Assembly: GCA_902776195.1 (NCBI GenBank)
Contig: CACYPF010000004.1
Location: 91,115 to 155,114, forward strand
Reading direction: 5' to 3'
Source of the DNA: an uncultured Prevotellaceae bacterium
GTDB lineage: Bacteria > Bacteroidota > Bacteroidia > Bacteroidales > Bacteroidaceae
DNA: 64,000 bases
Below the pieces are notes generated by a model. The model made no database searches, was not told the DNA's origin, and was given only the letters and a program-made list of their open reading frames with translations. A program made the position numbers and the translations under genes. Shown here one piece after another: positions 1-64,000 of the stretch. The stretch's first letter is position 1. Every line of letters starts with the position of its first letter.

Positions 1-452
1 GACCTTTTGTCATCCGTTATCCAAGAGGTGGAGGTGTCCTGTTAGACTGGCGTTGTCCTCTTGAGGAAATCAAGGTGGGAACTGGCAGGAAGATGAAAGA
101 CGGAGAGGATGTAGCCATCCTTTCCATTGGTCCGATAGGCAATAATGTAACAGAAGCCATAAAAGGTACCACGGCAGCTCATTATGACATGCGTTTTCTG
201 AAACCCATTGATGAGAATATCCTCCGTGAGGTTGCTGAGAAATACAAGCATATTATCACAGTAGAGAATGGCGTCAAGAACGGAGGTTTGGGTTCTGCCG
301 TCCTTGAATGGATGAACGACCACGGTTACTCTCCACGCATCACCCGTCTTGGCATGCCTGACACACAGTTTGTCGAGCATGGCACCGTTGATGAACTACA
401 ACATATCGTAGGATTAGACGCAGCAAGTATAAGAAAAGCGATAGAGTCATGA
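1..452 (+). CDS. dxs: 1-deoxy-D-xylulose-5-phosphate synthase, C-terminal part
   Basis: The reading frame is open from base 3 at the left edge, so only about the last 150 residues are present. DXS joins pyruvate and glyceraldehyde 3-phosphate with thiamine diphosphate in the first step of the MEP isoprenoid pathway in the cytoplasm. The visible part begins with PFVIRYPRG, the end of the central pyrimidine-binding domain. It continues into the C-terminal transketolase domain, with MRFLKPIDE, a VENGVKNGGLG stretch and a final GTVDELQ segment typical of DXS. A GTG at 75 is internal, not a start. The stop TGA overlaps the ATG of trkA, so translation of the two is probably coupled. Confidence 0.93.
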   Translation, partial: PFVIRYPRGGGVLLDWRCPLEEIKVGTGRKMKDGEDVAILSIGPIGNNVTEAIKGTTAAHYDMRFLKPIDENILREVAEKYKHIITVENGVKNGGLGSAVLEWMNDHGYSPRITRLGMPDTQFVEHGTVDELQHIVGLDAASIRKAIES

Positions 453-1807
453 AGATTGTGATTGCCGGTGCAGGTGCCGTAGGAACTCACCTGTCAAAAC
501 TTTTATCACGCGACCATCAAGATTGTGTTTTGATAGACGCTGATGCCACACGTCTGTCAGGACTTGACGGGCGTTATGACATTATGACGATCCAAGGTTC
601 ACCGACAAGTATCATGACACTGAAAGACGCGGGAGTTGAGTCTGCCGACCTCTTTGTCGGAGTTACTCCTGACGAGAGCAAGAACATGAATGCTTGCAGT
701 ATAGCCCATGCCTTGGGAGCCAAAAAGACAGTAGCACGTATTGACAATTACGAGTATCTTGCACCCAACCTGAAACCATTCTTCGAGAAGATGGGTGTCA
801 ATTCTCTCATCTATCCCGAGGTATTAGCAGCCATAGACATCACCAATGGTTTAAAGATGTCATGGGTCAGACAGCGCTGGGACGTACATGGCGGTGCTTT
901 GGTGATGTTAGGTATTAAGCTCAGGGAGACTTGTGAGATTCTCAACCAACCGCTGAAGAATCTTTGCGGTCCTGACGACCCCTACCATATCGTAGCTATC
1001 AAACGAGGTGGAGAGACTTTGATTCCAAGTGGTAATGACAAGTTGTGTGTCAACGACCTCACCTACTTCATGACAACCAGTGAGTACATTCCCTATATCC
1101 GCAAGATCTCAGGGAAAGAGCACTATGCTGATGTGAAGAATGTGATCATCATGGGAGGAGGAAAGACAGCCGTCCGTGTCGGTTTGACCCTTCCCGACTA
1201 TATGAATCTGAAGATCATCGAGAAGAGTGAGCGACGCTGCGAACAACTGAATGAATTACTGTGCGATACCGACACCATGATCATCCATGGGGATGCCCGC
1301 GACCTTGGTCTCTTACAGGAAGAGGGTATCGAGAACACGCAGGCTTTTGTCGCCCTGACTGGTAATGCCGAGACCAACATCCTTGCCTGTCTGACCGCCA
1401 AGCGACTGGGTGTCAGGAAGACGGTGGCAATGGTGGAGAATCTCGACTATGTGGAGATGGCGGAGAGTCTGGATATCGGTACGATTATCAATAAGAAGAC
1501 GGTTGCCGCCAGCCATATCTATCAGATGATGCTGGATGCGGATGTCAGCAATGTCCGCTCGCTGATGATGGTTGACTCTGATGTTGCGGAGTTCACTGCT
1601 GCAGAAGGTTCCAAGGTGACCAAGAAACCTGTCAAGGACCTTGGCTTACCGTTTGGTGTCACCATTGGTGGCTTGGTACGTAACGAAGAGGGAATCCTTG
1701 TCAATGGTAATACACAAATCATGGCAGGCGACTCCGTAATGGTTTTCTGCCATGAGCAGAATCTCAAGAAAATCGAGAAGTATTTCAAGTCAAACGCGCT
1801 ATGGTAA
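449..1807 (+). CDS. trkA: Trk potassium uptake protein TrkA
   Basis: A cytoplasmic regulatory subunit of 452 residues that binds NAD(H) or ATP and gates the TrkH potassium channel. It is a tandem RCK protein: the first Rossmann fold starts at residue 3 with the GAGAVG loop, and the second starts near residue 231 with IIMGGGKTA. Each is followed by a TrkA-C domain. The full double-length architecture matches TrkA rather than a single-RCK KtrA. The start ATG overlaps the dxs stop and the end overlaps trkH by 7 bases, so the three genes form one operon and TrkA and TrkH are probably made in linked amounts. Confidence 0.95.
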   Translation: MKIVIAGAGAVGTHLSKLLSRDHQDCVLIDADATRLSGLDGRYDIMTIQGSPTSIMTLKDAGVESADLFVGVTPDESKNMNACSIAHALGAKKTVARIDNYEYLAPNLKPFFEKMGVNSLIYPEVLAAIDITNGLKMSWVRQRWDVHGGALVMLGIKLRETCEILNQPLKNLCGPDDPYHIVAIKRGGETLIPSGNDKLCVNDLTYFMTTSEYIPYIRKISGKEHYADVKNVIIMGGGKTAVRVGLTLPDYMNLKIIEKSERRCEQLNELLCDTDTMIIHGDARDLGLLQEEGIENTQAFVALTGNAETNILACLTAKRLGVRKTVAMVENLDYVEMAESLDIGTIINKKTVAASHIYQMMLDADVSNVRSLMMVDSDVAEFTAAEGSKVTKKPVKDLGLPFGVTIGGLVRNEEGILVNGNTQIMAGDSVMVFCHEQNLKKIEKYFKSNALW

Positions 1808-3261
1808 ACTTCCCCCTGATATACAAGATCATTGGTTCTCTGCTCCTACTATTAGGATCAATGCTCACCCTGTGTACTGGTATATCATTCTATTATATGG
1901 AAGACGACATCATGGCTTTCCTGCTGTCGACCTTATTCACATACAGTTGCGGCTTTATTCTCAAATTCATGGGAAGGAATGCCACTAACAACCTCAGTCG
2001 TCGGGACGCTTATCTCTTGGTTACGCTGACTTGGACCGTTTTCAGTGTGTTCGGTATGATTCCGTTTCTGATTGGCGGGTATATCGATAATGTGACAGAT
2101 GCGTTCTTCGAGACCATGTCAGGTTTCACCACGACAGGAGCGACCATCATTGACGATGTAGAATGGATGCCCCATGCCATTTTATTCTGGCGTACCCAGA
2201 CCCAATGGATTGGTGCTTTGGGAATCGTGTTCTTCACCATTGCCATTCTCCCCTCCATGGTAGGTAATGGCAGTGTGAAAGTCTTTGCCGCTGAAGCGAC
2301 AGGTCCCATCAGGTCGAAGATGCACCCACGCCTGTCTACGACAGCAAAATGGATATGGTCTGTGTATTCCGCACTGACCATTGCCTGCATCCTCTCATTC
2401 TATCTTGCAGGAATGAATGTGTTTGACAGCATCAACTATGCGATGACGACAACTGCGACAGGAGGATTTTCTCCTCATAATGACTCTGCCGCTTTCTTCC
2501 ATTCTCCCACCATCGAGTATATCGCTATCCTTTTCCAGTTCTTGGCAGGCATTAATTTCACCATGCTTTATCTTGCCATATTTAAATTCAAGATAGCCAA
2601 TTTATTTAAGAACTCCGAGTTTAAACTGTTTATCTTCGTTGTCGCGGCATCCACAATATGGATTATGTATCTGTTAATGTCGAACAACGGATACGGTCTG
2701 GAGCGAGCATTCCGCTCTGCCCTTTTCCAAGTGGTATCCTTTATAACCACTACAGGACTTTTCAACGACGATGCGGCACTATGGCCTCATATCACATGGG
2801 TCATCCTGGGCTGTCTGATGTTCATGGGAGCCTGTGCGGGCTCGACGACGGGAGGATTCAAATGTATCCGTGGCGTGATGATTATGAAACTGATACGCAA
2901 CGAGTTCCATAAATTGCTCCATCCTAATGCGGTACTGCCTGTAAAGATCAATGGTCAACCGGTGTCTCAGCAGAAGCTGAACACACTACTGGCATTCTTC
3001 GCTATCTTCACTCTCATGGTCTTGATCTCCGCAACGATTATGATTGTGGCAGGTATCGACAACACGAATGCCATTACCATCGCCCTGAGTTGCATCAGCA
3101 ACGTAGGTCCCTCCTTAGGAACCCAGATCGGTCCTGAGATGTCATGGAGCCAGTTACCAGACTTCATCAAGTGGGTATGCTCCTTCCTGATGCTGGTAGG
3201 ACGTCTGGAGATTATGAGCGTGCTGGTATTGTTTACCCGGGGATTCTGGAAGGATAATTAA
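1801..3261 (+). CDS. trkH: Trk potassium transporter membrane subunit TrkH
   Basis: An inner-membrane protein of 486 residues forming the ion-conducting part of the Trk system. It shows the four repeated P-loop regions of the TrkH/KtrB/HKT family: FTTTGAT near residue 110, TTTATGGFSP, FITTTGLF and GSTTGGFK. The central Gly of the filter is present in each. Many hydrophobic helices surround these loops, consistent with four M1-P-M2 units plus extra N-terminal helices. It overlaps the trkA end by 7 bases and is followed after 20 bases by manA. Confidence 0.95.
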   Translation: MVNFPLIYKIIGSLLLLLGSMLTLCTGISFYYMEDDIMAFLLSTLFTYSCGFILKFMGRNATNNLSRRDAYLLVTLTWTVFSVFGMIPFLIGGYIDNVTDAFFETMSGFTTTGATIIDDVEWMPHAILFWRTQTQWIGALGIVFFTIAILPSMVGNGSVKVFAAEATGPIRSKMHPRLSTTAKWIWSVYSALTIACILSFYLAGMNVFDSINYAMTTTATGGFSPHNDSAAFFHSPTIEYIAILFQFLAGINFTMLYLAIFKFKIANLFKNSEFKLFIFVVAASTIWIMYLLMSNNGYGLERAFRSALFQVVSFITTTGLFNDDAALWPHITWVILGCLMFMGACAGSTTGGFKCIRGVMIMKLIRNEFHKLLHPNAVLPVKINGQPVSQQKLNTLLAFFAIFTLMVLISATIMIVAGIDNTNAITIALSCISNVGPSLGTQIGPEMSWSQLPDFIKWVCSFLMLVGRLEIMSVLVLFTRGFWKDN

Positions 3262-3281
3262 AAAGAAAGGAACTAGCATAT

Positions 3282-4238
3282 ATGAATTACTACAAATTTG
3301 AGCCACTTTTAAAACAAACACTCTGGGGGGGCGATAAGATTATCCCCTTCAAGAAGCTCGATGCCCAGACAGAGAATGTGGGTGAGAGTTGGGAGATTTC
3401 TGGTGTTAAAGACAACGAGACTATTGCCGTTGGTGACGGACGTTCCCTCAACCAACTGGTACATGACCTCAAAGGACAACTGGTAGGTGAGGCTAACTAC
3501 CACCGCTTCGGTGATGAGTTCCCCTTGCTCATCAAGTTCATCGATGCCCGTCAGGACCTGAGCATACAGGTACACCCTACCGATGAGATAGCCCACCGAC
3601 AGGGAAAGAGTCGCGGCAAGACAGAGATGTGGTTTGTCATGGACAGTGCTCCTGAGGCAAAGCTCTATAACGGACTGAAGCTGCAGATTACACCTGAGCA
3701 GTACAAGCAGATGGTGGAGAACGACACCATCTGTGACGCACTCGCCCAGTATGAGGTCAAGGAGGGCGACTGTTTCTTCATCCCCGCAGGACGCATCCAT
3801 GCCATTGGTGCAGGCTGTTTCCTCGCCGAGATACAACAGACTTCCGATGTGACCTATCGTATCTATGACTTCAAGCGTAAGGACAAGGACGGCAACTATC
3901 GGCAACTGCATACACAAGAGGCATCCGAGAGCATCAACTATACCGTTCTTGACGACTACAGGACGAAATATACGCCCTTGAAGAACGAAGGACAACTGCT
4001 GGTGGAGTGCCCCTATTTCAACACTGCCGTCTATGACCTGACAGAGCCTATGACGATGGATTACAGTGAACTGGACTCCTTCGTTATCCTGATTGGCATG
4101 AAAGGAGAAGGAACACTCACCGTAGATGGCGAGCTGGTCAGCTTCCGTGCCGGAGAGACCATTCTTCTTCCTGCCACGGTCAAAGAGGTAAACACAGAGG
4201 GAACGATTAAGTTTCTGGAGACTTACGTGCTGTCGTAA
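3282..4238 (+). CDS. manA: Class I mannose-6-phosphate isomerase
   Basis: A zinc enzyme of 318 residues interconverting mannose 6-phosphate and fructose 6-phosphate, linking mannose use and GDP-mannose supply to glycolysis. Visible zinc ligands are Gln and His in SIQVHPTDE (near residue 94), Glu in GKTEMW and His in PAGRIHAIGAG (near residue 172). The catalytic region QQTSDVTYRIYDF is also present. The short length matches the Gram-positive/Bacteroidetes YvyI/ManA type rather than the roughly 390-residue enterobacterial enzyme. It lies 20 bases after trkH. Its last 32 bases overlap, tail to tail, the DUF4435 gene on the other strand. Confidence 0.93.
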   Translation: MNYYKFEPLLKQTLWGGDKIIPFKKLDAQTENVGESWEISGVKDNETIAVGDGRSLNQLVHDLKGQLVGEANYHRFGDEFPLLIKFIDARQDLSIQVHPTDEIAHRQGKSRGKTEMWFVMDSAPEAKLYNGLKLQITPEQYKQMVENDTICDALAQYEVKEGDCFFIPAGRIHAIGAGCFLAEIQQTSDVTYRIYDFKRKDKDGNYRQLHTQEASESINYTVLDDYRTKYTPLKNEGQLLVECPYFNTAVYDLTEPMTMDYSELDSFVILIGMKGEGTLTVDGELVSFRAGETILLPATVKEVNTEGTIKFLETYVLS

Positions 4239-5217
4239 GGAATTGCTCTATGTCTGACTGCACACGACGGAACTGCTCCGACTGCATGTAGCCGTTGTTC
4301 TTTTTAAGCATCTGACGAATGTCCTGCAATGAGTGCTCATAGCAGGACATTTCGTTTCTGCGCTGCGTGTGATGACGTGCCGTACGGGCAATCTCATCCT
4401 GCCGTTCCAAACGGAGCCGGTTGCACACCTTATTTAATATAGGGACGATCACATTGTCGAACAAGGAGTGCCCTTGCACATAGAGGTAAGTGGTCTGGGG
4501 AGTAACACCCAAAGCCTTGATCTCCGCCTTCAGTATCAGATACGTTTCCTTATTATCCGGGAACTCCGCCTGTAACTGCCTCACCTTCCTGTTGACTTTC
4601 TGACGGAGATGGTCTATAGAGGGCTGCGGTTCAAACACGTTGAAGCCTCCAGGGTCTATCACCCTTGCCATATCAGACAAAGAGAACTTATTATGATTAC
4701 CTGTCCGGTAAGCCCATACCGACCAGATGAACAATGGGAAGATTGCCTCACTATACTGCGTGATATAGTCATTAAAGTCGAAGATACGATGATCATTGAG
4801 GGTGACGGCGACACAGACATCATGCAGGGAGGGAGCATAACACTGCAGGTTCTCGATGGCATAGGCATAGGTATGGAACACGTAAGGACTCTCCACCACC
4901 TTCTTTGACTGTTGTGTAGTACCTTGCAACAGATAGTCGTAGTCGGCATCCACACAGGCAATCATATCCTCTCCTATCTTTCCTTCGATAAAATTCATGA
5001 GCACCGACTTCTTCCCCCGTTCCAATTTCTGATGCGAGGGAAGCATCACCTCAAAGTAACGCTTATCATCCTCAAAGCGCCCTAACACCGTACGCCAGAA
5101 ATAGATATCGTCGTAGCTCTCCACATAAGCCACGATACGTCGTCTTGCCTTTTTCGAGGTCATTTGGTTAGCAGCCTCGAAATAGCGACTATTGATATTA
5201 TCTTTCAGTCTTTTCAT
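4207..5217 (-). CDS. DUF4435 TOPRIM-like protein, AriB-like (PARIS effector candidate)
   Basis: A 336-residue DUF4435 protein. A TOPRIM-like signature is visible: Glu33 in VAYVESYDDIYFW, then Asp90 and Asp92 in IACVDADYDY, the acidic pattern used to bind metal in TOPRIM nucleases. In the PARIS anti-phage system the DUF4435 protein AriB is the toxic nuclease released by the ATPase AriA when a phage anti-restriction protein is sensed. The partner gene here is the ATPase just upstream, in the order ariA then ariB. Residues after about 230 are basic and helical. Assignment to DUF4435 is from motifs and context. A defence role is inferred, since such pairs may also be a stable part of some Bacteroidetes chromosomes. 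Confidence 0.75.
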   Translation of the reverse strand: MKRLKDNINSRYFEAANQMTSKKARRRIVAYVESYDDIYFWRTVLGRFEDDKRYFEVMLPSHQKLERGKKSVLMNFIEGKIGEDMIACVDADYDYLLQGTTQQSKKVVESPYVFHTYAYAIENLQCYAPSLHDVCVAVTLNDHRIFDFNDYITQYSEAIFPLFIWSVWAYRTGNHNKFSLSDMARVIDPGGFNVFEPQPSIDHLRQKVNRKVRQLQAEFPDNKETYLILKAEIKALGVTPQTTYLYVQGHSLFDNVIVPILNKVCNRLRLERQDEIARTARHHTQRRNEMSCYEHSLQDIRQMLKKNNGYMQSEQFRRVQSDIEQFLTTARKSPET

Positions 5218-5224
5218 ATTTGAT

Positions 5225-5260
5225 AGTAACTATAGTGACTATAGTTCCTATAGTAACTAT
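5225..5260. repeat. Four 9-bp tandem repeats between the AriA-like and AriB-like genes
   Basis: On the plus strand the units read AGTAACTAT, AGTGACTAT, AGTTCCTAT, AGTAACTAT without interruption. On the minus strand they follow ATAG(T/G)NNACT-type spelling. The last unit contains the stop codon of the ATPase gene, and the array fills nearly all of the 39-base gap to the DUF4435 start. The same 9-mer family occurs at 54304-54336, and a relative at 59571-59624. Copy-number change here would alter the distance between the two genes. Confidence 0.85.
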
Positions 5261-6093
5261 ATAGTGATATCACTCACTTCTGTCACTTTATCCATCCAAC
5301 CGCTCATAATCACGGCAGGTGAATGGGTGGTCAGGATAATCTGTACGTTAGGATTCAATTCCAGGATCAGACTGATGAGTTGTTTCTGCCATTCGATATG
5401 CAGGGACACCTCCGGCTCGTCCATCAGGAGCACGTAAGGTTGCTGGTCCTCCACCAATACGGTCAGCAGGATGGCAAGCATCTGTTTCTCGCCACTGGAC
5501 AGCTTATAGGGCAGCAAGGTCTCTCCAATCTGTGAGAACCGTATCTCATTCTCCGTGCGGATAATCTGCTTGCCCGTCTCCTTGAACAAGTCATCGACAA
5601 TATCCTGGAAGCGTTTCTTGGGCTCTGACAGATGCTGGGCGGCATCCATATTACCCTTTTGCAGCTCTTCGATGATACGGTTGCCGATATTCACCTGATA
5701 GTCGAGGTATTTACGCTGCAGGTTATATAGCTGCAGGTCGAGCAACGAACCGCCTCCCATACCGGCAAGTGCGGAAAGTGTCTCCCGCATCACCCCTTCC
5801 CCTTCCGACAGGGTCTGCGAGATATTACTGTCCAGCGAGCGGATGATGTCGAAGCGCACATGGGTGGCGTTCTCCGGCTCACTGATGATACGCACCCCTT
5901 TCAGCATGTGGTTCTGTATATCACCATTGGTACTGATACTTCTCACCACCTTATTTAATATGGTGGACTTACCGACCCCGTTGATACCACTGAGCACATT
6001 CACTTTCGGGTCGAGATCCCATACGATGTGCTTCCTGCCACCCCATAGGGAGTCAATCTCTATCTGCTTGATATAATCCGCGTACTTTTGCAT
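5257..6093 (-). CDS. ABC-type AAA ATPase, AriA-like (PARIS sensor candidate)
   Basis: A 278-residue single-domain ATPase of the AAA_15/AAA_21 (OLD/SMC-like ABC) group. It has Walker A GINGVGKST at residues 36-44, a signature KLSSGEKQ, Walker B VLLMDEPE followed by SLHIEWQ, and a switch His in TTHSP. There are no membrane segments, so it is not a transporter subunit. In PARIS, AriA is such an ATPase and holds AriB until phage infection. The downstream DUF4435 partner makes that the closest known parallel, although this protein is short and has only a brief coiled-coil-like insert (about residues 110-180). A promoter box lies at 6112-6120, divergent from the EamA gene. Confidence 0.75.
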   Translation of the reverse strand: MQKYADYIKQIEIDSLWGGRKHIVWDLDPKVNVLSGINGVGKSTILNKVVRSISTNGDIQNHMLKGVRIISEPENATHVRFDIIRSLDSNISQTLSEGEGVMRETLSALAGMGGGSLLDLQLYNLQRKYLDYQVNIGNRIIEELQKGNMDAAQHLSEPKKRFQDIVDDLFKETGKQIIRTENEIRFSQIGETLLPYKLSSGEKQMLAILLTVLVEDQQPYVLLMDEPEVSLHIEWQKQLISLILELNPNVQIILTTHSPAVIMSGWMDKVTEVSDITI

Positions 6094-6111
6094 ATCGAAT
6101 ATGTTTATATC

Positions 6112-6120
6112 GCAAAAATA
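6112..6120 (-). promoter_or_regulatory. Promoter -7 box of the AriA/AriB-like operon
   Basis: On the minus strand the box reads TATTTTTGC, matching the Bacteroidetes TAnnTTTG consensus. It is about 20 bases before the ATPase ATG. Confidence 0.6.
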
Positions 6121-6142
6121 GTGATTATTCCCGAATTATGTG

Positions 6143-6151
6143 TACTTTTGC
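6143..6151 (+). promoter_or_regulatory. Promoter -7 box of the EamA transporter gene
   Basis: TACTTTTGC matches the Bacteroidetes consensus and lies 19 bases before the ATG at 6170. Its position rules out an upstream GTG at 6140 as the start. Confidence 0.7.
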
Positions 6152-6169
6152 AGGCGAAAAAATATTAAA

Positions 6170-7105
6170 ATGGACAAAACAAATAATAATCGCGCCCTTA
6201 TCGCACACCTTTCCATGTTTGGAGCATGTGCGGGATGGGGTCTTATGGCGCCCGTCGGCAAAGATGCCATGACCCATGGTTTCGACGGCATCACCATGGT
6301 GACTTTCAGGGTCGTAGGAGCTTGTCTGCTGTTCTGGATAGCCTCCTTCTTCGCCCCCAAGGAGCAAGTTCCTCTGCGTGACAAGCTGATGTTCATCGGG
6401 GCAGGACTTTTCGGACTGGTATGCAACCAGTGCTGCTATACGATTGGACTGAGTATCACCTCTCCTATCAACGCCTCTATCGTGACGACCTCCATGCCTA
6501 TCTTCGCCATGGTGCTTGCGGCACTGATCCTGAAGGAGCCTATCACCGGGAAGAAAGCGTTAGGTGTCCTGATGGGATGCTCGGGTGCCTTGATACTGAT
6601 ACTGACCTCTGCCGCCCACGCCAGCGACAAAGTGGGTGACATCCGTGGCGACTTGTTCTGTCTTTTCGCCCAGTTCTCATTTGCCCTCTACCTGTCGTTG
6701 TTCAATCCCCTGATACGACGCTACAATGTGTTCACCATCAACAAGTATATGTTCTCATGGGCAACCCTCATGCTATTGCCTTTTACTTTCTCCCATGTGA
6801 CAGACGTGTTGGCACAGCCTATCCCTGCGAAGACGTGGTGGGAAGTAGGCTATGTGGTAGGCATCGGTACTTTCTTTGGATATATCCTGACGATGATAGG
6901 TCAGCGCACTTTGCGTCCGACCGTTGTATCCGTCTATAACTACGTACAACCTATCGTCTCTGTCGCTGCCTCCCTGCTGATGGGCATTGGTGTACTGAAA
7001 CCCACGCACGCCCTTGCCGTCATATTAGTATTCAGTGGTGTATGGCTGGTGACGAAGTCGAAGTCCAGAAGAGACATGGAAAAAGAAAAGGTGACCGATC
7101 AATAA
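6170..7105 (+). CDS. EamA (DMT superfamily) transporter
   Basis: An inner-membrane carrier of 311 residues with about ten transmembrane helices in two EamA repeats, each starting with a hydrophobic G-rich helix (FGACAGWGLMAPVGKD and LFCLFAQFSFALYLSL). This is the drug/metabolite exporter family, whose substrates include amino acids and small metabolites. The sequence does not show which one applies here. The start at 6170 was chosen because the promoter box 6143-6151 would lie inside a longer gene. The tail is basic (SKSRRDMEKEK), as expected for a cytoplasmic end. It ends inside a terminator stem shared with the FKBP gene opposite. Confidence 0.88.
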   Translation: MDKTNNNRALIAHLSMFGACAGWGLMAPVGKDAMTHGFDGITMVTFRVVGACLLFWIASFFAPKEQVPLRDKLMFIGAGLFGLVCNQCCYTIGLSITSPINASIVTTSMPIFAMVLAALILKEPITGKKALGVLMGCSGALILILTSAAHASDKVGDIRGDLFCLFAQFSFALYLSLFNPLIRRYNVFTINKYMFSWATLMLLPFTFSHVTDVLAQPIPAKTWWEVGYVVGIGTFFGYILTMIGQRTLRPTVVSVYNYVQPIVSVAASLLMGIGVLKPTHALAVILVFSGVWLVTKSKSRRDMEKEKVTDQ

Positions 7106-7123
7106 CGGTCACCTTTTCTTTTC
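7082..7123. terminator. Bidirectional intrinsic terminator
   Basis: A perfect 17-bp stem: bases 7082-7098 pair with 7107-7123 around an 8-base loop. It has A-rich flanks on the left and T-rich flanks on the right, so it can stop transcription from both sides. The stop codons of the EamA and FKBP genes lie in the loop (7099-7105), so the stem codes the last residues of both proteins. Confidence 0.85.
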
Positions 7124-7683
7124 GTCCAGAACTCTTCAAGTCGTACTTCAAAGATCAGTGTACTGTAAGCGGGAATCTCACCATTGTCCACTGTGCCATA
7201 TCCCATCTGATAGGGAACGGCGATGACCCAATGGTCACCCTTATGCATTTTCAGCAAGGCAGTGGTCAGACCTGTCACGACACCATTGACGGCAAACTTC
7301 CTGGGGACTGCCGTATCCCAGTCGAAGGGTTCCAGATAACTCTGGTCAAACTGGTATCCTGCCGAGTATGACGGTGACGGGATCAGGTTTCCCACATAAT
7401 GGATCTGCACGGTATCGTTCAGATAAGGTGTTGCCTCCGGGGCATCCTCTTCACTGGACACCTCTTTCACCAGCACATAATCAGAATACTTGGTGGAAGT
7501 CTCATCCGTCAGGGAGTATTTCAGCAATGCCTGGTCATATTCATGAGCAAGGAAGGCAGCCTCGAAAAACTTCTCGTTCTTGTTCTTCCAGTCGGCATAC
7601 TCCACGATGGCATCGTCTTTCTCACTGCACGACACAAGGACGAGCAGTGAGAGACAGGCGATGATGTATTGCTTGATATTCAT
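7099..7683 (-). CDS. FKBP-type peptidyl-prolyl cis-trans isomerase lipoprotein
   Basis: A 194-residue envelope protein. The N-terminus is a lipoprotein signal (MNIKQYIIACLSLLVLVSC) with the lipobox LVSC, so Cys19 should be acylated. The C-terminal half is an FKBP domain with VQIHYVGNL, FDQSY, VVTGLTTALLKMHKGD and PYQMGYG. These are the family's core positions, and the fold catalyses cis-trans isomerisation at proline. It starts 6 bases after the glyQS stop and is probably co-transcribed with it. An acidic stretch (VSSEEDAPEATPYL) precedes the domain. Confidence 0.9.
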   Translation of the reverse strand: MNIKQYIIACLSLLVLVSCSEKDDAIVEYADWKNKNEKFFEAAFLAHEYDQALLKYSLTDETSTKYSDYVLVKEVSSEEDAPEATPYLNDTVQIHYVGNLIPSPSYSAGYQFDQSYLEPFDWDTAVPRKFAVNGVVTGLTTALLKMHKGDHWVIAVPYQMGYGTVDNGEIPAYSTLIFEVRLEEFWTKRKGDRY

Positions 7684-7689
7684 TATTTA

Positions 7690-9231
7690 CTATTGTAATT
7701 TCTTTAGCAGACTGGCGATGCTTACCTTATCCTCGATGATAGCGGCGAGGTCTGAGATATTCACACGCTCCTGCTCCATAGTGTCACGGAAGCGGAGGGT
7801 CACCTTGCCATCGTTGAGTGAGTCATGGTCGACGGTGACGCAGTACGGGGTACCGATAGCGTCCTGACGACGATAGCGCTTACCAATAGAGTCTTTCTCA
7901 TCATACTGGCAGTTGAAGTGGAACTTCAGATCGTTGATGATCTCACGTGCCTTCTCGGGCAGACCGTCTTTCTTGACCAGCGGCATCACGGCGAGTTTCA
8001 CAGGTGCCAGTGCTGCAGGCAGTTTCAGTACCACACGGGTCTCCCCATTCTCGAGTTTCTCCTCGCAGAACGAGTGACACATGATAGAGAGGAACATACG
8101 GTCGACACCGATAGAGGTCTCGATGACGAACGGTGTATAGCTCTCGTTGGTCTGTGGGTCGAAGTATTTGATGCTCTTGCCAGAGTATTTCTCATGCTGC
8201 GAGAGGTCGAAGTTCGTACGGGAGTGGATACCCTCCACCTCCTTGAAACCGAAAGGCATCTTGAACTCGATGTCGGTAGCGGCATTGGCATAGTGAGCGA
8301 GCTTTTCGTGGTCGTGGAAACGGTAGTTCTCTGCACCGAAGCCCAGTGCCTGGTGCCATGCCATACGGGTCTGCTTCCACTTGGGGAACCACTCCAGCTC
8401 GGTACCGGGTGCTACGAAGAACTGCATCTCCATCTGCTCGAACTCACGCATACGGAAGATGAACTGACGTGCCACGATCTCGTTGCGGAATGCCTTACCG
8501 ATCTGTGCGATACCGAAAGGAATCTTCATACGTCCCGTCTTCTGCACGTTCAGGTAGTTGACGAAGATACCCTGTGCCGTCTCAGGACGCAGGTACACCT
8601 TCATACTGCCGTCGGCACTGGCGCCCATCTCCGTGGAGAACATCAGGTTGAACTGGCGCACGTCGGTCCAGTTGCGGGTACCGCTGATAGGACATACGAT
8701 CTCCTCGTCGAGGATAATCTGCTTCAGCTCGTCCAGGTCGGGTCCCTGCATGGCAGCGGCATAGCGGGCATGCAGCGCGTCACGCTTCTCCTTGGTCTCC
8801 TTCACACGCTCTGAGGTCTCCATATACTTCGCCTCGTCAAAACTGTCACCGAAACGCTTGCGTGCCTTCTCCACCTCTTTCTGGATCTTCTCGTCATACT
8901 TGGCGATCTGGTCCTCGATGAGCACGTCAGCACGATAGCGCTTCTTGGAGTCGCGGTTGTCGATAAGGGGGTCGTTGAAAGCGTCCACGTGTCCGGAAGC
9001 CTTCCATATAGTGGGGTGCATAAAGATGGCGGAGTCGATACCCACGATATTCTCGTGCAACAGGACCATTGACTTCCACCAGTATTCCTTGATATTATTC
9101 TTCAACTCCACGCCGTTCTGACCGTAGTCATACACAGCGCCTAATCCATCGTAGATTTCACTGCTGGGAAACACGAAACCGTACTCCTTGCAGTGGCTCA
9201 CGATTTTCTTAAATACATCTTCTTGTGCCAT
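7690..9231 (-). CDS. glyQS: Glycine--tRNA ligase (dimeric, eukaryote/archaeal type)
   Basis: A class II synthetase of 513 residues charging tRNA-Gly. Motif 2 is visible as GKAFRNEI followed by FRMREFEQMEMQFF. Motif 3 is SIGVDRMFLSIM, and the catalytic core holds RPETAQGIFVNY. The C-terminal anticodon-binding domain begins near LAPVKLAVMPLV. A longer reading frame reaches 9273, but the start at 9231 (MAQEDVFKKIV) was chosen because the promoter box 9262-9270 lies inside that extension and the family normally starts at this point. The FKBP lipoprotein gene follows at once. Confidence 0.96.
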   Translation of the reverse strand: MAQEDVFKKIVSHCKEYGFVFPSSEIYDGLGAVYDYGQNGVELKNNIKEYWWKSMVLLHENIVGIDSAIFMHPTIWKASGHVDAFNDPLIDNRDSKKRYRADVLIEDQIAKYDEKIQKEVEKARKRFGDSFDEAKYMETSERVKETKEKRDALHARYAAAMQGPDLDELKQIILDEEIVCPISGTRNWTDVRQFNLMFSTEMGASADGSMKVYLRPETAQGIFVNYLNVQKTGRMKIPFGIAQIGKAFRNEIVARQFIFRMREFEQMEMQFFVAPGTELEWFPKWKQTRMAWHQALGFGAENYRFHDHEKLAHYANAATDIEFKMPFGFKEVEGIHSRTNFDLSQHEKYSGKSIKYFDPQTNESYTPFVIETSIGVDRMFLSIMCHSFCEEKLENGETRVVLKLPAALAPVKLAVMPLVKKDGLPEKAREIINDLKFHFNCQYDEKDSIGKRYRRQDAIGTPYCVTVDHDSLNDGKVTLRFRDTMEQERVNISDLAAIIEDKVSIASLLKKLQ

Positions 9232-9261
9232 AAATAATACTGTAATTTCGAAATGATGGGT

Positions 9262-9270
9262 GCAAAGGTA
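9262..9270 (-). promoter_or_regulatory. Promoter -7 box of glyQS
   Basis: On the minus strand it reads TACCTTTGC, 30 bases before the chosen ATG at 9231. Confidence 0.7.
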
Positions 9271-9537
9271 CAAAATAATTGAGAATTAAGAATTGACAAT
9301 TGACAATTTTATGTGTATTTGCAACATTATTTAATATTAAAGAACTGCTTATATATAGAGAATCAGCGGTTGACATGGAGTCAGCAGGTCTGTTGACTTA
9401 GAGTCAGCAACCTTGTCGACTGGAGTCAGCAAGCCTGTTGACTGGAGTCGACAAGTGATCAGGATGCTTGTAACAACCGCTTTGAACGGCTCTTCACATC
9501 GATGACAACGGCACTTACAACAGCACTGGACGCTTTC
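9271..9537. other. Intergenic gap with AT-rich short repeats and a repeat array
   Basis: There is no coding sequence here. From 9280 to about 9310 there are overlapping copies of GAATT/GACAATT, a common low-complexity motif in Bacteroidetes spacers. Bases 9369-9458 hold a separate palindromic repeat array. The rest, 9459-9537, shows nothing I can name. It lies downstream of the HU-like gene, whose terminator I could not identify with confidence. Confidence 0.6.
9369..9458. repeat. Four tandem palindromic units of 22-23 bp
   Basis: Units start at 9369, 9392, 9415 and 9437. Each carries a near-palindrome of the form GTYGACTNGAGTCRRC (for example GTCGACTGGAGTCAGC and GTTGACTGGAGTCGAC), separated by 5-7 variable bases. 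There are no spacers of CRISPR length. Arrays with the same period and copy number but other sequence occur at 23574-23661, and a degenerate one at 63709-63890. Confidence 0.8.
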
Positions 9538-10200
9538 TCACTTCCTGGTGTGTGGATAATAACAGACAGTACCCCCTATCTTCCGAGGAAACAAATAGGG
9601 AGAAGGAGTGACACAAAGACGGTTGAGCCATTTGTTTGCCATATACCTCGTTATTCCGAAAAGGCACATCATGTCACGGCAAGTCAGCATCTCATGACCG
9701 TTAAACCACTCGTCAAGCCGCTTTCTGACTTGCTCCTCCGTCTGCTCGGTAGAGTGCCCCACCCGGCCTCTGCCCGTAGCATTGATGAAATGGTAGCCGT
9801 GCTCGTTCAGTTGTTTGAGGAACTGTCGGTCGGGTGTGAAGCCGACCGTGTCGATACACACGTCATTACCGGTAATCTTGGCAGGGTCGGTAAACTGGAT
9901 TTTCAGTTCGTTACCATACTCGTCATAGCGTGGACGGAAGCCCAGTTTCAGGTAGAACGTCCCCAACCCCTCCAAGTGCAGCCGCAGGTTGTCCGTCAAC
10001 TGGTTGATGATCTCCCGTTCCAACACGGTCAACGCCGCCTCCATCAGTTCCGGACGAAACAAGTTCGTATTCTTCAAATGCCTTAGGAGGTAAGCCTTCC
10101 CTACCGTCTCACTCGTCTCATGTCTCACCTGATACGTATCGTTCCCCTCGCTGTCTTTCTGCGGGTTCCGATGCACACTGAATTTGATATTGTAGCCCAT
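9538..10200 (-). CDS. HU-like DNA-binding protein with extra C-terminal helix-turn-helix-like region
   Basis: A 220-residue protein. Residues 1 to about 125 match the Bacteroidetes HU-related family (TIGR01201 type): MGYNIKFSVHRNP, then SETVGKAYLLRHLKN and a GLGTFYLKLGFR strand that would form the DNA-clasping arm. Residues from about 160 to 220 are an addition. The LTCRDMMCLFGITRYMANK stretch looks like a helix-turn-helix, followed by LFPRKIGGTVCYYPHTRK, which could be a wing. Typical members are about 125-160 residues, so this one is long. It is divergent from the GlsB gene, with an imperfect palindrome between them. A nucleoid or regulatory role is inferred. Confidence 0.75.
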   Translation of the reverse strand: MGYNIKFSVHRNPQKDSEGNDTYQVRHETSETVGKAYLLRHLKNTNLFRPELMEAALTVLEREIINQLTDNLRLHLEGLGTFYLKLGFRPRYDEYGNELKIQFTDPAKITGNDVCIDTVGFTPDRQFLKQLNEHGYHFINATGRGRVGHSTEQTEEQVRKRLDEWFNGHEMLTCRDMMCLFGITRYMANKWLNRLCVTPSPYLFPRKIGGTVCYYPHTRK

Positions 10201-10226
10201 AGTTGCTAATTTGGTTAATTATGGAT

Positions 10227-10235
10227 GCAAAGATA
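10227..10235 (-). promoter_or_regulatory. Promoter -7 box of the HU-like gene
   Basis: On the minus strand it reads TATCTTTGC, 27 bases before the ATG at 10200. Confidence 0.7.
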
Positions 10236-10254
10236 GTGAGAATCGAGCGAAATA

Positions 10255-10279
10255 CCAAAGAAAAACTCGTTTTTCTTGG
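10255..10279. promoter_or_regulatory. Imperfect palindrome between divergent promoters
   Basis: CCAAAGAAAAAC and GTTTTTCTTGG face each other across two bases, with one extra A in the left arm. A second pair of inverted words, TTTGGTTAA at 10210-10218 and TTAACCAAA at 10281-10289, flanks it. The position between the HU-like and GlsB promoters suggests an operator, but no regulator is identified. Confidence 0.45.
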
Positions 10280-10298
10280 CTTAACCAAATTTTTGCAC

Positions 10299-10307
10299 TA
10301 CCTTTGC
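10299..10307 (+). promoter_or_regulatory. Promoter -7 box of the GlsB/YeaQ gene
   Basis: TACCTTTGC, 57 bases before the ATG at 10364. Confidence 0.7.
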
Positions 10308-10363
10308 ATCATCCCTTGATACAGGGGTGATACAACAGAAAGAACTTTAAAACAATAAGAATT

Positions 10364-10603
10364 ATGGGACTGATTGGTTCAATTATCATTGGATGTTTGG
10401 CTGGCTTCGTAGCCGGTAAGTTGATGAAAGGTGGCGGTATGGGCTTCATCATGAATCTCGTACTCGGACTCTTCGGTGGTCTGCTGGGCGGATGGCTGTT
10501 CGACCAGTTAGGTATCACATGGGGCGGCGTGCTGGGACAGCTCGGTACAGCCATCGTCGGTGCGGTCGCTATCCTTTGGGTTGCTTCCCTCATCAAGAAA
10601 TAA
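10364..10603 (+). CDS. GlsB/YeaQ/YmgE family stress-response membrane protein
   Basis: A 79-residue, very Gly-rich inner-membrane protein with three hydrophobic helices: IGSIIIGCLAGFVAGKL, then GFIMNLVLGLFGGLLGGWLF, then VGAVAILWVASLI. It closes with KK. Length and the GGGMGF motif after helix 1 match the transglycosylase-associated (Tgly_assoc) family. Members are induced by general stress in other bacteria, but their molecular job is unclear. The neighbouring Hsp20 and small sigma factor fit a stress-response patch. The start follows a clear promoter at 10299-10307. Confidence 0.88.
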   Translation: MGLIGSIIIGCLAGFVAGKLMKGGGMGFIMNLVLGLFGGLLGGWLFDQLGITWGGVLGQLGTAIVGAVAILWVASLIKK

Positions 10604-10669
10604 AGACAGCGTACTCACTACGAAGAAGCAATCTTATTTGCTTTACTAAAGGCGCAGGCAAACCCTTTT

Positions 10670-10707
10670 CCTGACAGATTGACACATAACAATGTCAACT
10701 TGTCAGG
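10670..10707. promoter_or_regulatory. Strong interrupted inverted repeat upstream of hsp20
   Basis: CCTGACA and TTGACA on the left (10670-10684) mirror TGTCAA and TGTCAGG on the right (10693-10707) around an 8-base centre, so two half-site pairs are nested. Its centre lies about 30 bases upstream of a possible sigma-54 promoter. It could be an activator or repressor site, and it lacks a T-run, so it is not an obvious terminator. Confidence 0.5.
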
Positions 10708-10717
10708 ATTCATTTTA

Positions 10718-10733
10718 TTGGCACATAAGTTGT
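10718..10733 (+). promoter_or_regulatory. Possible sigma-54 (-24/-12) promoter of hsp20
   Basis: TTGGCACATAAGTTGT has the -24 TTGGCAC element and a -12 TTG(T) element. The first G of each is 12 bases apart, as in RpoN promoters, but the usual final C of TTGC is T. No TAnnTTTGC box is seen close to this gene, which supports a different promoter type. It is a pattern match only. Confidence 0.4.
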
Positions 10734-10825
10734 ACTACCTAAAGTGAACGCCGATGCGAAAGCAGAGGCAAAAGAGAAAAAACAACATTAATAAACAATT
10801 AAAAATAGAATTAGGAGGTATGATT

Positions 10826-11248
10826 ATGTTACCAGTATTCAAAAACAGTTGGTTCCCAACAGTATTCGATGATTTCATGAACAACGATATGATGGCTTGC
10901 GCCACAACTACCGCTCCCGCAGTCAACGTCAAGGAAGACGAGAACGCTTACACCATGGAGGTTGCCGCTCCTGGTATCAAGAAGGAGTATTGCCGGGTGC
11001 ACATCAACGATGACGGCAACCTGTGCGTAGCCATCGAGAACAAGATGGAGCATAAAGAGGAGGACAAGAAGCAGCACTACCTGCGCCGTGAGTTCAGCTA
11101 CAGCAACTACCAGCAGAACTACTCACTGCCTGAGGATGTCAACAAGGACGGTATCTCAGCAAAGGTGGAGAACGGTATCCTGACCGTCGTGCTGCCGAAG
11201 ATGAAGAAGGAGGAGACGAAGGTCTCACGTATGATTGAGATTTCATAA
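10826..11248 (+). CDS. Hsp20/alpha-crystallin small heat shock protein
   Basis: A 140-residue cytoplasmic chaperone that holds unfolding proteins. The N-terminus (MLPVFKNSWFPTVFDDF) is typical of Bacteroidetes Hsp20. The alpha-crystallin domain runs from about residue 30 (AVNVKEDENAYTMEVAAPG) to VENGILTVVLPK, and the closing RMIEIS tail carries the I-x-I-type motif. AGGAGG at 10813-10818 decides the start: it lies 7 bases before this ATG but only 1 base before another ATG at 10820. A longer frame to 10754 has no ribosome site. A terminator follows at 11271. Confidence 0.92.
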   Translation: MLPVFKNSWFPTVFDDFMNNDMMACATTTAPAVNVKEDENAYTMEVAAPGIKKEYCRVHINDDGNLCVAIENKMEHKEEDKKQHYLRREFSYSNYQQNYSLPEDVNKDGISAKVENGILTVVLPKMKKEETKVSRMIEIS

Positions 11249-11270
11249 TGGAATCATGTTGAGACAAGAG

Positions 11271-11310
11271 AAGAAATCCAGATGAAAATTTGGATTTCTT
11301 TTTTTTTCTT
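11271..11310 (+). terminator. Intrinsic terminator after hsp20
   Basis: AAGAAATCCA and TGGATTTCTT pair over 10 bp around a 10-base loop, followed by a run of T. The stem sits right against the promoter of the next gene. Confidence 0.7.
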
Positions 11311-11312
11311 CT

Positions 11313-11321
11313 TACTTTTGC
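11313..11321 (+). promoter_or_regulatory. Promoter -7 box giving a very short or absent leader
   Basis: TACTTTTGC ends only 3 bases before the ATG of the sigma factor gene at 11325. Transcription starting at the usual distance would begin at or next to the start codon, so the mRNA is probably leaderless or nearly so. Confidence 0.65.
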
Positions 11322-11324
11322 ACT

Positions 11325-11888
11325 ATGACAAACGAAGACAAGAAACAACGTGACGAACTCGTAAGCAAGAACATAGGCTATGTGGTGACACTGGCACGTC
11401 AGTACTCATCAGAACTACTGTCTACCGACGACCTCATCAGTGAGGGCAGTATCGGTATGATCAAGGCGGCGGAGAAATACGACCCCAGCCGCGGCAAACC
11501 GTTCGTCACCTTTGCTGCTCCCTATATCCGCCACAGCATCGAGGAGGCGATCCGCAAAGTGACAGGTGAGGTTCCTGTCCTCTCCACTGACGAGTCGTTA
11601 CCTGTGGGCTCAAAGAATAATTACACGCTATTGAACGTTCTGGAAGACAAGGACGCTCCCAAGGCTGACCATGGTGTTGAGCAGAATGCGCTATCAGACG
11701 ACCTGGTGCGTGCCATCGGTTTTCTCAACGAGAGGGAGCAGGCTGTTATCCGTGGCATCTACGGTGTGGATGAGGAGCGTAAGACAATGGCAGAAATAGG
11801 GATGGCACTGGGACTGAAGCGGGAGCGGGTGCGCCAGATAAGAGACAAAGCCCTACGCAAGTTGCGTAAGGCTTCGTCAAGCGATTAA
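11325..11888 (+). CDS. Small sigma-70 family factor lacking region 3
   Basis: A 187-residue RNA polymerase sigma factor. Region 2 is clear (LVSKNIGYVVTLARQY, STDDLISEGSIGMIKAAEKY, the -10-binding FVTFAAPYIRHSI). Region 4 is clear too (LNEREQAVIRGIYGV, then the helix-turn-helix MAEIGMALGLKRERVRQI). Between them is only a stretch like the RpoD 3.2 linker (VLSTDESL...NVLEDKDAP), so region 3.0/3.1 is missing. Bacteroidetes RpoD is about 286 residues, which makes this a shortened RpoD-like alternative factor, not an ECF factor. It sits after hsp20 and the GlsB gene, so a stress role is plausible but inferred. Confidence 0.85.
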   Translation: MTNEDKKQRDELVSKNIGYVVTLARQYSSELLSTDDLISEGSIGMIKAAEKYDPSRGKPFVTFAAPYIRHSIEEAIRKVTGEVPVLSTDESLPVGSKNNYTLLNVLEDKDAPKADHGVEQNALSDDLVRAIGFLNEREQAVIRGIYGVDEERKTMAEIGMALGLKRERVRQIRDKALRKLRKASSSD

Positions 11889-11903
11889 GCGGTTAGCGGG
11901 TTT

Positions 11904-14468
11904 TCAGAAGCTAAACGCTATTACATATCTCATACCCCATTTCGGACTCGTCGGCAGGTCGTTATAGTTCAACCGGCGAACATACTCCACATGGAAGAAC
12001 TTGAAGATGTTATGGATGCCCAGAACAATCTCAGCATAAGGACGGTCCGGATCCATGACATGAGAGCCCTTTGGGAAATACATCAGACGATGATTGCCCG
12101 CATTCTCAGGCAGGAACGGGTTGTTCTTGTCGGAGAGTTCACCCCACAGCATGCGTACACCGATATATTCACGCCAATGCAGTTTGTTAAGCAGTGGGAT
12201 ACGGTTGAATATCTTACCGTTCAGGTCCCATGACACCATCAGCGACGCGAAACGGTCATTGAGGAACTCCATCGTATTGATAAGGTTGAAAGTCTCCGGC
12301 AGGATAACATACGACTGGTTGGCAGCAGGATGAATCAAGAGCGGATAAGGTACCTGATTCCACTGCATACCTCCCTTCAGGGAGATGTCGAGTTTACCCC
12401 AACTACTCAGCCAAAAGCGCTTGTAGATATGCAGTTCTGTGTAGTTATAAGAATACTGTCCCCCGAAGACACCGTCGAAGCCCATTGTATGAGAGACGCT
12501 GAATACAGGAGCGTCAAGGTTGATGACACGACGGCGCAACTTATTATTGATATACGTCTCACCAGGGGCATAGCGTAGTTTTGCCGTCACCTCAGTGGTG
12601 CGCATATACTCTCCGTTTCCCGTCCTGAAGAACTCCTCACGGGGTGCGCTATTCAGTGCACGGAAAGACATCTTGCCACATGCCTCGTTCTCCTCCAGTT
12701 TTCCAATCAGCGTAGCCTTTAATCCCCAGTCAGTCTCATAATCGAAGGTCACCTGCTGACGGTTATAGTACATCATCTTATCCGTATCAGCCCATTTGAA
12801 CGCCACCATGAAGTTATCCTTATCGGTGTCCATGAAGCGGTCGCCCGGTGAACATACGTCACGTGCCACCTGGATGCTCATGGTACGCCTCGGGAACTCA
12901 TGCGGCAAGTATTTCTTCGGGTTGATGGAATAGGTGAACTCCGCATTATAATAGTTCTGATGACTGCCCCATCCACGACCATAGTAACCTGACAGGAAGA
13001 AATGCTTCGAGAGGTTGGCAGTGGTCTTCAGACTCAGTCGGCTGCGCCATCCGTCAACGTAGTTATGCGACAGGATCGTGTTGACTGGACAGATATCGAT
13101 ATAGTTGGGCGTATTCGTCTCTATCGAGTTCTCAAAGAGCGCCTTCAGTCCGAAGATGACATACTTCATGCCTTTGATATTCTCGATGCGGTGGATGAAC
13201 TTATCCATCGAACCCTCGCTCTTAGTCAGCTCCACCTGCCGATACTGGTTCCAGAAAGCGTCATCACGCATCTGCGCATCCGCCTCCGTCACCTCAGGAG
13301 CTAAGCCACGGAACAGCTTCTTGGGAATAGGGTCAAAAGCATAATCCCTCATGCGGGTTGTACGAGTCACTATCAACTGACGCATGAAACTCAGCAGCTC
13401 CAGCTCTGTCGACATGTCATCCTTCGTCAGCACCCACTGTCCGTTAGGCAGTTTCTCATACTCCTGCAATATCTTCACGTTCTTCACGAAGTTGACGTTA
13501 CTCTGCTTCGGAATCGTCATCTCACAACGGCGGACATGCAAGGTGGAATCCTTGAGAATATAAAGGTCACCACGGAAGCCCATGTCATTCTGATTGTTAG
13601 GAAGGAAATGCAGATGAATACAACTGTCCCGCTCAATAGCCAGCGTGTCCTCGATATAATAGCGGTAGAAACCGATACCCTCCTTGGAGATAGGCGAGAT
13701 AAAGGGATACTGCAACAGACGGATATGGTCCTGATAAAGGTCGATATCAGTAAACACATCCTTGATGACCGTATTGACGATATCACCAGTCTGGAAGATA
13801 TTGTTCACACCCTTCGACGACTGTCCCTGGATAATGACTTTCTCCGAATGGGGGTCTTTGCGGTAAACCTTCTGCGAGACCGTCTCATCGACACTCACCG
13901 GCAGGATCAGCTTGCCTGTGGCACTGCTCGTCTCCACCTGCTCTACCAGCCATGGGTGTTTCTTAAAGGGTCCCTGCTCCAACTGTTCGGGCTTCAGGTC
14001 ATTGAGTGACGTGGTGATTTTCTCGTATTTATTATACTGATAATAGTCGTTGACAGCGAGGTCAGTCTTTTTCTTCGCTTCCACTACTCTCTTCATCAGC
14101 TCGACAGCTGGATTATTCTTACGGCTATAGCGACTACGCTTTGCCTTAACAGTCACCTCTGCCAGCATCTGCCTATCAGGTTTCAATGCGACATTCAGTT
14201 TCGCCTTTGTCTTGGCGTTGACATTGATGATACGCGTTTTGTAGCCTACAGCACTGAATGTGATATTCCATCCCTCATGACGTGCTATAGAGTAACGGCC
14301 CTCACCATTGGAGATCACATTGATATGGTGACCCTTATATACCACACTGGCATAGGGGATACTGTCACCAGTCTCGGCATCAGTGACATAACCTGTAATC
14401 TGCTGGGCGTGAATTTCCACTCCCAACAGACAGATGATACTTAGTAGATATACTTTCAGTTTCGTCAT
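11904..14468 (-). CDS. DUF5686 outer-membrane protein with carboxypeptidase-like regulatory domain
   Basis: An 854-residue exported protein. A signal peptide (to about residue 22, ending EIHAQ) is followed by a carboxypeptidase-regulatory-like beta domain (ITGYVTDAETGDSIPYASV) of about 90 residues, as in TonB-dependent receptors. DUF5686 follows and fills the rest. The second half is rich in alternating aromatic strands and ends in the aromatic residue of MRYVIAFSF, which suggests a beta barrel in the outer membrane. It is the last gene of the ketosynthase operon, 3 bases after the LolA-like gene. Its function is not known. The context suggests a part in placing the operon's product in the outer membrane. 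Confidence 0.82.
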   Translation of the reverse strand: MTKLKVYLLSIICLLGVEIHAQQITGYVTDAETGDSIPYASVVYKGHHINVISNGEGRYSIARHEGWNITFSAVGYKTRIINVNAKTKAKLNVALKPDRQMLAEVTVKAKRSRYSRKNNPAVELMKRVVEAKKKTDLAVNDYYQYNKYEKITTSLNDLKPEQLEQGPFKKHPWLVEQVETSSATGKLILPVSVDETVSQKVYRKDPHSEKVIIQGQSSKGVNNIFQTGDIVNTVIKDVFTDIDLYQDHIRLLQYPFISPISKEGIGFYRYYIEDTLAIERDSCIHLHFLPNNQNDMGFRGDLYILKDSTLHVRRCEMTIPKQSNVNFVKNVKILQEYEKLPNGQWVLTKDDMSTELELLSFMRQLIVTRTTRMRDYAFDPIPKKLFRGLAPEVTEADAQMRDDAFWNQYRQVELTKSEGSMDKFIHRIENIKGMKYVIFGLKALFENSIETNTPNYIDICPVNTILSHNYVDGWRSRLSLKTTANLSKHFFLSGYYGRGWGSHQNYYNAEFTYSINPKKYLPHEFPRRTMSIQVARDVCSPGDRFMDTDKDNFMVAFKWADTDKMMYYNRQQVTFDYETDWGLKATLIGKLEENEACGKMSFRALNSAPREEFFRTGNGEYMRTTEVTAKLRYAPGETYINNKLRRRVINLDAPVFSVSHTMGFDGVFGGQYSYNYTELHIYKRFWLSSWGKLDISLKGGMQWNQVPYPLLIHPAANQSYVILPETFNLINTMEFLNDRFASLMVSWDLNGKIFNRIPLLNKLHWREYIGVRMLWGELSDKNNPFLPENAGNHRLMYFPKGSHVMDPDRPYAEIVLGIHNIFKFFHVEYVRRLNYNDLPTSPKWGMRYVIAFSF

Positions 14469-14471
14469 TGA

Positions 14472-14969
14472 TTATTTCTTGAAGGTATATTCCATATAGC
14501 CTCCACTTCTGTCATTCATGCGCAGGGTCTTGAAGGTTGAGGTCTTGGTATCGACAACCAATACGAACGAGGTAAACATCTGGCGTTTCTTACCTGTCGG
14601 GGTAATGGTAATCGTCTCCACTCCACCATTCTTGGTTACGGTAAGATTGTCACCTGCCGGTATCGGGCTACCGTTGATGACTGCCTCCAAAACAGCTTGG
14701 AATGTAGCGAACATCGGGTTACGACGACTATCTGTCACATGTTTCTTCTTACCCATTGTCATCGTGAACTTCGTCCCATCCATGATGAGTTGGTCACGAT
14801 TTTCATCTGTAGAGATACAGACGTATGACGGTTTACGAATCGTCAATGTACCAGTAGTTACCACATCTGTCTTCAGTGCTTTCTTATGTGTTACCTTAGT
14901 AACGGTTTGTGCATTTACACTTGCAAAACATGCAAATAGACAGAACAAGAATAAAACAATCTTTTTCAT
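14472..14969 (-). CDS. LolA-like periplasmic carrier protein
   Basis: A 165-residue secreted protein with a cleavable signal (MKKIVLFLFCLFACFASVNAQ). The mature part is a single beta-rich domain resembling LolA/LppX lipid-binding folds: TGTLTIRKPSYVCIST, then LIMDGTKFTMTMGKK and a closing GYMEYTFKK. Such LolA-like proteins are regular members of aryl polyene and flexirubin clusters, where they are thought to carry the lipid-like product across the periplasm. The start overlaps the end of the ketoreductase gene by 4 bases. It is unlikely to be the general LolA for lipoproteins, given the operon. Confidence 0.75.
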   Translation of the reverse strand: MKKIVLFLFCLFACFASVNAQTVTKVTHKKALKTDVVTTGTLTIRKPSYVCISTDENRDQLIMDGTKFTMTMGKKKHVTDSRRNPMFATFQAVLEAVINGSPIPAGDNLTVTKNGGVETITITPTGKKRQMFTSFVLVVDTKTSTFKTLRMNDRSGGYMEYTFKK

Positions 14970-15685
14970 GTGTATAGTCCTCCATTAATTGAAATAACAT
15001 TACCTGTAATATATCCTGCATTAGGGGAAACAAGGAAAGCCACCAAGTCAGCGACTTCCTCTGGATTACCGAAACGGTTGGCGGGAATTGTCTTCTTCAA
15101 AGCAGCCTCATCCAAGCCCTCCGTCATATCCGTCTTAATGAAACCGGGTGCTACCGCATTGACGGTAACGTTCTTACGGGCTACTTCCTGCGCCAGTGCC
15201 TTGGTGGCTGCAATAATTCCACCCTTTGCCGCAGAATAGTTGGTCTGACCAGGGAGTCCCTTCAGTCCACTGACACTTGCCATATTGATAATACGCCCGA
15301 ATTTATGCAACTGCATAGCTGGCAACAAAGGCTGCGTCACATTAAAGAAACCGGAGAGGGTGATATCCAAGACACGATGCCAATCTGCCTCTGGCATCAA
15401 TGCCATGACGTTGTCGCGACGGATACCCGCATTATTCACCAACACCTCGATATAATCCTCGGGATGCTGCTGCTGCCATCCCTGTAATGCCTCACGCGTC
15501 TGCTCAGCATTGCTGACATCAAAGGGAAGCAACTCACCCTGTCCTTGTATTTGCTCAAGCGTCTTCTCTGCTTCTGCCTGATTACTGGCGTAATTGATAA
15601 CGACCTGATAGCCATCCTTTGCCAGTCTTGCCACGATGGCACGTCCGATACCCCGGCTGCCACCTGTTACTAATGCATATTTCAT
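14966..15685 (-). CDS. 3-oxoacyl-ACP reductase (FabG-type SDR)
   Basis: A short-chain dehydrogenase of 239 residues. The NADPH loop is TGGSRGIGRAI at residues 7-17. The catalytic set is Ser in NMASVSGLKG and Tyr-x3-Lys in NYSAAKGG, and the C-terminal INGGLYT end is usual for FabG. It would reduce 3-ketoacyl-ACP to 3-hydroxyacyl-ACP. The position between the LolA-like gene and the FAD oxidoreductase places it in the specialised chain-building operon. In aryl polyene clusters the equivalent reductase supplies the step before dehydration. I therefore leave the symbol fabG off. Confidence 0.9.
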   Translation of the reverse strand: MKYALVTGGSRGIGRAIVARLAKDGYQVVINYASNQAEAEKTLEQIQGQGELLPFDVSNAEQTREALQGWQQQHPEDYIEVLVNNAGIRRDNVMALMPEADWHRVLDITLSGFFNVTQPLLPAMQLHKFGRIINMASVSGLKGLPGQTNYSAAKGGIIAATKALAQEVARKNVTVNAVAPGFIKTDMTEGLDEAALKKTIPANRFGNPEEVADLVAFLVSPNAGYITGNVISINGGLYT

Positions 15686-15714
15686 TTTCTTTTCCTTTAT
15701 TATTCGTTATTATA

Positions 15715-17028
15715 TTATCTCGTTATACCGATATTCAGTATGTAATCTGTCGTTTGTCTGGCAGTCATAGCCACTCCCTCCAGTCCATGCAGCATCACGT
15801 TCTGCCCTGTCAACAACAGATTGCCGAGAGGGGTACGGGGTGACAACATGGTCAGCAATGGCTGGCGACAGTCTTTCCGTATTCCATAAGCCGAGCCGTC
15901 GGGGGTATTCGTAAACCGCTCCCATGTATGGGGTGTACTGACATACTCTTCGCTGACCATGTCCCGCAACCCTGGGATTACCTTTTGCGCCAATGCCATC
16001 GGATGACTGCTGCAGGGAGTCATCAAATCAAGGAGCGTCGCATAGTATGAGCCGTTTTCCGGAACTCTGCAACTTAACAAGACCTTCTCCGTAGCCTCAT
16101 CCCATACACTTCCACCCTCATACACAAACTTATTGTGATTAAAATACGGAAGTGTGTCGGGTTTCAACACCAGCGAATAGGTGTACATCCCATAAGTATT
16201 CTCCAGCATCGCCATACGAGTACGGAAAATCTTCTTCAGTACCTTACTCTCTTTAACGAGGGCAAATGTCTGGGCAGGATGTATGTCACTGATAAAGAGA
16301 CGACCCTCATAGCGCTCTCCGTTTTCACACTTAGCAGCAACGATTTGTCCGTCCTGCTCTACCAGTTCCACAACTTTTGCACGACAGATCACATCACCGC
16401 CCATGTGCTTAATATCATCCACCAATGAACGCACGATCAAGCCACTGTCACCTTTCAGACGCCAACTGCTTTGAATATAGCTTTTCTGGCTATGGGCAAA
16501 GGCAAATAATGGTAATGACTCACGGCGCAACTCCGTCTTTAGACAAGAGCCAGACAAGACATCAATCAACAGTGGATCACTGAAAGTCTCGTTCAGCCAC
16601 TGCCACGCATTGACAGAAGGGTCGGGATCCGGTCCCTGCAGCATATCGACATATTTCCTCAATGCCTCACGCTGCTGGGGGAAGTCCGTTGCCAGAACTT
16701 CCACGAAATGGTCGAAGCCCTGTGCCAGACAATAAGTATTCCCCTCAATGGTTATTTGGTCGGCACCATCCACATCCAACCTGTACCAAGGAAGTCGTAA
16801 AAGACCTAACTGTTCGAAAATGTCATGTAAAGACTCTCCATCTCCCAGTCCACCGACATAATGCAGTCCAGTGTCAAAGGCATGCCCCTTGCGCTGATAG
16901 CTCTGCATGCATCCACCCGGCTGCCAATGAGACTCCAGTACAAGGACATGGTATCCTTTCTTTGACAACAACTGAGCGCAAGCCAGTCCGCCAAATCCAC
17001 TCCCTATGACAATGACATCGTACTTCAT
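15715..17028 (-). CDS. FAD-dependent oxidoreductase of the CrtI/RetSat type
   Basis: A flavoprotein of 437 residues. The N-terminal dinucleotide motif is VIGSGFGGLACAQLLSKKG followed by LESHWQPGGCMQSY, as in phytoene desaturases, carotenoid isomerases and RetSat. The C-terminal FAD motif is LLTGQNVMLHGLEGVAMTA. Such enzymes dehydrogenate, saturate or isomerise polyene chains. In this operon the likely substrate is the acyl or polyene product, not a carotenoid, because no phytoene synthase gene is present in the window. It overlaps the MMPL gene by 4 bases. The reaction direction cannot be told from sequence. Confidence 0.82.
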   Translation of the reverse strand: MKYDVIVIGSGFGGLACAQLLSKKGYHVLVLESHWQPGGCMQSYQRKGHAFDTGLHYVGGLGDGESLHDIFEQLGLLRLPWYRLDVDGADQITIEGNTYCLAQGFDHFVEVLATDFPQQREALRKYVDMLQGPDPDPSVNAWQWLNETFSDPLLIDVLSGSCLKTELRRESLPLFAFAHSQKSYIQSSWRLKGDSGLIVRSLVDDIKHMGGDVICRAKVVELVEQDGQIVAAKCENGERYEGRLFISDIHPAQTFALVKESKVLKKIFRTRMAMLENTYGMYTYSLVLKPDTLPYFNHNKFVYEGGSVWDEATEKVLLSCRVPENGSYYATLLDLMTPCSSHPMALAQKVIPGLRDMVSEEYVSTPHTWERFTNTPDGSAYGIRKDCRQPLLTMLSPRTPLGNLLLTGQNVMLHGLEGVAMTARQTTDYILNIGITR

Positions 17029-19493
17029 TGTTTCTGTTTATTAAGCCATCGGAAAATGGCTGGTTGAAGAACGTATGACAGTATCACAGCCGAAAGGAGT
17101 CCTACGAGTGTTGAGAAGCCTACAGAGCGTATTGCAGGATGAGAGGCTATCAACATACTGCTGACGGTTGTTATCAAGGTGACGGCACTCAGGAATATCG
17201 CTGTCTTATGGAAGGTCAGTTTCTGTTGGTTTTGATGAATGAGCCCATCCATCACAAATATACTATAATCCACACCAATACCAAAGATAAAGGTGGAGAT
17301 GATGATACTGATGAGATTAAAGCGGATGTCAAACAACACCATGGCTCCTAACACAATCATCCAGCTAAGCAGAATGGGCAAGAAACCCAGGACGGTGTAT
17401 TTCAGGTTGAAATGGAAACTGAACAGCAGGACGACAAAGACAAATGCCATAGACAACCATTGCAGCACATTGAAGTCCTCACTCATCCGCAGTAAAGTAT
17501 CTGTTGTATAATAATAGGTGTCAAGAATAAGCAGTTCCGGACGCTGTGCGATAGCGTCACAGATGCGGATATAGTCGCTCTCACTGCTCCGCACGCTATC
17601 GTTCACACAACGGACAGACGTGAAACACAGGAAACTGCCGTCATACGACTGTTCCATTAAGGTCGACTGATAACCAGCTGGTATCAGATTCGCGTTGTAA
17701 AGGGCATCTGGCTGATAATCCTCTGCCACTTTCTCAAAAAAGGTGTCAAAAGCGTCTTGGCTCAGTCCTGCCTGAGATGCGGTCTCGGCAATCAGATGAC
17801 GAACCTTCGAAAGCCGTTCCTCTGTCCAATAGGCTTTCCAGGCATCAATGCGCTGCTGTTGCACGGACAATGGTACGAATATCTGATTGGTATGGGTATA
17901 ACTCTTCACCAGTCCTAACTGCTGCAGTGAATCAAGTTTCTGATCCAGTAAGGCAAAGTTCGCAATTGCCTCTTCCATAGTTTTTCCCTTACTGGCGAAG
18001 TATTTTTGTTTATCCCCGGTATACGTCTTGTCACGTAAGACCTGTTCAGAATGCTCCGTGAGCTCTGCCTCATAGCCAAGGTTATGCATGTCTGCGTCAA
18101 AACGGGTTCCTCCCACGAAATAAGCACCAATGCAGACTGCCATCAGAGCCACGATAACGACCAACAAAGACTTCTTCCGGTCAAAAGGATAGGTATTAAT
18201 AGTGTCTATCCATGCAAAAGAGTGTTTCGCTGTCTGTTCTTTTCTCAAGAATTGGGGCAGGTAAGTCAAGCTGAACAAGGTTGTACCAAGAATAGCAAAG
18301 GCTGCGAAGAGTCCGAAATCACGCAACAGGTCTGTCTGTATAAAGATAAGCCCCGCAAAGGAGCCGATTGTCGTCAGACAGCCCAACCATACAGGCTTCA
18401 CCTGATCGTGTAACATCTTCTCCACATCACCCACGTACCGCTGATGGGTCATCACATGCAACACATAACTGAGTGCTACCCCCAAAACGACACCTCCAAT
18501 TCCCAGGGCGAGCAAAGAGAATTGTCCTTTGATGAAATACATCATCGTCAATCCGAAGAGTGTTCCAAAGATGACAGGCAGTAATAATAATGGGATGGTG
18601 TCCCATCTGCGAAAACTCACGAAAAGGAACACTAACACCAGAACAAGTGCGCCGGTAATGGTCGTCGTCAGGTCACGCTTGATTTGTGAGGAGTTATAAT
18701 AGCCGCTGGCTGGAGTACCATGGTAAGTGATACGCACATCGGGATGACTCTTAGCAAATTCCTTGATCTGCTCATTCATCATCTCAAAAAGCGCTGAGCC
18801 CTGTCCAGTGTTCGTGGCAGAGAAACGGGGAGTTATAAAAGCAAGACAGACAGTTGAGTCAGGCACGAAGAAATGGCCATTGATTGTCTTATAACTACCT
18901 GTTCCTCCATTCAGTAACGGACTGAACTGTTCTGCAAGGACATCACGCATGCCCATGGGGTCCATCTGTATCAACTCCGGAAACAGTCCACCAATCTCAC
19001 TCTGCAGGTCATTGTAGTTCTGCTGCATCTGACGCACGAAATGCTCGTGCGTCAACAAGGTATCGAAGCGGGCATAGACGGTCGTATCGATATAGGCAGG
19101 GAAATGCGTAGAAAGATAATCCACACCATCCACCATCAGGTCTTCGGGCAGTTGGTAAAACACATCTCCTATCGTATGGCTCAACGAGTCACGCTGTAAG
19201 AGGGTGTCAACAAACTGGTCACATATTTCCGACAGTTGCACAGGATCCTTACTGTCTCCACTTAAACTCTCAAACAACAAGAAAGTCTTGTCCTTGATTT
19301 TCAAGTCGGCAAAGGCAAGTTTGATGCTCCCGTCCTCATTCTTCGATGATGGCATCAACTTATCGATATCCTCTTCCAGATGGATGCGGGATGCAAACCA
19401 GCCAAAGAAGACGAAGAGTACAACCATTGATAACCAGCAGACCAGCTGATGGTTGCGGAAATATTGATATAACCTGATGAAAAAGTCCGTCAT
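17025..19493 (-). CDS. MMPL/RND-family exporter
   Basis: An 822-residue inner-membrane protein with the RND/MMPL layout: helix 1 (QLVCWLSMVVLFVFFGWFA), a large periplasmic domain of roughly 230 residues, a block of five helices, a second helix and periplasmic domain, and a final five-helix block. Conserved features include VLGVALSYVLHVM and FGIGVDYSIFVMDG, the latter carrying the Gly-Asp-Tyr motif linked with proton use in MmpL proteins. MMPL exporters of aryl polyene-type clusters are thought to move the lipid product to the periplasm, to be met by the LolA-like carrier. It overlaps genes on both sides by 4 bases. Confidence 0.88.
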   Translation of the reverse strand: MTDFFIRLYQYFRNHQLVCWLSMVVLFVFFGWFASRIHLEEDIDKLMPSSKNEDGSIKLAFADLKIKDKTFLLFESLSGDSKDPVQLSEICDQFVDTLLQRDSLSHTIGDVFYQLPEDLMVDGVDYLSTHFPAYIDTTVYARFDTLLTHEHFVRQMQQNYNDLQSEIGGLFPELIQMDPMGMRDVLAEQFSPLLNGGTGSYKTINGHFFVPDSTVCLAFITPRFSATNTGQGSALFEMMNEQIKEFAKSHPDVRITYHGTPASGYYNSSQIKRDLTTTITGALVLVLVFLFVSFRRWDTIPLLLLPVIFGTLFGLTMMYFIKGQFSLLALGIGGVVLGVALSYVLHVMTHQRYVGDVEKMLHDQVKPVWLGCLTTIGSFAGLIFIQTDLLRDFGLFAAFAILGTTLFSLTYLPQFLRKEQTAKHSFAWIDTINTYPFDRKKSLLVVIVALMAVCIGAYFVGGTRFDADMHNLGYEAELTEHSEQVLRDKTYTGDKQKYFASKGKTMEEAIANFALLDQKLDSLQQLGLVKSYTHTNQIFVPLSVQQQRIDAWKAYWTEERLSKVRHLIAETASQAGLSQDAFDTFFEKVAEDYQPDALYNANLIPAGYQSTLMEQSYDGSFLCFTSVRCVNDSVRSSESDYIRICDAIAQRPELLILDTYYYTTDTLLRMSEDFNVLQWLSMAFVFVVLLFSFHFNLKYTVLGFLPILLSWMIVLGAMVLFDIRFNLISIIISTFIFGIGVDYSIFVMDGLIHQNQQKLTFHKTAIFLSAVTLITTVSSMLIASHPAIRSVGFSTLVGLLSAVILSYVLQPAIFRWLNKQKQ

Positions 19494-19903
19494 TGCATGT
19501 ATATTTTCAAGTCCACTTCAGCAACGGTCTCATCCCCTAAGGAGGAAACACCGTGTGCCAAGGTCATATTACCAAACGAGAATCCGAAAGTGACAACCGT
19601 ATGTATCTGTTCATTAACCTGCGGACGACGATGACAACAGAAATTTTTCACTTCCACAATCATGCCGATAGGTGCCGTGTCATCATTCACCTTGGAGGCT
19701 GCGAGGGCAGAACACGACTGGGCTATATGTTCTATCAGCCCAGTCGGTGATATCATGCCATCAGGCAACAAGAAATAATTACCTCTGCCCACAGTCAGTG
19801 CTGTCTTCGCCGAGTTCTCATCCTGTTGCTCAAATTCGTCGACCATCATAAAGGGGTCGCGCTGCGGAATCAATCGCTTGATATCGTCGCCTCTGAGGAT
19901 CAT
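19490..19903 (-). CDS. Hotdog-fold 3-hydroxyacyl-ACP dehydratase-like protein with Gln in place of catalytic His
   Basis: A 137-residue single hotdog domain of the FabZ/ApeP kind. Where FabZ has LPHR-x-PF with the catalytic His, this protein reads LIPQRDPFMMVDE, so residue 14 is Gln (codon CAG). The partner acidic residue is kept as Glu58 in GLIEHIAQS, on the central hotdog helix. Dehydration normally needs both residues. The protein may therefore work slowly, have a different reaction (for example thioesterase), or bind without catalysis. It lies between the ACP and MMPL genes with 4-base overlaps, so a role on ACP-bound chains remains likely. Confidence 0.78.
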   Translation of the reverse strand: MILRGDDIKRLIPQRDPFMMVDEFEQQDENSAKTALTVGRGNYFLLPDGMISPTGLIEHIAQSCSALAASKVNDDTAPIGMIVEVKNFCCHRRPQVNEQIHTVVTFGFSFGNMTLAHGVSSLGDETVAEVDLKIYMQ

Positions 19904-20145
19904 GCTGGCAAGTGTTGCTCAATATAATCGTACAGGTTGTTGAATGTCTGAATCTGGTGCAGCTCATTCACTGGGATGGTAATCTTATAAGTCACCTGTA
20001 CCAAAGCGATAAGGTCTACCAGGTTGATACTGTCCAGCTGAAGTGTATCCTTCAGGTTGGCATCAGGAGTAAACTCACTCTGTTCTACTTCAAACTCTTC
20101 TGAGAGCAGTCCATTAACCTGCTCGATGATCTCTTCTCTTGTCAT
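19900..20145 (-). CDS. Acyl carrier protein
   Basis: An 81-residue acidic helical carrier. The phosphopantetheine site is Ser39 in LQLDSINLVDL, preceded by TPDANLKDTL as in other ACPs. Helices 2 and 3 follow, and the end is LYDYIEQHLPA. It holds the growing chain for the neighbouring ketosynthase, ketoreductase and hotdog protein. It is one of the few short proteins of the operon, starts 49 bases after the ketosynthase stop and overlaps the hotdog gene. It is not next to fabF/fabD, so it is a pathway-specific ACP and not the housekeeping AcpP. Confidence 0.93.
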   Translation of the reverse strand: MTREEIIEQVNGLLSEEFEVEQSEFTPDANLKDTLQLDSINLVDLIALVQVTYKITIPVNELHQIQTFNNLYDYIEQHLPA

Positions 20146-20194
20146 AATTTTCTAATTTTAAAAGTTTTGTTATTCTGTTATTTCTATATTCCGA

Positions 20195-21418
20195 CTAAAG
20201 ATTCTTCACGATAAGCGTTGAATTAGTACCACCAAATCCGAAAGAGTTACTGAGGAAGGTGTCAAAATGTGCTTCAATGGTCTCTGGGACGACATTCACA
20301 CAAGCTGTCTCATCATCAGGATTCTCGAAATTAATGTTACCTGCGATAAAGTCGTTTTTCATCATCAGCATGGTATAGATAATCTCAGAAGCACCAGCCA
20401 TCCACATCTCATGACCCGTCTGACTCTTGGTAGAGGTAACAGGTACACGATAGTCACCGAATATCTGAGCGATAGCCTGAGCCTCACGACTGTCTCCGAT
20501 CTTCGTGGAAGTGGCATGGGCATTGACATAACCGATTTCCTTGACATCCACACCGCTCTTCTCCAGACAAAGTTCCAGAGAACGTGCCGGACCTGCCACA
20601 TTGGGGGTAGAGATATGGTCACCATTACCTGAGAATCCCCAGCTTACGATTTCCGCAAGGATAGGAGCACCACGACGGACAGCACTCTCGTAATCCTCTA
20701 TCACCAAGGTCGCTGCACCACCACCAGGAACGAGTCCGTTACGGTCACGGTCGAAAGGACGACTTGCCTTTGTGGCATCGTTATCCTCACGAAGGGCAAA
20801 CGACTGGATACCGTCGAAAGAGGCGACACCATACATGTTTGCCTCTTGCGCACCACCACAGACCACACAGTCTTGCAATCCGTTCTTAATCAACAGATAG
20901 CCTAACCCGATGGACTGTGAGCCGGAAGCGCAGGCTGCTGACGCTGTCAGATTGATACCTTTCAGATGGAACAGACATGCGAGGTTCATCGTTACCGTGG
21001 AGTTCATTGACTGGAAGATGGCACCACTTCCACAGGCTGCTGTAGAACCAAACTGGCGGAACTTATCAAGGGCACGCATGGTAGCCTCAGCAACAGAGTC
21101 GTTACCATAGATGATTCCCACCTCATGCTGGTCGATATAGTCTTGTTCCAGACGGGCACTTGCCAAAGCATCACGGGTTGCCATATAAGCATACTGTGCC
21201 TCCTCCGGCATGAACTGTCTGAAGTTACGATTAACAAAAGGTTTCAAGTCTGCTTTGGGCACATCAGCACAGAACGGTGAGCGGAACCCCGCATCCACAC
21301 GCTCCTGACTAAAGATGATACCACTCTTTCCTTCATACAGGGACTGGCGCACCTCATCAAGGGTCGTACCGAGGCACGACCAGATACCCATTCCTGTGAT
21401 TACTACTCTTCTTTCCAT
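20195..21418 (-). CDS. Beta-ketoacyl-ACP synthase (FabF-like), single KS of the operon
   Basis: A condensing enzyme of 407 residues extending ACP-bound chains with malonyl units. The Cys-His-His set is intact: Cys163 in SAACASGSQS, His in NAHATSTKIGD and His in TKSQTGHEMWMAGASE, with the KS lysine in the last motif. The end FLSNSFGFGGTNSTLIVK is the usual KS glycine loop. Aryl polyene and type II polyketide systems usually pair such a KS with a second, Cys-less chain-length factor. None is present here, so this KS would have to act alone or with an enzyme encoded elsewhere. It lies 3 bases after the acyltransferase-like gene. Confidence 0.92.
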   Translation of the reverse strand: MERRVVITGMGIWSCLGTTLDEVRQSLYEGKSGIIFSQERVDAGFRSPFCADVPKADLKPFVNRNFRQFMPEEAQYAYMATRDALASARLEQDYIDQHEVGIIYGNDSVAEATMRALDKFRQFGSTAACGSGAIFQSMNSTVTMNLACLFHLKGINLTASAACASGSQSIGLGYLLIKNGLQDCVVCGGAQEANMYGVASFDGIQSFALREDNDATKASRPFDRDRNGLVPGGGAATLVIEDYESAVRRGAPILAEIVSWGFSGNGDHISTPNVAGPARSLELCLEKSGVDVKEIGYVNAHATSTKIGDSREAQAIAQIFGDYRVPVTSTKSQTGHEMWMAGASEIIYTMLMMKNDFIAGNINFENPDDETACVNVVPETIEAHFDTFLSNSFGFGGTNSTLIVKNL

Positions 21419-21421
21419 TTC

Positions 21422-22555
21422 TTATATTATCTTTTTATAACATCTTCTACGTTTTACAAACTGCGGATGCAGAGGTTTCCATTGTGACAACTCACGGACA
21501 TTGTCCTCCAACTGCGGACCTGTCTCTGCCCACTTGAATCCATATTTATTATAAATAGGTATAAGGTCGTCAAAGAACATGGCGTTCACACCCAGTCCCT
21601 GATAGTCTGGACGGACAGCAATCAGCAACATCTCCGCATTATCCTCATGATGCCATTTCAGTGCTTTCAGCAGATGGAACCAACCAAAGGGCAGCAACGT
21701 GCCGTGAGCTTTCCGCATCGATACCGACAGGCTTGCCATGGAGATGGCAGCCCCCACCACCTCGTCTTTATCGTTCAGGACGACTGGGATGAGTTGTTTA
21801 TCCACCATCCGAAGGTATTTATGGATAAACACGTCTATCTGACGGGCTGACAATGCCGAGAAGCCGAAAATAGGTTTGTATGCCTCGTTCAACAATTCGA
21901 ACACGCGATGTCCGTAACCTTCCTCGTTAATCTGCTTGTCTGTCAACTTGACGACCCGTAATCCTATCTGCTCACGGGCATATTGGGCAACACGGGCATA
22001 CCGTGCCGGTACTTCCTTGGGAATATCAATATGTACCTGCAGCCAGTCCACTTCCTTCTCGAAACCCAGTGCCTCCATGTGACGATGATAATACTCGGGA
22101 TTATATATGGTATTCATGGAGCCCATGAGGTTGAAATCCTCCACAAGCATACCCTCCTTATCGAAGTCCGTAATACCCAACGGTCCTTGCAGCATATCCA
22201 TTCCCTGGGCTCTTCCCCACTCCTCTACAGCATGAAGCAAAGCATTCGACACCTTCAGGTCATCGACAAACTCAATCATCGAGAACCGAACATTTTTCGT
22301 CTTCCAATGTTTGTTAGCCTTTCGGTTGACAATACCTACGATACGCCCCACAGGCTTACCATCCTGATAAGCGACGAAAGGCTGGATATCAGAGAATTCC
22401 AACCCCGGATTCTTCTGACTGTCAAAAAGTTGACGCACATCAGACTCCAGGTCAGGGACGTACTGGGTACATCCCTCATATATGTCCTTCACCACATGGA
22501 TGAAATCATTCATTCCCTGCCGGTTCTCAACTTTCTTGATAATCACCTCACTCAT
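21422..22555 (-). CDS. GNAT-related acyltransferase-like protein
   Basis: A 377-residue protein with two GNAT-like stretches. The N-terminal half contains VAYQDGKPVGRIVGIVNRKAN and DMLQGPLGITDFDKEGMLV. The C-terminal half contains VVLNDKDEVVGAAISMAS and LIAVRPDYQGLGVNAMFFDDL, the latter resembling the acetyl-CoA loop (V-R-P-x-Y-x-G-x-G). This is a recognisable family of long N-acetyltransferase-like proteins with no clear substrate. Its ATG overlaps the stop of the AraC gene (ATGA), and the ketosynthase gene follows after 3 bases, so it should act on the operon's product or its starter. An acyl-ACP-dependent reaction is a guess. Confidence 0.72.
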   Translation of the reverse strand: MSEVIIKKVENRQGMNDFIHVVKDIYEGCTQYVPDLESDVRQLFDSQKNPGLEFSDIQPFVAYQDGKPVGRIVGIVNRKANKHWKTKNVRFSMIEFVDDLKVSNALLHAVEEWGRAQGMDMLQGPLGITDFDKEGMLVEDFNLMGSMNTIYNPEYYHRHMEALGFEKEVDWLQVHIDIPKEVPARYARVAQYAREQIGLRVVKLTDKQINEEGYGHRVFELLNEAYKPIFGFSALSARQIDVFIHKYLRMVDKQLIPVVLNDKDEVVGAAISMASLSVSMRKAHGTLLPFGWFHLLKALKWHHEDNAEMLLIAVRPDYQGLGVNAMFFDDLIPIYNKYGFKWAETGPQLEDNVRELSQWKPLHPQFVKRRRCYKKII

Positions 22556-23409
22556 CGCACCACCCTTTTATGTTCCACACGGTATTCCATCGGGGTCACA
22601 TTAGCCTGTTCACGGAAATACTGGCTAAAGAACGAAGAGTTAGGGAATCCTAACTTGTTGGAGATTTCCTTGATGCTCATATCGGTATCCTTCAACAGAG
22701 AATAACAATCCTGCATCGTACTCTCCGTAATCCATCGCATAGGGTTCTTGCCACTGACTTTCTTAGAAATGGAAGAAAGGTACTTGGGGGTAATATGCAA
22801 TTGGTCGGCATAGAAAGCTACCCGCTGACGTTTCTGCTCCTGACTGGACAACAACTGCAAGAACTGGTTGAATATTTCTTTATCGTGGATGCTCGAGGTA
22901 TCTGTATTCAGTGCCATGTCCTCATGACGCAGCAGTTCCTCACATACCATCAGCAACATCGTACGCAAGAACGACACCATGATCTCACGTGACAGCAAAG
23001 GCATTTTCTCTATCTTAAAGACCGTACGGGTATACTTCTGTATACCACCTAACCAGTCATTACCTTCTACCACATAAATCTCACGCATGTACATTGCCTT
23101 GTTCCAGATATTAATCTGGTTACCCAACACCGACTTTAGCATACGGTCAGATATCAACAGTGCCGAAGCCTCTGTATCTGCACTAACGAGCATTGGCTCC
23201 ATCAGCTTGCCGGCGGGCATCAACAGCAATTGCCCTGGGACGACCTTCACTTGATGACTTCCCCCCATCTCCACGACAATACGCCCACCACGACAATGTA
23301 CAATGGAATTATAAGACTTCCTGACGTAGGGTAAGTCTTTGGCATCTCTTAAGTTGTCCACAAAGAGAATCTCGTCTCCCATCGCATGGACAATATTCAA
23401 TTCTTGCAT
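22552..23409 (-). CDS. AraC-family transcriptional regulator heading the ketosynthase operon
   Basis: A 285-residue regulator. The first roughly 170 residues form an AraC-type sensing cupin (GGRIVVEMGGSHQVKVVPGQ, LLMPAGKLMEP). The last 100 form the double helix-turn-helix with ADQLHITPKYLSSISKKVSG and NKLGFPNSSFFSQYFREQ, then VTPMEYR. A TTG at 23433 would lengthen the protein but lies on the promoter box 23430-23438, so the ATG at 23409 is the start. As the first gene of the operon, joined to the next by an ATGA overlap, it is likely to control its own operon in response to an unknown small molecule. Confidence 0.88.
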   Translation of the reverse strand: MQELNIVHAMGDEILFVDNLRDAKDLPYVRKSYNSIVHCRGGRIVVEMGGSHQVKVVPGQLLLMPAGKLMEPMLVSADTEASALLISDRMLKSVLGNQINIWNKAMYMREIYVVEGNDWLGGIQKYTRTVFKIEKMPLLSREIMVSFLRTMLLMVCEELLRHEDMALNTDTSSIHDKEIFNQFLQLLSSQEQKRQRVAFYADQLHITPKYLSSISKKVSGKNPMRWITESTMQDCYSLLKDTDMSIKEISNKLGFPNSSFFSQYFREQANVTPMEYRVEHKRVVR

Positions 23410-23429
23410 ACGTACTCTTCTTTTCCGCT

Positions 23430-23438
23430 GCAAAATTA
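23430..23438 (-). promoter_or_regulatory. Promoter -7 box of the AraC-ketosynthase operon
   Basis: On the minus strand it reads TAATTTTGC, 21 bases before the ATG at 23409. It is the only clear promoter box I see for the ten genes down to 11904. The gaps inside the operon are at most 49 bases. Confidence 0.65.
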
Positions 23439-23573
23439 GACATTATTTTCCAATCTTCGACGTTCTTTTTTTCGCCCTTATTGTTCTATATCGTATTTAA
23501 TACAACTTTTAAGGATTTCCTTAATCGGTGACTTGGGATATTGGGGATATAGTCAAGCAGCACTGCTTCAATT

Positions 23574-23661
23574 GTAAATCAAATTGAATTGCAAAGTAAA
23601 TCAAATTGATTTGCTGAGTAAATCAAATTGAATTACCGAGTAAATCAAATTGATTTACAAC
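23574..23661. repeat. Four tandem palindromic units of exactly 22 bp
   Basis: Units start at 23574, 23596, 23618 and 23640. Each begins GTAAATCAAATTGA and continues with ATT or TTT and a variable tail. In units 2 and 4 it forms the near-palindrome GTAAATCAAATTGATTTRC. The array lies downstream of the tRNA nucleotidyltransferase gene and upstream of the AraC operon promoter. Period and copy number match the array at 9369, while the sequence differs. Confidence 0.85.
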
Positions 23662-23672
23662 AACAGAAAATA

Positions 23673-25115
23673 TCATTGACAGGTTGAGGAGACTGTCAAT
23701 CCCATGGACTGAGCCTTCTGCAACAGCAATTCCATAAGGGGTTCTCGCTCGTTTTCCACCCTGTTGTCGAGGACGGCATCCTTCAGGTACTGTTTCAGGA
23801 TACCCACCTCACGGGAGGGCTGAAGATGGAAAAGTTCCATAATCTCGTTACCGTCAATGACGGGCTGCAAGAGCCGTTTGTAGTCTTTATCCTTCAAGTC
23901 GGCAAGTTTCTCACGCACCATGCGGAAGTTCTCCAGGAACATCTTCTTGCGGACCTCATTCTTCGAGGTGATATCCGCCTCGCAAAGGGTCATCAGGTCG
24001 TCGATGTCATCACCCGCGTCGTTCAGCAGACGGCGGACGGCGGAGTCAGTGACTTCCTCGTCAGCAATGGCGATGGGACGCATGTGGAGGTCAACGAGTT
24101 TCTGCACGTAGCGCATCTCGGCTCCCATCGGCAGTTTCAGACGGCGGAAAACATCCTGCACCATCTTGGCACCTATATAATTATGGTTATGGAAGGTCCA
24201 CCCCACCGAGGGTTCCCACCGTTTGGTCCTCGTCTTGCCGATATCATGCAGCAGAGCACTCCACCTCAACCACAAGGGAGCATCCTGACGACAAACATTC
24301 TCCAAGACTTCCAGCGTATGGTAGAAATTGTTCTTATGGGCACGACCGTCCCTTTTCTCCACAATATCGAGGGCGGCAAGCTCAGGAAGGATCATCCGCA
24401 GGAGTCCACTATGTTGCAGGTAGTCGAAACCGATGCTCGGATGAGGTGCCATCATGATCTTATTCAGCTCCACCTCGATACGTTCCCCGCTGACAATCCT
24501 GATACGGTCAGCCATCCGCTCCAACGCCTCCAGCGTCTCGTCCTCAATCTGGAAATTAAGCTGGGTGGCAAAACGGATGCAACGCATCATCCGCAACGGA
24601 TCGTCGGAGAAAGTCACCTCTGGATCAAGTGGGGTGGCTATGATACGGTCTTGCAGGTCGGCAATGCCATTGAAAGGGTCGACCAGTTCACCGAAACGGT
24701 TCTTGTTCAGACAGATAGCCATCGCATTGATGGTGAAGTCGCGACGATTCTGGTCGTCCTCCAAAGTACCATCCTCCACAACGGGTTTGCGGGAGTCATG
24801 ACTATAGCTCTCCTTGCGGGCTCCCACGAACTCCACCTCCATATCACGGAACTTCACCTGTGCCGTACCGAAATTACGGAAGACCGACAGGTGTGCCTTC
24901 CGTCCCAGTTTCTTCTTCAATGCCGATGCCACCTCGATACCGCTGCCCACCACTACAACATCAATGTCGTCGGACGGACGTTCCAGAAAAATATCACGGA
25001 CATAGCCTCCCACCACATAGCACTCCACACCGAGACGGTCAGCCACAGCACTGATCTGGTGGAAAATCTCCTGATCTAATATTTTAGCCAGAGCGGCATC
25101 GGAATACAATTTCAT
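23673..25115 (-). CDS. CCA tRNA nucleotidyltransferase/poly(A) polymerase family with HD domain
   Basis: A 480-residue class II nucleotidyltransferase. The head domain has VVGGYVRDIFLERPSDDIDVVV, with the metal-binding DxD, and RRDFTINAMAI. The neck has DPLRMMRCIRFA. A C-terminal HD domain follows with WSALLHDIGKT and HNHNYIGAKM. These features fit CCA-adding enzymes with phosphodiesterase-type HD domains, which repair or add the 3'-CCA of tRNA. The tRNA-Val genes here do not encode CCA, so such an enzyme is needed. The start at 25115 was chosen over an upstream extension to 25202 because the promoter boxes lie between. Confidence 0.9.
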   Translation of the reverse strand: MKLYSDAALAKILDQEIFHQISAVADRLGVECYVVGGYVRDIFLERPSDDIDVVVVGSGIEVASALKKKLGRKAHLSVFRNFGTAQVKFRDMEVEFVGARKESYSHDSRKPVVEDGTLEDDQNRRDFTINAMAICLNKNRFGELVDPFNGIADLQDRIIATPLDPEVTFSDDPLRMMRCIRFATQLNFQIEDETLEALERMADRIRIVSGERIEVELNKIMMAPHPSIGFDYLQHSGLLRMILPELAALDIVEKRDGRAHKNNFYHTLEVLENVCRQDAPLWLRWSALLHDIGKTRTKRWEPSVGWTFHNHNYIGAKMVQDVFRRLKLPMGAEMRYVQKLVDLHMRPIAIADEEVTDSAVRRLLNDAGDDIDDLMTLCEADITSKNEVRKKMFLENFRMVREKLADLKDKDYKRLLQPVIDGNEIMELFHLQPSREVGILKQYLKDAVLDNRVENEREPLMELLLQKAQSMGLTVSSTCQ

Positions 25116-25136
25116 GACATTTTTCTCTTTTCGGTT

Positions 25137-25145
25137 GCAAAAGTA
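25137..25145 (-). promoter_or_regulatory. Promoter -7 box of the tRNA nucleotidyltransferase gene
   Basis: On the minus strand it reads TACTTTTGC, 22 bases before the ATG at 25115. It is divergent from the box at 25158-25166, with only 12 bases between them. Confidence 0.65.
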
Positions 25146-25157
25146 CAAAATAATTTG

Positions 25158-25166
25158 TAACTTTGC
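25158..25166 (+). promoter_or_regulatory. Promoter -7 box of the PAP2 gene operon
   Basis: TAACTTTGC, 39 bases before the ATG at 25205. It probably drives the run of genes to folE or beyond, since no gap larger than 21 bases occurs before 31130. Confidence 0.65.
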
Positions 25167-25204
25167 ACACAAATTATTGAATTTATCAAAAGTACAACAC
25201 AAGT

Positions 25205-26863
25205 ATGAAGCATTTCTTTACGGCATTCCTGCTATGCATAGCAACAATCACCTATGCCGACACAGACAGTTACAAGGATATGGAACCCCTCCAGTTAGAG
25301 GTTCCAGAGATGAAAGCAGAGTTGGGTACAATAAACAATGAGGAAATCGACAGGAAAGCCCTGTCGCTGAACGCCCCGGAGCCCAAAATGGACTTCGCGT
25401 TCTTCAAGTCACGTACCAACCCTAATACCAAGGCATATAAGTTTATGGACGACATGACGTTCGTCGGTGTCCCCCTTTTCATTGCCGGTATCATCGCCAA
25501 GAGTGAGAAGAATGCTTTCAAACAGCAAACCAGGCACTCGCTGGTTACCAAGTTCAAGACGGGTATCGACGATTACACCCAGTTCTTCGGACCTGCCGCT
25601 GTGGTGGGCCTGAAACTGGCTGGCGTGGAGGGACGCAGTGACTGGCCACGTCTGCTGGCAAGTGCTGGTATGGGCTATGGAATCATGGCACTCTTCGTCA
25701 ACACCATCAAACATACTGCCAAGGAGATGCGCCCAGACGGAAGTACGGCGAACTCATGGCCCTCAGGTCATACCGCCACTGCCTTCGTCGGTGCTACCCT
25801 GCTGCACAAGGAGTATGGACTGACCCGCTCACCGTGGTACTCGGTGGCAGGCTACGGTGTGGCAACGGCAACAGGTGTCATGCGAGTACTCAACAACCGC
25901 CACTGGATTTCCGACGTGCTCTCCGGTGCCGGTCTCGGTATCTTGTCGGGAGAGCTCGGCTATGCCATCTGCGACCTGCTCTTCAAGGGCAAGGGACTGC
26001 TCCGCAATGACCTCCCAGGCATGGCAAACGTCATTGAGCATCCCTCATTCTTCAGCATATCAATGGGTATCGGTTTCGGCACCCGTGACTTCGACTTTGA
26101 GATGCAAAAGTACGGATGGTCTGATGATTTGCACCTGAAGTTCCAGGCTTCCACAGCGGTAAGTGCTGAGGGTGCTTACTTCTTCAACCCCTACATCGGT
26201 GTGGGTGGTCGCCTCCGCGTTAAGAGCACACCTATCAAGGGATGGGACAAAATTACGGAATTCGGATGGGAGGACGTTGACTATTTCTACAACGGATTAG
26301 AGGAGAACGAGCAGAAGGCTTTGGAACAGAATCTCGACGATATTGACTTCATCATTGAAAGCGATCACCTGACGGAATTCGCAGGAGACCTGGGTGTGTA
26401 CTTCAACTTACCTCTGTCCGACCGCTTTGCCCTGGGTTCCAAGCTGCTCGTCGGACGCAGCATCATGCAGGAGCTGGCACTCGATGCCAAAATCGCCGGA
26501 CAGCACTATTACAAGGAAAGCGACCCATTAGACAACCCCACAGGTGATGCCTTCGACCATTCATGGGATTACTTTAAGGTAACGGGAAATAACAGCACTA
26601 AGTTCGGCACTGGTATATCGCTCACCTATGCCTACAAGCAGAATTTCTCATGGAAAGTGTTCCTGGACTACGACTACACACGTAAGACCTACACCATGGA
26701 TTATGACTTTGGAGGTCTGTACGAGACCTTGTTCCCTGAGGATTATGCCAGTTTGAACTCTCAAGGGCTTCAAGAGTTCAAGGAGAATACTTCCGCATCC
26801 CAAAGCATCAAGAAAGCAATGCACTCCTTCGTGCTGGGTGCTTCGTTCGCTATTAATTTCTAA
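25205..26863 (+). CDS. PAP2-family phosphatase with C-terminal beta-barrel-like extension
   Basis: A 552-residue exported protein with a signal peptide (MKHFFTAFLLCIATITYA). The PAP2 phosphatase centre is complete: K-x6-RP in KHTAKEMRP (near residue 180), SWPSGHTATAF, and R-x5-H-x3-D in RVLNNRHWISD. Such enzymes remove phosphate from lipids, including lipid A and undecaprenyl or phosphatidyl phosphates. From about residue 290 the sequence changes to amphipathic strands (MGIGFGTRDFDF, AYFFNPYIGVGGRLRV, FSWKVFLDYDYTRKTY) ending FVLGASFAINF, as in outer-membrane barrels. The phosphatase part may be periplasmic with the tail in the outer membrane. The substrate is unknown. Confidence 0.85.
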   Translation: MKHFFTAFLLCIATITYADTDSYKDMEPLQLEVPEMKAELGTINNEEIDRKALSLNAPEPKMDFAFFKSRTNPNTKAYKFMDDMTFVGVPLFIAGIIAKSEKNAFKQQTRHSLVTKFKTGIDDYTQFFGPAAVVGLKLAGVEGRSDWPRLLASAGMGYGIMALFVNTIKHTAKEMRPDGSTANSWPSGHTATAFVGATLLHKEYGLTRSPWYSVAGYGVATATGVMRVLNNRHWISDVLSGAGLGILSGELGYAICDLLFKGKGLLRNDLPGMANVIEHPSFFSISMGIGFGTRDFDFEMQKYGWSDDLHLKFQASTAVSAEGAYFFNPYIGVGGRLRVKSTPIKGWDKITEFGWEDVDYFYNGLEENEQKALEQNLDDIDFIIESDHLTEFAGDLGVYFNLPLSDRFALGSKLLVGRSIMQELALDAKIAGQHYYKESDPLDNPTGDAFDHSWDYFKVTGNNSTKFGTGISLTYAYKQNFSWKVFLDYDYTRKTYTMDYDFGGLYETLFPEDYASLNSQGLQEFKENTSASQSIKKAMHSFVLGASFAINF

Positions 26864-26869
26864 ACCATC

Positions 26870-27424
26870 ATGGCAGTAGAAAACGAGAAAACCAATGCGC
26901 AGTTCGAGCAGGTGATGCAGGAATGCCGCAGCCTGTTCGAGAAGAAACTCCATGACTATGGGGCTTCTTGGCGTATCCTGCGTCCGCAGTCACTCACCGA
27001 CCAGTTGTTTATCAAGGCAAAGCGTATCCGCTCTTTGGAAATCAAGAAGGAGTCGCTGGTCGGAGAGGGTATCCGCCCAGAGTTCATTGCCCTTATTAAT
27101 TATGGTATAGTGGGACTCATCCAACTGGCACATGGCTTCTCCGACACTGTGGATATGCAACCCAAAGAGGCTATGGCACTCTACGACCGCTATGCCTTGG
27201 AGGCACTGGAACTGATGAAACGCAAGAACCACGACTACGACGAGGCTTGGCGTGGCATGCGGGTCAGCAGCTATACGGACTTCATCCTCACCAAGATAGA
27301 ACGCGTCAAGGAAATAGAGAATCTACAAGGCGACACCCTTGTCAGTGAGGGTATCGACGCCAACTATATGGACATCATCAACTATGCGGTCTTCGGAGCG
27401 ATTAAGTTGAGTGAACAAGGATGA
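26870..27424 (+). CDS. DUF1599 protein with two repeated domains
   Basis: A 184-residue protein built of two copies of a domain of about 80 residues. The first has [15 protein letters not shown] followed by [10 protein letters not shown]. The second has [16 protein letters not shown] followed by [10 protein letters not shown]. Both then have a SEGI or GEGI loop and an INY-G-IG-like helix. DUF1599 is grouped with nucleotide-modification associated domains, but no reaction is established. Conservation of the H-D-Y and W-R positions in both copies suggests two equal sites. It starts 6 bases after the PAP2 gene, and its last 4 bases overlap the DoxX-TpiA frame. Confidence 0.8.
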
Positions 27425-29343
27425 GGAAGATATTAGTGAATATCGCCCGCTTCGTGGTCGCCCTGACCTTTATCCTCTCTGGATTCGTCAAGGCTGTCGA
27501 CCCGATGGGCACACAATATAAGATAGCCGACTACTTGGCAGCGATGCACATCGGACAGTATGTGCCCGACTTCGTGCCGCTCATTGCCTCCGTACTATTG
27601 TCGGCAACTGAGTTCTGGCTCGGTGTCTGCTTACTATTTGCCATCAGACGGCGTGTAGTGACACGCATTATATTGGTATGGATGATCATCATGACACCGC
27701 TGACCCTGTGGCTGGCTCTTACCAATCCCATCAGTGACTGCGGGTGTTTCGGTGATGCCATCGTGCTCACCAACTGGCAGACTTTCTGGAAAAATGTCGT
27801 CTTACTGGCATGTGCCGCACTGATAGCATGGCAGCCTTTGGAGATGATGCGCTTCATATCAAGGTCAAACCAGTGGATTGTGATGAATTTCACCGCTTTG
27901 TTTATCCTTGTGGTGGCGGGACAGTCTCTTTACAAACTGCCCTATTTCGATTTCCGGCCATACCATATAGGGACAGACCTCAGGAAGGGGTGGTTAAAGA
28001 TGGTGGAGGGCGAGGACTCGCCCTATACGGATCTTTTCATGCAGCGTGAGGATGGCACAGACATCACGGACTCTATCCTGAATCTGAAAGGTTATCTCTT
28101 TCTGTTGGTCTCACCCCATCTGGAGCAAGCTGACGAGAGTCAGTTCGATAAGCTGAACCAACTTTTCGAGTATACCCAAGAAAAGGGATACCCGTTATAC
28201 GGACTTACAGCAAGTAGCGGGAAAGCGATTAACAGATGGAGAAACGGCACAGGAGCTGAATACGAGTTCTGCCAGACAGATGATATCGTATTAAAAACGA
28301 TGATCAGGAGTAATCCCGGTCTCATCCTTCTCCGAGATGGCAAAATTATCCGTAAATGGAGCAATAACAATCTGCCAAATGAAACCATATTGACAGATAA
28401 TCTGGAGAAATTAGAGATTGGTAAGATGCCCGAGGATTCCATACCTCAGAAGATAATGACCATCATTCTCTGGTACGTGCTACCTCTTGTCCTCCTGACA
28501 ATTGCAGACAGGCTATGGGCATGGTCAAACTGGATTAAGAAAAAAGAAAAGTCAAATATTGATTATATTTTAAAACGTAAAGACATGAGAAAGAAAATTG
28601 TAGCAGGAAACTGGAAAATGAACCTGAACCTGCAAGAAGGTGTTGCTCTTGCCAAAGAGCTGAACGAGGCACTCGCTGCCGACAAACCCAACTGTGGTGT
28701 AATCATCTGCACTCCATTCATCCACCTTGCCTCTGTGGCTCAGGTTATCAATCAGGATGTGATTGGTCTCGGTGCCGAGAACTGTGCTGACAAAGAGAAA
28801 GGTGCTTTCACTGGTGAGGTATCCGCAGAAATGGTAAAGAGTACCGGAGCACAGTATGTGATCCTTGGTCACTCTGAGCGCCGTGAGTATTACAAAGAGA
28901 CTCCTGAGATCCTGAAGGAGAAGGTTCTGCTCGCATTAAAGAATGGTCTGAAGGTGATTTTCTGTATCGGTGAGACACTGGAGGAGCGTGAGGCAAACAA
29001 GCAGAATGAAGTTGTAAAAGCAGAACTGGAAGGCAGTGTGTTCAACCTAAGCGAGGAAGACTTCCGCAAGATTGTAATTGCTTATGAGCCTATCTGGGCC
29101 ATCGGTACTGGCAAGACTGCCACCGCTGAACAGGCTGAGGAGATCCATGCTTATATCCGCTCTATTGTAGCTGACAAGTATGGTAAGGCTGTTGCCGAGG
29201 ACACCAGCATTCTGTACGGAGGCAGCTGTAAGGCAAGTAATGCGCCCGAGCTGTTTGCAAAACCTGATATTGACGGTGGTCTGATTGGAGGTGCTTCACT
29301 GAAATGCGCCGACTTCAAGGGAATCATTGACGCTTGGAAATAA
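27421..29343 (+). CDS. tpiA: DoxX/BT_3928-type membrane protein fused in frame to triosephosphate isomerase
   Basis: One open frame of 640 residues joins two proteins. Residues 1 to about 165 are a DoxX/MauE-like block of four helices with the SDCGCFGD motif near residue 107. Residues 170-340 resemble a thioredoxin-like periplasmic domain. A last helix ([18 protein letters not shown]) is followed by the basic stretch KKKEK. From Met389 a full TIM barrel begins, with GNWKMN, the catalytic His in LGHSERR and Glu in [14 protein letters not shown], and the phosphate loop YGGSCK. The usual arrangement is two neighbouring genes, so the lack of a stop is unusual. The basic stretch would keep the isomerase in the cytoplasm. 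Translation from the internal ATG at 28585 is also possible. Confidence 0.85.
28585..29343 (+). other. tpiA: Triosephosphate isomerase part with possible own start
   Basis: This is the 252-residue TIM portion of the fused frame, starting at the ATG where free-standing TpiA proteins begin ([13 protein letters not shown]). It converts dihydroxyacetone phosphate and glyceraldehyde 3-phosphate in glycolysis. The preceding bases are A-rich, as is common before Bacteroidetes starts, but no promoter box is seen. Whether the cell makes the fusion, the free enzyme or both cannot be told from sequence. Confidence 0.7.
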
Positions 29344-29348
29344 ATAGC

Positions 29349-29945
29349 ATGACGTATAAATCCCTTCATCGTAAAAGATGGATAGTCACTCTCATACTGT
29401 GTGTTGGCATGTTGACGCATGCCAATGCACAGACTTTTACTGAACGTGTACAGAAAAAAGTGAATGGGAAAGGCACTGTGACAATTCATCAAAGCGAGGA
29501 AATCGATCAACTGGTAAACGACCCTTATGTAACAGGAGAGATACAACAACCACAAAAGCGAAGCGAAAGCAAGAACCAAGAAGAGTCATCTACAGACTAT
29601 AAACAGGCTAACACTACGAACTCATCGTCCGTTAGCGATGAGAAAGAGGATACCGATATAGAAGTGACTCCACGAAGGACTCACAAAATCATCGGTTATC
29701 GTGTACAGGCCTTTGCTGGTGGCAACTCTCGAAAGGATCGTCAGACAGCAGAGTCAATAAGCAATAATATCAAAGCACAAATACCAAATATTGCTGTTTA
29801 CGTTCATTTCTTTTCTCCACGCTGGATTTGCCGTGTAGGCAATTTTCGTACTTATGAGGAAGCCCATCAGATGATGGTGAAACTACAGAATATGGGCTAC
29901 AAACAAGCATCCATCGTAAAAGGAAAAATAAACGTTCCATATTAA
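29349..29945 (+). CDS. SPOR domain protein
   Basis: A 198-residue envelope protein. A signal peptide (to about residue 28, ending HANAQ) is followed by a low-complexity polar linker rich in Ser, Glu, Asn and Gln. The C-terminal SPOR domain runs from IGYRVQAFAGGNSRKDR to YKQASIVKGKI. SPOR domains bind glycan strands of peptidoglycan that lack stem peptides, often at division sites. A TTG at 29334 would lengthen the frame into tpiA. The ATG at 29349 is preferred because the signal peptide then starts normally. folE begins directly after the stop. Confidence 0.88.
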   Translation: MTYKSLHRKRWIVTLILCVGMLTHANAQTFTERVQKKVNGKGTVTIHQSEEIDQLVNDPYVTGEIQQPQKRSESKNQEESSTDYKQANTTNSSSVSDEKEDTDIEVTPRRTHKIIGYRVQAFAGGNSRKDRQTAESISNNIKAQIPNIAVYVHFFSPRWICRVGNFRTYEEAHQMMVKLQNMGYKQASIVKGKINVPY

Positions 29946-30536
29946 ATGAATCCAGAGACAGAATACAGAGAAGGATTAAATGAGCTGGCCTCACACTATC
30001 ACGATATTTTGACACTCCTTGGAGAAAATGCTGAACGAGAAGGACTGCAGAAGACTCCAATGCGAGTAGCTAAAGCCATGCAAGTGCTGACACGGGGCTA
30101 TTCAATGGACGCACATCAAGTACTCCGTGACGCTCTCTTTAAAGAGGACTACAGCCAAATGGTCATCGTCAAGGACATCGATTTCTTCTCTCTATGTGAA
30201 CACCACATGCTACCCTTCTATGGTAAAGCTCATGTGGCTTATATTCCAAATGGCTACATAACGGGACTATCTAAGATTGCCCGTGTAGTAGACATCTACT
30301 CTCACCGATTGCAGGTTCAAGAACGAATGACACTGCAAATTAAACAGTGTATCGAACAGACACTTCACCCATTGGGAGTAATGGTAGTATTAGAAGCCCG
30401 ACATATGTGTATGCAAATGCGCGGTGTTGAGAAACAAAACTCTATCACGACAACCAGTGAATTCAGTGGCGCATTCAACCAAGCCAAAACCAGACAGGAA
30501 TTCATGAATCTGATACATAACAATTCTTTAATTTAG
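29946..30536 (+). CDS. folE: GTP cyclohydrolase I
   Basis: A zinc enzyme of 196 residues making dihydroneopterin triphosphate from GTP, the first step of folate synthesis. Zinc ligands are Cys and His in [12 protein letters not shown] and Cys in [11 protein letters not shown]. The [12 protein letters not shown] and [20 protein letters not shown] regions are typical of the family. The C-terminal loop reads [10 protein letters not shown] instead of the more common TSAxRG form, a small variation. The ATG follows the SPOR stop codon with no gap, which indicates translational coupling. Confidence 0.95.
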
Positions 30537-30557
30537 CAATAAAAAGTACATCGTATC

Positions 30558-31130
30558 ATGGAACAAGACAACAGGAACTCATATCGTACCAAGCAATCAC
30601 TCCCAGAAGAGTTTTATCATAGTTGCTTAGGGAAAATAGTCATTCTAATCATATTAATTCTCATCCTCTTTGTCATTGCCGTGATGACCAGACCTTCTGA
30701 CGAGAAAATGCAGAAGGAAATGTTGGATAATATCCGTGAATGTATCCAACAAAACGACAGTATCAAAGGGGACGCAATTGACGATGCAGTGGCAAACTTC
30801 AGCCGCATCATCACAGAAGCTGACACAACAGAGAATGACAAGGAAGCAATGGAGGCATTCAACAAATACAATAAGTTGGAAATATACCGCCATAGTTTCT
30901 ATTCCACAGCCCGCCTGCGCAACAACTTGAGCCAAGAAGGTATCCGTGTGGGCATTGGAATATTCAACCTCGTTATCCCTACTGTCAAATACAGTGATAT
31001 TATCTTATTTGTCAGTACAATCAAGAATTATAACAAGGAACGGCTCATTGAGCCAACGCCACAAGATGAGTATGTCGGAGAGAATCCCAATATCAAAGAG
31101 TATCACTACTTGGGAGATCCAGACAACTAA
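30558..31130 (+). CDS. Uncharacterised protein with one membrane helix
   Basis: I do not recognise this 190-residue protein. It has a short cytoplasmic head, one strong helix at residues 25-43 (GKIVILIILILILFVIAVM), and a soluble part of about 145 residues that is mixed helical and acidic. That part has an amphipathic middle (EGIRVGIGIFNLVIPTVKYSDIILFV). The ATG is 21 bases after folE and no promoter box is seen, so it is probably the last gene of the folE operon, before a strong terminator. A bitopic membrane protein of unknown role is all that can be claimed. Confidence 0.7.
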   Translation: MEQDNRNSYRTKQSLPEEFYHSCLGKIVILIILILILFVIAVMTRPSDEKMQKEMLDNIRECIQQNDSIKGDAIDDAVANFSRIITEADTTENDKEAMEAFNKYNKLEIYRHSFYSTARLRNNLSQEGIRVGIGIFNLVIPTVKYSDIILFVSTIKNYNKERLIEPTPQDEYVGENPNIKEYHYLGDPDN

Positions 31131-31144
31131 AAACAAACCCATAA

Positions 31145-31187
31145 ACAAAAGAAGACCTCTTCCGAATTGGAAGAGGTCTTCTTTTGT
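31145..31187. terminator. Strong bidirectional terminator
   Basis: A perfect 19-bp stem: 31145-31163 pairs with 31169-31187 across a 5-base loop, with A-rich and T-rich outer ends. It serves the folE operon on the plus strand and the tRNA-Val gene on the minus strand. The right arm touches the last base of the tRNA. Confidence 0.85.
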
Positions 31188-31261
31188 GGGCGCTGAGGGA
31201 TTCGAACCCCCGACCCTCTGCTTGTAAGGCAGATGCTCTAAACCAGCTGAGCTAAGCGCCC
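31187..31261 (-). tRNA. tRNA-Val (anticodon TAC), copy 1
   Basis: On the minus strand the acceptor arm GGGCGCT pairs with AGCGCCC, the D-loop has AGCTCAG and the T-arm has GGTTCGAATCC. The anticodon loop CTTACAA gives TAC, reading valine codons. CCA is not encoded. It is identical to the copy at 33152-33226. Confidence 0.95.
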
Positions 31262-31289
31262 TTACTTGTTGTAAGCGGGTGCTTTTTCT

Positions 31290-31715
31290 TTATAATTTAT
31301 ATAAATCACTCGCAGCCATAAGATCAACTTTCTTCTCTGAAAGAATCCGATCGCAGCTTTCCAGGTCGGTAGGACGAATGACAACATGCGCCACATCGCC
31401 ATTGGCAAACGAATACATATATTCAATAAAGACACCTGCATCCGATAGCATCTTCAGGACTTTTGCAAGTGAACCACTTGTGTTTGGACAGACAAATCCA
31501 ATGACATCAGTAATCTTCACTGCAAAGTGAGCTGCCTTCAGGACTTGATAGGCTTTGTCCGGGTCACTTACAATACAACGCAGAATACCAAAATCGGAAT
31601 TATCGGCAATACTCATCGCAGAGAGATTAACCCCAGCTTCACCCAACACATCTGTCACCTCTGTGAGACGACCAGATTTATTCTCTAAGAAAATAGACAA
31701 TTGTTTTGCTAACAT
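31290..31715 (-). CDS. Tandem ACT domain protein
   Basis: A 141-residue protein of two ACT domains. The first starts KQLSIFLENKSGRLTEVTDVL, and the second starts DVIGFVCPNTSGSLAKVLKML, each with the G-x-L loop that binds amino acids or similar ligands. It follows the phenylacetate-CoA ligase gene by 12 bases. This pairing is common in Bacteroidetes and archaea, where the ligase belongs to aryl-pyruvate oxidation. A role as a ligand-sensing partner of the ligase is inferred. No catalytic domain is present. Confidence 0.87.
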   Translation of the reverse strand: MLAKQLSIFLENKSGRLTEVTDVLGEAGVNLSAMSIADNSDFGILRCIVSDPDKAYQVLKAAHFAVKITDVIGFVCPNTSGSLAKVLKMLSDAGVFIEYMYSFANGDVAHVVIRPTDLESCDRILSEKKVDLMAASDLYKL

Positions 31716-31727
31716 AATATCTCAGTT

Positions 31728-33026
31728 TTAAAGTTTACGATTATCTATCACACGTTTGGCCTTACCTGTTGAACGTTCGATTCCTTTCGGCTCAACCAAC
31801 TTGATCTTGAAGCCAAGACCGATCACGGAACGAAGTTCGGCTTCCAGCTTTTTCTGCAGTCCTACCATCGTCGACATATCATCAGTGAAATACTCTTCCT
31901 TCACCTCAACCTTCAACTCACTGGTATCGGTATTATTGACACGGTCAACAGTGAGCAGGAAATGGGGTTCATACTCTGGCAAAGAGAGGATAACAGCCTC
32001 TATCTGGGACGGGAATACATTGACTCCACGGATAATCAACATATCGTCACAACGTCCTAAAATACGGTCCATACGCACCAAAGTACGACCACAAGAGCAC
32101 TTCTCATAATGAAGAGCTGTCAAATCATGGGTACGATAGCGCAACAACGGCATTCCCTCTTTAGTCAGATGGGTAAAAGTGAGCTCACCCAACTCACCCT
32201 CTGGCATCTGCTCACCAGTCTCCGGATTCAGAATCTCTGGATAGAAATAGTCCTCATTAAGGTGAGTACCATTCTGACATTCGCACTCGTAACCCACTCC
32301 AGGACCAGCAATCTCACTAAGCCCGTAAATATCATAAGCTTTGATCCCCATCAATGTTTCCAATTTCTGCCGCATTTCCTCAGTCCACGGCTCAGCACCA
32401 AAAGCACCGATACGCAATTTAAAATCTTCACGGGGCCATTCAGACTCACGCATTGCCTCTCCCAAGAACATAGCGTATGATGGCGTACAGCAAAGCACTG
32501 ATGCACCAAAGTCATGCATTAGAGTAATCTGCTTTTGAGTATTACCGGATGACATCGGGATAACACTAGCGCCAATATTCGTAGCACCATCGTGAGCACC
32601 TAAGCCACCTGTAAAAAGACCATAACCGTATGACACTTGAAATATGTCATCTTTCGAGGCGCCATATGCGGTGAAAGCACGGGAGATAGCCTCAGTCCAC
32701 ATGGCAATGTCCTTACGTGTATGCAACACTACAACCGGCTTTCCCGTTGTTCCAGATGAAGCATGAATACGCACAATCTGGCTCATCGGAACTGCAGCAA
32801 GCCCGAAGGGATAATTATCACGAAGATCAAGCTTGTTGGTAAAAGGCAACTTTACGATATCGTCAATATCCTTGATATCACCCGGCTCCAAGCCCATCTC
32901 TTGAAATTTTTTACGATAAAACGGCGTGTTAAGATATACATACTCTGCCATTTTTCTCAATCTGATGCTTTGGATCTCACGAAGTTGTTCACGATCCATG
33001 CATTCTACACTTTCATTCCAGATCAT
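31728..33026 (-). CDS. paaK: Phenylacetate--CoA ligase
   Basis: An adenylate-forming enzyme of 432 residues activating phenylacetate or related aryl acids to CoA thioesters. The ATP loop is RIHASSGTTGKPVV. Further motifs are YGLSEIAGPGVGYEC and RYRTHDL, and the C-terminal RMDRILGRCDDMLIIRGVNVFPSQIE domain swings in the second half reaction. In gut Bacteroidetes such ligases usually work with indolepyruvate or aryl-pyruvate ferredoxin oxidoreductases in amino acid fermentation, but no iorAB genes are adjacent here. Its operon is only this gene and the ACT gene, lying between two tRNA-Val copies. Confidence 0.9.
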   Translation of the reverse strand: MIWNESVECMDREQLREIQSIRLRKMAEYVYLNTPFYRKKFQEMGLEPGDIKDIDDIVKLPFTNKLDLRDNYPFGLAAVPMSQIVRIHASSGTTGKPVVVLHTRKDIAMWTEAISRAFTAYGASKDDIFQVSYGYGLFTGGLGAHDGATNIGASVIPMSSGNTQKQITLMHDFGASVLCCTPSYAMFLGEAMRESEWPREDFKLRIGAFGAEPWTEEMRQKLETLMGIKAYDIYGLSEIAGPGVGYECECQNGTHLNEDYFYPEILNPETGEQMPEGELGELTFTHLTKEGMPLLRYRTHDLTALHYEKCSCGRTLVRMDRILGRCDDMLIIRGVNVFPSQIEAVILSLPEYEPHFLLTVDRVNNTDTSELKVEVKEEYFTDDMSTMVGLQKKLEAELRSVIGLGFKIKLVEPKGIERSTGKAKRVIDNRKL

Positions 33027-33078
33027 TGTTTTAACTTTTACGTTTTACTGTCTTTAGTTTGTTATAGTTTTGTGTGAT

Positions 33079-33087
33079 GCAAAGATA
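33079..33087 (-). promoter_or_regulatory. Promoter -7 box of the paaK-ACT operon
   Basis: On the minus strand it reads TATCTTTGC, 53 bases before the ATG at 33026. Confidence 0.65.
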
Positions 33088-33104
33088 AACAATAATTATG
33101 AAAA

Positions 33105-33149
33105 GACCAAAAAAAGACTGCAAAACATTTCGTCTCGCAGTCTTTATTT
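33105..33149 (-). terminator. Terminator of tRNA-Val copy 2
   Basis: AAAGACTGC (33113-33121) pairs with GCAGTCTTT (33137-33145). On the minus strand the stem is followed by a run of T, just downstream of the tRNA. Confidence 0.7.
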
Positions 33150-33151
33150 TG

Positions 33152-33226
33152 TGGGCGCTGAGGGATTCGAACCCCCGACCCTCTGCTTGTAAGGCAGATG
33201 CTCTAAACCAGCTGAGCTAAGCGCCC
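33152..33226 (-). tRNA. tRNA-Val (anticodon TAC), copy 2
   Basis: It has the same 75 bases as copy 1 at 31187-31261, with anticodon loop CTTACAA and no encoded CCA. The two copies lie in the same direction, 1890 bases apart, on either side of the paaK-ACT operon. Confidence 0.95.
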
Positions 33227-33280
33227 TTAAGTATCCCGAGTATTAAATACAACTCGGGATTACTTTATAGATAATTAAAA

Positions 33281-34441
33281 TTACTTCAACTCAACAGTTG
33301 CACGACGGTTGTAGCTGATTGGAGACAGAGTGTCAACACCACCAGCAGCATTAATCTCAATGTTAGAGCGATCAACACCCATGTTAACAAGAGCGTCAGC
33401 AACAGTGTTAGCACGTTTCTCAGACAGAGACTGGTTGTAGTTAGCCTTACCTGTCTTACTGTCAGCATAACCAGTTACGACAATCTTGGCATTGTTAGCC
33501 TTTGCAGCGTCAGCAATAGCCTGTACGTTCTGGAGATCCTTCTGAGAAGCAATCTTAGACTTACCAATATTGAAGAATACTGATACTGGAGCAGAAACAA
33601 TCTCCTTAACAGTCTTAACCTCTCCACCTTCAGCCTTAGGACACTTGTGGTTAGCAATCTGGTTGCGGAGACGAGCATTCTCTGCGTTAGCATCAGCAAG
33701 CTGAGCGTTCAGAGCATCAATCTGTCCCTGTGAGAGAGCCTTGATAGCCTCTACGTCAGGAGTCTTACTCCAAGTAGCCTTACCGAAGTTATAGGTCAAA
33801 CCAACCTCAACACTGAGAGTACGATCCATGTTCTTGAAAGAATTCTTCGTTGAAGAATTTGTAGCACTGAAACCATCGAAACGAGGATCAAACAGACCAT
33901 AGTTAATATCCAGGTTGATGGCAACCTTCTTGCTCAGACGGAACATATTCAGGATACCAGCATTCAAATCCATAGAATAAGTATTGTAGCTCATGTTACG
34001 ACCTACACCAGCACCTACGTAAGGAATAAAGTTCCAAACACGAGTCTCACTGTAACCACAAAGCATGTTGCTGAGGTTGAAGAGAACCTGCTCATTGATT
34101 ACCCAGTACTTGCTTGCGTTAGTCTTCTTATCCTCACTAATAATGCTACGTCCCCACATACCCGTGAACTTTGTGCGAAGACCGATACCAGGAGTAAACC
34201 ACTTACCAAGAGCTACAGAAAAACCGAGGTTTGTACGGTAGTTCTTGAAAAGAGTTTTGGGTTTCATGAAAGCACCCTCCTGACTTCCATAGAAAGATGT
34301 TCCGACAGCATTAGCCTGAATGAACCAGTTGCTCCAGAAAGAATTAGTCGCAACGCTGTACTTCTCTGTAGGTACAGCCTCCTGTGCCATTGAGGCAGCA
34401 GAAACGCCAGCAAATGCCAGCACCATTAATAGTTTTTTCAT
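33281..34441 (-). CDS. OmpA-family outer-membrane protein
   Basis: A 386-residue outer-membrane protein. A signal peptide (MKKLLMVLAFAGVSAASMAQ) leads into an N-terminal eight-strand-type barrel of about 210 residues with alternating aromatic strands. A short coiled-coil-like linker follows (SQGQIDALNAQLADANAENA). The C-terminal OmpA domain binds peptidoglycan, with VTGYADSKTG and LSEKRANTVADALV containing the Asp and Arg that contact diaminopimelate. Such proteins are abundant in Prevotella and Bacteroides and tie the outer membrane to the wall. Its codon use is visibly restricted, as in highly expressed genes. It is monocistronic, with a promoter at 34492-34500. Confidence 0.92.
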   Translation of the reverse strand: MKKLLMVLAFAGVSAASMAQEAVPTEKYSVATNSFWSNWFIQANAVGTSFYGSQEGAFMKPKTLFKNYRTNLGFSVALGKWFTPGIGLRTKFTGMWGRSIISEDKKTNASKYWVINEQVLFNLSNMLCGYSETRVWNFIPYVGAGVGRNMSYNTYSMDLNAGILNMFRLSKKVAINLDINYGLFDPRFDGFSATNSSTKNSFKNMDRTLSVEVGLTYNFGKATWSKTPDVEAIKALSQGQIDALNAQLADANAENARLRNQIANHKCPKAEGGEVKTVKEIVSAPVSVFFNIGKSKIASQKDLQNVQAIADAAKANNAKIVVTGYADSKTGKANYNQSLSEKRANTVADALVNMGVDRSNIEINAAGGVDTLSPISYNRRATVELK

Positions 34442-34491
34442 ACCTATACTAATATTAATATAAAATGTTATATACTTTTATCAATTATTGT

Positions 34492-34500
34492 GCAAAAGTA
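34492..34500 (-). promoter_or_regulatory. Promoter -7 box of the OmpA-family gene
   Basis: On the minus strand it reads TACTTTTGC, giving a leader of about 45 AT-rich bases before the ATG at 34441. Confidence 0.7.
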
Positions 34501-34611
34501 AACATAATTTTCAAATCCACAAACTTTTTTGGGAAAAAATTGCACTTTTTTACGAAAAAAGTTGATTTGTATTGTTTGGAGAGACCCATAATCCCCTAAA
34601 TAAAGTTAAAA

Positions 34612-36405
34612 TCACCTTAATAATTGTTCAATCTCCCGTTGAGGTAAGATACAAAGAATAGCCTTTCCGTCGGGAGTATAATTCACATTAGAACATGCAA
34701 AAAGCTCATTAACAAGATTTTCCATCTCTTCATTATTTAGAATTTGTCCTTGTGGGATAGCCGCATGACGGGCAAGGCTTAAAGCGAGAGAAGAATGTAT
34801 GTCATGTAAATCTCCTAATCCTTTCTCAATAGTATCACTGAGCATCTCTTGTATCAACTGCACATAATTCAACCCATCGAGACCTGCAGGAATAGCTTGA
34901 ATTCCATAACTATATTGCCCAAGATCTGTCAATTCAAATCCCATCGCTTGTAATTCTGGCAAAACTTTCTCCAGAGCAACAGCATCAGAGGCTGAAAATT
35001 GCACGACTTCAGGAAAAAGCATCCGCTGACTATTGACAGACTGTGACTCCAATTGAGCCATATAACGCTCATAACGGATACGTACATCAGCACGGTACTG
35101 ATCGATAATCATCAAGCCAGACTTCACTGCCGTCATGATATATTTTCCTTTATATTGATAATGTACAGGAGATTTCTCCTCCACCTCAAACATTTCCATT
35201 TCCATGGGCAGTTCTTGCGGCTGCTCTGGCAACTGATCATAGAGTTTTTCCCAACCACCAATCACTTTCTTTGCACGTTCTGCAGGTTGATGTTGCTTAA
35301 ACGGATTATAAGAAGGATTGTAGGAGGGCTGTGGAATATCTACTCGTTGGGTAATAGGATTGAAAGTGGGGAATTCAGGTTTCCCCTCCGTATCGAAATC
35401 AATCTGGGGAATTTCACAAAACCTGCCTATAGCATCCCTTACAGCAGCCATGAGGATTTGCCAGATCGTTTGTTCATTTTCAAATTTTATCTCAGTTTTA
35501 GTCGGATGGATATTTACATCAATATCGGCAGGAGCAACTTCAAAATAAATAAAATAAGGTACCTGCATGCCTACAGGTACTAAACGGTCAAAAGCCTGTA
35601 TCACTGCTTTATGGAAATAGGCATGTTTCATAAAACGCCCATTCACGAAGAAGAAGTCATGCGTTCCTTTCTTCTTTGCAGACTCCGGCTTACCTACAAA
35701 ACCTGAAATTTTACATACTGCGGTATCCACCTTTACTTCTAATAGGTCTTGATTGAAACGTTTCCCAAATACATCTACTATCCGTTGGCGAAGAGTACCA
35801 CTTTTCAGATTCAACATCTCCTGCCCATTACTATATAAAGAGAAATGAATTTCAGGATTAACGAGTACTATGCGTTCAAAAGCCGTCAGGATATTATTCA
35901 GTTCTGTTGCATTTGACTTGAGGAACTTGCGACGGGCAGGTACATTATAAAAAAGATTCTCTACTTTGAAATTACTGCCGACAGGACAACTGACAGGTTC
36001 CTGTGACTCTACTTTCGAACCAGAAATACGCAAACAAGTACCTATCTCATTTTCCTCCTGCCTTGTTCGTAATTCAACTTGAGAAACTGCAACAACAGAT
36101 GGCAATGCCTCACCACGAAAGCCCATCGTTGACAAAGCAAACAAATCATCTGCTTTTCTTATCTTAGAAGTGGCATGACGCTCAAAGGCAAGACGAGCAT
36201 CCGTTTCCGACATTCCTTTTCCATCATCAATCACTTGAATGGAGGTGCGTCCGGCATCCACAACCAGCACCCGGATCGTCTTCGCACCGGCATCCACTGA
36301 ATTCTCTACCAGCTCTTTGACCACAGAAGCAGGACGCTGTATTACCTCTCCTGCAGCAATCTGATTGGCGACAGAATCTGGCAACAACTGTACTACATCA
36401 CTCAT
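34612..36405 (-). CDS. mutL: DNA mismatch repair protein MutL, apparently without endonuclease motifs
   Basis: A 597-residue mismatch repair ATPase that links MutS to downstream steps. GHKL ATPase motifs are intact: ELVENSVDAGAK, DDGKGM, STMGFRGEALPS. The N-terminal transducer has FFVNGRFMKHAYF and DINVHPTKTEIKF. In the C-terminal domain the place of the endonuclease motif DQHA-x2-E-x4-E reads DQYRADVRIRYE, and the usual CPHGRP motif is replaced by TPDGKA, so metal-dependent nicking is doubtful. It is the last gene of the guaB operon and overlaps the OstA gene by 8 bases. Confidence 0.94.
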   Translation of the reverse strand: MSDVVQLLPDSVANQIAAGEVIQRPASVVKELVENSVDAGAKTIRVLVVDAGRTSIQVIDDGKGMSETDARLAFERHATSKIRKADDLFALSTMGFRGEALPSVVAVSQVELRTRQEENEIGTCLRISGSKVESQEPVSCPVGSNFKVENLFYNVPARRKFLKSNATELNNILTAFERIVLVNPEIHFSLYSNGQEMLNLKSGTLRQRIVDVFGKRFNQDLLEVKVDTAVCKISGFVGKPESAKKKGTHDFFFVNGRFMKHAYFHKAVIQAFDRLVPVGMQVPYFIYFEVAPADIDVNIHPTKTEIKFENEQTIWQILMAAVRDAIGRFCEIPQIDFDTEGKPEFPTFNPITQRVDIPQPSYNPSYNPFKQHQPAERAKKVIGGWEKLYDQLPEQPQELPMEMEMFEVEEKSPVHYQYKGKYIMTAVKSGLMIIDQYRADVRIRYERYMAQLESQSVNSQRMLFPEVVQFSASDAVALEKVLPELQAMGFELTDLGQYSYGIQAIPAGLDGLNYVQLIQEMLSDTIEKGLGDLHDIHSSLALSLARHAAIPQGQILNNEEMENLVNELFACSNVNYTPDGKAILCILPQREIEQLLR

Positions 36406-38044
36406 TCATTTCCTCCTTCCTGTTTAATTTTTGCTTAGGAGCTTCCCTACGTTTAATTTCTTTCAATTCCTGTCCTGCATTCTTTGGACGCCAATTAAAA
36501 ATGTCATCCTTGTCAAGAGGTCGGATATAATCAAACCAGGCATATTGAGGAAGAAAATATTTGGAAGGTGGAATCTGTGTCATCGGATAAAGAGTCCCCA
36601 CAGGTTTCTCCATCCAGATTTTCTTCATCTTCCTATTTTCAAGAAACATTTTCATCAAAGGAGTCTCGGTATAATTCAATCCAATAAGCGTACTGTCAGA
36701 CTCATCGACAGGATAATAGACTATCAACACATTACCTACAGCGTCTGTTTCATAAATCTCACCTTTCTCAAAAAAAGCCAGCATTTCTTTAGATGACACT
36801 TGGTTGAAATGGATTGTATCCGGCATCTGCTCCGTAGAGAATGCCTGCCCTATGACATGCGCCCTATCAATAGTAGAGTCCTTCATATAGACCCGTATTT
36901 CCTCACCAAACAACTGTTGTCTGTTGTTCCAAACAATCGGATCCCGATACATGGTCATACAGGAATCTTTCGAGTTATAGACCAGTGAGTCACACACAGC
37001 CTGAACATCAATACGATACGCTCGTACCTTATTATACGCATGAATCTTACGATAGACAGAATCTGTATTGATATTGAAAGTGTACAACTTAAACGTGTCG
37101 GCATGCATATAAAGTGTGTCTTTCTGCGAGTAATCCATTGCCACTGCCCGCTTTGTAGCCATAGCATAACCTGTTGAGTCATTATACTCACAATAGTCAC
37201 CTGTCAGCCGATTTTTATTAGTAGAGTCTGTATAGATGACGTTCCAATAGGCGTAACTGGTACCTTTCTTAGCGTCATGGTAGACACTATCACCTACGAT
37301 AGTCCGACCTTGATCTTTCATTACTGAACGACCAAAAAGTTCTGATGTCTCTGTTTTTGTATTATAATAACCATCCTCACTATAGATATGACTCGTTCCT
37401 GTTGTGATATTGGAAGGACCTACAATATGGGCACGAGAGGTTTGGGTATCATAATACAAAGAATCAGTAGTAAGATAGAAATTCTTATCGCGAAGACGCA
37501 CATCATAATAGAACATCGCTATTTTAGTGTCCGTATGGTACTCTCCCCAATCACTTGTTAAAGTAGAATTATTATCCACCAGTTTACCACCCTCAAAAAA
37601 ATTACCGAAATTATACAGACGGTCATAATCAAGACTATCCGTATAAAGGGTAGACTGTCTGTGTTTAAGCACCACATTATAACGAGCCTGAGCTATTTGC
37701 GCATTCCCGTCGTAATAAGCATAATCACTAAAGAGTTTCAAGGTGTCACCTTGCAACATCTTCACATGACCGAAAGCCTCAAAGGAATTAGTCTGTTGGA
37801 AGAAGTTAGCACTGTCGCAATAAAGGTTTGCTCCCATATGACGGAAATGTACATTGCCTACCAATATCTGAGCATCCCCATTCCTATACTGGTCATACCG
37901 CAACTGGTCAGAATGTATCAGATAGACACGTTTATCCTCCTGCCGCTTGCGGGAAGTGTTGCGTTTGCGGGTAGGCTGCATTGCCCAAACGAGACTCAGC
38001 CCGAACAGGCACAGCAGCAGGAAAGCTACTGCACGGAGTCTCAT
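36398..38044 (-). CDS. OstA/LptA-like lipopolysaccharide transport protein
   Basis: A 548-residue periplasmic or outer-membrane protein with a signal peptide (RAVAFLLLCLFGLSLVWA). The body is a long series of beta strands of the OstA-like (LptA/LptD N-terminal) fold: VYLIHSDQLRYDQY, ILVGNVHFRHMGANLYCDSA, AFGHVKMLQGDTLKLFSD, and similar repeats to about residue 330. LptA-type jellyrolls form the bridge carrying lipopolysaccharide to the outer membrane. Bacteroidetes have this longer form. It overlaps the upstream SurA-like gene by 4 bases and mutL by 8. It has no C-terminal LptD barrel. Confidence 0.82.
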   Translation of the reverse strand: MRLRAVAFLLLCLFGLSLVWAMQPTRKRNTSRKRQEDKRVYLIHSDQLRYDQYRNGDAQILVGNVHFRHMGANLYCDSANFFQQTNSFEAFGHVKMLQGDTLKLFSDYAYYDGNAQIAQARYNVVLKHRQSTLYTDSLDYDRLYNFGNFFEGGKLVDNNSTLTSDWGEYHTDTKIAMFYYDVRLRDKNFYLTTDSLYYDTQTSRAHIVGPSNITTGTSHIYSEDGYYNTKTETSELFGRSVMKDQGRTIVGDSVYHDAKKGTSYAYWNVIYTDSTNKNRLTGDYCEYNDSTGYAMATKRAVAMDYSQKDTLYMHADTFKLYTFNINTDSVYRKIHAYNKVRAYRIDVQAVCDSLVYNSKDSCMTMYRDPIVWNNRQQLFGEEIRVYMKDSTIDRAHVIGQAFSTEQMPDTIHFNQVSSKEMLAFFEKGEIYETDAVGNVLIVYYPVDESDSTLIGLNYTETPLMKMFLENRKMKKIWMEKPVGTLYPMTQIPPSKYFLPQYAWFDYIRPLDKDDIFNWRPKNAGQELKEIKRREAPKQKLNRKEEMNE

Positions 38045-39417
38045 TTAATCCAGCCCTGATATTCAAATTGGCAGTCCTTATACCTGTCGTTTATACGGAC
38101 ATAGGTGGACTTAATCTTATTAACCACCCACTGATGCAGTTTTTCTTGACGACGTTTCTCCAATACCACATCTTTCATCACTTGGAAATCTTCAGTGATG
38201 GTTGCTTTATGTCCTTCTGTACGACTCTTCAACTTCGCAATAACACAAACGGTCTTTCCACGACTGTTAATCATCTGGAATGGTGCTGAAACATCTCCTA
38301 CATTTAAGGTGTCCACCGCACGAGCCACCTCAGAAGGCAAATCTTGCAGCTGGAAACGGGAAGTGCGACCGTTTTGTGTAGCATTCGCCATCAATCCATT
38401 ATTATTACGAGTATCCTTATCATCAGAAATCATAGAAGCACCAACCTCAAAAGTAAATTTCCCTTCCTTGATGTCTGAACGGATAGAATCCAGACGAGCC
38501 AGAGATTTATCAATTGCCTCTTGGCTGACAACTGGTTTGCGAAGAATATGGCGAACGTTCACCTTATCACCTCGTTTGTCTATCAGCTGAATAATATGGA
38601 AGCCAAACTCAGACTCAACAATTTTAGAGATTTTTTTCGGATCTGTCAGATTAAAAGCTACATTCGCAAATGACTGATCGAGCGTGCCGCGCCCCGTATA
38701 ACCTAACTCACCACCACGACGAGCAGTTCCTGGATCTTCCGAATACAAACGAGCCAAAGTCTGGAATGATGTTTCACCCCTATTCACTCGATCGGTATAG
38801 TCACGCAGTTCCTCTTTTATCCTATTCACCTCTTCCTGACTGACACGTGGAGTCTGAGAAATAATCTGCACCTCGACCTCTGTCGGAACGAAAGGAATAC
38901 TATCCTGAGGCAAATCGGCAAAATATCTACGCACGTCAGCGGGAGTAACAGTGATATCCTTAACCAACTGGCGTTGCATTCCTTGAATCAACTGACGATC
39001 ACGGAACGATTCACGAAGTTCACTACGAATCTGGCTCATACTCTTTTTATGGTACTCTTCCAGTTTCTCACGAGAACCAATAACCGAGACCATATATTCT
39101 ATCTGCTGCTCAATCCCTTGTGTTATCTCAGCCTCAGTTACCTCAATACTATCTATAGCTGCCTGATGGAGATAGAGTTTCTGCACTGCAATCTGCTCAG
39201 GTATAGAACAGTCAGGATCACCTTTCCAGCGCATGCCCTCTTGTTGTCCCTGAATACGCATTGCCTCGACATCAGATTTGAGGATTGCCTCATCACCAAC
39301 GACCCAGATTACCTCGTCAACAACACTCTGAACTTTCGTACTGTCACTTGCCGTTTTTGCTTGCATCGGCAAAATGGTCGACAAAGCTATTATTGCGATA
39401 ACACTTCGAATCTTCAT
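38041..39417 (-). CDS. SurA-like peptidyl-prolyl isomerase/chaperone
   Basis: A 458-residue periplasmic chaperone. A signal peptide (to about residue 21) is followed by a SurA N-terminal helical domain (VDEVIWVVGDEAILKSDVEA) and two parvulin domains. The first has LARLYSEDPGTARRGGELGY, and the second, with NNNGLM, is weaker. Parvulins turn prolyl bonds, and SurA proteins escort outer-membrane barrels. The frame extends by a TTG at 39423, but the ATG at 39417 lies just after the upstream stop (TGATC-ATG) and gives a normal signal peptide. It neighbours the OstA gene, in keeping with outer-membrane building. Confidence 0.87.
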   Translation of the reverse strand: MKIRSVIAIIALSTILPMQAKTASDSTKVQSVVDEVIWVVGDEAILKSDVEAMRIQGQQEGMRWKGDPDCSIPEQIAVQKLYLHQAAIDSIEVTEAEITQGIEQQIEYMVSVIGSREKLEEYHKKSMSQIRSELRESFRDRQLIQGMQRQLVKDITVTPADVRRYFADLPQDSIPFVPTEVEVQIISQTPRVSQEEVNRIKEELRDYTDRVNRGETSFQTLARLYSEDPGTARRGGELGYTGRGTLDQSFANVAFNLTDPKKISKIVESEFGFHIIQLIDKRGDKVNVRHILRKPVVSQEAIDKSLARLDSIRSDIKEGKFTFEVGASMISDDKDTRNNNGLMANATQNGRTSRFQLQDLPSEVARAVDTLNVGDVSAPFQMINSRGKTVCVIAKLKSRTEGHKATITEDFQVMKDVVLEKRRQEKLHQWVVNKIKSTYVRINDRYKDCQFEYQGWIK

Positions 39418-39419
39418 GA

Positions 39420-40487
39420 TCAATAATGATTGTTTACTGTCTTTAATACCTTTTTATTCACGTTAACCGGGTACTTCTTTCTCAAATCCGCTACCCAGCG
39501 TTTATTCATCTCCTCTTGCAAATCTGCTACCACCTGCCCCCGTACTTCTGTATAGCTTTTAGGCTTGAAACCCTTGCGCCTGTATCTCTTTTTATGCTTC
39601 TTAAAGTAATATTTCAGTGCCTCCTCGTCTTCTGCAGCATGCCGCCCTACAGACTGCTTACTTTGTTCATACAAGAGAAGTCCTTCATAAAACTCTTTTT
39701 GCAAACCCTGGGTCGGCATTTCGACTTCAGTTACAGACACTTGATAAGGTGTTTGCCTCTCCTCCACACTACCAAATGATGAATCATCCAATTCACCACA
39801 GGGTTTACGGTCTTTCATCATCAGAATATGAAAACCTATCGTAGAAAGGAAAGGGCGACTTATTTCTCCTTTTTTCAGTCCAAAGGCGATGTCCTCAATC
39901 TCTTTGAGCATTTGTCCATGAACATACCACCCCATCACTCCTCCTGCTACGGATGTTTTTTTGTCTTGAGAATATCGACGAGCCAACTGTCCGAAATCCA
40001 TACCGTTCTGCAAGTCCTGATAAATCGACTCTATCTGCTTTTGAGCCTGTCGCTGTTCTTCCCGACTAGCTTTTTGAGGAAGTCGTATCATAATCTGAGC
40101 AGGACAAATAGCCTCCCCATGACCCATTTTTTTTACCCTCCACTTGTCGGAACCTTGCGAGGCAACAGGAACTGTCTCCAAAGCAGAGACTCTCATTTCA
40201 GACTGGCCATCTATACTACGTGCATATTCCCCACGGAATGAAGCAGCAGCATCGATATGAGCATCTAATGCCGCTTTTACTTTCAGTTTATATTCAATAT
40301 ATAACTTAAGATAATCAGCCACAGTCAGACGACTTACACGGCTGACTGTGGTATTTTTTAAGTACGACTGTTCAAATTCCGAACGTGTTACAGGCATACT
40401 ACCCACCGTGAACAAAATCGGATCATCTGCCGCTTGTGACATTACCGACACAAGCATCATGAAGACGAGCAACAGCCTGGACCTCAT
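39420..40487 (-). CDS. Parvulin-type peptidyl-prolyl isomerase
   Basis: A 355-residue exported protein with a signal peptide (MRSRLLLVFMMLVSVMSQA). The N-terminal region is helical (VTRSEFEQSYLKN, DYLKLYIEYKLKVKAAL), as in PpiC/SurA proteins. One parvulin domain runs from CPAQIMIRLPQKA to GFHILMMKDRK, with FGQLARRYSQDK and GGVMGWYV. The C-terminus is very basic (KKHKKRYRRKGFKPKS). An upstream frame extension to 40595 lies inside guaB and is not used. The ATG at 40487 comes one base after the guaB stop. It is paired with the SurA-like gene and probably helps fold envelope proteins. Confidence 0.87.
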   Translation of the reverse strand: MRSRLLLVFMMLVSVMSQAADDPILFTVGSMPVTRSEFEQSYLKNTTVSRVSRLTVADYLKLYIEYKLKVKAALDAHIDAAASFRGEYARSIDGQSEMRVSALETVPVASQGSDKWRVKKMGHGEAICPAQIMIRLPQKASREEQRQAQKQIESIYQDLQNGMDFGQLARRYSQDKKTSVAGGVMGWYVHGQMLKEIEDIAFGLKKGEISRPFLSTIGFHILMMKDRKPCGELDDSSFGSVEERQTPYQVSVTEVEMPTQGLQKEFYEGLLLYEQSKQSVGRHAAEDEEALKYYFKKHKKRYRRKGFKPKSYTEVRGQVVADLQEEMNKRWVADLRKKYPVNVNKKVLKTVNNHY

Positions 40488-40488
40488 C

Positions 40489-41988
<1,500 letters not shown>

Positions 41989-41997
41989 TTATTGCGT

Positions 41998-42006
41998 GCA
42001 AAATTA
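41998..42006 (-). promoter_or_regulatory. Promoter -7 box of the guaB operon
   Basis: On the minus strand it reads TAATTTTGC, 28 bases before the ATG at 41970. It probably drives guaB through mutL. Confidence 0.7.
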
Positions 42007-42067
42007 CTCAATTTTTCCGACATGGCAAGCGTTTCACCTCATTATTAATACGATTTAACGTGGAACA

Positions 42068-44251
42068 TCAATTCGCCATTTCAGAGATAAACTTGATACG
42101 TACCAAACGAATCTCGTCTTCTGAGCACTCATCACCCAACTCATCAATGGCAGCTTCCAGGGAGTCGGTGTCACTTTCTGAGAAGTAATCGTAGATATCA
42201 TTGATATGGTCCTCGTCCATCACCTCATCAAGAAAATAGTCAATGTTCAACTTGGTCCCACTATATACGATAGCCTCCACTTCATCGAGAAGTTCCTCAA
42301 ACTCCAAGCCTTGTGCATTGGCAATATCATCAAGAGCCACCTGACGGTCGATACCCTGGATAATCTTCACTTTCAGCATCGATTTCTTGGCAACAGTACG
42401 CACGCGTAGGTCTGCCTGCCTGGTGATATCGTTCTCCTCGCAATAGCGTTTGATGAGGTCGACAAATTCCTGCGCATAGGGTTGTTTTACCTTTCCTTCC
42501 CCCACACCTTGGATATTCTTCAACTCCTCCAAAGTCACTGGATAATCTGTTGCCATCTGCTCCAAAGACACATCTTGGAAGATAACATAAGGAGGACGCC
42601 CCATCTTCTTCGAAACTTTCTTACGTAAGTCTTTCAGCATCGAATTCAGTGTCGGATCCAAGGCACTTGTTCCACCTTCCTGTTCCAATGTCCCTTCATA
42701 ATCATCATTAAACTCCTTATCTTCGACTATCATAAAGGACTCTGGCTTTTTCAGGAATTTCTTACCTGCGGAAGTTATCTTCAGTAAGCCATAGTTCTCC
42801 ACATCCTTTTCCAGATAGCCAGCTATCAGAGCCTGACGAATAACAGGATTCCACAATTTCTCGTCTTCATCCTCACCGGCCCCGAAGAGCTCATGCTCCT
42901 GATGGTTATGAGCAAGGATATCCTCTGTCTCACGTCCCATGATGAAACCTATCACATAATCTGACCGGAAATTCTCCTTGAGGGCTATCACCGTATTTAG
43001 CACGATAACCAGCTGGTCTTTCGCCTCTATCTTAGTCTTAGGATGCAGGCAGTTATCGCAATTATGGCAATTGTCCTGTTCATAAGTCTCTCCAAAATAG
43101 TGCAACAGCATTTTGCGACGGCATACGGAGGTCTCGGCATAGGCAGCCGTTTCCTGCAACAGTTGTCTGCCAATATCCTGTTCAGCAACAGGTTTGCCCT
43201 CCATGAACTTATCGAGTTTCTGAAGATCTTTATTAGAATAGAAAGTGATACACAAACCCTCACCGCCGTCACGTCCTGCGCGTCCTGTCTCCTGGTAATA
43301 TCCTTCCAGCGACTTAGGAATGTCATAATGTATAACAAAACGGACATCTGGTTTGTCTATACCCATACCGAAAGCGATAGTGGCAACGATGACATCTATC
43401 TTCTCCATCAGGAAGTCGTCCTGCGTCTGCGAACGGAGTGCAGAATCAAGTCCTGCGTGATATGCCTGCGCCTTGATATCGTTGGCACGCAGAATTTCTG
43501 CCAATTCCTCCACCTTTTTGCGGGAGAGGCAATAGATGATACCACTCTTGCCGGAATGTTGCTTGATAAATTTGATGATATCCTTGTCAACATCCTTGGT
43601 CTTTGGACGCACCTCATAATACAGGTTAGGTCGGTTGAACGAACTCTTGAACTCTGCAGCATCCAAGATACCCAGGTTTTTCTTGATATCCGTTCGCACC
43701 TTGTCTGTCGCCGTCGCTGTCAAGGCGATAATAGGAGCGGGACCAATCTCGTTGATAATCGGACGGATACGACGATATTCCGGTCGGAAGTCATGTCCCC
43801 ATTCAGAGATACAGTGAGCCTCATCAATAGCATAGAATGATATCTTTGCCTGCTTCAGAAACTCCACATTATCCTCCTTTGTCAAGGACTCTGGAGCCAC
43901 ATAGAGAAGTTTGGTGCGCCCCTCTCTGACATCCGTCTTCACTTGGTCTATTGCCGCCTTGTTCAAAGAGGAATTCAAATAATGTGCTGTTCCCTCTTCA
44001 CTCATTGCACTGATGACGTCTACCTGGTTCTTCATCAGTGCAATCAGTGGAGAAATGACAATTGCCGTTCCATCCATCAGCAGCGAGGGCAACTGATAGC
44101 AGAGCGACTTGCCACCACCTGTAGGCATCAGCACAAAGGTATCCTTCCCATCAAGCACATTCTGCACAATAGCTTCCTGGTCTCCTTTGAACTTGTCGAA
44201 GCCGAAGAATTTCTTCAGGGCTTCTGCCAGATTCACTTTATTATTTGCCAT
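42068..44251 (-). CDS. recQ: ATP-dependent DNA helicase RecQ
   Basis: A 727-residue 3'-5' helicase for recombination and fork repair. Walker A is MPTGGGKSLCYQ, the DEAH box is YAIDEAHCISEWGHDFRP, and motif VI is YYQETGRAGRDG. The zinc-binding region has CRRKMLLHYF and DNCHNCDNC with four Cys. A winged RQC domain and an HRDC-like domain (ATDYPVTLEELKNIQGVGEGK) follow. The C-terminal tail beyond is acidic (YDYFSESDTDSLEAAIDELG) and longer than in E. coli RecQ, as is common in Bacteroidetes. It is the last gene of the tig-clpP-clpX group, 12 bases after clpX. Confidence 0.95.
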   Translation of the reverse strand: MANNKVNLAEALKKFFGFDKFKGDQEAIVQNVLDGKDTFVLMPTGGGKSLCYQLPSLLMDGTAIVISPLIALMKNQVDVISAMSEEGTAHYLNSSLNKAAIDQVKTDVREGRTKLLYVAPESLTKEDNVEFLKQAKISFYAIDEAHCISEWGHDFRPEYRRIRPIINEIGPAPIIALTATATDKVRTDIKKNLGILDAAEFKSSFNRPNLYYEVRPKTKDVDKDIIKFIKQHSGKSGIIYCLSRKKVEELAEILRANDIKAQAYHAGLDSALRSQTQDDFLMEKIDVIVATIAFGMGIDKPDVRFVIHYDIPKSLEGYYQETGRAGRDGGEGLCITFYSNKDLQKLDKFMEGKPVAEQDIGRQLLQETAAYAETSVCRRKMLLHYFGETYEQDNCHNCDNCLHPKTKIEAKDQLVIVLNTVIALKENFRSDYVIGFIMGRETEDILAHNHQEHELFGAGEDEDEKLWNPVIRQALIAGYLEKDVENYGLLKITSAGKKFLKKPESFMIVEDKEFNDDYEGTLEQEGGTSALDPTLNSMLKDLRKKVSKKMGRPPYVIFQDVSLEQMATDYPVTLEELKNIQGVGEGKVKQPYAQEFVDLIKRYCEENDITRQADLRVRTVAKKSMLKVKIIQGIDRQVALDDIANAQGLEFEELLDEVEAIVYSGTKLNIDYFLDEVMDEDHINDIYDYFSESDTDSLEAAIDELGDECSEDEIRLVRIKFISEMAN

Positions 44252-44263
44252 AGGCTTTGTTTT

Positions 44264-45481
44264 TTATTGTAAGTGCGACTTATCGAGTTGCTTCTTAGCA
44301 TACTCTGCTGTCACCTCAAAGGATTTAGTTCGTTTAGAGGGCACCTCGAACATCGCATCCATCATGATACTCTCCACAATAGAACGCAGTCCGCGGGCAC
44401 CGAGTTTATATTCCACGGCCTTGTCGACGATGAGTTTCAAAGCCTCTGGTGTAAACGTTAATTTAATCCCATCCATCTCAAACAATTTCTCATACTGTCG
44501 CACGATAGAGTTCTTCGGTTCTACCAGAATCCTCTCCAAGGCGGCTCGGTCGAGTGGGTTCAGATAGGTCAGCACAGGCAGGCGACCGATAATCTCAGGA
44601 ATGAGTCCAAACGACTTCAAGTCCTGCGGAAGGACATATTGCATCAGGTCCTCCTTATCTATCTTCCGCACATTCTGTACAGAGTTGTAGCCCACCACAT
44701 GGGTGTTCAGACGCTGAGCTATCTTACGCTCGATACCGTCAAAAGCTCCCCCACAGATAAACAGGATATTTCTAGTGTCCACATGGATATATTCCTGGTC
44801 GGGGTGCTTACGTCCTCCCTGTGGCGGTACGTTGACCATTGTTCCCTCCAACAGTTTCAAAAGTCCCTGCTGCACGCCCTCGCCACTCACATCACGGGTG
44901 ATACTAGGGTTATCGCTTTTTCGGGCTATCTTATCTATTTCATCGATAAAGACGATTCCCCGCTGGGCTGCATCCAAGTTATAATCAGCAACCTGCAACA
45001 GACGAGACAAGATACTTTCCACATCCTCACCCACATAACCTGCCTCTGTAAACACAGTAGCGTCAACAATGGTGAAAGGCACATCGAGCAGTTTGGCGAT
45101 AGTGCGGGCAAGCAAGGTCTTGCCTGTACCCGTGGAGCCCACCATGATAATATTACTCTTTTCAATCTCCACCCCATTGTCATCCTTAGGCTGCTGAAGC
45201 CGCTTATAGTGGTTATAGACAGCAACGGAGAGAAACCGCTTCGCCTCATCCTGCCCTATGACATATTGGTCGAGATATTCCTTAATCTCCTTGGGTTTCG
45301 GCACCTTTTTCAAGTCGGGCGCACCCTCATGAGCCTTCTTGGCATCAGGTCCATAGCCGTTCGCTTTAGCTATCTCGTACGCCTGAGCAGCACAATCCTC
45401 ACAGATATTGCCGTTAATGCCTGTTATCAGCAGTTTTACCTCTTTATCAGACCTTCCGCAGAAGTTACATACTTTCTTCAT
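44264..45481 (-). CDS. clpX: ATP-dependent Clp protease ATP-binding subunit ClpX
   Basis: A 405-residue AAA+ unfoldase feeding tagged proteins to ClpP. The N-terminal zinc domain has CNFCGR and CEDCA. Walker A is [13 protein letters not shown], and Walker B is [11 protein letters not shown]. The pore loop falls within the [12 protein letters not shown] region, and the IGF-type contact loop for ClpP is expected around [12 protein letters not shown]. The start overlaps the clpP stop by one base. The C-terminal small domain ends with [11 protein letters not shown]. Nothing unusual is seen. Confidence 0.97.
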
Positions 45482-46149
45482 TATTTTCTTACCAATACCT
45501 GATCAATCATACCATATTCCTTTGCCTCCTCAGCTGTCATCCAGTAGTTGCGGTCCGAGTCATTCCACACCTTGTCATAAGGCGTGTGTGAATGCTCTGA
45601 GATTATGGTATAAAGTTCCTTCTTGAACTTCATGATTTCCTTAGCCTCTATCTCGATATCGGAAGCCTGTCCCTGCACACCACCTAACGGCTGGTGAATC
45701 ATCACACGGCTGTGAGGCAGTGCGGAGCGCTTTCCCTCCTTACCGGCTACGAGCAGCACGGCAGCCATCGACGCAGCCATACCCGTACAGATAGTAGCAA
45801 CATCAGAGGAAATAAACTGCATGGTGTCATAAATGCCAAGTCCTGCAGTCACACTGCCACCAGGTGAATTGAGATAAATGGAGATATCCTTGCCTGAGTC
45901 CACACTGTCGAGATACAACAACTGCGCCTGCAGAGTATTAGCGGTATAGTCATCGATCTGTGTACCGAGAAATATGATACGGTCCATCATCAAGCGTGAG
46001 AACACATCCATCTGTGTCACATTCAGCTGGCGTTCCTCTAGGATATAGGGGTTCAAATACTGAGCCTGTGCGCTAACCACCTCGTCGAGTACGAGACCAT
46101 TCATTCCTAAATGCTTAGTAGCATATTTTCTAAAATCGTTGTTCATCAT
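45481..46149 (-). CDS. clpP: ATP-dependent Clp protease proteolytic subunit ClpP
   Basis: A serine protease of 222 residues forming the double-ring chamber. The catalytic Ser is in [13 protein letters not shown], His in [12 protein letters not shown], and Asp lies in the following region. The oxyanion loop is [19 protein letters not shown] longer frame to 46185 exists, but the double ATG at 46149/46146 follows an AAAGAAGAAA stretch that can pair with ribosomes and gives the usual N-terminus ([15 protein letters not shown]). It lies between tig and clpX, the common order. Confidence 0.96.
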
Positions 46150-46269
46150 TTCTTCTTTCAATTGAGCAAAAAAGAGAGTTACCAACTCTTTCCCGCATAT
46201 TGTAAATACAAAATTACGAAAAAAGTTGGTAACCCCGAAATATAATGCTGTTTTTTTTCTTAAAAAAAC

Positions 46270-47634
46270 TTATTTTTCCTGCAGCATCTTTTGGAAGTCC
46301 TCTAAAGTGACGTCTTTCTCATTGAGTTTGACAACACCTTTGAGTGCCTCTGTCAGTTTCACGTCAACGGCACGGTCAACGAGTCCGTCTACGTTCTCAC
46401 GCTTCTTCAGCATCTCAGCAGCATAGTTCTCCAGATACTCATCGGGAACATTAGACATACCATACTGAGCGAACTGGGCACGAGCAGCTTCTTTGGCGAC
46501 ATTCTTCAAGTCGTTGTCCTCCACCTTGATTTCCTGAGCAGCTACCAACTGTTCCTTGATCAGGTGCCAGCCAAGTTCCTTGATGCTCGCCTCGAAATTC
46601 TCCTCCACGAACTTCTCACCCTTGTCCTTGTTATTGTTCAGCATCACACGCTTCAGCAGAGCCTCTGGGAACTCCAGCTTGCCTACCTTCTTCTCCATGT
46701 GTTTGCGGATGTCGAGCAGGAATTTATAATCAGAGTCTGACTTGAACTGCTGACTGATCATGTCGCTGATCTTCTGACGGAATTCTTTCTCGTCCTTCAC
46801 GTTACCCTCACCAAAGGTCTGGTCGAACAACTGCTGGTTGACCTCTGCCTTCACGTATCGGCTGATCTCAGTAATCTGATAAGTAAAGTCCCCTTCATGA
46901 TCTTTCACATCTTCCTTCTGGATCTTCAACAGGGAAGACACCTCCACGTCGCTCTCCGGGTATGCCTTGCGGGGATTCCAGGTGATAATATCGCCCAGTT
47001 TAGCGCCGTCAAAGAGTTTCTTCTGGTCGTCAACCTTCATATACTGGGGCATCAGCACAGCATCAGCAACGGTGATACCACCTTCCTTCACATTACCATC
47101 GGCATCCAACTCACGAAGGTCACCCTTCAGCATGTCACGCTGTTCAGCATCATAGCTTTCTACCTTGTCATAGTGACCTGCACGCTGCTGGTACATCTCC
47201 ACCTGCTGGTCGATGAGCTTGTCGTCAACGGTGATGTTGTAATAATCAATCTTATCCTTACCACTCAGTTTTGCCTCGAACTCTGGGGCAACGGCGATAT
47301 CGAACTTAAAGGTCAGAGGAGCGTCGCCCTCAAAATCGAGCGTCTCCTGCTTGTCACTGGGCAATGGCTCACCCAACATCTGGATATTGTTCTCACGAAC
47401 ATACTCATAGAGTTTCTCACCCAGCATCTTGTTCACTACGTCCACCTTAACAGCTGCACCATACTGGCGCTTGATGAGACCCATTGGTGTCATACCGGGA
47501 CGGAAACCGGGCACATTAGCACGCTTACGATAGTCCTTCAGGGTCTTCTCAACCTCACCCTGATAGTCGTCTTTCTCCAATGTAATGGTCATCAAACCAT
47601 TGATCTTGTCAGGAGCTTCAAATGAAATATTCAT
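46270..47634 (-). CDS. tig: Trigger factor
   Basis: A ribosome-bound chaperone of 454 residues. The N-terminal ribosome-binding domain has FRPGMTPMGLIKRQYG, a form of the GFRxGxxP signature. The central PPIase-like region is reduced and lacks a clear FKBP motif, which is usual in Bacteroidetes. The long helical C-terminal arms (KDEKEFRQKISDMISQQF, EALLKRVMLN) make up the rest. It has its own promoter at 47677-47685 and heads the tig-clpP-clpX-recQ group, although the 120-base gap to clpP could hold another promoter. Confidence 0.93.
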   Translation of the reverse strand: MNISFEAPDKINGLMTITLEKDDYQGEVEKTLKDYRKRANVPGFRPGMTPMGLIKRQYGAAVKVDVVNKMLGEKLYEYVRENNIQMLGEPLPSDKQETLDFEGDAPLTFKFDIAVAPEFEAKLSGKDKIDYYNITVDDKLIDQQVEMYQQRAGHYDKVESYDAEQRDMLKGDLRELDADGNVKEGGITVADAVLMPQYMKVDDQKKLFDGAKLGDIITWNPRKAYPESDVEVSSLLKIQKEDVKDHEGDFTYQITEISRYVKAEVNQQLFDQTFGEGNVKDEKEFRQKISDMISQQFKSDSDYKFLLDIRKHMEKKVGKLEFPEALLKRVMLNNNKDKGEKFVEENFEASIKELGWHLIKEQLVAAQEIKVEDNDLKNVAKEAARAQFAQYGMSNVPDEYLENYAAEMLKKRENVDGLVDRAVDVKLTEALKGVVKLNEKDVTLEDFQKMLQEK

Positions 47635-47676
47635 CTTATTTTTACCTTATTTATTTATAATATTCGTTTTGAGCGT

Positions 47677-47685
47677 GCAAAGGTA
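47677..47685 (-). promoter_or_regulatory. Promoter -7 box of tig
   Basis: On the minus strand it reads TACCTTTGC, 43 bases before the ATG at 47634. Confidence 0.7.
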
Positions 47686-47709
47686 ATGCAAATTGAGCAA
47701 AAAACCAAA

Positions 47710-48669
47710 TTATTCTTTATTTTTCTTTCTCCACTCCCTGACTCGCAAGGCGATATTTTTCTTCAGACACTCACTGTACAGCCATGGTTCGCAGCTATGG
47801 ATATCACCGACATTAATAAAGTCTCTGAAGGCAGGATACTCTGCTCCGCTATAGCCTTTCACCACCAGCACATGATATTGCGGGTCAAGGGTTACTGTGA
47901 TGGTGTCGTGAAGGATGGCGGGAGTGGCATCAGTACGCCAGTTGACGGGATTAATACCCATACAGGTCTCCGACAGTATAGGTTTCACATACTTCACGTC
48001 TTTCACGGTGTTGTAGCAGATGGTGACACCAATGTCCGCGGAGTCCTTGGCGGCTCTGATACGAGGACATCTGAGGGTGTCCTGCGGAGTCACCCTATAG
48101 CCCAGCACATAGGCTGCAGCAAGATGCCGGTAGGTCTCGTCACTCATGTATTTCAATAGTTCCACAACGGCAAGACCGCCCTGACTGAACCCTGCCAGTA
48201 CAAAGGGACGACGGGGGTCCCGAACCTGCAGAAACTGGTCAAAAGCTTTTTTCACGTCACCCATCGCCAACTGGACTCGCTGCAGGATGGTGTCGTTATT
48301 CTGCGTCATCCAACTATCTATCGCCAAGTGCCGGTAATAGGGTGCGTAGAAATGATTCCCTTCTGCCATGTAACCAGCAATCTTCCCCATCTCGATCGCC
48401 ATATGCTCACGATGCACGGGGTTCCACACATCAGCATAATGACAGACCTGTCCGTCACATGCCTTCCAGTCTAACTCCCATGTGGAGACGATATAGAACA
48501 CGTCGGCACCCTTGTCACCTGCATCCTGCAGGGAGGCATACCACATCGCAGCCTGCTGGTAATCAGGGGCTTGGGGGATATACTGACATGTATCTTCCTT
48601 CGCACAAATAACCAGAGACAATGCGACTGTAAACAACAAGCAAACTGTTTTTTTCATCTTCGCCTTCAT
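47710..48669 (-). CDS. DUF3089 alpha/beta-hydrolase-like exported protein
   Basis: A 319-residue secreted protein with a signal peptide (MKKTVCLLFTVALSLVICA) after a short KAK head. The central nucleophile elbow is LAGFSQGGLAV, followed by a helix, as in esterases and lipases. The upstream VFYIVSTWELDWKACDG region is typical of DUF3089. Likely acid and His partners are in the last third (HSCEPWLYSECL), but I cannot assign them. The substrate is unknown. The ATG overlaps the stop of the Nudix gene (ATGA), so the two are co-transcribed. Confidence 0.82.
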   Translation of the reverse strand: MKAKMKKTVCLLFTVALSLVICAKEDTCQYIPQAPDYQQAAMWYASLQDAGDKGADVFYIVSTWELDWKACDGQVCHYADVWNPVHREHMAIEMGKIAGYMAEGNHFYAPYYRHLAIDSWMTQNNDTILQRVQLAMGDVKKAFDQFLQVRDPRRPFVLAGFSQGGLAVVELLKYMSDETYRHLAAAYVLGYRVTPQDTLRCPRIRAAKDSADIGVTICYNTVKDVKYVKPILSETCMGINPVNWRTDATPAILHDTITVTLDPQYHVLVVKGYSGAEYPAFRDFINVGDIHSCEPWLYSECLKKNIALRVREWRKKNKE

Positions 48670-49196
48670 TTTATGGGATTTAAAGTATTCTTTAAGAAAA
48701 AACGTTGGAACTCGCTCTCAAAATTAGGGGTGAGAATTTGCTTGCCCATGGCTTTACGGATCTCATCCAACGTCCAGAACCGTCCTCCTGCCAACTCGTC
48801 GGCAGAGGGATTGACGGCACCGTCATACACGGTGCGGTTGACATACACTAATTCACTCTCCCGCTGTGAGTCGAAGACATACATTCCCAACCGTTCCGGT
48901 ACGAAGTCGGTGATACCCAGTTCTTCCCTGACCTCACGCATCAGAGCCTCCTCCGGGGTCTCCCCATAGTCGACATGACCGCCCACGGCAGTGTCCCACT
49001 TCCCAGGCTGTATATCTTTCCATTCCGGTCTTTTCTGCAGGTACACCTCTCCCCGACTGTTAAACACATGCAGGTGTACCACTGGGTGCAGCAAATGACT
49101 ACCACTATGACACTCTCCCCGAGTGGCACACCCTATCACCATCCCCGTAGCATCCACCACAGGAAACCGTTCTTCCATATTATCGTGATTCATCAT
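48666..49196 (-). CDS. Nudix hydrolase
   Basis: A 176-residue Nudix protein. The Nudix box is complete: GGHVDYGETPEEALMREV followed by REELGI, matching G-x5-E-x7-REUxEExGU. The preceding VFNSRGEVYLQKRPEWKDI and the following WTLDEIRKAM resemble the YfcD/isopentenyl-diphosphate-isomerase-like branch, but the substrate is not certain. The ATG of the next gene overlaps its stop. A second ATG two codons in is possible. Its promoter (49213-49221) is divergent from that of the aldehyde dehydrogenase. Confidence 0.9.
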   Translation of the reverse strand: MMNHDNMEERFPVVDATGMVIGCATRGECHSGSHLLHPVVHLHVFNSRGEVYLQKRPEWKDIQPGKWDTAVGGHVDYGETPEEALMREVREELGITDFVPERLGMYVFDSQRESELVYVNRTVYDGAVNPSADELAGGRFWTLDEIRKAMGKQILTPNFESEFQRFFLKNTLNPIK

Positions 49197-49212
49197 CGTA
49201 ACTTTTTCGCCT

Positions 49213-49221
49213 GCAAAGGTA
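49213..49221 (-). promoter_or_regulatory. Promoter -7 box of the Nudix-DUF3089 operon
   Basis: On the minus strand it reads TACCTTTGC, 17 bases before the ATG at 49196. Confidence 0.65.
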
Positions 49222-49269
49222 CAAAAAAAAGAAAATGCTCCAAAATTTGGAGCAGAACATAAAAAGTTG

Positions 49270-49278
49270 TATATTTGC
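49270..49278 (+). promoter_or_regulatory. Promoter -7 box of the aldehyde dehydrogenase gene
   Basis: TATATTTGC, 59 bases before the ATG at 49337. Confidence 0.65.
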
Positions 49279-49336
49279 AGTCACCAACAGTTTCATTTTG
49301 TAAAACTATAATACTAATCTCAAAAACGACAAACGT

Positions 49337-50779
49337 ATGAAAGACTTAAAAATGTACATCAACGGTCAGTTCTGCGAAAGTTCTAACGGCAAATGGATTG
49401 ACGTGTTGAATCCCTCCACGGAGGAAGTGATCTCCCGACAACCGGAAGGTACCATCGAGGATGTCAACCGTGCACTGGATGCGGCACGTGCGGCACAGAA
49501 AGCATGGGGCAAGACATCCGCCATCGAACGCGCACAGTATCTGTTGAAGATGGCAGCAGGTATCAAGGCACGTGAACAGGAATTCACAGAGATTATCATG
49601 CGCGAACAGGGCAAGACCCGCACATGGGCAAGTATCGAGGTAGGTGCCACCATCGCCTATTTCGAGTATATGGCATCGTTTGCCCGACATATCGAGGGTG
49701 AGATCATCCCCTCCGACCGTCCCAACGAGACGATACTGCTGACCAAGAAACCGATTGGCGTAGTAGCAGGCATCCTCCCTTGGAACTTCCCCTTCTTCCT
49801 CATTGCACGCAAGGCTGGTGCTGCTCTGATAGCAGGATGTACCATCGTCATCAAACCCTCACAGCTCACTCCAGAGAACTGTACGGAATTTGCCAAGGTG
49901 GTGGCTGAGACCGGTCTGCCTGCCGGTGTCATCAACATCGTGACAGGCAAGGGCTCTGTCATCGGCAACGAGATGGCAGGCTCACCGAAGATCGACATCG
50001 TCAGTGTCACCGGTTCCGTGAGTGCTGGAGAGAGTATCATGGCTGCTGCCAGCAAGAACATCACCAAGGTCAGCCTCGAACTGGGTGGCAAGGCTCCTGC
50101 TATCGTCTGCAAGGATGCCGATCTGGAGCGTGCCGCACAATGGATTGTGGACTCCCGCATCGGCAACAATGGTCAGATATGCAACAATGCAGAGCGTGTA
50201 TACGTGCAGAAAGAGGTGAAGGAGGCATTTACAAAAATCCTCGTCGACAAGATGAAGGCTGTCAAGGTGGGCGACCCCTGTGCTGACGCATCGGTCGACA
50301 TGGGACCGCTGGTGGAGGCACGGGCTCTGGAGAGTGTCACCGAGAAGGTGGAGCGTGCCATCAGACAGGGTGCGAAACTGTTGTGCGGTGGTCAGCGTGT
50401 AGGCAACAAGGGCTATTTCTATGCTGCCACCGTGCTTGACAACTGCACGCAGGATATGGACATTATCCATGAGGAGACCTTCGGTCCTGTCATCCCGCTG
50501 GTGGAGTTCGACACCATCGACCAGGCTATTGCATGGGCTAACGACTGTGAGTACGGACTTGCCTCCTCTATCTTCACCAAGGACCTCAATATTGCCACCA
50601 AGGCATGCCGTGAACTGGAGTTCGGTGAGACCTACATCAACCGTGAGCATTTCGAGGCGATACAGGGCTTCCATGCCGGTGTGAAGAAATCGGGTATCGG
50701 TGGAGCGGACGGAAAGCATGGCGTGGAGGAATATCTCGTCACCCATGTCACTTACCTCGACACTTACGAGGACATGTAA
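49337..50779 (+). CDS. NAD-dependent aldehyde dehydrogenase (lactaldehyde dehydrogenase-like)
   Basis: A 480-residue ALDH oxidising an aldehyde to the acid. The NAD site has PWNFPFFLIARKAGAALI and VSVTGSVSAGE. The catalytic Glu is in SLELGGKAPAIV, and the catalytic Cys is in NNGQICNNAERVYV. The end EYLVTHVTYLDTYEDM and overall pattern are closest to AldA-type lactaldehyde/glycolaldehyde dehydrogenases, which act in fucose and rhamnose use. The substrate is inferred from family likeness only. It is a single-gene unit with its own promoter and a clear terminator. Confidence 0.9.
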   Translation: MKDLKMYINGQFCESSNGKWIDVLNPSTEEVISRQPEGTIEDVNRALDAARAAQKAWGKTSAIERAQYLLKMAAGIKAREQEFTEIIMREQGKTRTWASIEVGATIAYFEYMASFARHIEGEIIPSDRPNETILLTKKPIGVVAGILPWNFPFFLIARKAGAALIAGCTIVIKPSQLTPENCTEFAKVVAETGLPAGVINIVTGKGSVIGNEMAGSPKIDIVSVTGSVSAGESIMAAASKNITKVSLELGGKAPAIVCKDADLERAAQWIVDSRIGNNGQICNNAERVYVQKEVKEAFTKILVDKMKAVKVGDPCADASVDMGPLVEARALESVTEKVERAIRQGAKLLCGGQRVGNKGYFYAATVLDNCTQDMDIIHEETFGPVIPLVEFDTIDQAIAWANDCEYGLASSIFTKDLNIATKACRELEFGETYINREHFEAIQGFHAGVKKSGIGGADGKHGVEEYLVTHVTYLDTYEDM

Positions 50780-50795
50780 GTATGACGACAAAAAG

Positions 50796-50828
50796 AATCC
50801 TTGCAGCTTTCTGCAAGGATTTTTTTAT
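50796..50828 (+). terminator. Intrinsic terminator after the aldehyde dehydrogenase gene
   Basis: AATCCTTGCAG and CTGCAAGGATT pair around CTTT, followed by a T run (TTTTTTATT). Confidence 0.85.
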
Positions 50829-50873
50829 TGGGGAAAATAAGTTAAGAAATTTGGTGGTCTCCTCACTTATTCG

Positions 50874-50882
50874 TAATTTTGC
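50874..50882 (+). promoter_or_regulatory. Promoter -7 box of the head-group gene cluster
   Basis: TAATTTTGC, 31 bases before the ATG at 50914. No further clear box is seen before 54858, which suggests that the four genes share this promoter. Confidence 0.65.
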
Positions 50883-50913
50883 AGGCTGAATTTTATAAAA
50901 TATAAATAGGAAC

Positions 50914-51906
50914 ATGAACGAAAAGATTCAAAAGACCCTCAAATCCGCTGAGACGGAGGACTGGCTCGACCTGCATGTGGTACGCCCGTTCTGCTATTGG
51001 TGGGCGGTGTTCTTTGCCAAACTCGACATACACCCCAATACGGTCACCATCCTCTCGATGATTATCGGAGCTGCCAGCACGTTCTTCTTTGCCTGCGGCA
51101 GTTTCTATTATGAGGGGACACACGGACTGGTGATGAACATCATTGCCATCCTGCTGCTTTGTCTTGCCGACATCTTCGACTGCACTGACGGACAGCTGGC
51201 TCGTATGACGGGTAAGAAGAGCCGGTTGGGACGCATCCTTGACGGTATCGCAGGATTCACGTGGTTCGTACCTATCTACCACGGACTCGTTTACCGCTTC
51301 TACATGCACCACAGCATCGAGTTCGGATGGCTGGGTATTGAGGACACTCCTGAGAATGCCCTCATTGCTACCATCGTTGTGTATATCCTCGGCATCATCT
51401 CTGGCTTTGCGGGCATTGCCGGACAACAGCGTCTTGCCGACTATTATATCCAGGCACACCTCTTCTTCCTGAAGGGAGAGAAAGGAGCGGAACTGGACAA
51501 CTCGCAGAAGCAACAGGAGATTTACGACCAGATGACGAGTGAGACTCCATGGGTGGAGCGTTACTTCCAGAAATCGTATATCGACTACACGAAGAAACAG
51601 GAGGAGAAGACTCCTGAGTTCCAGCGGATGATGAAGGTGATGCGTGAGAAATACGGTAGTCTCGACAATATCCCTGCGGACATCCGTGAGGACTTCCACA
51701 GCCATTCGCTGCCTGTCATCACATGGAACGGTCTGCTGACTTTCAACTTCCGCTCGGCATGGCTGTTCCTGTTCTGTCTGCTCGATGTCCCTGCCATCTA
51801 TTTCGTCTTCGAGATTGTGGGCATGGGACTGCTGGCATGGTATGTCAACCATCGCCATGAGACGTTCTGCAAGGCTATCCGGAAGAGGATGGAAGGATTG
51901 AAGTAA
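50914..51906 (+). CDS. CDP-alcohol phosphatidyltransferase family protein with altered signature
   Basis: A 330-residue inner-membrane protein of the CDP-AP family, which joins an alcohol head group and a CDP-activated partner to make phospholipids. The signature D-x2-DG-x2-AR-x8-G-x3-D-x3-D is visible as DCTDGQLAR...GRILDGIAG. The first three Asp are kept, but the fourth, thought to be the catalytic base, is Gly (codon GGA). Several helices surround it (VTILSMIIGAASTFFFACG, LIATIVVYILGIISGFAGIA, WLFLFCLLDVPAIYFVFEIV). A soluble segment of about 80 residues follows LFFLKGEKGAEL. It opens a four-gene run with a flippase-like protein, a PLP enzyme and a cytidylyltransferase-like protein. Confidence 0.83.
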   Translation: MNEKIQKTLKSAETEDWLDLHVVRPFCYWWAVFFAKLDIHPNTVTILSMIIGAASTFFFACGSFYYEGTHGLVMNIIAILLLCLADIFDCTDGQLARMTGKKSRLGRILDGIAGFTWFVPIYHGLVYRFYMHHSIEFGWLGIEDTPENALIATIVVYILGIISGFAGIAGQQRLADYYIQAHLFFLKGEKGAELDNSQKQQEIYDQMTSETPWVERYFQKSYIDYTKKQEEKTPEFQRMMKVMREKYGSLDNIPADIREDFHSHSLPVITWNGLLTFNFRSAWLFLFCLLDVPAIYFVFEIVGMGLLAWYVNHRHETFCKAIRKRMEGLK

Positions 51907-51955
51907 TCGTCGCAAGACGCTTTTACAAAGCGAAGCGACTAAAAGAATTGAGACC

Positions 51956-52990
51956 ATGAAGTGGACGAAGCAAAAGCTGAATAACCTGTTTTTCTTTCTT
52001 GGCATAGCTGCTGTCGTAGTGATGCTGCTGACCTTTGATGTCAGCTTCATCGAACTATGGGACCATCTGTGCCATGCAGGTTATTGGCTGATACCGATTA
52101 TCGGGGTATGGATTATCATCTATGCACTGAACGCCCTTGCATGGAAAGCCATCATCGAAGGCAACATCCAAGGGAAGATGCCGGTCAGTTTCTGGCGACT
52201 CTACCGACTGACCATCACGGGCTATGCCCTCAACTATGCCACACCGGTGGGAGGACTGGGCGGTGAACCATACCGCATCATGGAACTCTCGAAGGATATC
52301 GACAAGCAGCATGCCACCTCGAGTGTCATCCTCTATGCGATGATGCATTTCTTCGCTCATTTCTGGTTCTGGTTCATCAGCATCTTCATCTATCTTGCCT
52401 TGGTGATGATAGGTGACCTGCCCATCAACATGACTATTGGCACCACATTGGGCATCATCGTTGTCTTCTGCCTGTTCTTCTTCTACCTCTTCTCAAGGGG
52501 GTACAAGAACGGACTGGTGAAATATGTGCTGGGCGTAGTGGCTAACATTCCGGGACTGAAAAAATGGACCCTACGCTTCTGGGCACGTCACTCAGAGGCT
52601 ATCGGAAATATCGACAAACAGATTGCCGCGCTCTACGGACAGGACACCCGTGCGTTCTACCGCAGTCTGGTTTTGGAATACTTTTCCCGTGTAGTACAGA
52701 GCTCAGAGGTGATGTTCATGCTCCTGCTCTTCGGCATCGACTGCGGAGGTGGCTGGGATGGACTGACGCTCACGTTCCTGCACAGCATCCTGATTGTTGC
52801 CTTCACCACCCTCTTCGCCAACCTGATAGGTTTCCTGCCCATGCAGTTGGGTGTTCAGGAAGGTGGTTTCGTGCTGTCCATCGCAGCATTGGGACTGTCC
52901 GCAGCCCTTGGCATCTTCGTGAGTATCATCTGCCGTGTGAGGGAGATCATTTGGATTGCCATCGGCATGGCGTTGATGAAAATAAAATAG
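51956..52990 (+). CDS. Flippase-like/LPG synthase transmembrane-domain protein (UPF0104)
   Basis: A 344-residue inner-membrane protein with about eight helices, including FFFLGIAAVVVMLLTFDVSF, GYWLIPIIGVWIIIYALNAL and IGTTLGIIVVFCLFFFYLF. The conserved YALNYATPVGGLGGEPYRI motif is typical of the lysylphosphatidylglycerol-synthase membrane region (AglD/UPF0104). These proteins are often linked to lipid synthesis or flipping but lack the aminoacyl-transfer domain here. It lies 49 bases after the CDP-AP gene, and the last part, MQLGVQEGGFVLSIAALG, is also characteristic. A role in moving the lipid made by its neighbours is inferred. Confidence 0.82.
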   Translation: MKWTKQKLNNLFFFLGIAAVVVMLLTFDVSFIELWDHLCHAGYWLIPIIGVWIIIYALNALAWKAIIEGNIQGKMPVSFWRLYRLTITGYALNYATPVGGLGGEPYRIMELSKDIDKQHATSSVILYAMMHFFAHFWFWFISIFIYLALVMIGDLPINMTIGTTLGIIVVFCLFFFYLFSRGYKNGLVKYVLGVVANIPGLKKWTLRFWARHSEAIGNIDKQIAALYGQDTRAFYRSLVLEYFSRVVQSSEVMFMLLLFGIDCGGGWDGLTLTFLHSILIVAFTTLFANLIGFLPMQLGVQEGGFVLSIAALGLSAALGIFVSIICRVREIIWIAIGMALMKIK

Positions 52991-53022
52991 ATCGAAATAT
53001 CGGAATATCAAAAAAGAATAAT

Positions 53023-54060
53023 ATGAATTATCTCGACAGAAACGAATTTAATTTTGAGCCCAGCCAGAAAGTGGTGGAGGCTATCAAGAATTTCGACCCA
53101 AAGACTTTGTGTTTCTATACCCGCATCTACGACCAGGGCAAGAAGAGTGTTATCTCGGTACGTCTCAGTGAGATTTATAACGTACCTGAGGAGCAGGTGT
53201 TGCTGACTTATGGCGGTGAGGACATGCTGAAGAATGCCATCCACTATTTCCTGATGCTGGGTGACAACAAGAAGATTCTCATCCCTGAGTTCTCCTGGTG
53301 GTATTATAACCGTGTGGCAAGTGAGTGTGGCGGTACCTTCGAGATGTATCCGCTCCATGAGCTGGAGGACACCTTCGCCTATGACGTGGAGGAGGTCATT
53401 GAGTACACTAACCGTGTGCATCCCCGTATGCTGCTGCTTGCCTCTCCCAACAACCCGACGGGTAACAGTCTGACCAGTGAGGAGATTGGCCGTATCATGG
53501 AGAATATCCCTTCCGACACCATGGTATTGATTGACGAGGCGTATGCCAGCTTCATGAATATGGACACGGGATATATCGCACCACTGGTGGGAAAATACAA
53601 CAACCTGATTATCTCCCGCACATTGTCTAAGTTCTACGGACTGCCCGGACTGCGCTGTGGTTTCGGTTTTATCGGAAAGGGACATGACCAGTTCCTGAGC
53701 TATTGCAACAAGTACCTGGGTTACAACCGTTTCTCTGAGGCTGTGGCTCTTGCCGCTCTCGACAGCGACGAGCACTATCGCCAAGTCGCCGACGATATGG
53801 AATGGGGTCGCCAGCTGTATAAGAAGGAGTTGGGCAACCTGCCCGGCTTCAAGGTGTATAAGTCGGTGGCAAACTTCATCCTCATCAAATACCCGGTGGA
53901 GATCAAGGACGCGCTGATGGAGGCATTGAAAGTACAGGACTACAAAATCAAGTTCATGGGCGACAAGGGACTGGAGTCTTGTCTACGTATCACCTTGGGA
54001 CGTAAGGAGCAGACGCAGACCGTGGTCGATACCATCCTGAAGGTACTGAATGAGAAATGA
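53023..54060 (+). CDS. HisC/CobD-like PLP-dependent aminotransferase-family enzyme
   Basis: A 345-residue fold-type I PLP enzyme. PLP contacts are GGEDMLKNA, SPNNPTGNSL, the Asp-x-Ala-Tyr of VLIDEAYASF, the Schiff-base Lys in SRTLSKFYGLPGLRCG, and Arg in SCLRITLG. The size and pattern match histidinol-phosphate aminotransferases and the related threonine-phosphate decarboxylase CobD. No his or cob genes adjoin it. It lies between a flippase-like gene and a LicC-like gene, so making an amino-alcohol phosphate for a lipid head group is an attractive idea but unproven. A longer frame from 52564 overlaps the previous gene and is a shadow. The ATG at 53023 is the start. Confidence 0.83.
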   Translation: MNYLDRNEFNFEPSQKVVEAIKNFDPKTLCFYTRIYDQGKKSVISVRLSEIYNVPEEQVLLTYGGEDMLKNAIHYFLMLGDNKKILIPEFSWWYYNRVASECGGTFEMYPLHELEDTFAYDVEEVIEYTNRVHPRMLLLASPNNPTGNSLTSEEIGRIMENIPSDTMVLIDEAYASFMNMDTGYIAPLVGKYNNLIISRTLSKFYGLPGLRCGFGFIGKGHDQFLSYCNKYLGYNRFSEAVALAALDSDEHYRQVADDMEWGRQLYKKELGNLPGFKVYKSVANFILIKYPVEIKDALMEALKVQDYKIKFMGDKGLESCLRITLGRKEQTQTVVDTILKVLNEK

Positions 54061-54102
54061 GGAGTGAGAAATTACTAATTTCTAATTACTAATTTAAGAA
54101 TT

Positions 54103-54858
54103 ATGATAGGTGTCATTCTTGCTGCCGGCATGGCAAAGCGTCTCCGTCCGCTGACAGACACGAAACCGAAGTGTCTGCTGAAGGTGGGTGAGCGTACCTT
54201 GCTGGAACGTACCGTCTGTGCCATGCAACAGGCTGGCATCACAGAGTTCGTGGTGGTCACCGGCTATCGTGCTGACCAGATAGTGGATTTTTTAGAGAAT
54301 AAGATAGGAACTATAGGTACTATAGGCACTATAGGAGCCCCCACCTTCCACTTCCTCCACAACGCCGACTACGAGCATAACAACAACATCTACTCGCTGT
54401 GGATGGCTGGTGAGTATGTGCGTGGCAAGGAGTTCCTGCTGATGGACAGTGATATCCTCTGCGACCCTGCCGCCGTGGCACGTATCGCCCATGAGCCGGG
54501 GTCTGCCCTTGCCCTCAACCGCCATGCGTGTGGGGAGGAGGAAATCAAGGTCATCGTTGATGCCGACAATAATATCACGGAGATCAGCAAGGTTTGCAGC
54601 ATCGAGGATGCCATCGGTGAGTCGGTAGGCATTGAGAAGATGACGGCTGACTACAGCACGGCACTCTATAAAGAACTGGACCAGATGATTCTCAAGGAGG
54701 GACTTATCGATGTGTTCTACGAGCGTTGTTTCGAACGCCTCATCCCTCAAGGACATACGTTCAAGGTGGTGGACACCACGAGTTATTTCTCGTATGAGCT
54801 AGACACCCCGGAGGACTTCGAGCGAGCCAAGGAACTTATGCCGAAAGAACTGCTCTGA
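54103..54858 (+). CDS. LicC/PntC-like nucleotidyltransferase (probable cytidylyltransferase) with in-frame repeat
   Basis: A 251-residue NTP transferase. The nucleotide loop is ILAAGMAKRLRPLTDTKPKC. The metal site is LLMDSDILCD. The ENNxYSL-type motif YEHNNNIYSLWMA is shared with choline-phosphate (LicC) and 2-aminoethylphosphonate (PntC) cytidylyltransferases. It would activate a phosphorylated alcohol with CTP for the CDP-alcohol transferase at the start of the cluster. Residues 68-79 are IGTIGTIGTIG-like, coded by a 9-bp repeat in a loop before the NADYEHNNN motif. A terminator follows directly. Confidence 0.82.
   Translation: MIGVILAAGMAKRLRPLTDTKPKCLLKVGERTLLERTVCAMQQAGITEFVVVTGYRADQIVDFLENKIGTIGTIGTIGAPTFHFLHNADYEHNNNIYSLWMAGEYVRGKEFLLMDSDILCDPAAVARIAHEPGSALALNRHACGEEEIKVIVDADNNITEISKVCSIEDAIGESVGIEKMTADYSTALYKELDQMILKEGLIDVFYERCFERLIPQGHTFKVVDTTSYFSYELDTPEDFERAKELMPKELL
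54304..54336 (+). repeat. 9-bp tandem repeats inside the nucleotidyltransferase gene
   Basis: ATAGGAACT, ATAGGTACT, ATAGGCACT and a partial ATAGGA run in frame and encode Ile-Gly-Thr three times. The units belong to the same family as those at 5225-5260, where the minus strand includes ATAGGAACT. The unit is a multiple of three bases, so copy changes keep the reading frame. Confidence 0.85.
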
Positions 54859-54860
54859 CA

Positions 54861-54902
54861 ATATAAAAAGGAATCAGCCGACGGGTTGATTCCTTTTTAT
54901 AT
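54861..54902. terminator. Bidirectional terminator between the head-group cluster and lptB
   Basis: A perfect 16-bp stem: 54861-54876 pairs with 54887-54902 across the loop GCCGACGGGT, with A-rich left and T-rich right sides. The right end reaches the stop codon of lptB. Confidence 0.85.
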
Positions 54903-55723
54903 TATGATGTGGCATCTTCTGCCTCTTCCTTCCGTTTTTTCTCCTCCGCCATCCGCTGGAAGTCTTTCTTCTGCAGGACGAAGTTGGAACCGAGGTATTT
55001 CTCTTTCACGATAGGATTGACCGCCAACTCGTCAGGACTTCCCTGAAACAGGATACGTCCCTCGAACAACAGGTAGGCTCGGTCGGTGATGTTCAATGTC
55101 TCATGCACGTTATGGTCGGTAATCAGAATACCGATATTACGATACTTCAACTGCCATACTATCTGCTGGATATCCTCCACAGCGATAGGGTCGACACCCG
55201 CAAAGGGCTCGTCGAGCATGATGAACTTCGGCTCGATAGCAAGGCAACGGGCTATCTCCGTACGGCGGCGCTCACCACCGGAGAGCTGGTCACCCTTGTT
55301 CTTACGCACCTTATTCAGACGGAACTCCTTGATCAGACTCTCTAACTTCTCCAGCTGGTAGTCGCGGGGCTTACCCGTCATCTCCAGCACAGAGAGGATA
55401 TTATCCTCGACGGACATCTTACGGAATACGGAGTTCTCCTGTGCCAGGTAGCCGATACCGGCACGGGCACGACGGTACACAGGATAGTTCGTCACTTCCT
55501 CCTCACCCAGATAGACGTGACCACCATTAGGCACCACCAGTCCCGTCGTCATATAGAAAGATGTCGTCTTGCCAGCACCATTAGGTCCCAGCAGTCCTAC
55601 GATTTCTCCTTGTCGCACATTGAAGCTCACGTCGTTCACCACTGTACGCTTGCCATATACCTTCACGAGTCCTTCGGTACGAAGCACCAGTTGCTCTTCC
55701 TGTTTGTTCACCGTTTCGTCCAT
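54902..55723 (-). CDS. lptB: LPS export ABC transporter ATP-binding protein
   Basis: A 273-residue ABC ATPase driving lipopolysaccharide extraction from the inner membrane. Walker A is [14 protein letters not shown], the signature is [15 protein letters not shown], Walker B is [15 protein letters not shown], and the switch His is in [10 protein letters not shown]. The phrase [16 protein letters not shown] and the [18 protein letters not shown]-loop are characteristic of LptB. The C-terminal tail of about 25 residues is charged ([16 protein letters not shown]) and longer than in E. coli. It has its own promoter at 55743-55751 and stands alone. Confidence 0.94.
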
Positions 55724-55742
55724 ACCTTATTTATATGTGGTT

Positions 55743-55751
55743 GCAAAGGTA
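55743..55751 (-). promoter_or_regulatory. Promoter -7 box of lptB
   Basis: On the minus strand it reads TACCTTTGC, 20 bases before the ATG at 55723. Confidence 0.65.
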
Positions 55752-55848
55752 CGAATTAGTGAGTAAAATGCCAAAAGAAAAAGAGTTTTTCTTAAAATCG
55801 CAGATTCATAATTCAGCGATAAAACTTGCTTGTATCGTCAAAAAGTAG

Positions 55849-55857
55849 TATCTTTGC
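55849..55857 (+). promoter_or_regulatory. Promoter -7 box with a very short leader (MlaE-type operon)
   Basis: TATCTTTGC ends 8 bases before the ATG at 55865, so the transcript would start only a few bases upstream of the start codon. Confidence 0.65.
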
Positions 55858-55864
55858 ACCGAAT

Positions 55865-56617
55865 ATGGTTAACATACTGAATAAATCACTGACATCGTTT
55901 GGCAAATTCATTCTGCTGATGGGCAGGACGTTCAAGCGTCCCGAGCGCCTCCGCATGTTTGCCAAAGAGTATATCAAGGAGATGGCACAACTGGGTGTCA
56001 ACTCCATTGGTATCGTGCTGCTGATCTCTTTCTTCATCGGTGCAGTGATCTGTATCCAGATGAAACTGAACATCCAGAGTCCTTGGATGCCACGATGGGT
56101 CAGTGGCTACACCACCCGTGAAATCATGCTGTTGGAGTTCTCCAGCAGTATCATGTGTCTGATACTGGCTGGCAAGGTGGGCTCTAACATCGCCTCGGAG
56201 ATTGGTACGATGCGTGTCACCCAGCAGATTGACGCCTTGGATATTATGGGTGTCAACTCCGCCAACTACCTGATACTGCCCAAGATTGTCGCCATGGTCA
56301 CCATCATGCCTATCCTGGTCATCTTCTCATCGGCAATGGGTATCATGGGAGCTTACGGCACGGCATATATCGGTCATATCATCGTACCTGACGACCTGAC
56401 TCTTGGTATCCAGCATGCTTTCAAGTCGTGGTTTGTATGGATGAGTATCATTAAGAGTCTGTTCTTTGCCTTTATCATATCTGCCGTCCCTTCGTTCTTT
56501 GGATATACGGTAGAGGGTGGTTCTGTGAATGTGGGCAAGGCATCGACGGATGCCGTGGTTTGCTCCAGTGTGCTGATCCTGTTCAGTGATGTATTCTTAA
56601 CTCAATTGCTGTCATGA
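55865..56617 (+). CDS. MlaE-type ABC transporter permease
   Basis: A 250-residue inner-membrane permease of the MlaE/YrbE family for phospholipid or sterol-like lipid transport between membranes. It has five to six helices, and a motif of the family is EIGTMRVTQQIDALDIMGVN, the cytoplasmic loop that couples to the ATPase. Others are FSSSIMCLILAGKVGSNIASE and SAVPSFFGYTVEGGSVNVGK. The frame could start at 55826, but the promoter box lies within that extension. It overlaps the ATPase gene by 4 bases. No MlaD gene follows directly. Confidence 0.88.
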   Translation: MVNILNKSLTSFGKFILLMGRTFKRPERLRMFAKEYIKEMAQLGVNSIGIVLLISFFIGAVICIQMKLNIQSPWMPRWVSGYTTREIMLLEFSSSIMCLILAGKVGSNIASEIGTMRVTQQIDALDIMGVNSANYLILPKIVAMVTIMPILVIFSSAMGIMGAYGTAYIGHIIVPDDLTLGIQHAFKSWFVWMSIIKSLFFAFIISAVPSFFGYTVEGGSVNVGKASTDAVVCSSVLILFSDVFLTQLLS

Positions 56618-57408
56618 TAGAGGTAAAGAATCTTTGCAAGAGCTTCGATGGCGTCGAGGTGCTGAAGGACATCAGTACCGTTTTCGAGGACGGCAAGACC
56701 AACCTGATTATCGGTCAGAGCGGTAGTGGTAAGACGGTATTGATTAAGAATCTCGTAGGCTTGTTTGAGCCGACCAGCGGACAGATACTCTATGACGGTC
56801 GTGACTTCGTGGCACTGTCGAAAGAGGAGAAGATCCTGATGCGCCGTGAAATGGGGATGATTTTCCAAAGTGCGGCACTCTTCGACTCGATGACGGTACT
56901 GGAGAATGTGATGTTCCCTCTTGATATGTTTGCCCCGATGACCCTGCGTGACCGCACCAAACGGGCAAGAGAGTGCCTGGACCGTGTGAATCTGGTGAAT
57001 GCAGAGGATAAGTACCCTGGGGAGATATCCGGTGGTATGCAGAAGCGTGTTGCCATCGCCCGTGCCATCGCCCTGAACCCCAAATACCTTTTCTGTGACG
57101 AGCCGAACTCGGGTCTTGACCCTAAGACCTCACTGGTCATTGACGATCTGCTGCATAGTATTACTCAGGAGTTCAATATGACGACCATCATCAATACCCA
57201 TGATATGAACTCCGTGACAACCATCGGAGAGAATATCATCTTTATCTATGAGGGGCATAAGGAATGGCAGGGTGTCTCTGCCGATATCATGCAATCAACC
57301 AACAAGCGGTTGACCGACTTTATCTTTGCCTCTGACTTGCTGAAGGAGATGCGTGAGGTGGTCAACGCAACATCCACACATCACCCCGCTGCACCATCGG
57401 CACAATAA
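56614..57408 (+). CDS. MlaF-type ABC transporter ATP-binding protein
   Basis: A 264-residue ATPase partnering the MlaE-type permease. Walker A is IIGQSGSGKTVLIKNL, the signature is EISGGMQKRVAIARAIA, Walker B is YLFCDEPNSGLDPKT, and the switch His is in NTHDMNSV. The GQSGSGKTVL form of Walker A and the DPKTS stretch fit MlaF rather than sugar or amino acid importers. The start overlaps the permease stop (ATGATAG). Its last 47 bases overlap, tail to tail, a lipoprotein gene on the other strand, and the tail beyond the ATPase core is low in conservation signals. Confidence 0.9.
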   Translation: MIEVKNLCKSFDGVEVLKDISTVFEDGKTNLIIGQSGSGKTVLIKNLVGLFEPTSGQILYDGRDFVALSKEEKILMRREMGMIFQSAALFDSMTVLENVMFPLDMFAPMTLRDRTKRARECLDRVNLVNAEDKYPGEISGGMQKRVAIARAIALNPKYLFCDEPNSGLDPKTSLVIDDLLHSITQEFNMTTIINTHDMNSVTTIGENIIFIYEGHKEWQGVSADIMQSTNKRLTDFIFASDLLKEMREVVNATSTHHPAAPSAQ

Positions 57409-57754
57409 TCTCTTCTTTCGTGGAGTCTTTGAAGTTGAGCAACAGGAATGCCTGCATCATCTGTTGCGTACTGTCTGTCCTGGCATTGGAGACGGTGATG
57501 GTGGCAACACCACCATGTGTCTCGTCCAACTCTTTCTTATACTGCTCGCAAGCGGCATACATCTGGCTCCGATAGTCGGCGGGCACAGAATCCATATCGG
57601 CTTTCCCTTTCAGAAAGCCATCAATATCACCAGCCAACAGACGGTCGTAGTATTCCTTGGCAGCGATTCCCGCCTGCTCCTCAGACGACTGGTCCTGCTG
57701 GGAACAGCCACATAGCAGCAATATCGCCATCAGAAGAAAGCTACTCGTCCTCAT
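57362..57754 (-). CDS. Small uncharacterised lipoprotein (DUF4878-like)
   Basis: A 130-residue exported protein with a lipobox ([17 protein letters not shown]), so Cys17 should be acylated. The mature part resembles NTF2-like/DUF4878 domains: [20 protein letters not shown], a central helix [15 protein letters not shown] and a last strand [15 protein letters not shown]. Function is unknown. Its ATG overlaps the der stop (ATGA), so it is the last gene of the yceD-rpmF-fabH-era-der operon. It overlaps mlaF by 47 bases at the 3' ends. Confidence 0.8.
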
Positions 57755-59064
57755 TTCTGCCGTATAAAGACATTAATCGGAGTACCTGTCAGTGTCCAGT
57801 TCTCACGCAACTTGTTCTCCAGGAAACGACGATAGGGTTCCTTGACATATTGGGGGAGGTTGGCATAGAACACAAAGGTGGGTATCTGGGTGTCCGGCAC
57901 CTGCGACACATACTTGATCTTGATATACTTTCCCTTGATGGAAGGGGGCGGTGTTGCCTCTATCAACGGCAGCATCACCTCATTGAGCTTGGAGGTACCA
58001 ATCTTTATCGTACGGTTTAGGTAAACCTGCTTGGCAGTCTCCAGCACCTTGAAGATACGCTGTTTCGTCACGGCAGAGGCGAAGATGATGGGGAAGTCGA
58101 CGAACGGTGCCATGCGGTTACGGATGGCTGTCTCGAAAGTCTTGATGGCTATCTGCGACTTCTCCTCTACCAAGTCCCATTTGTTGACAACGACAACCAG
58201 CGACTTGTTGTTCTTCTGTATCAATTGGAAGATGTTCATGTCCTGCGCCTCAATACCACGGGTAGCGTCAATCATCAGGATACAGACATCAGAGTTCTCT
58301 ATCGCACGGATGCTACGCATCACACTATAGAACTCCAGGTCTTCCGTCACCTTGTTCTTACGACGGATACCTGCCGTATCGACCAGATAGAAGTCGAAAC
58401 CGAACTTGTCGTATTTAGTGTAGATGGAGTCACGGGTGGTACCTGCCACATCCGTCACGATATGACGGTCTTCACCGATAAAGGCATTGATGATGCTCGA
58501 CTTACCAGCGTTAGGACGACCGACAACGGCAAAACGGGGAGTACCATCCTCAAGGTCATCGACCTCGTCAGCCTTGAGCTTCGTCAGCACGAAGTCCAAC
58601 AGGTCACCCGTACCACTGCCTGTCGCGGCACTGACACAATAGGGGTCACCCAGTCCGAGCTTGTAGAACTCATACTGTCCGTAGAGGTCCTTACCGTCAT
58701 CCGCTTTGTTAGCTACCAAGATGACAGGGAGCTTAGAACGGCGGAGAATCTGAGCCACGTCCATATCCAGGTCGGTCAGTCCGTTCTTGATGTCCACCAG
58801 GAACAGTACCAGGTCGGCTTCCTCAGTAGCGACAACTACCTGTTTACGAATCTCTTCCTCGAAGATATCGTCACTATTAACCACCCAGCCCCCTGTGTCT
58901 ACCACAGAGAACTCACGACCGTTCCACTCGCACTTGCCATACTGGCGGTCACGGGTGGTACCTGCCTCGTCGCTCACAATGGCACGACGGGAGTTGGTCA
59001 GTCTGTTAAACAAGGTGGACTTACCCACATTGGGGCGTCCTACTATCGCTACTAAGTTTCCCAT
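57751..59064 (-). CDS. der: Ribosome biogenesis GTPase Der
   Basis: A 437-residue protein with two GTPase domains in tandem and a KH-like C-terminus, required for assembly of the 50S subunit. Domain 1 has [18 protein letters not shown] and NKAD. Domain 2 has [22 protein letters not shown] and NKWD. The C-terminal [20 protein letters not shown] region is typical. The length matches the family. It lies 8 bases after era and is coupled to the lipoprotein gene. Confidence 0.97.
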
Positions 59065-59072
59065 ATATCTTT

Positions 59073-59996
59073 TTATTCAGGGTTATATCCAAATGAATCC
59101 AATTCTCTCTGTGACGAGCGCCAGTCTTTATCGACCTTGACGAAGGTCTCCAGATAGATGGGCTTGTCAAAGAACTTCTCCAGAGCTTTACGTGCCTCGG
59201 TGCTCACTTTCTTCAGGGCGACACCCTGATGTCCGATGATGATACCTTTCTGCGAGTCACGCTCCACATAGATGACGGCATTGATATGGATATTCTTCTC
59301 TGTCTCCTTGAAACGCTCCACCCGCACCTCCACGGCATAGGGTATCTCCTTGTCGTAGTAGAGCAGGATCTTCTCACGGATAATCTCCGAGACGAAGAAG
59401 CGGGCAGGCTTGTCAGTCAACTGGTCCTTATCGAAATAGGCAGGACTCTCTGGCAGCAGTTCCTTGATGCGCTTCAGAAGCATATCCGTGCCGAACTTAT
59501 TCTTCGCAGAGATAGGCAGGATCTCCGCATTGGGTAACAATCCATGCCATTTCTCCACAATGCCATTTAACCTAGTCTGACTAGAATCACTAGAGCTACT
59601 AGAACTACTAGAACCACTAGCAAGCTCATCTATCTTATTGATGAGCAGTATGACAGGAATCGTCATCTTCTGCACCTTCTCCAGAAAGTCCATGTTCTTC
59701 TCAGGGTTCTCCACGACATCCGTCACATAGAGCAAGACATCCGCATCCTGCAATGCGGAAACAGAGAATGCAAGCATCGACTCCTGCAACTTATAGTTGG
59801 GCTTCAACACGCCCGGTGTGTCACTGAAAACGATCTGCATATCATCGGTATTCACGATACCCATGATACGGTGCCGGGTGGTCTGCGCCTTGAACGTCGC
59901 AATCGAAATACGCTCACCAACCAACTGGTTCATGAGCGTACTTTTACCTACATTGGGATTTCCAACGATATTTACAAATCCTGCCTTATGAGTCAT
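59073..59996 (-). CDS. era: GTPase Era with a Ser-rich insertion
   Basis: A 307-residue GTPase that helps mature 16S rRNA. GTPase motifs are [24 protein letters not shown] and ISAKN, with a C-terminal KH domain ([32 protein letters not shown]). Between NKID and the next helix there is an insertion of about 15 residues, mostly Ser ([17 protein letters not shown]), not found in typical Era. It is coded by 9-bp repeats at 59571-59624. The insertion sits in a surface loop between motifs G4 and G5, so the enzyme is probably still active. It is part of the yceD-rpmF-fabH-era-der operon. Confidence 0.95.
59571..59624. repeat. 9-bp tandem repeats inside era
   Basis: On the plus strand there are six units in a row: CCTAGTCTG, ACTAGAATC, ACTAGAGCT, ACTAGAACT, ACTAGAACC, ACTAGCAAG. 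Four begin ACTAGA. The general form ACTA(T/G)ARNN also covers the units at 5225-5260 and 54304-54336. In the coding direction they give Ser-rich triplets and keep the frame. Confidence 0.85.
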
Positions 59997-60018
59997 TTCT
60001 CACTTCTCATTTTCTCAT

Positions 60019-61023
60019 TTAGCGCGCGCCATCGTACGCCCATCGGTAGTAACTTGCTCCGTGAACGAATCCTGCTCCAAAAGCTGTGAAAATCATATTA
60101 TCACCTTTCTTCAACAGATGTTCGTGCTCCCATAACGCCAATGGAATGGTCGCAGCGGAGGTGTTGCCGAAATGCTCAATATTAACCATCACCTGCTCCA
60201 TCGGCAGCTCCAAACGTTTTGCCACTGCCTCGATGATACGCATGTTAGCCTGATGAGGGACTACCCATTGGATATTATCCTTGTTCAGACCGTTGCGCTC
60301 TGCAATCAATGCACAGTCGTCACTCATATTGGTCACCGCATAGCGGAACACCGTACGCCCCTCTTGATAGAGGTAATGCAGACGATGGTCTACCGTGAAA
60401 TGACTGGGAGGACATACTGAACCGCCTGCTTTGATGTGCAGGAAGGGAAGTCCCTTGCCATCGGCACGGAAATAAGAGTCCATCACACCGAGGTTCTCTT
60501 CTTCAGTACCCTCCACCAGCACTGCGGCAGCACCGTCACCGAACAACGGACAGGTGGCGCGGTCTTTGTAATCAATGACTGACGACATCTTGTCTGCGCC
60601 AATCACGATAATCTTCTTATAGCGACCGCACTGAATCATTGAAGCGGCGACATCGAGCGTGTAGAGGAATCCACAGCATGCTGCCCAGAAGTCGAACGCG
60701 AAGGCATTCTTCAGTCCGAGCTTGCCCAGCACAATGCTTGCCGTAGAGGGGAACTTATAATCAGCCGTCGAGGTGGTGACAATCACTGCGTCAATGGTAT
60801 CGGGATCGACACCCGTCTTCTGCATCAGCTGCTTTGCCGCCTTACGCGCCATATAGCTGGTGCCGAGACCCTCCTCCGTGAGGATATGCCGCTCCTTGAT
60901 ACCTACGCGAGTCATAATCCACTCGTCATTGGTGTCCACCATACGCGACAGTTCCTCGTTATTCAGGATATAGTCGGGCACGTAGCCACCAACACCGGTG
61001 ATTATCGCACTGATTTTTCCCAT
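60019..61023 (-). CDS. fabH: 3-oxoacyl-ACP synthase III
   Basis: A 334-residue ketosynthase starting fatty acid chains from acyl-CoA and malonyl-ACP. The catalytic Cys116 is in DFWAACCGFLY, His in VVPHQANMRI and Asn in EHFGNTSAATIP, the full FabH set. The second Cys after the catalytic one replaces the more common Ser. The stop overlaps nothing, and the start overlaps the rpmF stop by one base. The yceD-rpmF-fabH order is conserved widely. This is the housekeeping enzyme, separate from the ketosynthase operon at 11904-23409. Confidence 0.96.
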   Translation of the reverse strand: MGKISAIITGVGGYVPDYILNNEELSRMVDTNDEWIMTRVGIKERHILTEEGLGTSYMARKAAKQLMQKTGVDPDTIDAVIVTTSTADYKFPSTASIVLGKLGLKNAFAFDFWAACCGFLYTLDVAASMIQCGRYKKIIVIGADKMSSVIDYKDRATCPLFGDGAAAVLVEGTEEENLGVMDSYFRADGKGLPFLHIKAGGSVCPPSHFTVDHRLHYLYQEGRTVFRYAVTNMSDDCALIAERNGLNKDNIQWVVPHQANMRIIEAVAKRLELPMEQVMVNIEHFGNTSAATIPLALWEHEHLLKKGDNMIFTAFGAGFVHGASYYRWAYDGAR

Positions 61024-61211
61024 TACTCAGCTGCTTCGTCCATTACAACGGCAATCTTGCCACGATAGTAGCCACAGGTGGGGCATACAGTATGATATAC
61101 ATGATATGCGCCACAGTTAGGACATACTGCCAATGTGGGTGCTACTGCCTTGTCATGAGTACGACGCTTGAGTGTACGGGTCTTTGACTGTCTTCTTTTA
61201 GGATGTGCCAT
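61023..61211 (-). CDS. rpmF: 50S ribosomal protein L32
   Basis: A 62-residue basic ribosomal protein. It has the typical start MAHPKRRQSKTRTLKRRTHD and a zinc ribbon with CPNC and CPTC. It lies 21 bases after yceD and is followed at once by fabH, a common arrangement that ties ribosome and lipid synthesis. Confidence 0.97.
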   Translation of the reverse strand: MAHPKRRQSKTRTLKRRTHDKAVAPTLAVCPNCGAYHVYHTVCPTCGYYRGKIAVVMDEAAE

Positions 61212-61232
61212 AATTTTATTACTTTTTAATTT

Positions 61233-61757
61233 TTAAACTTTTAAATTCTTTAATTTTTCCCACCGTGGGTCTATCTCCCTTGCCTCCTCTTCGCCTCTCA
61301 GGTCGGCACCGCTTAACTCTTGGAGTTTCTGCGTCATCACACTATTGCATTTTCCAGGTGCATGAACGTGCTTGATGGGTATGGCAAGTGCTATAAACTC
61401 ATAGATGAGCCATGACGTGTCGAGTATTCCTTCGTTCTCGTCAACAGTCACGACATCATCGTCCTCAGTGTTGGTCTCTGCTCCTAGCTTAGCAACCAGA
61501 CGGTTGTCCGTCACGATAGGCTGCTCCATGTCGTCAAGACAGAGGTCGCAGGGGACAGTCACTGTGCCCTCCGTATGAAACTGGAGCTCATAAAAGCCGG
61601 TTGCCTTGCGTATAGACACCGACACGTGCAACACTCCGTCCTTCACCTCAGAGGTGTCCAGAGCCTTGAAGAAGTCACCATCCACGTCGAATTCCAGACG
61701 CTGCTCGTCGGTCTTCATCCCCTTCAGGTCTATCTGATAAGTCTCTAAACTACACAT
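61233..61757 (-). CDS. DUF177/YceD family protein
   Basis: A 174-residue protein of the YceD/DUF177 family, which adjoins rpmF in most bacteria and is linked with 23S rRNA levels. The conserved Cys motif is PCDLCLDDMEQPI, followed by acidic DTNTEDDD-like spacing and ILDTSWLIYEFIALAIPIKH. The longer frame from 61778 starts with a TTG inside the promoter box, so the ATG at 61757 is the start. The first gene of the operon. Confidence 0.88.
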   Translation of the reverse strand: MCSLETYQIDLKGMKTDEQRLEFDVDGDFFKALDTSEVKDGVLHVSVSIRKATGFYELQFHTEGTVTVPCDLCLDDMEQPIVTDNRLVAKLGAETNTEDDDVVTVDENEGILDTSWLIYEFIALAIPIKHVHAPGKCNSVMTQKLQELSGADLRGEEEAREIDPRWEKLKNLKV

Positions 61758-61774
61758 AACTGCACTTTTGGGTT

Positions 61775-61783
61775 GCAAAGTTA
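61775..61783 (-). promoter_or_regulatory. Promoter -7 box of the yceD-rpmF-fabH-era-der operon
   Basis: On the minus strand it reads TAACTTTGC, 18 bases before the ATG at 61757. Confidence 0.7.
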
Positions 61784-61894
61784 CAAAATAATTGCGAATA
61801 ATGAATTGCCAATTACATTTTTTTTGCTTTTCCGTTGAAAATCAACCATTAACAGACCGTTATATTGCACACTACTGGGTGGGAATGTGCAATC

Positions 61895-63052
61895 TTACTT
61901 GGGCATTTCGATACGGAAGGTGGTACCCTTGCCCACCTCTGAGCTCTTGACGAAGATATGTCCTTTGTGATATTCCTCCACGATGCGCTTGGCAAGTGAC
62001 AGCCCAAGTCCCCACCCTCGCTTCTTGGTCGTGAAACCGGGGGTAAAGACGTTCTTGATGTCTTTTTTCCTGATACCCTTACCGGTATCCTGCACCTCGA
62101 TGATGACCTGCTGACCTTCCGTCATCATGGTCAGGGTGATGGTGCCCTCTCCCCCCATGGCATCCACGGCGTTCTTACAGAGGTTTTCGATGACCCACTC
62201 AAACAACGAGGCGTTCATCTTGACCACGACATCCTCCGAGGGGATATGACAGACGATCTCAACTTTCTGCGAGGTGCGACGGCTCATATACTCTATGACA
62301 TGCTGCAACACCTCGTTCATCGAGGAGTCGACGGGCTCCGGTACCGAACCGATCTTCGAGAAACGCTCTGCAATGCGCTCCAAACGTTTCACGTCCTTGT
62401 CCATCTCCGGCAACAGCTCGTCGTCTGGATATGTCTCCTTCAACACCTCCGTCCATGCCATCAGACTGGAGATAGGAGTGCCTAACTGATGGGCGGTCTC
62501 CTTGGAAAGTCCTACCCACACCTTGTTCTGCTCGGCACGCTTGGACGACAATAATGCGAAAATAGCCACCACGACAAAGATAAGCACAATACCCAACTGC
62601 ACGTATGGCCATGCGGCAAGGCGTTTCAGCATGACGGAGTCGTCATAGCACACCAGCTGGTAGTCGGCTGAGTCGCCCGTCTGGATCTTGATATACCGGT
62701 CGGCATCCTTCATCCGCTGCCCGGCACGCTCGATGAACGCGATGGTGTCCGCCGCGTCTTCTGCCTTGATGGTGATATTACGATAGTCAGCGACATGACC
62801 GTCCTTGTCAAGGACAATCACCGGAATGGTGTTATTTCCCTCCATGACACTCAACACCAGGGAGAGGTCGGTATTCTCGTCTGCCTCATTCAGCGAGTGC
62901 AGTGCCTGAGCCCACACCTCCATCTTGCTGCGCTCCTCCCTGTACAGGTCACGCACCAGGAAATGGGAGACCAGCAGGGAGGCGACGGCTATCACCACGG
63001 CTGCCACGACCAGGACGATCTTGATTTGTCGGATTCTGTCTGTCCACTGCAT
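61895..63052 (-). CDS. Membrane sensor histidine kinase
   Basis: A 385-residue two-component kinase. One helix near the N-terminus (IVLVVAAVVIAVASLLVSHF) and one near residue 150 (VQLGIVLIFVVVAIFALL) enclose a periplasmic sensing domain of about 110 residues. There is no clear HAMP domain. The phospho-acceptor is His188 in SKETAHQLGTPISSLMAW. The ATPase has ENLCKNAVDAM, VQDTGKGI, FTTKKRGWGLGLSLAK and GKGTTFRIEM. No response regulator gene is adjacent, so the partner is elsewhere. The signal is unknown. No clear promoter box is seen upstream. Confidence 0.9.
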   Translation of the reverse strand: MQWTDRIRQIKIVLVVAAVVIAVASLLVSHFLVRDLYREERSKMEVWAQALHSLNEADENTDLSLVLSVMEGNNTIPVIVLDKDGHVADYRNITIKAEDAADTIAFIERAGQRMKDADRYIKIQTGDSADYQLVCYDDSVMLKRLAAWPYVQLGIVLIFVVVAIFALLSSKRAEQNKVWVGLSKETAHQLGTPISSLMAWTEVLKETYPDDELLPEMDKDVKRLERIAERFSKIGSVPEPVDSSMNEVLQHVIEYMSRRTSQKVEIVCHIPSEDVVVKMNASLFEWVIENLCKNAVDAMGGEGTITLTMMTEGQQVIIEVQDTGKGIRKKDIKNVFTPGFTTKKRGWGLGLSLAKRIVEEYHKGHIFVKSSEVGKGTTFRIEMPK

Positions 63053-63109
63053 ACCTTTATATAACGCAGCACACGAAATAATATTACATCACCAGACACC
63101 AAACACCCG

Positions 63110-63612
63110 GCAGTCAAAAAAAAACTGCCTACCCTCACGGGCGGACAGTTTGCTTTTAACATTTTAGTTTAACAATTAAACATTTTCCTTGTCACCAAGA
63201 AAAAGTCGCCGCAAAAGCGAGGAGTCGGACCTCTTCCACCGCTCACCGTCTGAGCCGCTTTGCGTTCTATTGTAAAATTCAAGGAAAACATATACCCCAC
63301 CCTCGCTGTGACATTATACACGCCACGGCACACCACACCCAAGGGCATACACATGCAAAGAGAGTACCGCCATCGTTGGCACACACCTTAACATACACAA
63401 AGGGAAACGGTAGCCGCAGGCGAATATAATCATCTGCCCACGCGGACGCTTCTGCTGCATCACCGCTGTCTTTAGAGTCAAAGTTGCGAAGTTTGATTGT
63501 TCAGACTGGTAACGTTAGAAAACGCCCTTCCGAGACTGGTCGTACAACTGACCGCATGTCTCATTCCAATAATAAAGTTATCAAGCCGCCCACACATGGG
63601 CATACTAACAGG
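63110..63612 (-). ncRNA. Candidate noncoding RNA (promoter-to-terminator unit without a convincing gene)
   Basis: On the minus strand a promoter box (63614-63622) is followed by about 490 bases with no convincing protein gene and then by an intrinsic terminator (63115-63151). The longest frame on this strand, 63169-63384, is 71 residues from a GTG and has no domain I recognise. The opposite strand has only a 68-residue frame at 63484-63690. I could not match it to RNase P RNA, tmRNA, 4.5S or 6S RNA. A decayed gene or untranslated region is also possible. Confidence 0.35.
63115..63151 (-). terminator. Intrinsic terminator on the minus strand
   Basis: On the minus strand AAACTG pairs with CAGTTT and CCGCCC with GGGTAGG-like bases around GTGA, followed by nine T. 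It stops transcription coming from upstream before the sensor kinase gene. Confidence 0.7.
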
Positions 63613-63613
63613 T

Positions 63614-63622
63614 GCAAAGATA
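63614..63622 (-). promoter_or_regulatory. Promoter -7 box upstream of the candidate RNA
   Basis: On the minus strand it reads TATCTTTGC, with no ATG-started gene close downstream. Confidence 0.55.
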
Positions 63623-63708
63623 AGAATAATTCCCGAATCCGCCAAACAATTCCCTGTTTTTTTCTCTTTCTGACGATAACAATAACTTAATCACTCATTC
63701 CGATTCTT

Positions 63709-63890
63709 TCTATGGGGGTACTCCGATATCTCCTATGGGGCGTGCAAGGCACTCCTATGGGGGTAAAGGAGATATCTCCAAGACCCTTGGCGATGGCTTC
63801 CATGGGTCATAAGAGCCATCCGCACGACCCGTAGGTGCCATCGGAACGACCCTTGGGAAAGGCTCCCGACACCCTTGGAAGGCTTTCCCA
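63709..63890. repeat. Degenerate array of about eight 20-24-bp units
   Basis: Units alternate between a CCTATGGGGG-type core (63709, 63731 and 63753 regions) and its inverted-like form ACCCTTGG or ACCCGTAGG (from about 63782 to 63880). They are joined by short words such as GATATCTCC, GCCATC and GGCTCC. Spacing between cores is about 22-24 bases, as in the arrays at 9369 and 23574, but copies are less alike. Confidence 0.6.
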
Positions 63891-63908
63891 TGTCAGACAC
63901 CCAAAATT

Positions 63909-64000
63909 CTCCGAGGTGAAGGCTCCAAGCCCCATACTAGGTTCTCTCTACGAGAGAGAACAGTAGTATGGAGGGGCTATTTGGAGCGACCTTCACCGAG
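63909..64000. repeat. Long imperfect hairpin reaching the window edge
   Basis: Arms pair in order: CTC with GAG, GGTGAAGG (63915-63922) with CCTTCACC (63990-63997), CTCCAA with TTGGAG, GCCCC with GGGGC, ATACTA with TAGTAT, and GTTCTCTCT with AGAGAGAAC around ACG. Small bulges lie mostly on the right arm. About 38 pairs form in 92 bases. It could be a small palindromic mobile element, an attenuator or a terminator. The right end may continue past the window. Confidence 0.75.

Follow-up and report, generated by a model that had tools for sequence, protein, structure and literature searches.

What does a bacterium make with an operon that carries only some of the parts of an aryl polyene (APE) or flexirubin cluster? 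In the window (the whole 64,000-nucleotide stretch of uncultured Prevotellaceae DNA analyzed here), ten genes lie on the minus strand from position 23409 to 11904, joined by 4-base overlaps at five junctions and separated by gaps of 3, 49, 29, and 3 bases at the others, in the following order:

22552..23409, minus strand: AraC-family regulator, the first gene (Pfam HTH_18, 3.9e-18); 4-base overlap with the GNAT gene
21422..22555, minus strand: tandem-GNAT acyltransferase, the proposed release enzyme; akin to YghO of the candidate ceramide N-acyltransferase family
20195..21418, minus strand: FabB/ApeR-like ketosynthase with catalytic C163-H301-H336 (ApeR 34%, 196 bits; ApeO 30%, 114 bits)
19900..20145, minus strand: dedicated acyl carrier protein, ACP (Pfam PP-binding, 2.8e-11)
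19490..19903, minus strand: ApeP-like hotdog dehydratase (conserved Glu; GHFP His absent; 33% identical to the C9 dehydratase)
17025..19493, minus strand: MMPL/RND-type exporter, HpnN/ApeM-like (Pfam MMPL; NCBIfam HpnN under cut-off)
15715..17028, minus strand: CrtI/CrtISO-like flavoenzyme (NAD_binding_8; CrtD and carotenoid-isomerase matches under cut-off)
14966..15685, minus strand: FlxB/ApeQ-type ketoreductase (NCBIfam FlxB 395.5 bits, cut-off 340; ApeQ 49%)
14472..14969, minus strand: LolA-like periplasmic carrier (Pfam LolA 34.7 bits, cut-off 23.6)
11904..14468, minus strand: DUF5686 protein, probable outer-membrane barrel with a CarbopepD_reg_2 domain (PF18939 183 bits, cut-off 39.2)

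A preliminary description of this DNA had proposed the same closely spaced unit, and its gene classes were borne out by Pfam and NCBIfam except for the hotdog protein, which had a weak FabZ match in NCBIfam and no Pfam match. The protein it called acyltransferase-like can now be specified as a GNAT. Its claim of genes for export to the outer membrane likewise stood, with MMPL and LolA above their Pfam cut-offs and DUF5686 present.

Comparison with the APE genes of Escherichia coli CFT073 (apeA-R, gene letters assigned by order as in part of PMC8253772) showed kinship in the ketosynthase (34% to ApeR), ketoreductase (49% to ApeQ), ACP (31% to ApeF), exporter (18% to ApeM), and hotdog protein (17% to ApeP in alignment), along with a LolA-family protein. 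In contrast to that cluster, the operon lacks the ApeO/ApeC ketosynthase–chain-length factor pair, the ApeH ligase, the ApeJ or ApeD acyltransferases, and a methyltransferase, and has instead the GNAT, the CrtI-like protein, and DUF5686. Neither its dehydratase (compared with ApeP and ApeI) nor its LolA (compared with ApeL and the LolA of contig C9, described below) gave a BLAST match at E 10. The RND/MMPL exporter and LolA-family carrier are recognizable through Pfam, the likeness of the former to ApeM being weak.

The single ketosynthase is closer to ApeR than to ApeO. In vitro, ApeR by itself makes polyenes with as many as four double bonds in an aryl-starter system (part of PMC8358021), so a single ApeR-like enzyme without a chain-length factor fits polyene synthesis; in E. 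coli, APE lipid is still made after apeR deletion (part of PMC8253772). Phe135 of the operon enzyme aligns with Tyr135 of Acinetobacter ApeR, the aryl-stacking residue (part of PMC8358021), and because E. coli FabF also has Phe there, this position cannot separate an aryl from an alkyl starter. No starter-loading gene or starter ligase (ApeH) was found in the operon. The ketoreductase is of the ApeQ type by identity, by its FlxB score, and by a lid 3 residues shorter than that of E. coli FabG, a short lid as described for ApeQ. The dehydratase, which lacks the FabZ His, was searched as a profile (A3) in which E. coli ApeP had been placed by choice; its best solved match was 6qsr_B (E 3e-23), from an APE dehydratase complex. 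The APE dehydratases known so far pair ApeI with ApeP in a heterodimer that has a single active site (part of PMC8041823). Of 14 other loci inspected, 10 had an ApeI-like second hotdog gene; none was seen in the window operon.

An unusual but otherwise ordinary fatty-acid module, supplying a saturated or hydroxylated chain rather than a polyene for an N-acylated outer-membrane lipid, would suit several of these features: the nearest solved structures to the ketosynthase by sequence are FabB-type, the GNAT family is linked to ceramide N-acylation, and the operon has no dedicated aryl starter genes. We consider this quite unlikely, given that no enoyl reductase is present in the operon and that the FlxB-type, short-lid ketoreductase is either kept or found elsewhere in genomes negative for the APE marker (see below). 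The operon is probably not one of ordinary fatty-acid synthesis, a possibility that the preliminary description had raised against its own proposal.

The lyase, ligase, second ketosynthase, and glycosyltransferase said to be missing are indeed absent from the operon. A search of the rest of the genome found no lyase, and placed most of the missing gene classes on a separate contig, C9, whose flexirubin/APE-type cluster alone of the two loci has an AMP ligase, two long ketosynthases, glycosyltransferase-like, methyltransferase, and PlsC-type genes. Homologs of operon proteins encoded there include a ketosynthase (51%), ketoreductase (60%), dehydratase (33%), two CrtI-like proteins (31 and 25%), and an MMPL exporter (28%). 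Aromatic ammonia-lyase (PF00221) was not found in this genome (93.6% complete), and occurred in 9 of 73 genomes overall (6 of 47 that bear APE clusters and 3 of 26 others) and in 5 of 14 control genomes. Only the Bacteroides genome G194, with two copies, has one on the APE contig, ∼5 kb from the chain-length factor, and a lyase was therefore rejected as the source of the starter. Because so few APE-bearing genomes have PF00221, and because 4-hydroxybenzoate is the predicted starting point of APE synthesis in E. coli (part of PMC8253772), lack of the lyase has no diagnostic value.

The operon shares with flexirubin clusters (Chitinophaga pinensis flxA-Y; part of PMC3992019) a ketoreductase above the FlxB cut-off, a LolA, and an exporter; it differs in that its LolA scores 55.8 bits against LolA2_flexi, below the cut-off of 125, and in that its genome lacks the ammonia-lyase. 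Against the DarB model, all 22 genomes searched stayed under the 550-bit cut-off (40 bits at best; 27.9 for the window's own genome), 21 of them having such weak matches only, and no control genome exceeded it either. Given the missing lyase and the DarB result in these genomes, we reject a flexirubin identity.

Beyond the window, the operon recurs as an ordered unit in other genomes, at 80 loci that rank best among 223 confirmed relatives, and this recurrence argues that the ten-gene arrangement is not due to chance. These loci, some cut by contig ends, represent 79 mostly draft metagenome-assembled genomes (MAGs; L105 and L113 belong to one genome), and divergent operons are under-represented because only the best 80 were retained. 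Among them, ACP was present in 79 of 79 assessable operons and the flavoenzyme in 80 of 80 (as a fragment at a contig end in L081), whereas AraC was matched in 41 of 74. GNAT, ACP, flavoenzyme, and exporter are retained near-universally in these 80, with L106 an operon lacking the GNAT. The ketoreductase counts omit L081 and the dehydratase counts omit L143, where the respective gene could not be assessed, and L066 was left out of the count of second hotdog genes above; the L228 dehydratase, with a stop within the matched range, was omitted from dehydratase counts and from profile A3. A comparison with KS387, the short ketosynthase, had 17 other rows, of which L042 and L226 are apparently one contig.

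The preliminary description had called the locus a reduced APE/flexirubin-like operon; the kinship stands, but the locus does not resemble a decayed APE cluster. A remnant with no product of its own would account for a gene number below that of APE clusters and for the lack of ketoreductase and dehydratase in some operons, yet gene order is preserved across Prevotella, Bacteroides, Parabacteroides, and Caecibacteroides, the ketosynthase retains its catalytic residues in the window operon and in four others aligned with it, and losses fall where a substitute exists. The conserved order, together with the full set kept by stand-alone copies, leads us to reject decay as very improbable.

The losses themselves are informative. 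As marker of the APE cluster we used one gene, the chain-length factor (the 559-aa C9 ketosynthase), which may be missed in drafts. Among the best 80 of 223 relatives, operons lacking the ketoreductase were in marker-positive genomes in 29 of 32 cases (26 absent with marker under a stricter rule for assessability), vs. 10 of 47 for operons bearing it. On a quick MMPL tree, built without a mixture model, about 8 of 11 independent pairs from these loci ran in the expected direction and about none in the opposite (median sign-test p 0.016). A genome-wide search covering 33 genomes in which the operon ketoreductase was missing or unassessable, plus eight controls, found exactly one FlxB-type ketoreductase elsewhere in 32 of the 33. 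In a dehydratase survey of 44 genomes (the window's own, 40 marker-positive, G149, G168, and G224), all 17 dehydratase-less operons were in genomes with a dehydratase elsewhere, and in eight genomes the sole dehydratase sits in the operon; dehydratase loss was not significantly associated with the marker on independent pairs from the best 80. Within these 80, absence tracks the marker only for ketoreductase and dehydratase: CrtI, ACP, GNAT, and ketosynthase are retained, and absences of AraC, LolA, and DUF5686 show no association.

These two enzymes thus seem to be pooled between the loci across genomes; in many genomes the operon seems to borrow them from the larger pigment-type cluster, and dehydratases seem to be shared in both directions. 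Such natural loss and borrowing indicates which enzymes the two pathways can exchange, and accords with the inability of FabG to stand in for ApeQ in vitro (part of PMC8041823).

Distribution of ketosynthase, ketoreductase, and dehydratase over both loci would also be expected if the operon were an accessory arm of APE synthesis, making or attaching a second half of the large cluster's molecule. In G220 and G221, the fetched stretches of the large cluster lack the short ketosynthase, ketoreductase, and dehydratase, and the operon has all three. In five operon-free controls (G012, G016, G024, G032, and G044) the APE stretches carry KS387, ketoreductase, and dehydratase in every case; a sixth, G076, was left out because its stretch gave an MMPL fusion, a PlsC-type match, and nothing more. 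We nevertheless find an accessory role unlikely, since 40 of the 80 loci (best 80 of 223) are in genomes without a detected chain-length factor, 37 of these 40 carry their own ketoreductase and dehydratase, and such marker-less carriers include Prevotella sp. tf2-5 (L076) and Parabacteroides acidifaciens strain 426-9 (L122), neither titled a MAG.

We favor, with modest confidence, a compact stand-alone relative of the APE synthases that makes a short polyenoyl chain, transfers it by the GNAT, and exports it outward, with ketoreductase and dehydratase pooled with the APE cluster. The gene set, its conservation and homologies, and the presence of both enzymes in one locus or the other are read directly from sequence; the steps of the pathway are proposals. 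A homodimeric ApeR-type ketosynthase would extend a starter on the dedicated ACP, with the FlxB/ApeQ-type ketoreductase and ApeP-like dehydratase acting in each round, and in the absence of enoyl reduction this would give a short conjugated polyenoyl-ACP. The GNAT may then move the chain, most likely onto an amine (amino lipid or amino acid), and the flavoenzyme may isomerize or oxidize the polyene. The product would be lifted from the inner membrane by MMPL and carried across the periplasm by LolA, with DUF5686 having a putative role at the outer membrane. Where a full APE cluster is present, ketoreductase and dehydratase from either locus would presumably act in trans, serving both pathways. 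A product different from classical APE or flexirubin, as first suggested, is supported as probable.

The GNAT bears on what that product might be. It is homologous to YghO over 324 aa (26% identical), and YghO and CC_1154 are listed as acyl-CoA N-acyltransferases of ceramide synthesis (part of PMC9386255). The operon GNAT differs from these putative ceramide N-acyltransferases in its low identity, in accompanying a polyene-type synthase, and in the absence of a serine palmitoyltransferase gene from the operon. Its profile found two PDB chains only (E 0.5 and 0.93), and the fold searches identified no donor or acceptor. Acetyl-CoA is the donor for many GNATs, which makes N-acylation by the polyene a guess. 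One tentative suggestion, rather improbable as a whole, is that the operon yields an outer-membrane lipid of a new class, a polyene amide (for example, a polyenoyl ceramide or a polyenoyl amino lipid). An ApeR-type synthase would build its chain, and a specialized, ceramide-synthase-like GNAT would attach the chain to a sphingoid base or another amine. Rumen and gut Bacteroidota (RUG in the genome names denotes rumen genomes) would in that case have two polyene pathways with ketoreductase and dehydratase in common, each with carriers, release enzymes, and exporters of its own. A chemical analogue would be ishigamide, as a polyene amide from a type II reducing system; it is made with a ketosynthase–chain-length factor pair and is not known as an outer-membrane lipid. 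Part of PMC8041823 names amide polyenes of the ishigamide type from Streptomyces, and "amide-containing polyene" appears in a reference title of PMC8358021.

If the GNAT does make polyene amides or polyenoyl ceramides, the operon would yield a new surface lipid of common gut bacteria. Rumen genomes hold 2,800 APE clusters in 8,160 genomes (part of PMC8241843), and another polyene-type system in these bacteria, smaller than the first, might go unnoticed because it has no ketosynthase–chain-length factor pair. A limited literature search on aryl polyenes of Prevotella and the rumen returned no description of the operon, which is no proof that none exists. The window's own genome holds three ceramide-synthase-like GNAT paralogs, the operon copy included, and the nearest paralog on C9 lies ∼52 kb from the cluster there.

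The preliminary description had proposed a ten-gene set with small gaps or overlaps, and this arrangement was borne out in the window:

23409 to 11904, minus strand: ten-gene operon, proposed compact polyene-lipid synthase, with junctions of 4-base overlaps or gaps of 3 to 49 bases

Pfam and NCBIfam models assigned an AraC regulator, a GNAT acyltransferase, a ketosynthase (KS), an ACP, an MMPL protein, a CrtI-like flavoenzyme, a ketoreductase (KR; 395.5 bits with the FlxB model, cut-off 340), a LolA protein and DUF5686 to the operon products. In alignment, Cys163, His301 and His336 of the KS were placed in the usual motifs. For the hotdog protein, Pfam gave nothing and the FabZ match was weak. 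The dehydratase profile A3 (27 sequences, E. coli ApeP included by our choice) matched solved FabA/FabZ-type dehydratases, with 6qsr_B as the top match (E 3e-23). The hotdog protein is the only dehydratase (DH) in the window operon, and it lacks the His of FabZ. A second, ApeI-like hotdog gene with GHFPG lies between the dehydratase and MMPL genes in 10 of 14 loci examined (e.g., L123:9639-10004) and is missing from the window operon.

Compared with the aryl polyene (APE) proteins in the E. coli CFT073 reference stretch, the operon KS was nearest to ApeR (34%) and then ApeO (30%), while the KR shared 49% identity with ApeQ, the ACP 31% with ApeF and the MMPL protein 18% with ApeM; BLAST paired neither the dehydratase with ApeP nor LolA with ApeL, even at E 10. 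ApeR is described as a homodimeric FabB-like KS that alone gives products with up to four double bonds, and ApeO-ApeC alone as completing the chain (PMC8358021). Initiation in vitro is reported to need ApeR, although APE lipid was still produced by E. coli with apeR deleted (PMC8253772). ApeQ is reported not to be replaceable by FabG and to have a loop 2–3 residues shorter than FabG's (PMC8041823). In our alignment, the lid of E. coli FabG was longer by three residues than those of the operon KR, the KR on contig C9 of the same genome and ten more Prevotella/Bacteroides KRs, and longer by one residue than the lid of E. coli ApeQ.

In the genome carrying the window (2.97 Mb, 93.6% complete), Ketoacyl-synt_C was matched at five places: once on contig C6, in what we read as the general FabF; once on C4, in the operon; and three times on C9, where a second locus was found:

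C9, contig start to 22.8 kb: APE/flexirubin-type cluster with AMP ligase, ACPs, MMPL-acyltransferase fusion, two CrtI-like proteins, LolA2_flexi, two long ketosynthases (593 and 559 aa), thioesterase, hotdog dehydratase and FlxB ketoreductase
C9:20696-21859 (L038:696-1859, outside the window): KS387, the shorter ketosynthase
C9:23274-32088 (L038): relaxase-like and integrase-like ORFs adjoining the cluster, by our reading

Ten of the cluster's proteins were scanned against family models, with LolA2_flexi at 225 bits (cut-off 125) and the FlxB ketoreductase at 400 bits. The names methyltransferase (44% to ApeB), glycosyltransferase-like (34% to ApeJ), KS387 (33% to ApeR), HtrB-like and PlsC-type rest on Ape likeness or our own reading. 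Lyase and acyl-activating ligase had been described as missing from the window; the genome search recovered the ligase, as the C9 AMP ligase, and found no aromatic lyase in this 93.6% complete genome. DarB exceeded its cut-off in none of 22 genomes searched, this one included. Given this gene content, the genome is one that holds both a flexirubin/APE-type cluster and the compact operon. The C9 KS387 lacks 21 residues, including the second catalytic His, that are present in the aligned rows of 17 relatives; the loss may be genuine or may reflect an assembly error. The C9 chain-length factor shares 98–99% identity with its counterparts in G179 and G180, whereas the operon MMPL proteins of the same genomes are 86–88% identical, which, with the mobile-type ORFs nearby, suggests that the large cluster moved recently.

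In a survey of 149 genomes (90 of the same genus, including this one, and 59 from other families of the order), MMPL matches that reached 60% identity or more across a substantial stretch occurred in 20 genomes of the genus by our count, plus a short fragment in G068; the top match outside the genus was 41%. Of 223 relatives from a GTDB genome scan, we retained the best 80. By record title, most of these were MAGs of Prevotella or Prevotellaceae, often named after a ruminant organ or carrying a RUG code; others were Bacteroides sp. GM023, Parabacteroides acidifaciens 426-9, Caecibacteroides pullorum AN421 and Prevotella sp. tf2-5. Among these best 80, gene order was identical wherever contigs permit, and the listed stretches held no extra ketosynthase match.

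Absence of the operon KR followed the APE marker, the 559-aa C9 ketosynthase, scored in the genomes of all 80 loci. The marker was present for 29 loci without the KR and not found for three (L080, L113, L151); with the KR present, it was found for 10 and not for 37, one locus not being assessable (Fisher p 5e-10, uncorrected for kinship). On a quick MMPL tree (LG+G4), KR state changes at least 15 times. Of 11 independent pairs drawn from branches with good support, an average of 7.9 showed the marker differing as expected, 0.2 showed the reverse and 2.9 showed no difference (sign test: median p 0.016, range 0.002–0.125). As for the three exceptions, the L080 genome has the remainder of the APE cluster without the marker gene, that of L113 has a second complete operon (L105), and that of L151 has a FlxB-type KR elsewhere.

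Exactly one FlxB-type KR (E up to 1e-60) was found in 32 of 33 genomes with the operon KR absent or unassessable; identity to the window KR was 61–69% for 30 of these, 81% for G168 (in its second operon) and 83% for G223. The remaining genome, G150, has none, and its operon contig stops before the KR position. All eight control genomes, with an operon KR and no marker, also had exactly one (86–97% identical). KS387 adjoins the KR in many fetched APE stretches. APE genes are dispersed in several genomes, e.g., G151, G158, G159 and G160; in G158 a lone APE chain-length factor gene (L204:9701-11398) sits beside what we read as TamA/TamB-like genes.

The dehydratase profile had at least one match in 44 of 44 genomes searched, and all 17 genomes with a DH-less operon have a DH elsewhere (a single one in 16 genomes, and two in G149). 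Conversely, the sole dehydratase lies within the operon, beside its KS, in G165, G166, G167, G174, G216, G220, G221 and G226, and none was seen in the fetched APE stretches of these eight. The dehydratase trait was not significantly associated with the marker by independent pairs on the MMPL tree. KS387 was not found in six of 40 marker-positive genomes (G150, G160, G162, G163, G220, G221), all of which have the operon KS. In all five same-genus genomes examined that have an APE cluster and no operon-type MMPL, the cluster itself includes KS387, KR and dehydratase.

ACP, CrtI-like, MMPL and LolA genes are also present in APE clusters, yet the operon copies are retained: CrtI in 80 of 80 loci (L081 a fragment at a contig end) and, where assessable, ACP in 79/79, KS in 77/78, GNAT in 76/77 and LolA in 75/79. 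Among operon genes tested, absence tracked the marker only for KR (p 3e-9) and DH (p 1e-4); on this basis, the two pathways seem to handle similar beta-keto polyene intermediates and to differ in carrier, release and export. Beyond homology and co-occurrence, we infer that a starter would be loaded on KS and ACP and pass through a few rounds of condensation, reduction and dehydration, that GNAT would release the chain onto an amine, and that the flavoenzyme would then act on the product, with MMPL exporting it, LolA transferring it and DUF5686 serving at the outer membrane. Weak points of this proposal are that no starter-loading gene lies in the operon, that the window's single dehydratase lacks the FabZ His, that one operon lacks GNAT, and that the genomes are drafts.

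The operon without GNAT is L106, whose contig runs 9.7 kb upstream of MMPL. In L094, which shares a contig with L058, the match to GNAT (~7273 to 8345) is split over two overlapping frames, so that the gene there is frameshifted or misassembled. L139 (G164) lacks its own ketosynthase; a different contig of that genome carries one at 75% identity. Prevotella sp. UBA2742 has two operon copies, L105 with KR and L113 without. Near the APE cluster of Bacteroides sp. GM023 lies a second aromatic lyase (L307, G194:C33:290644-292059), a possible tyrosine ammonia-lyase.
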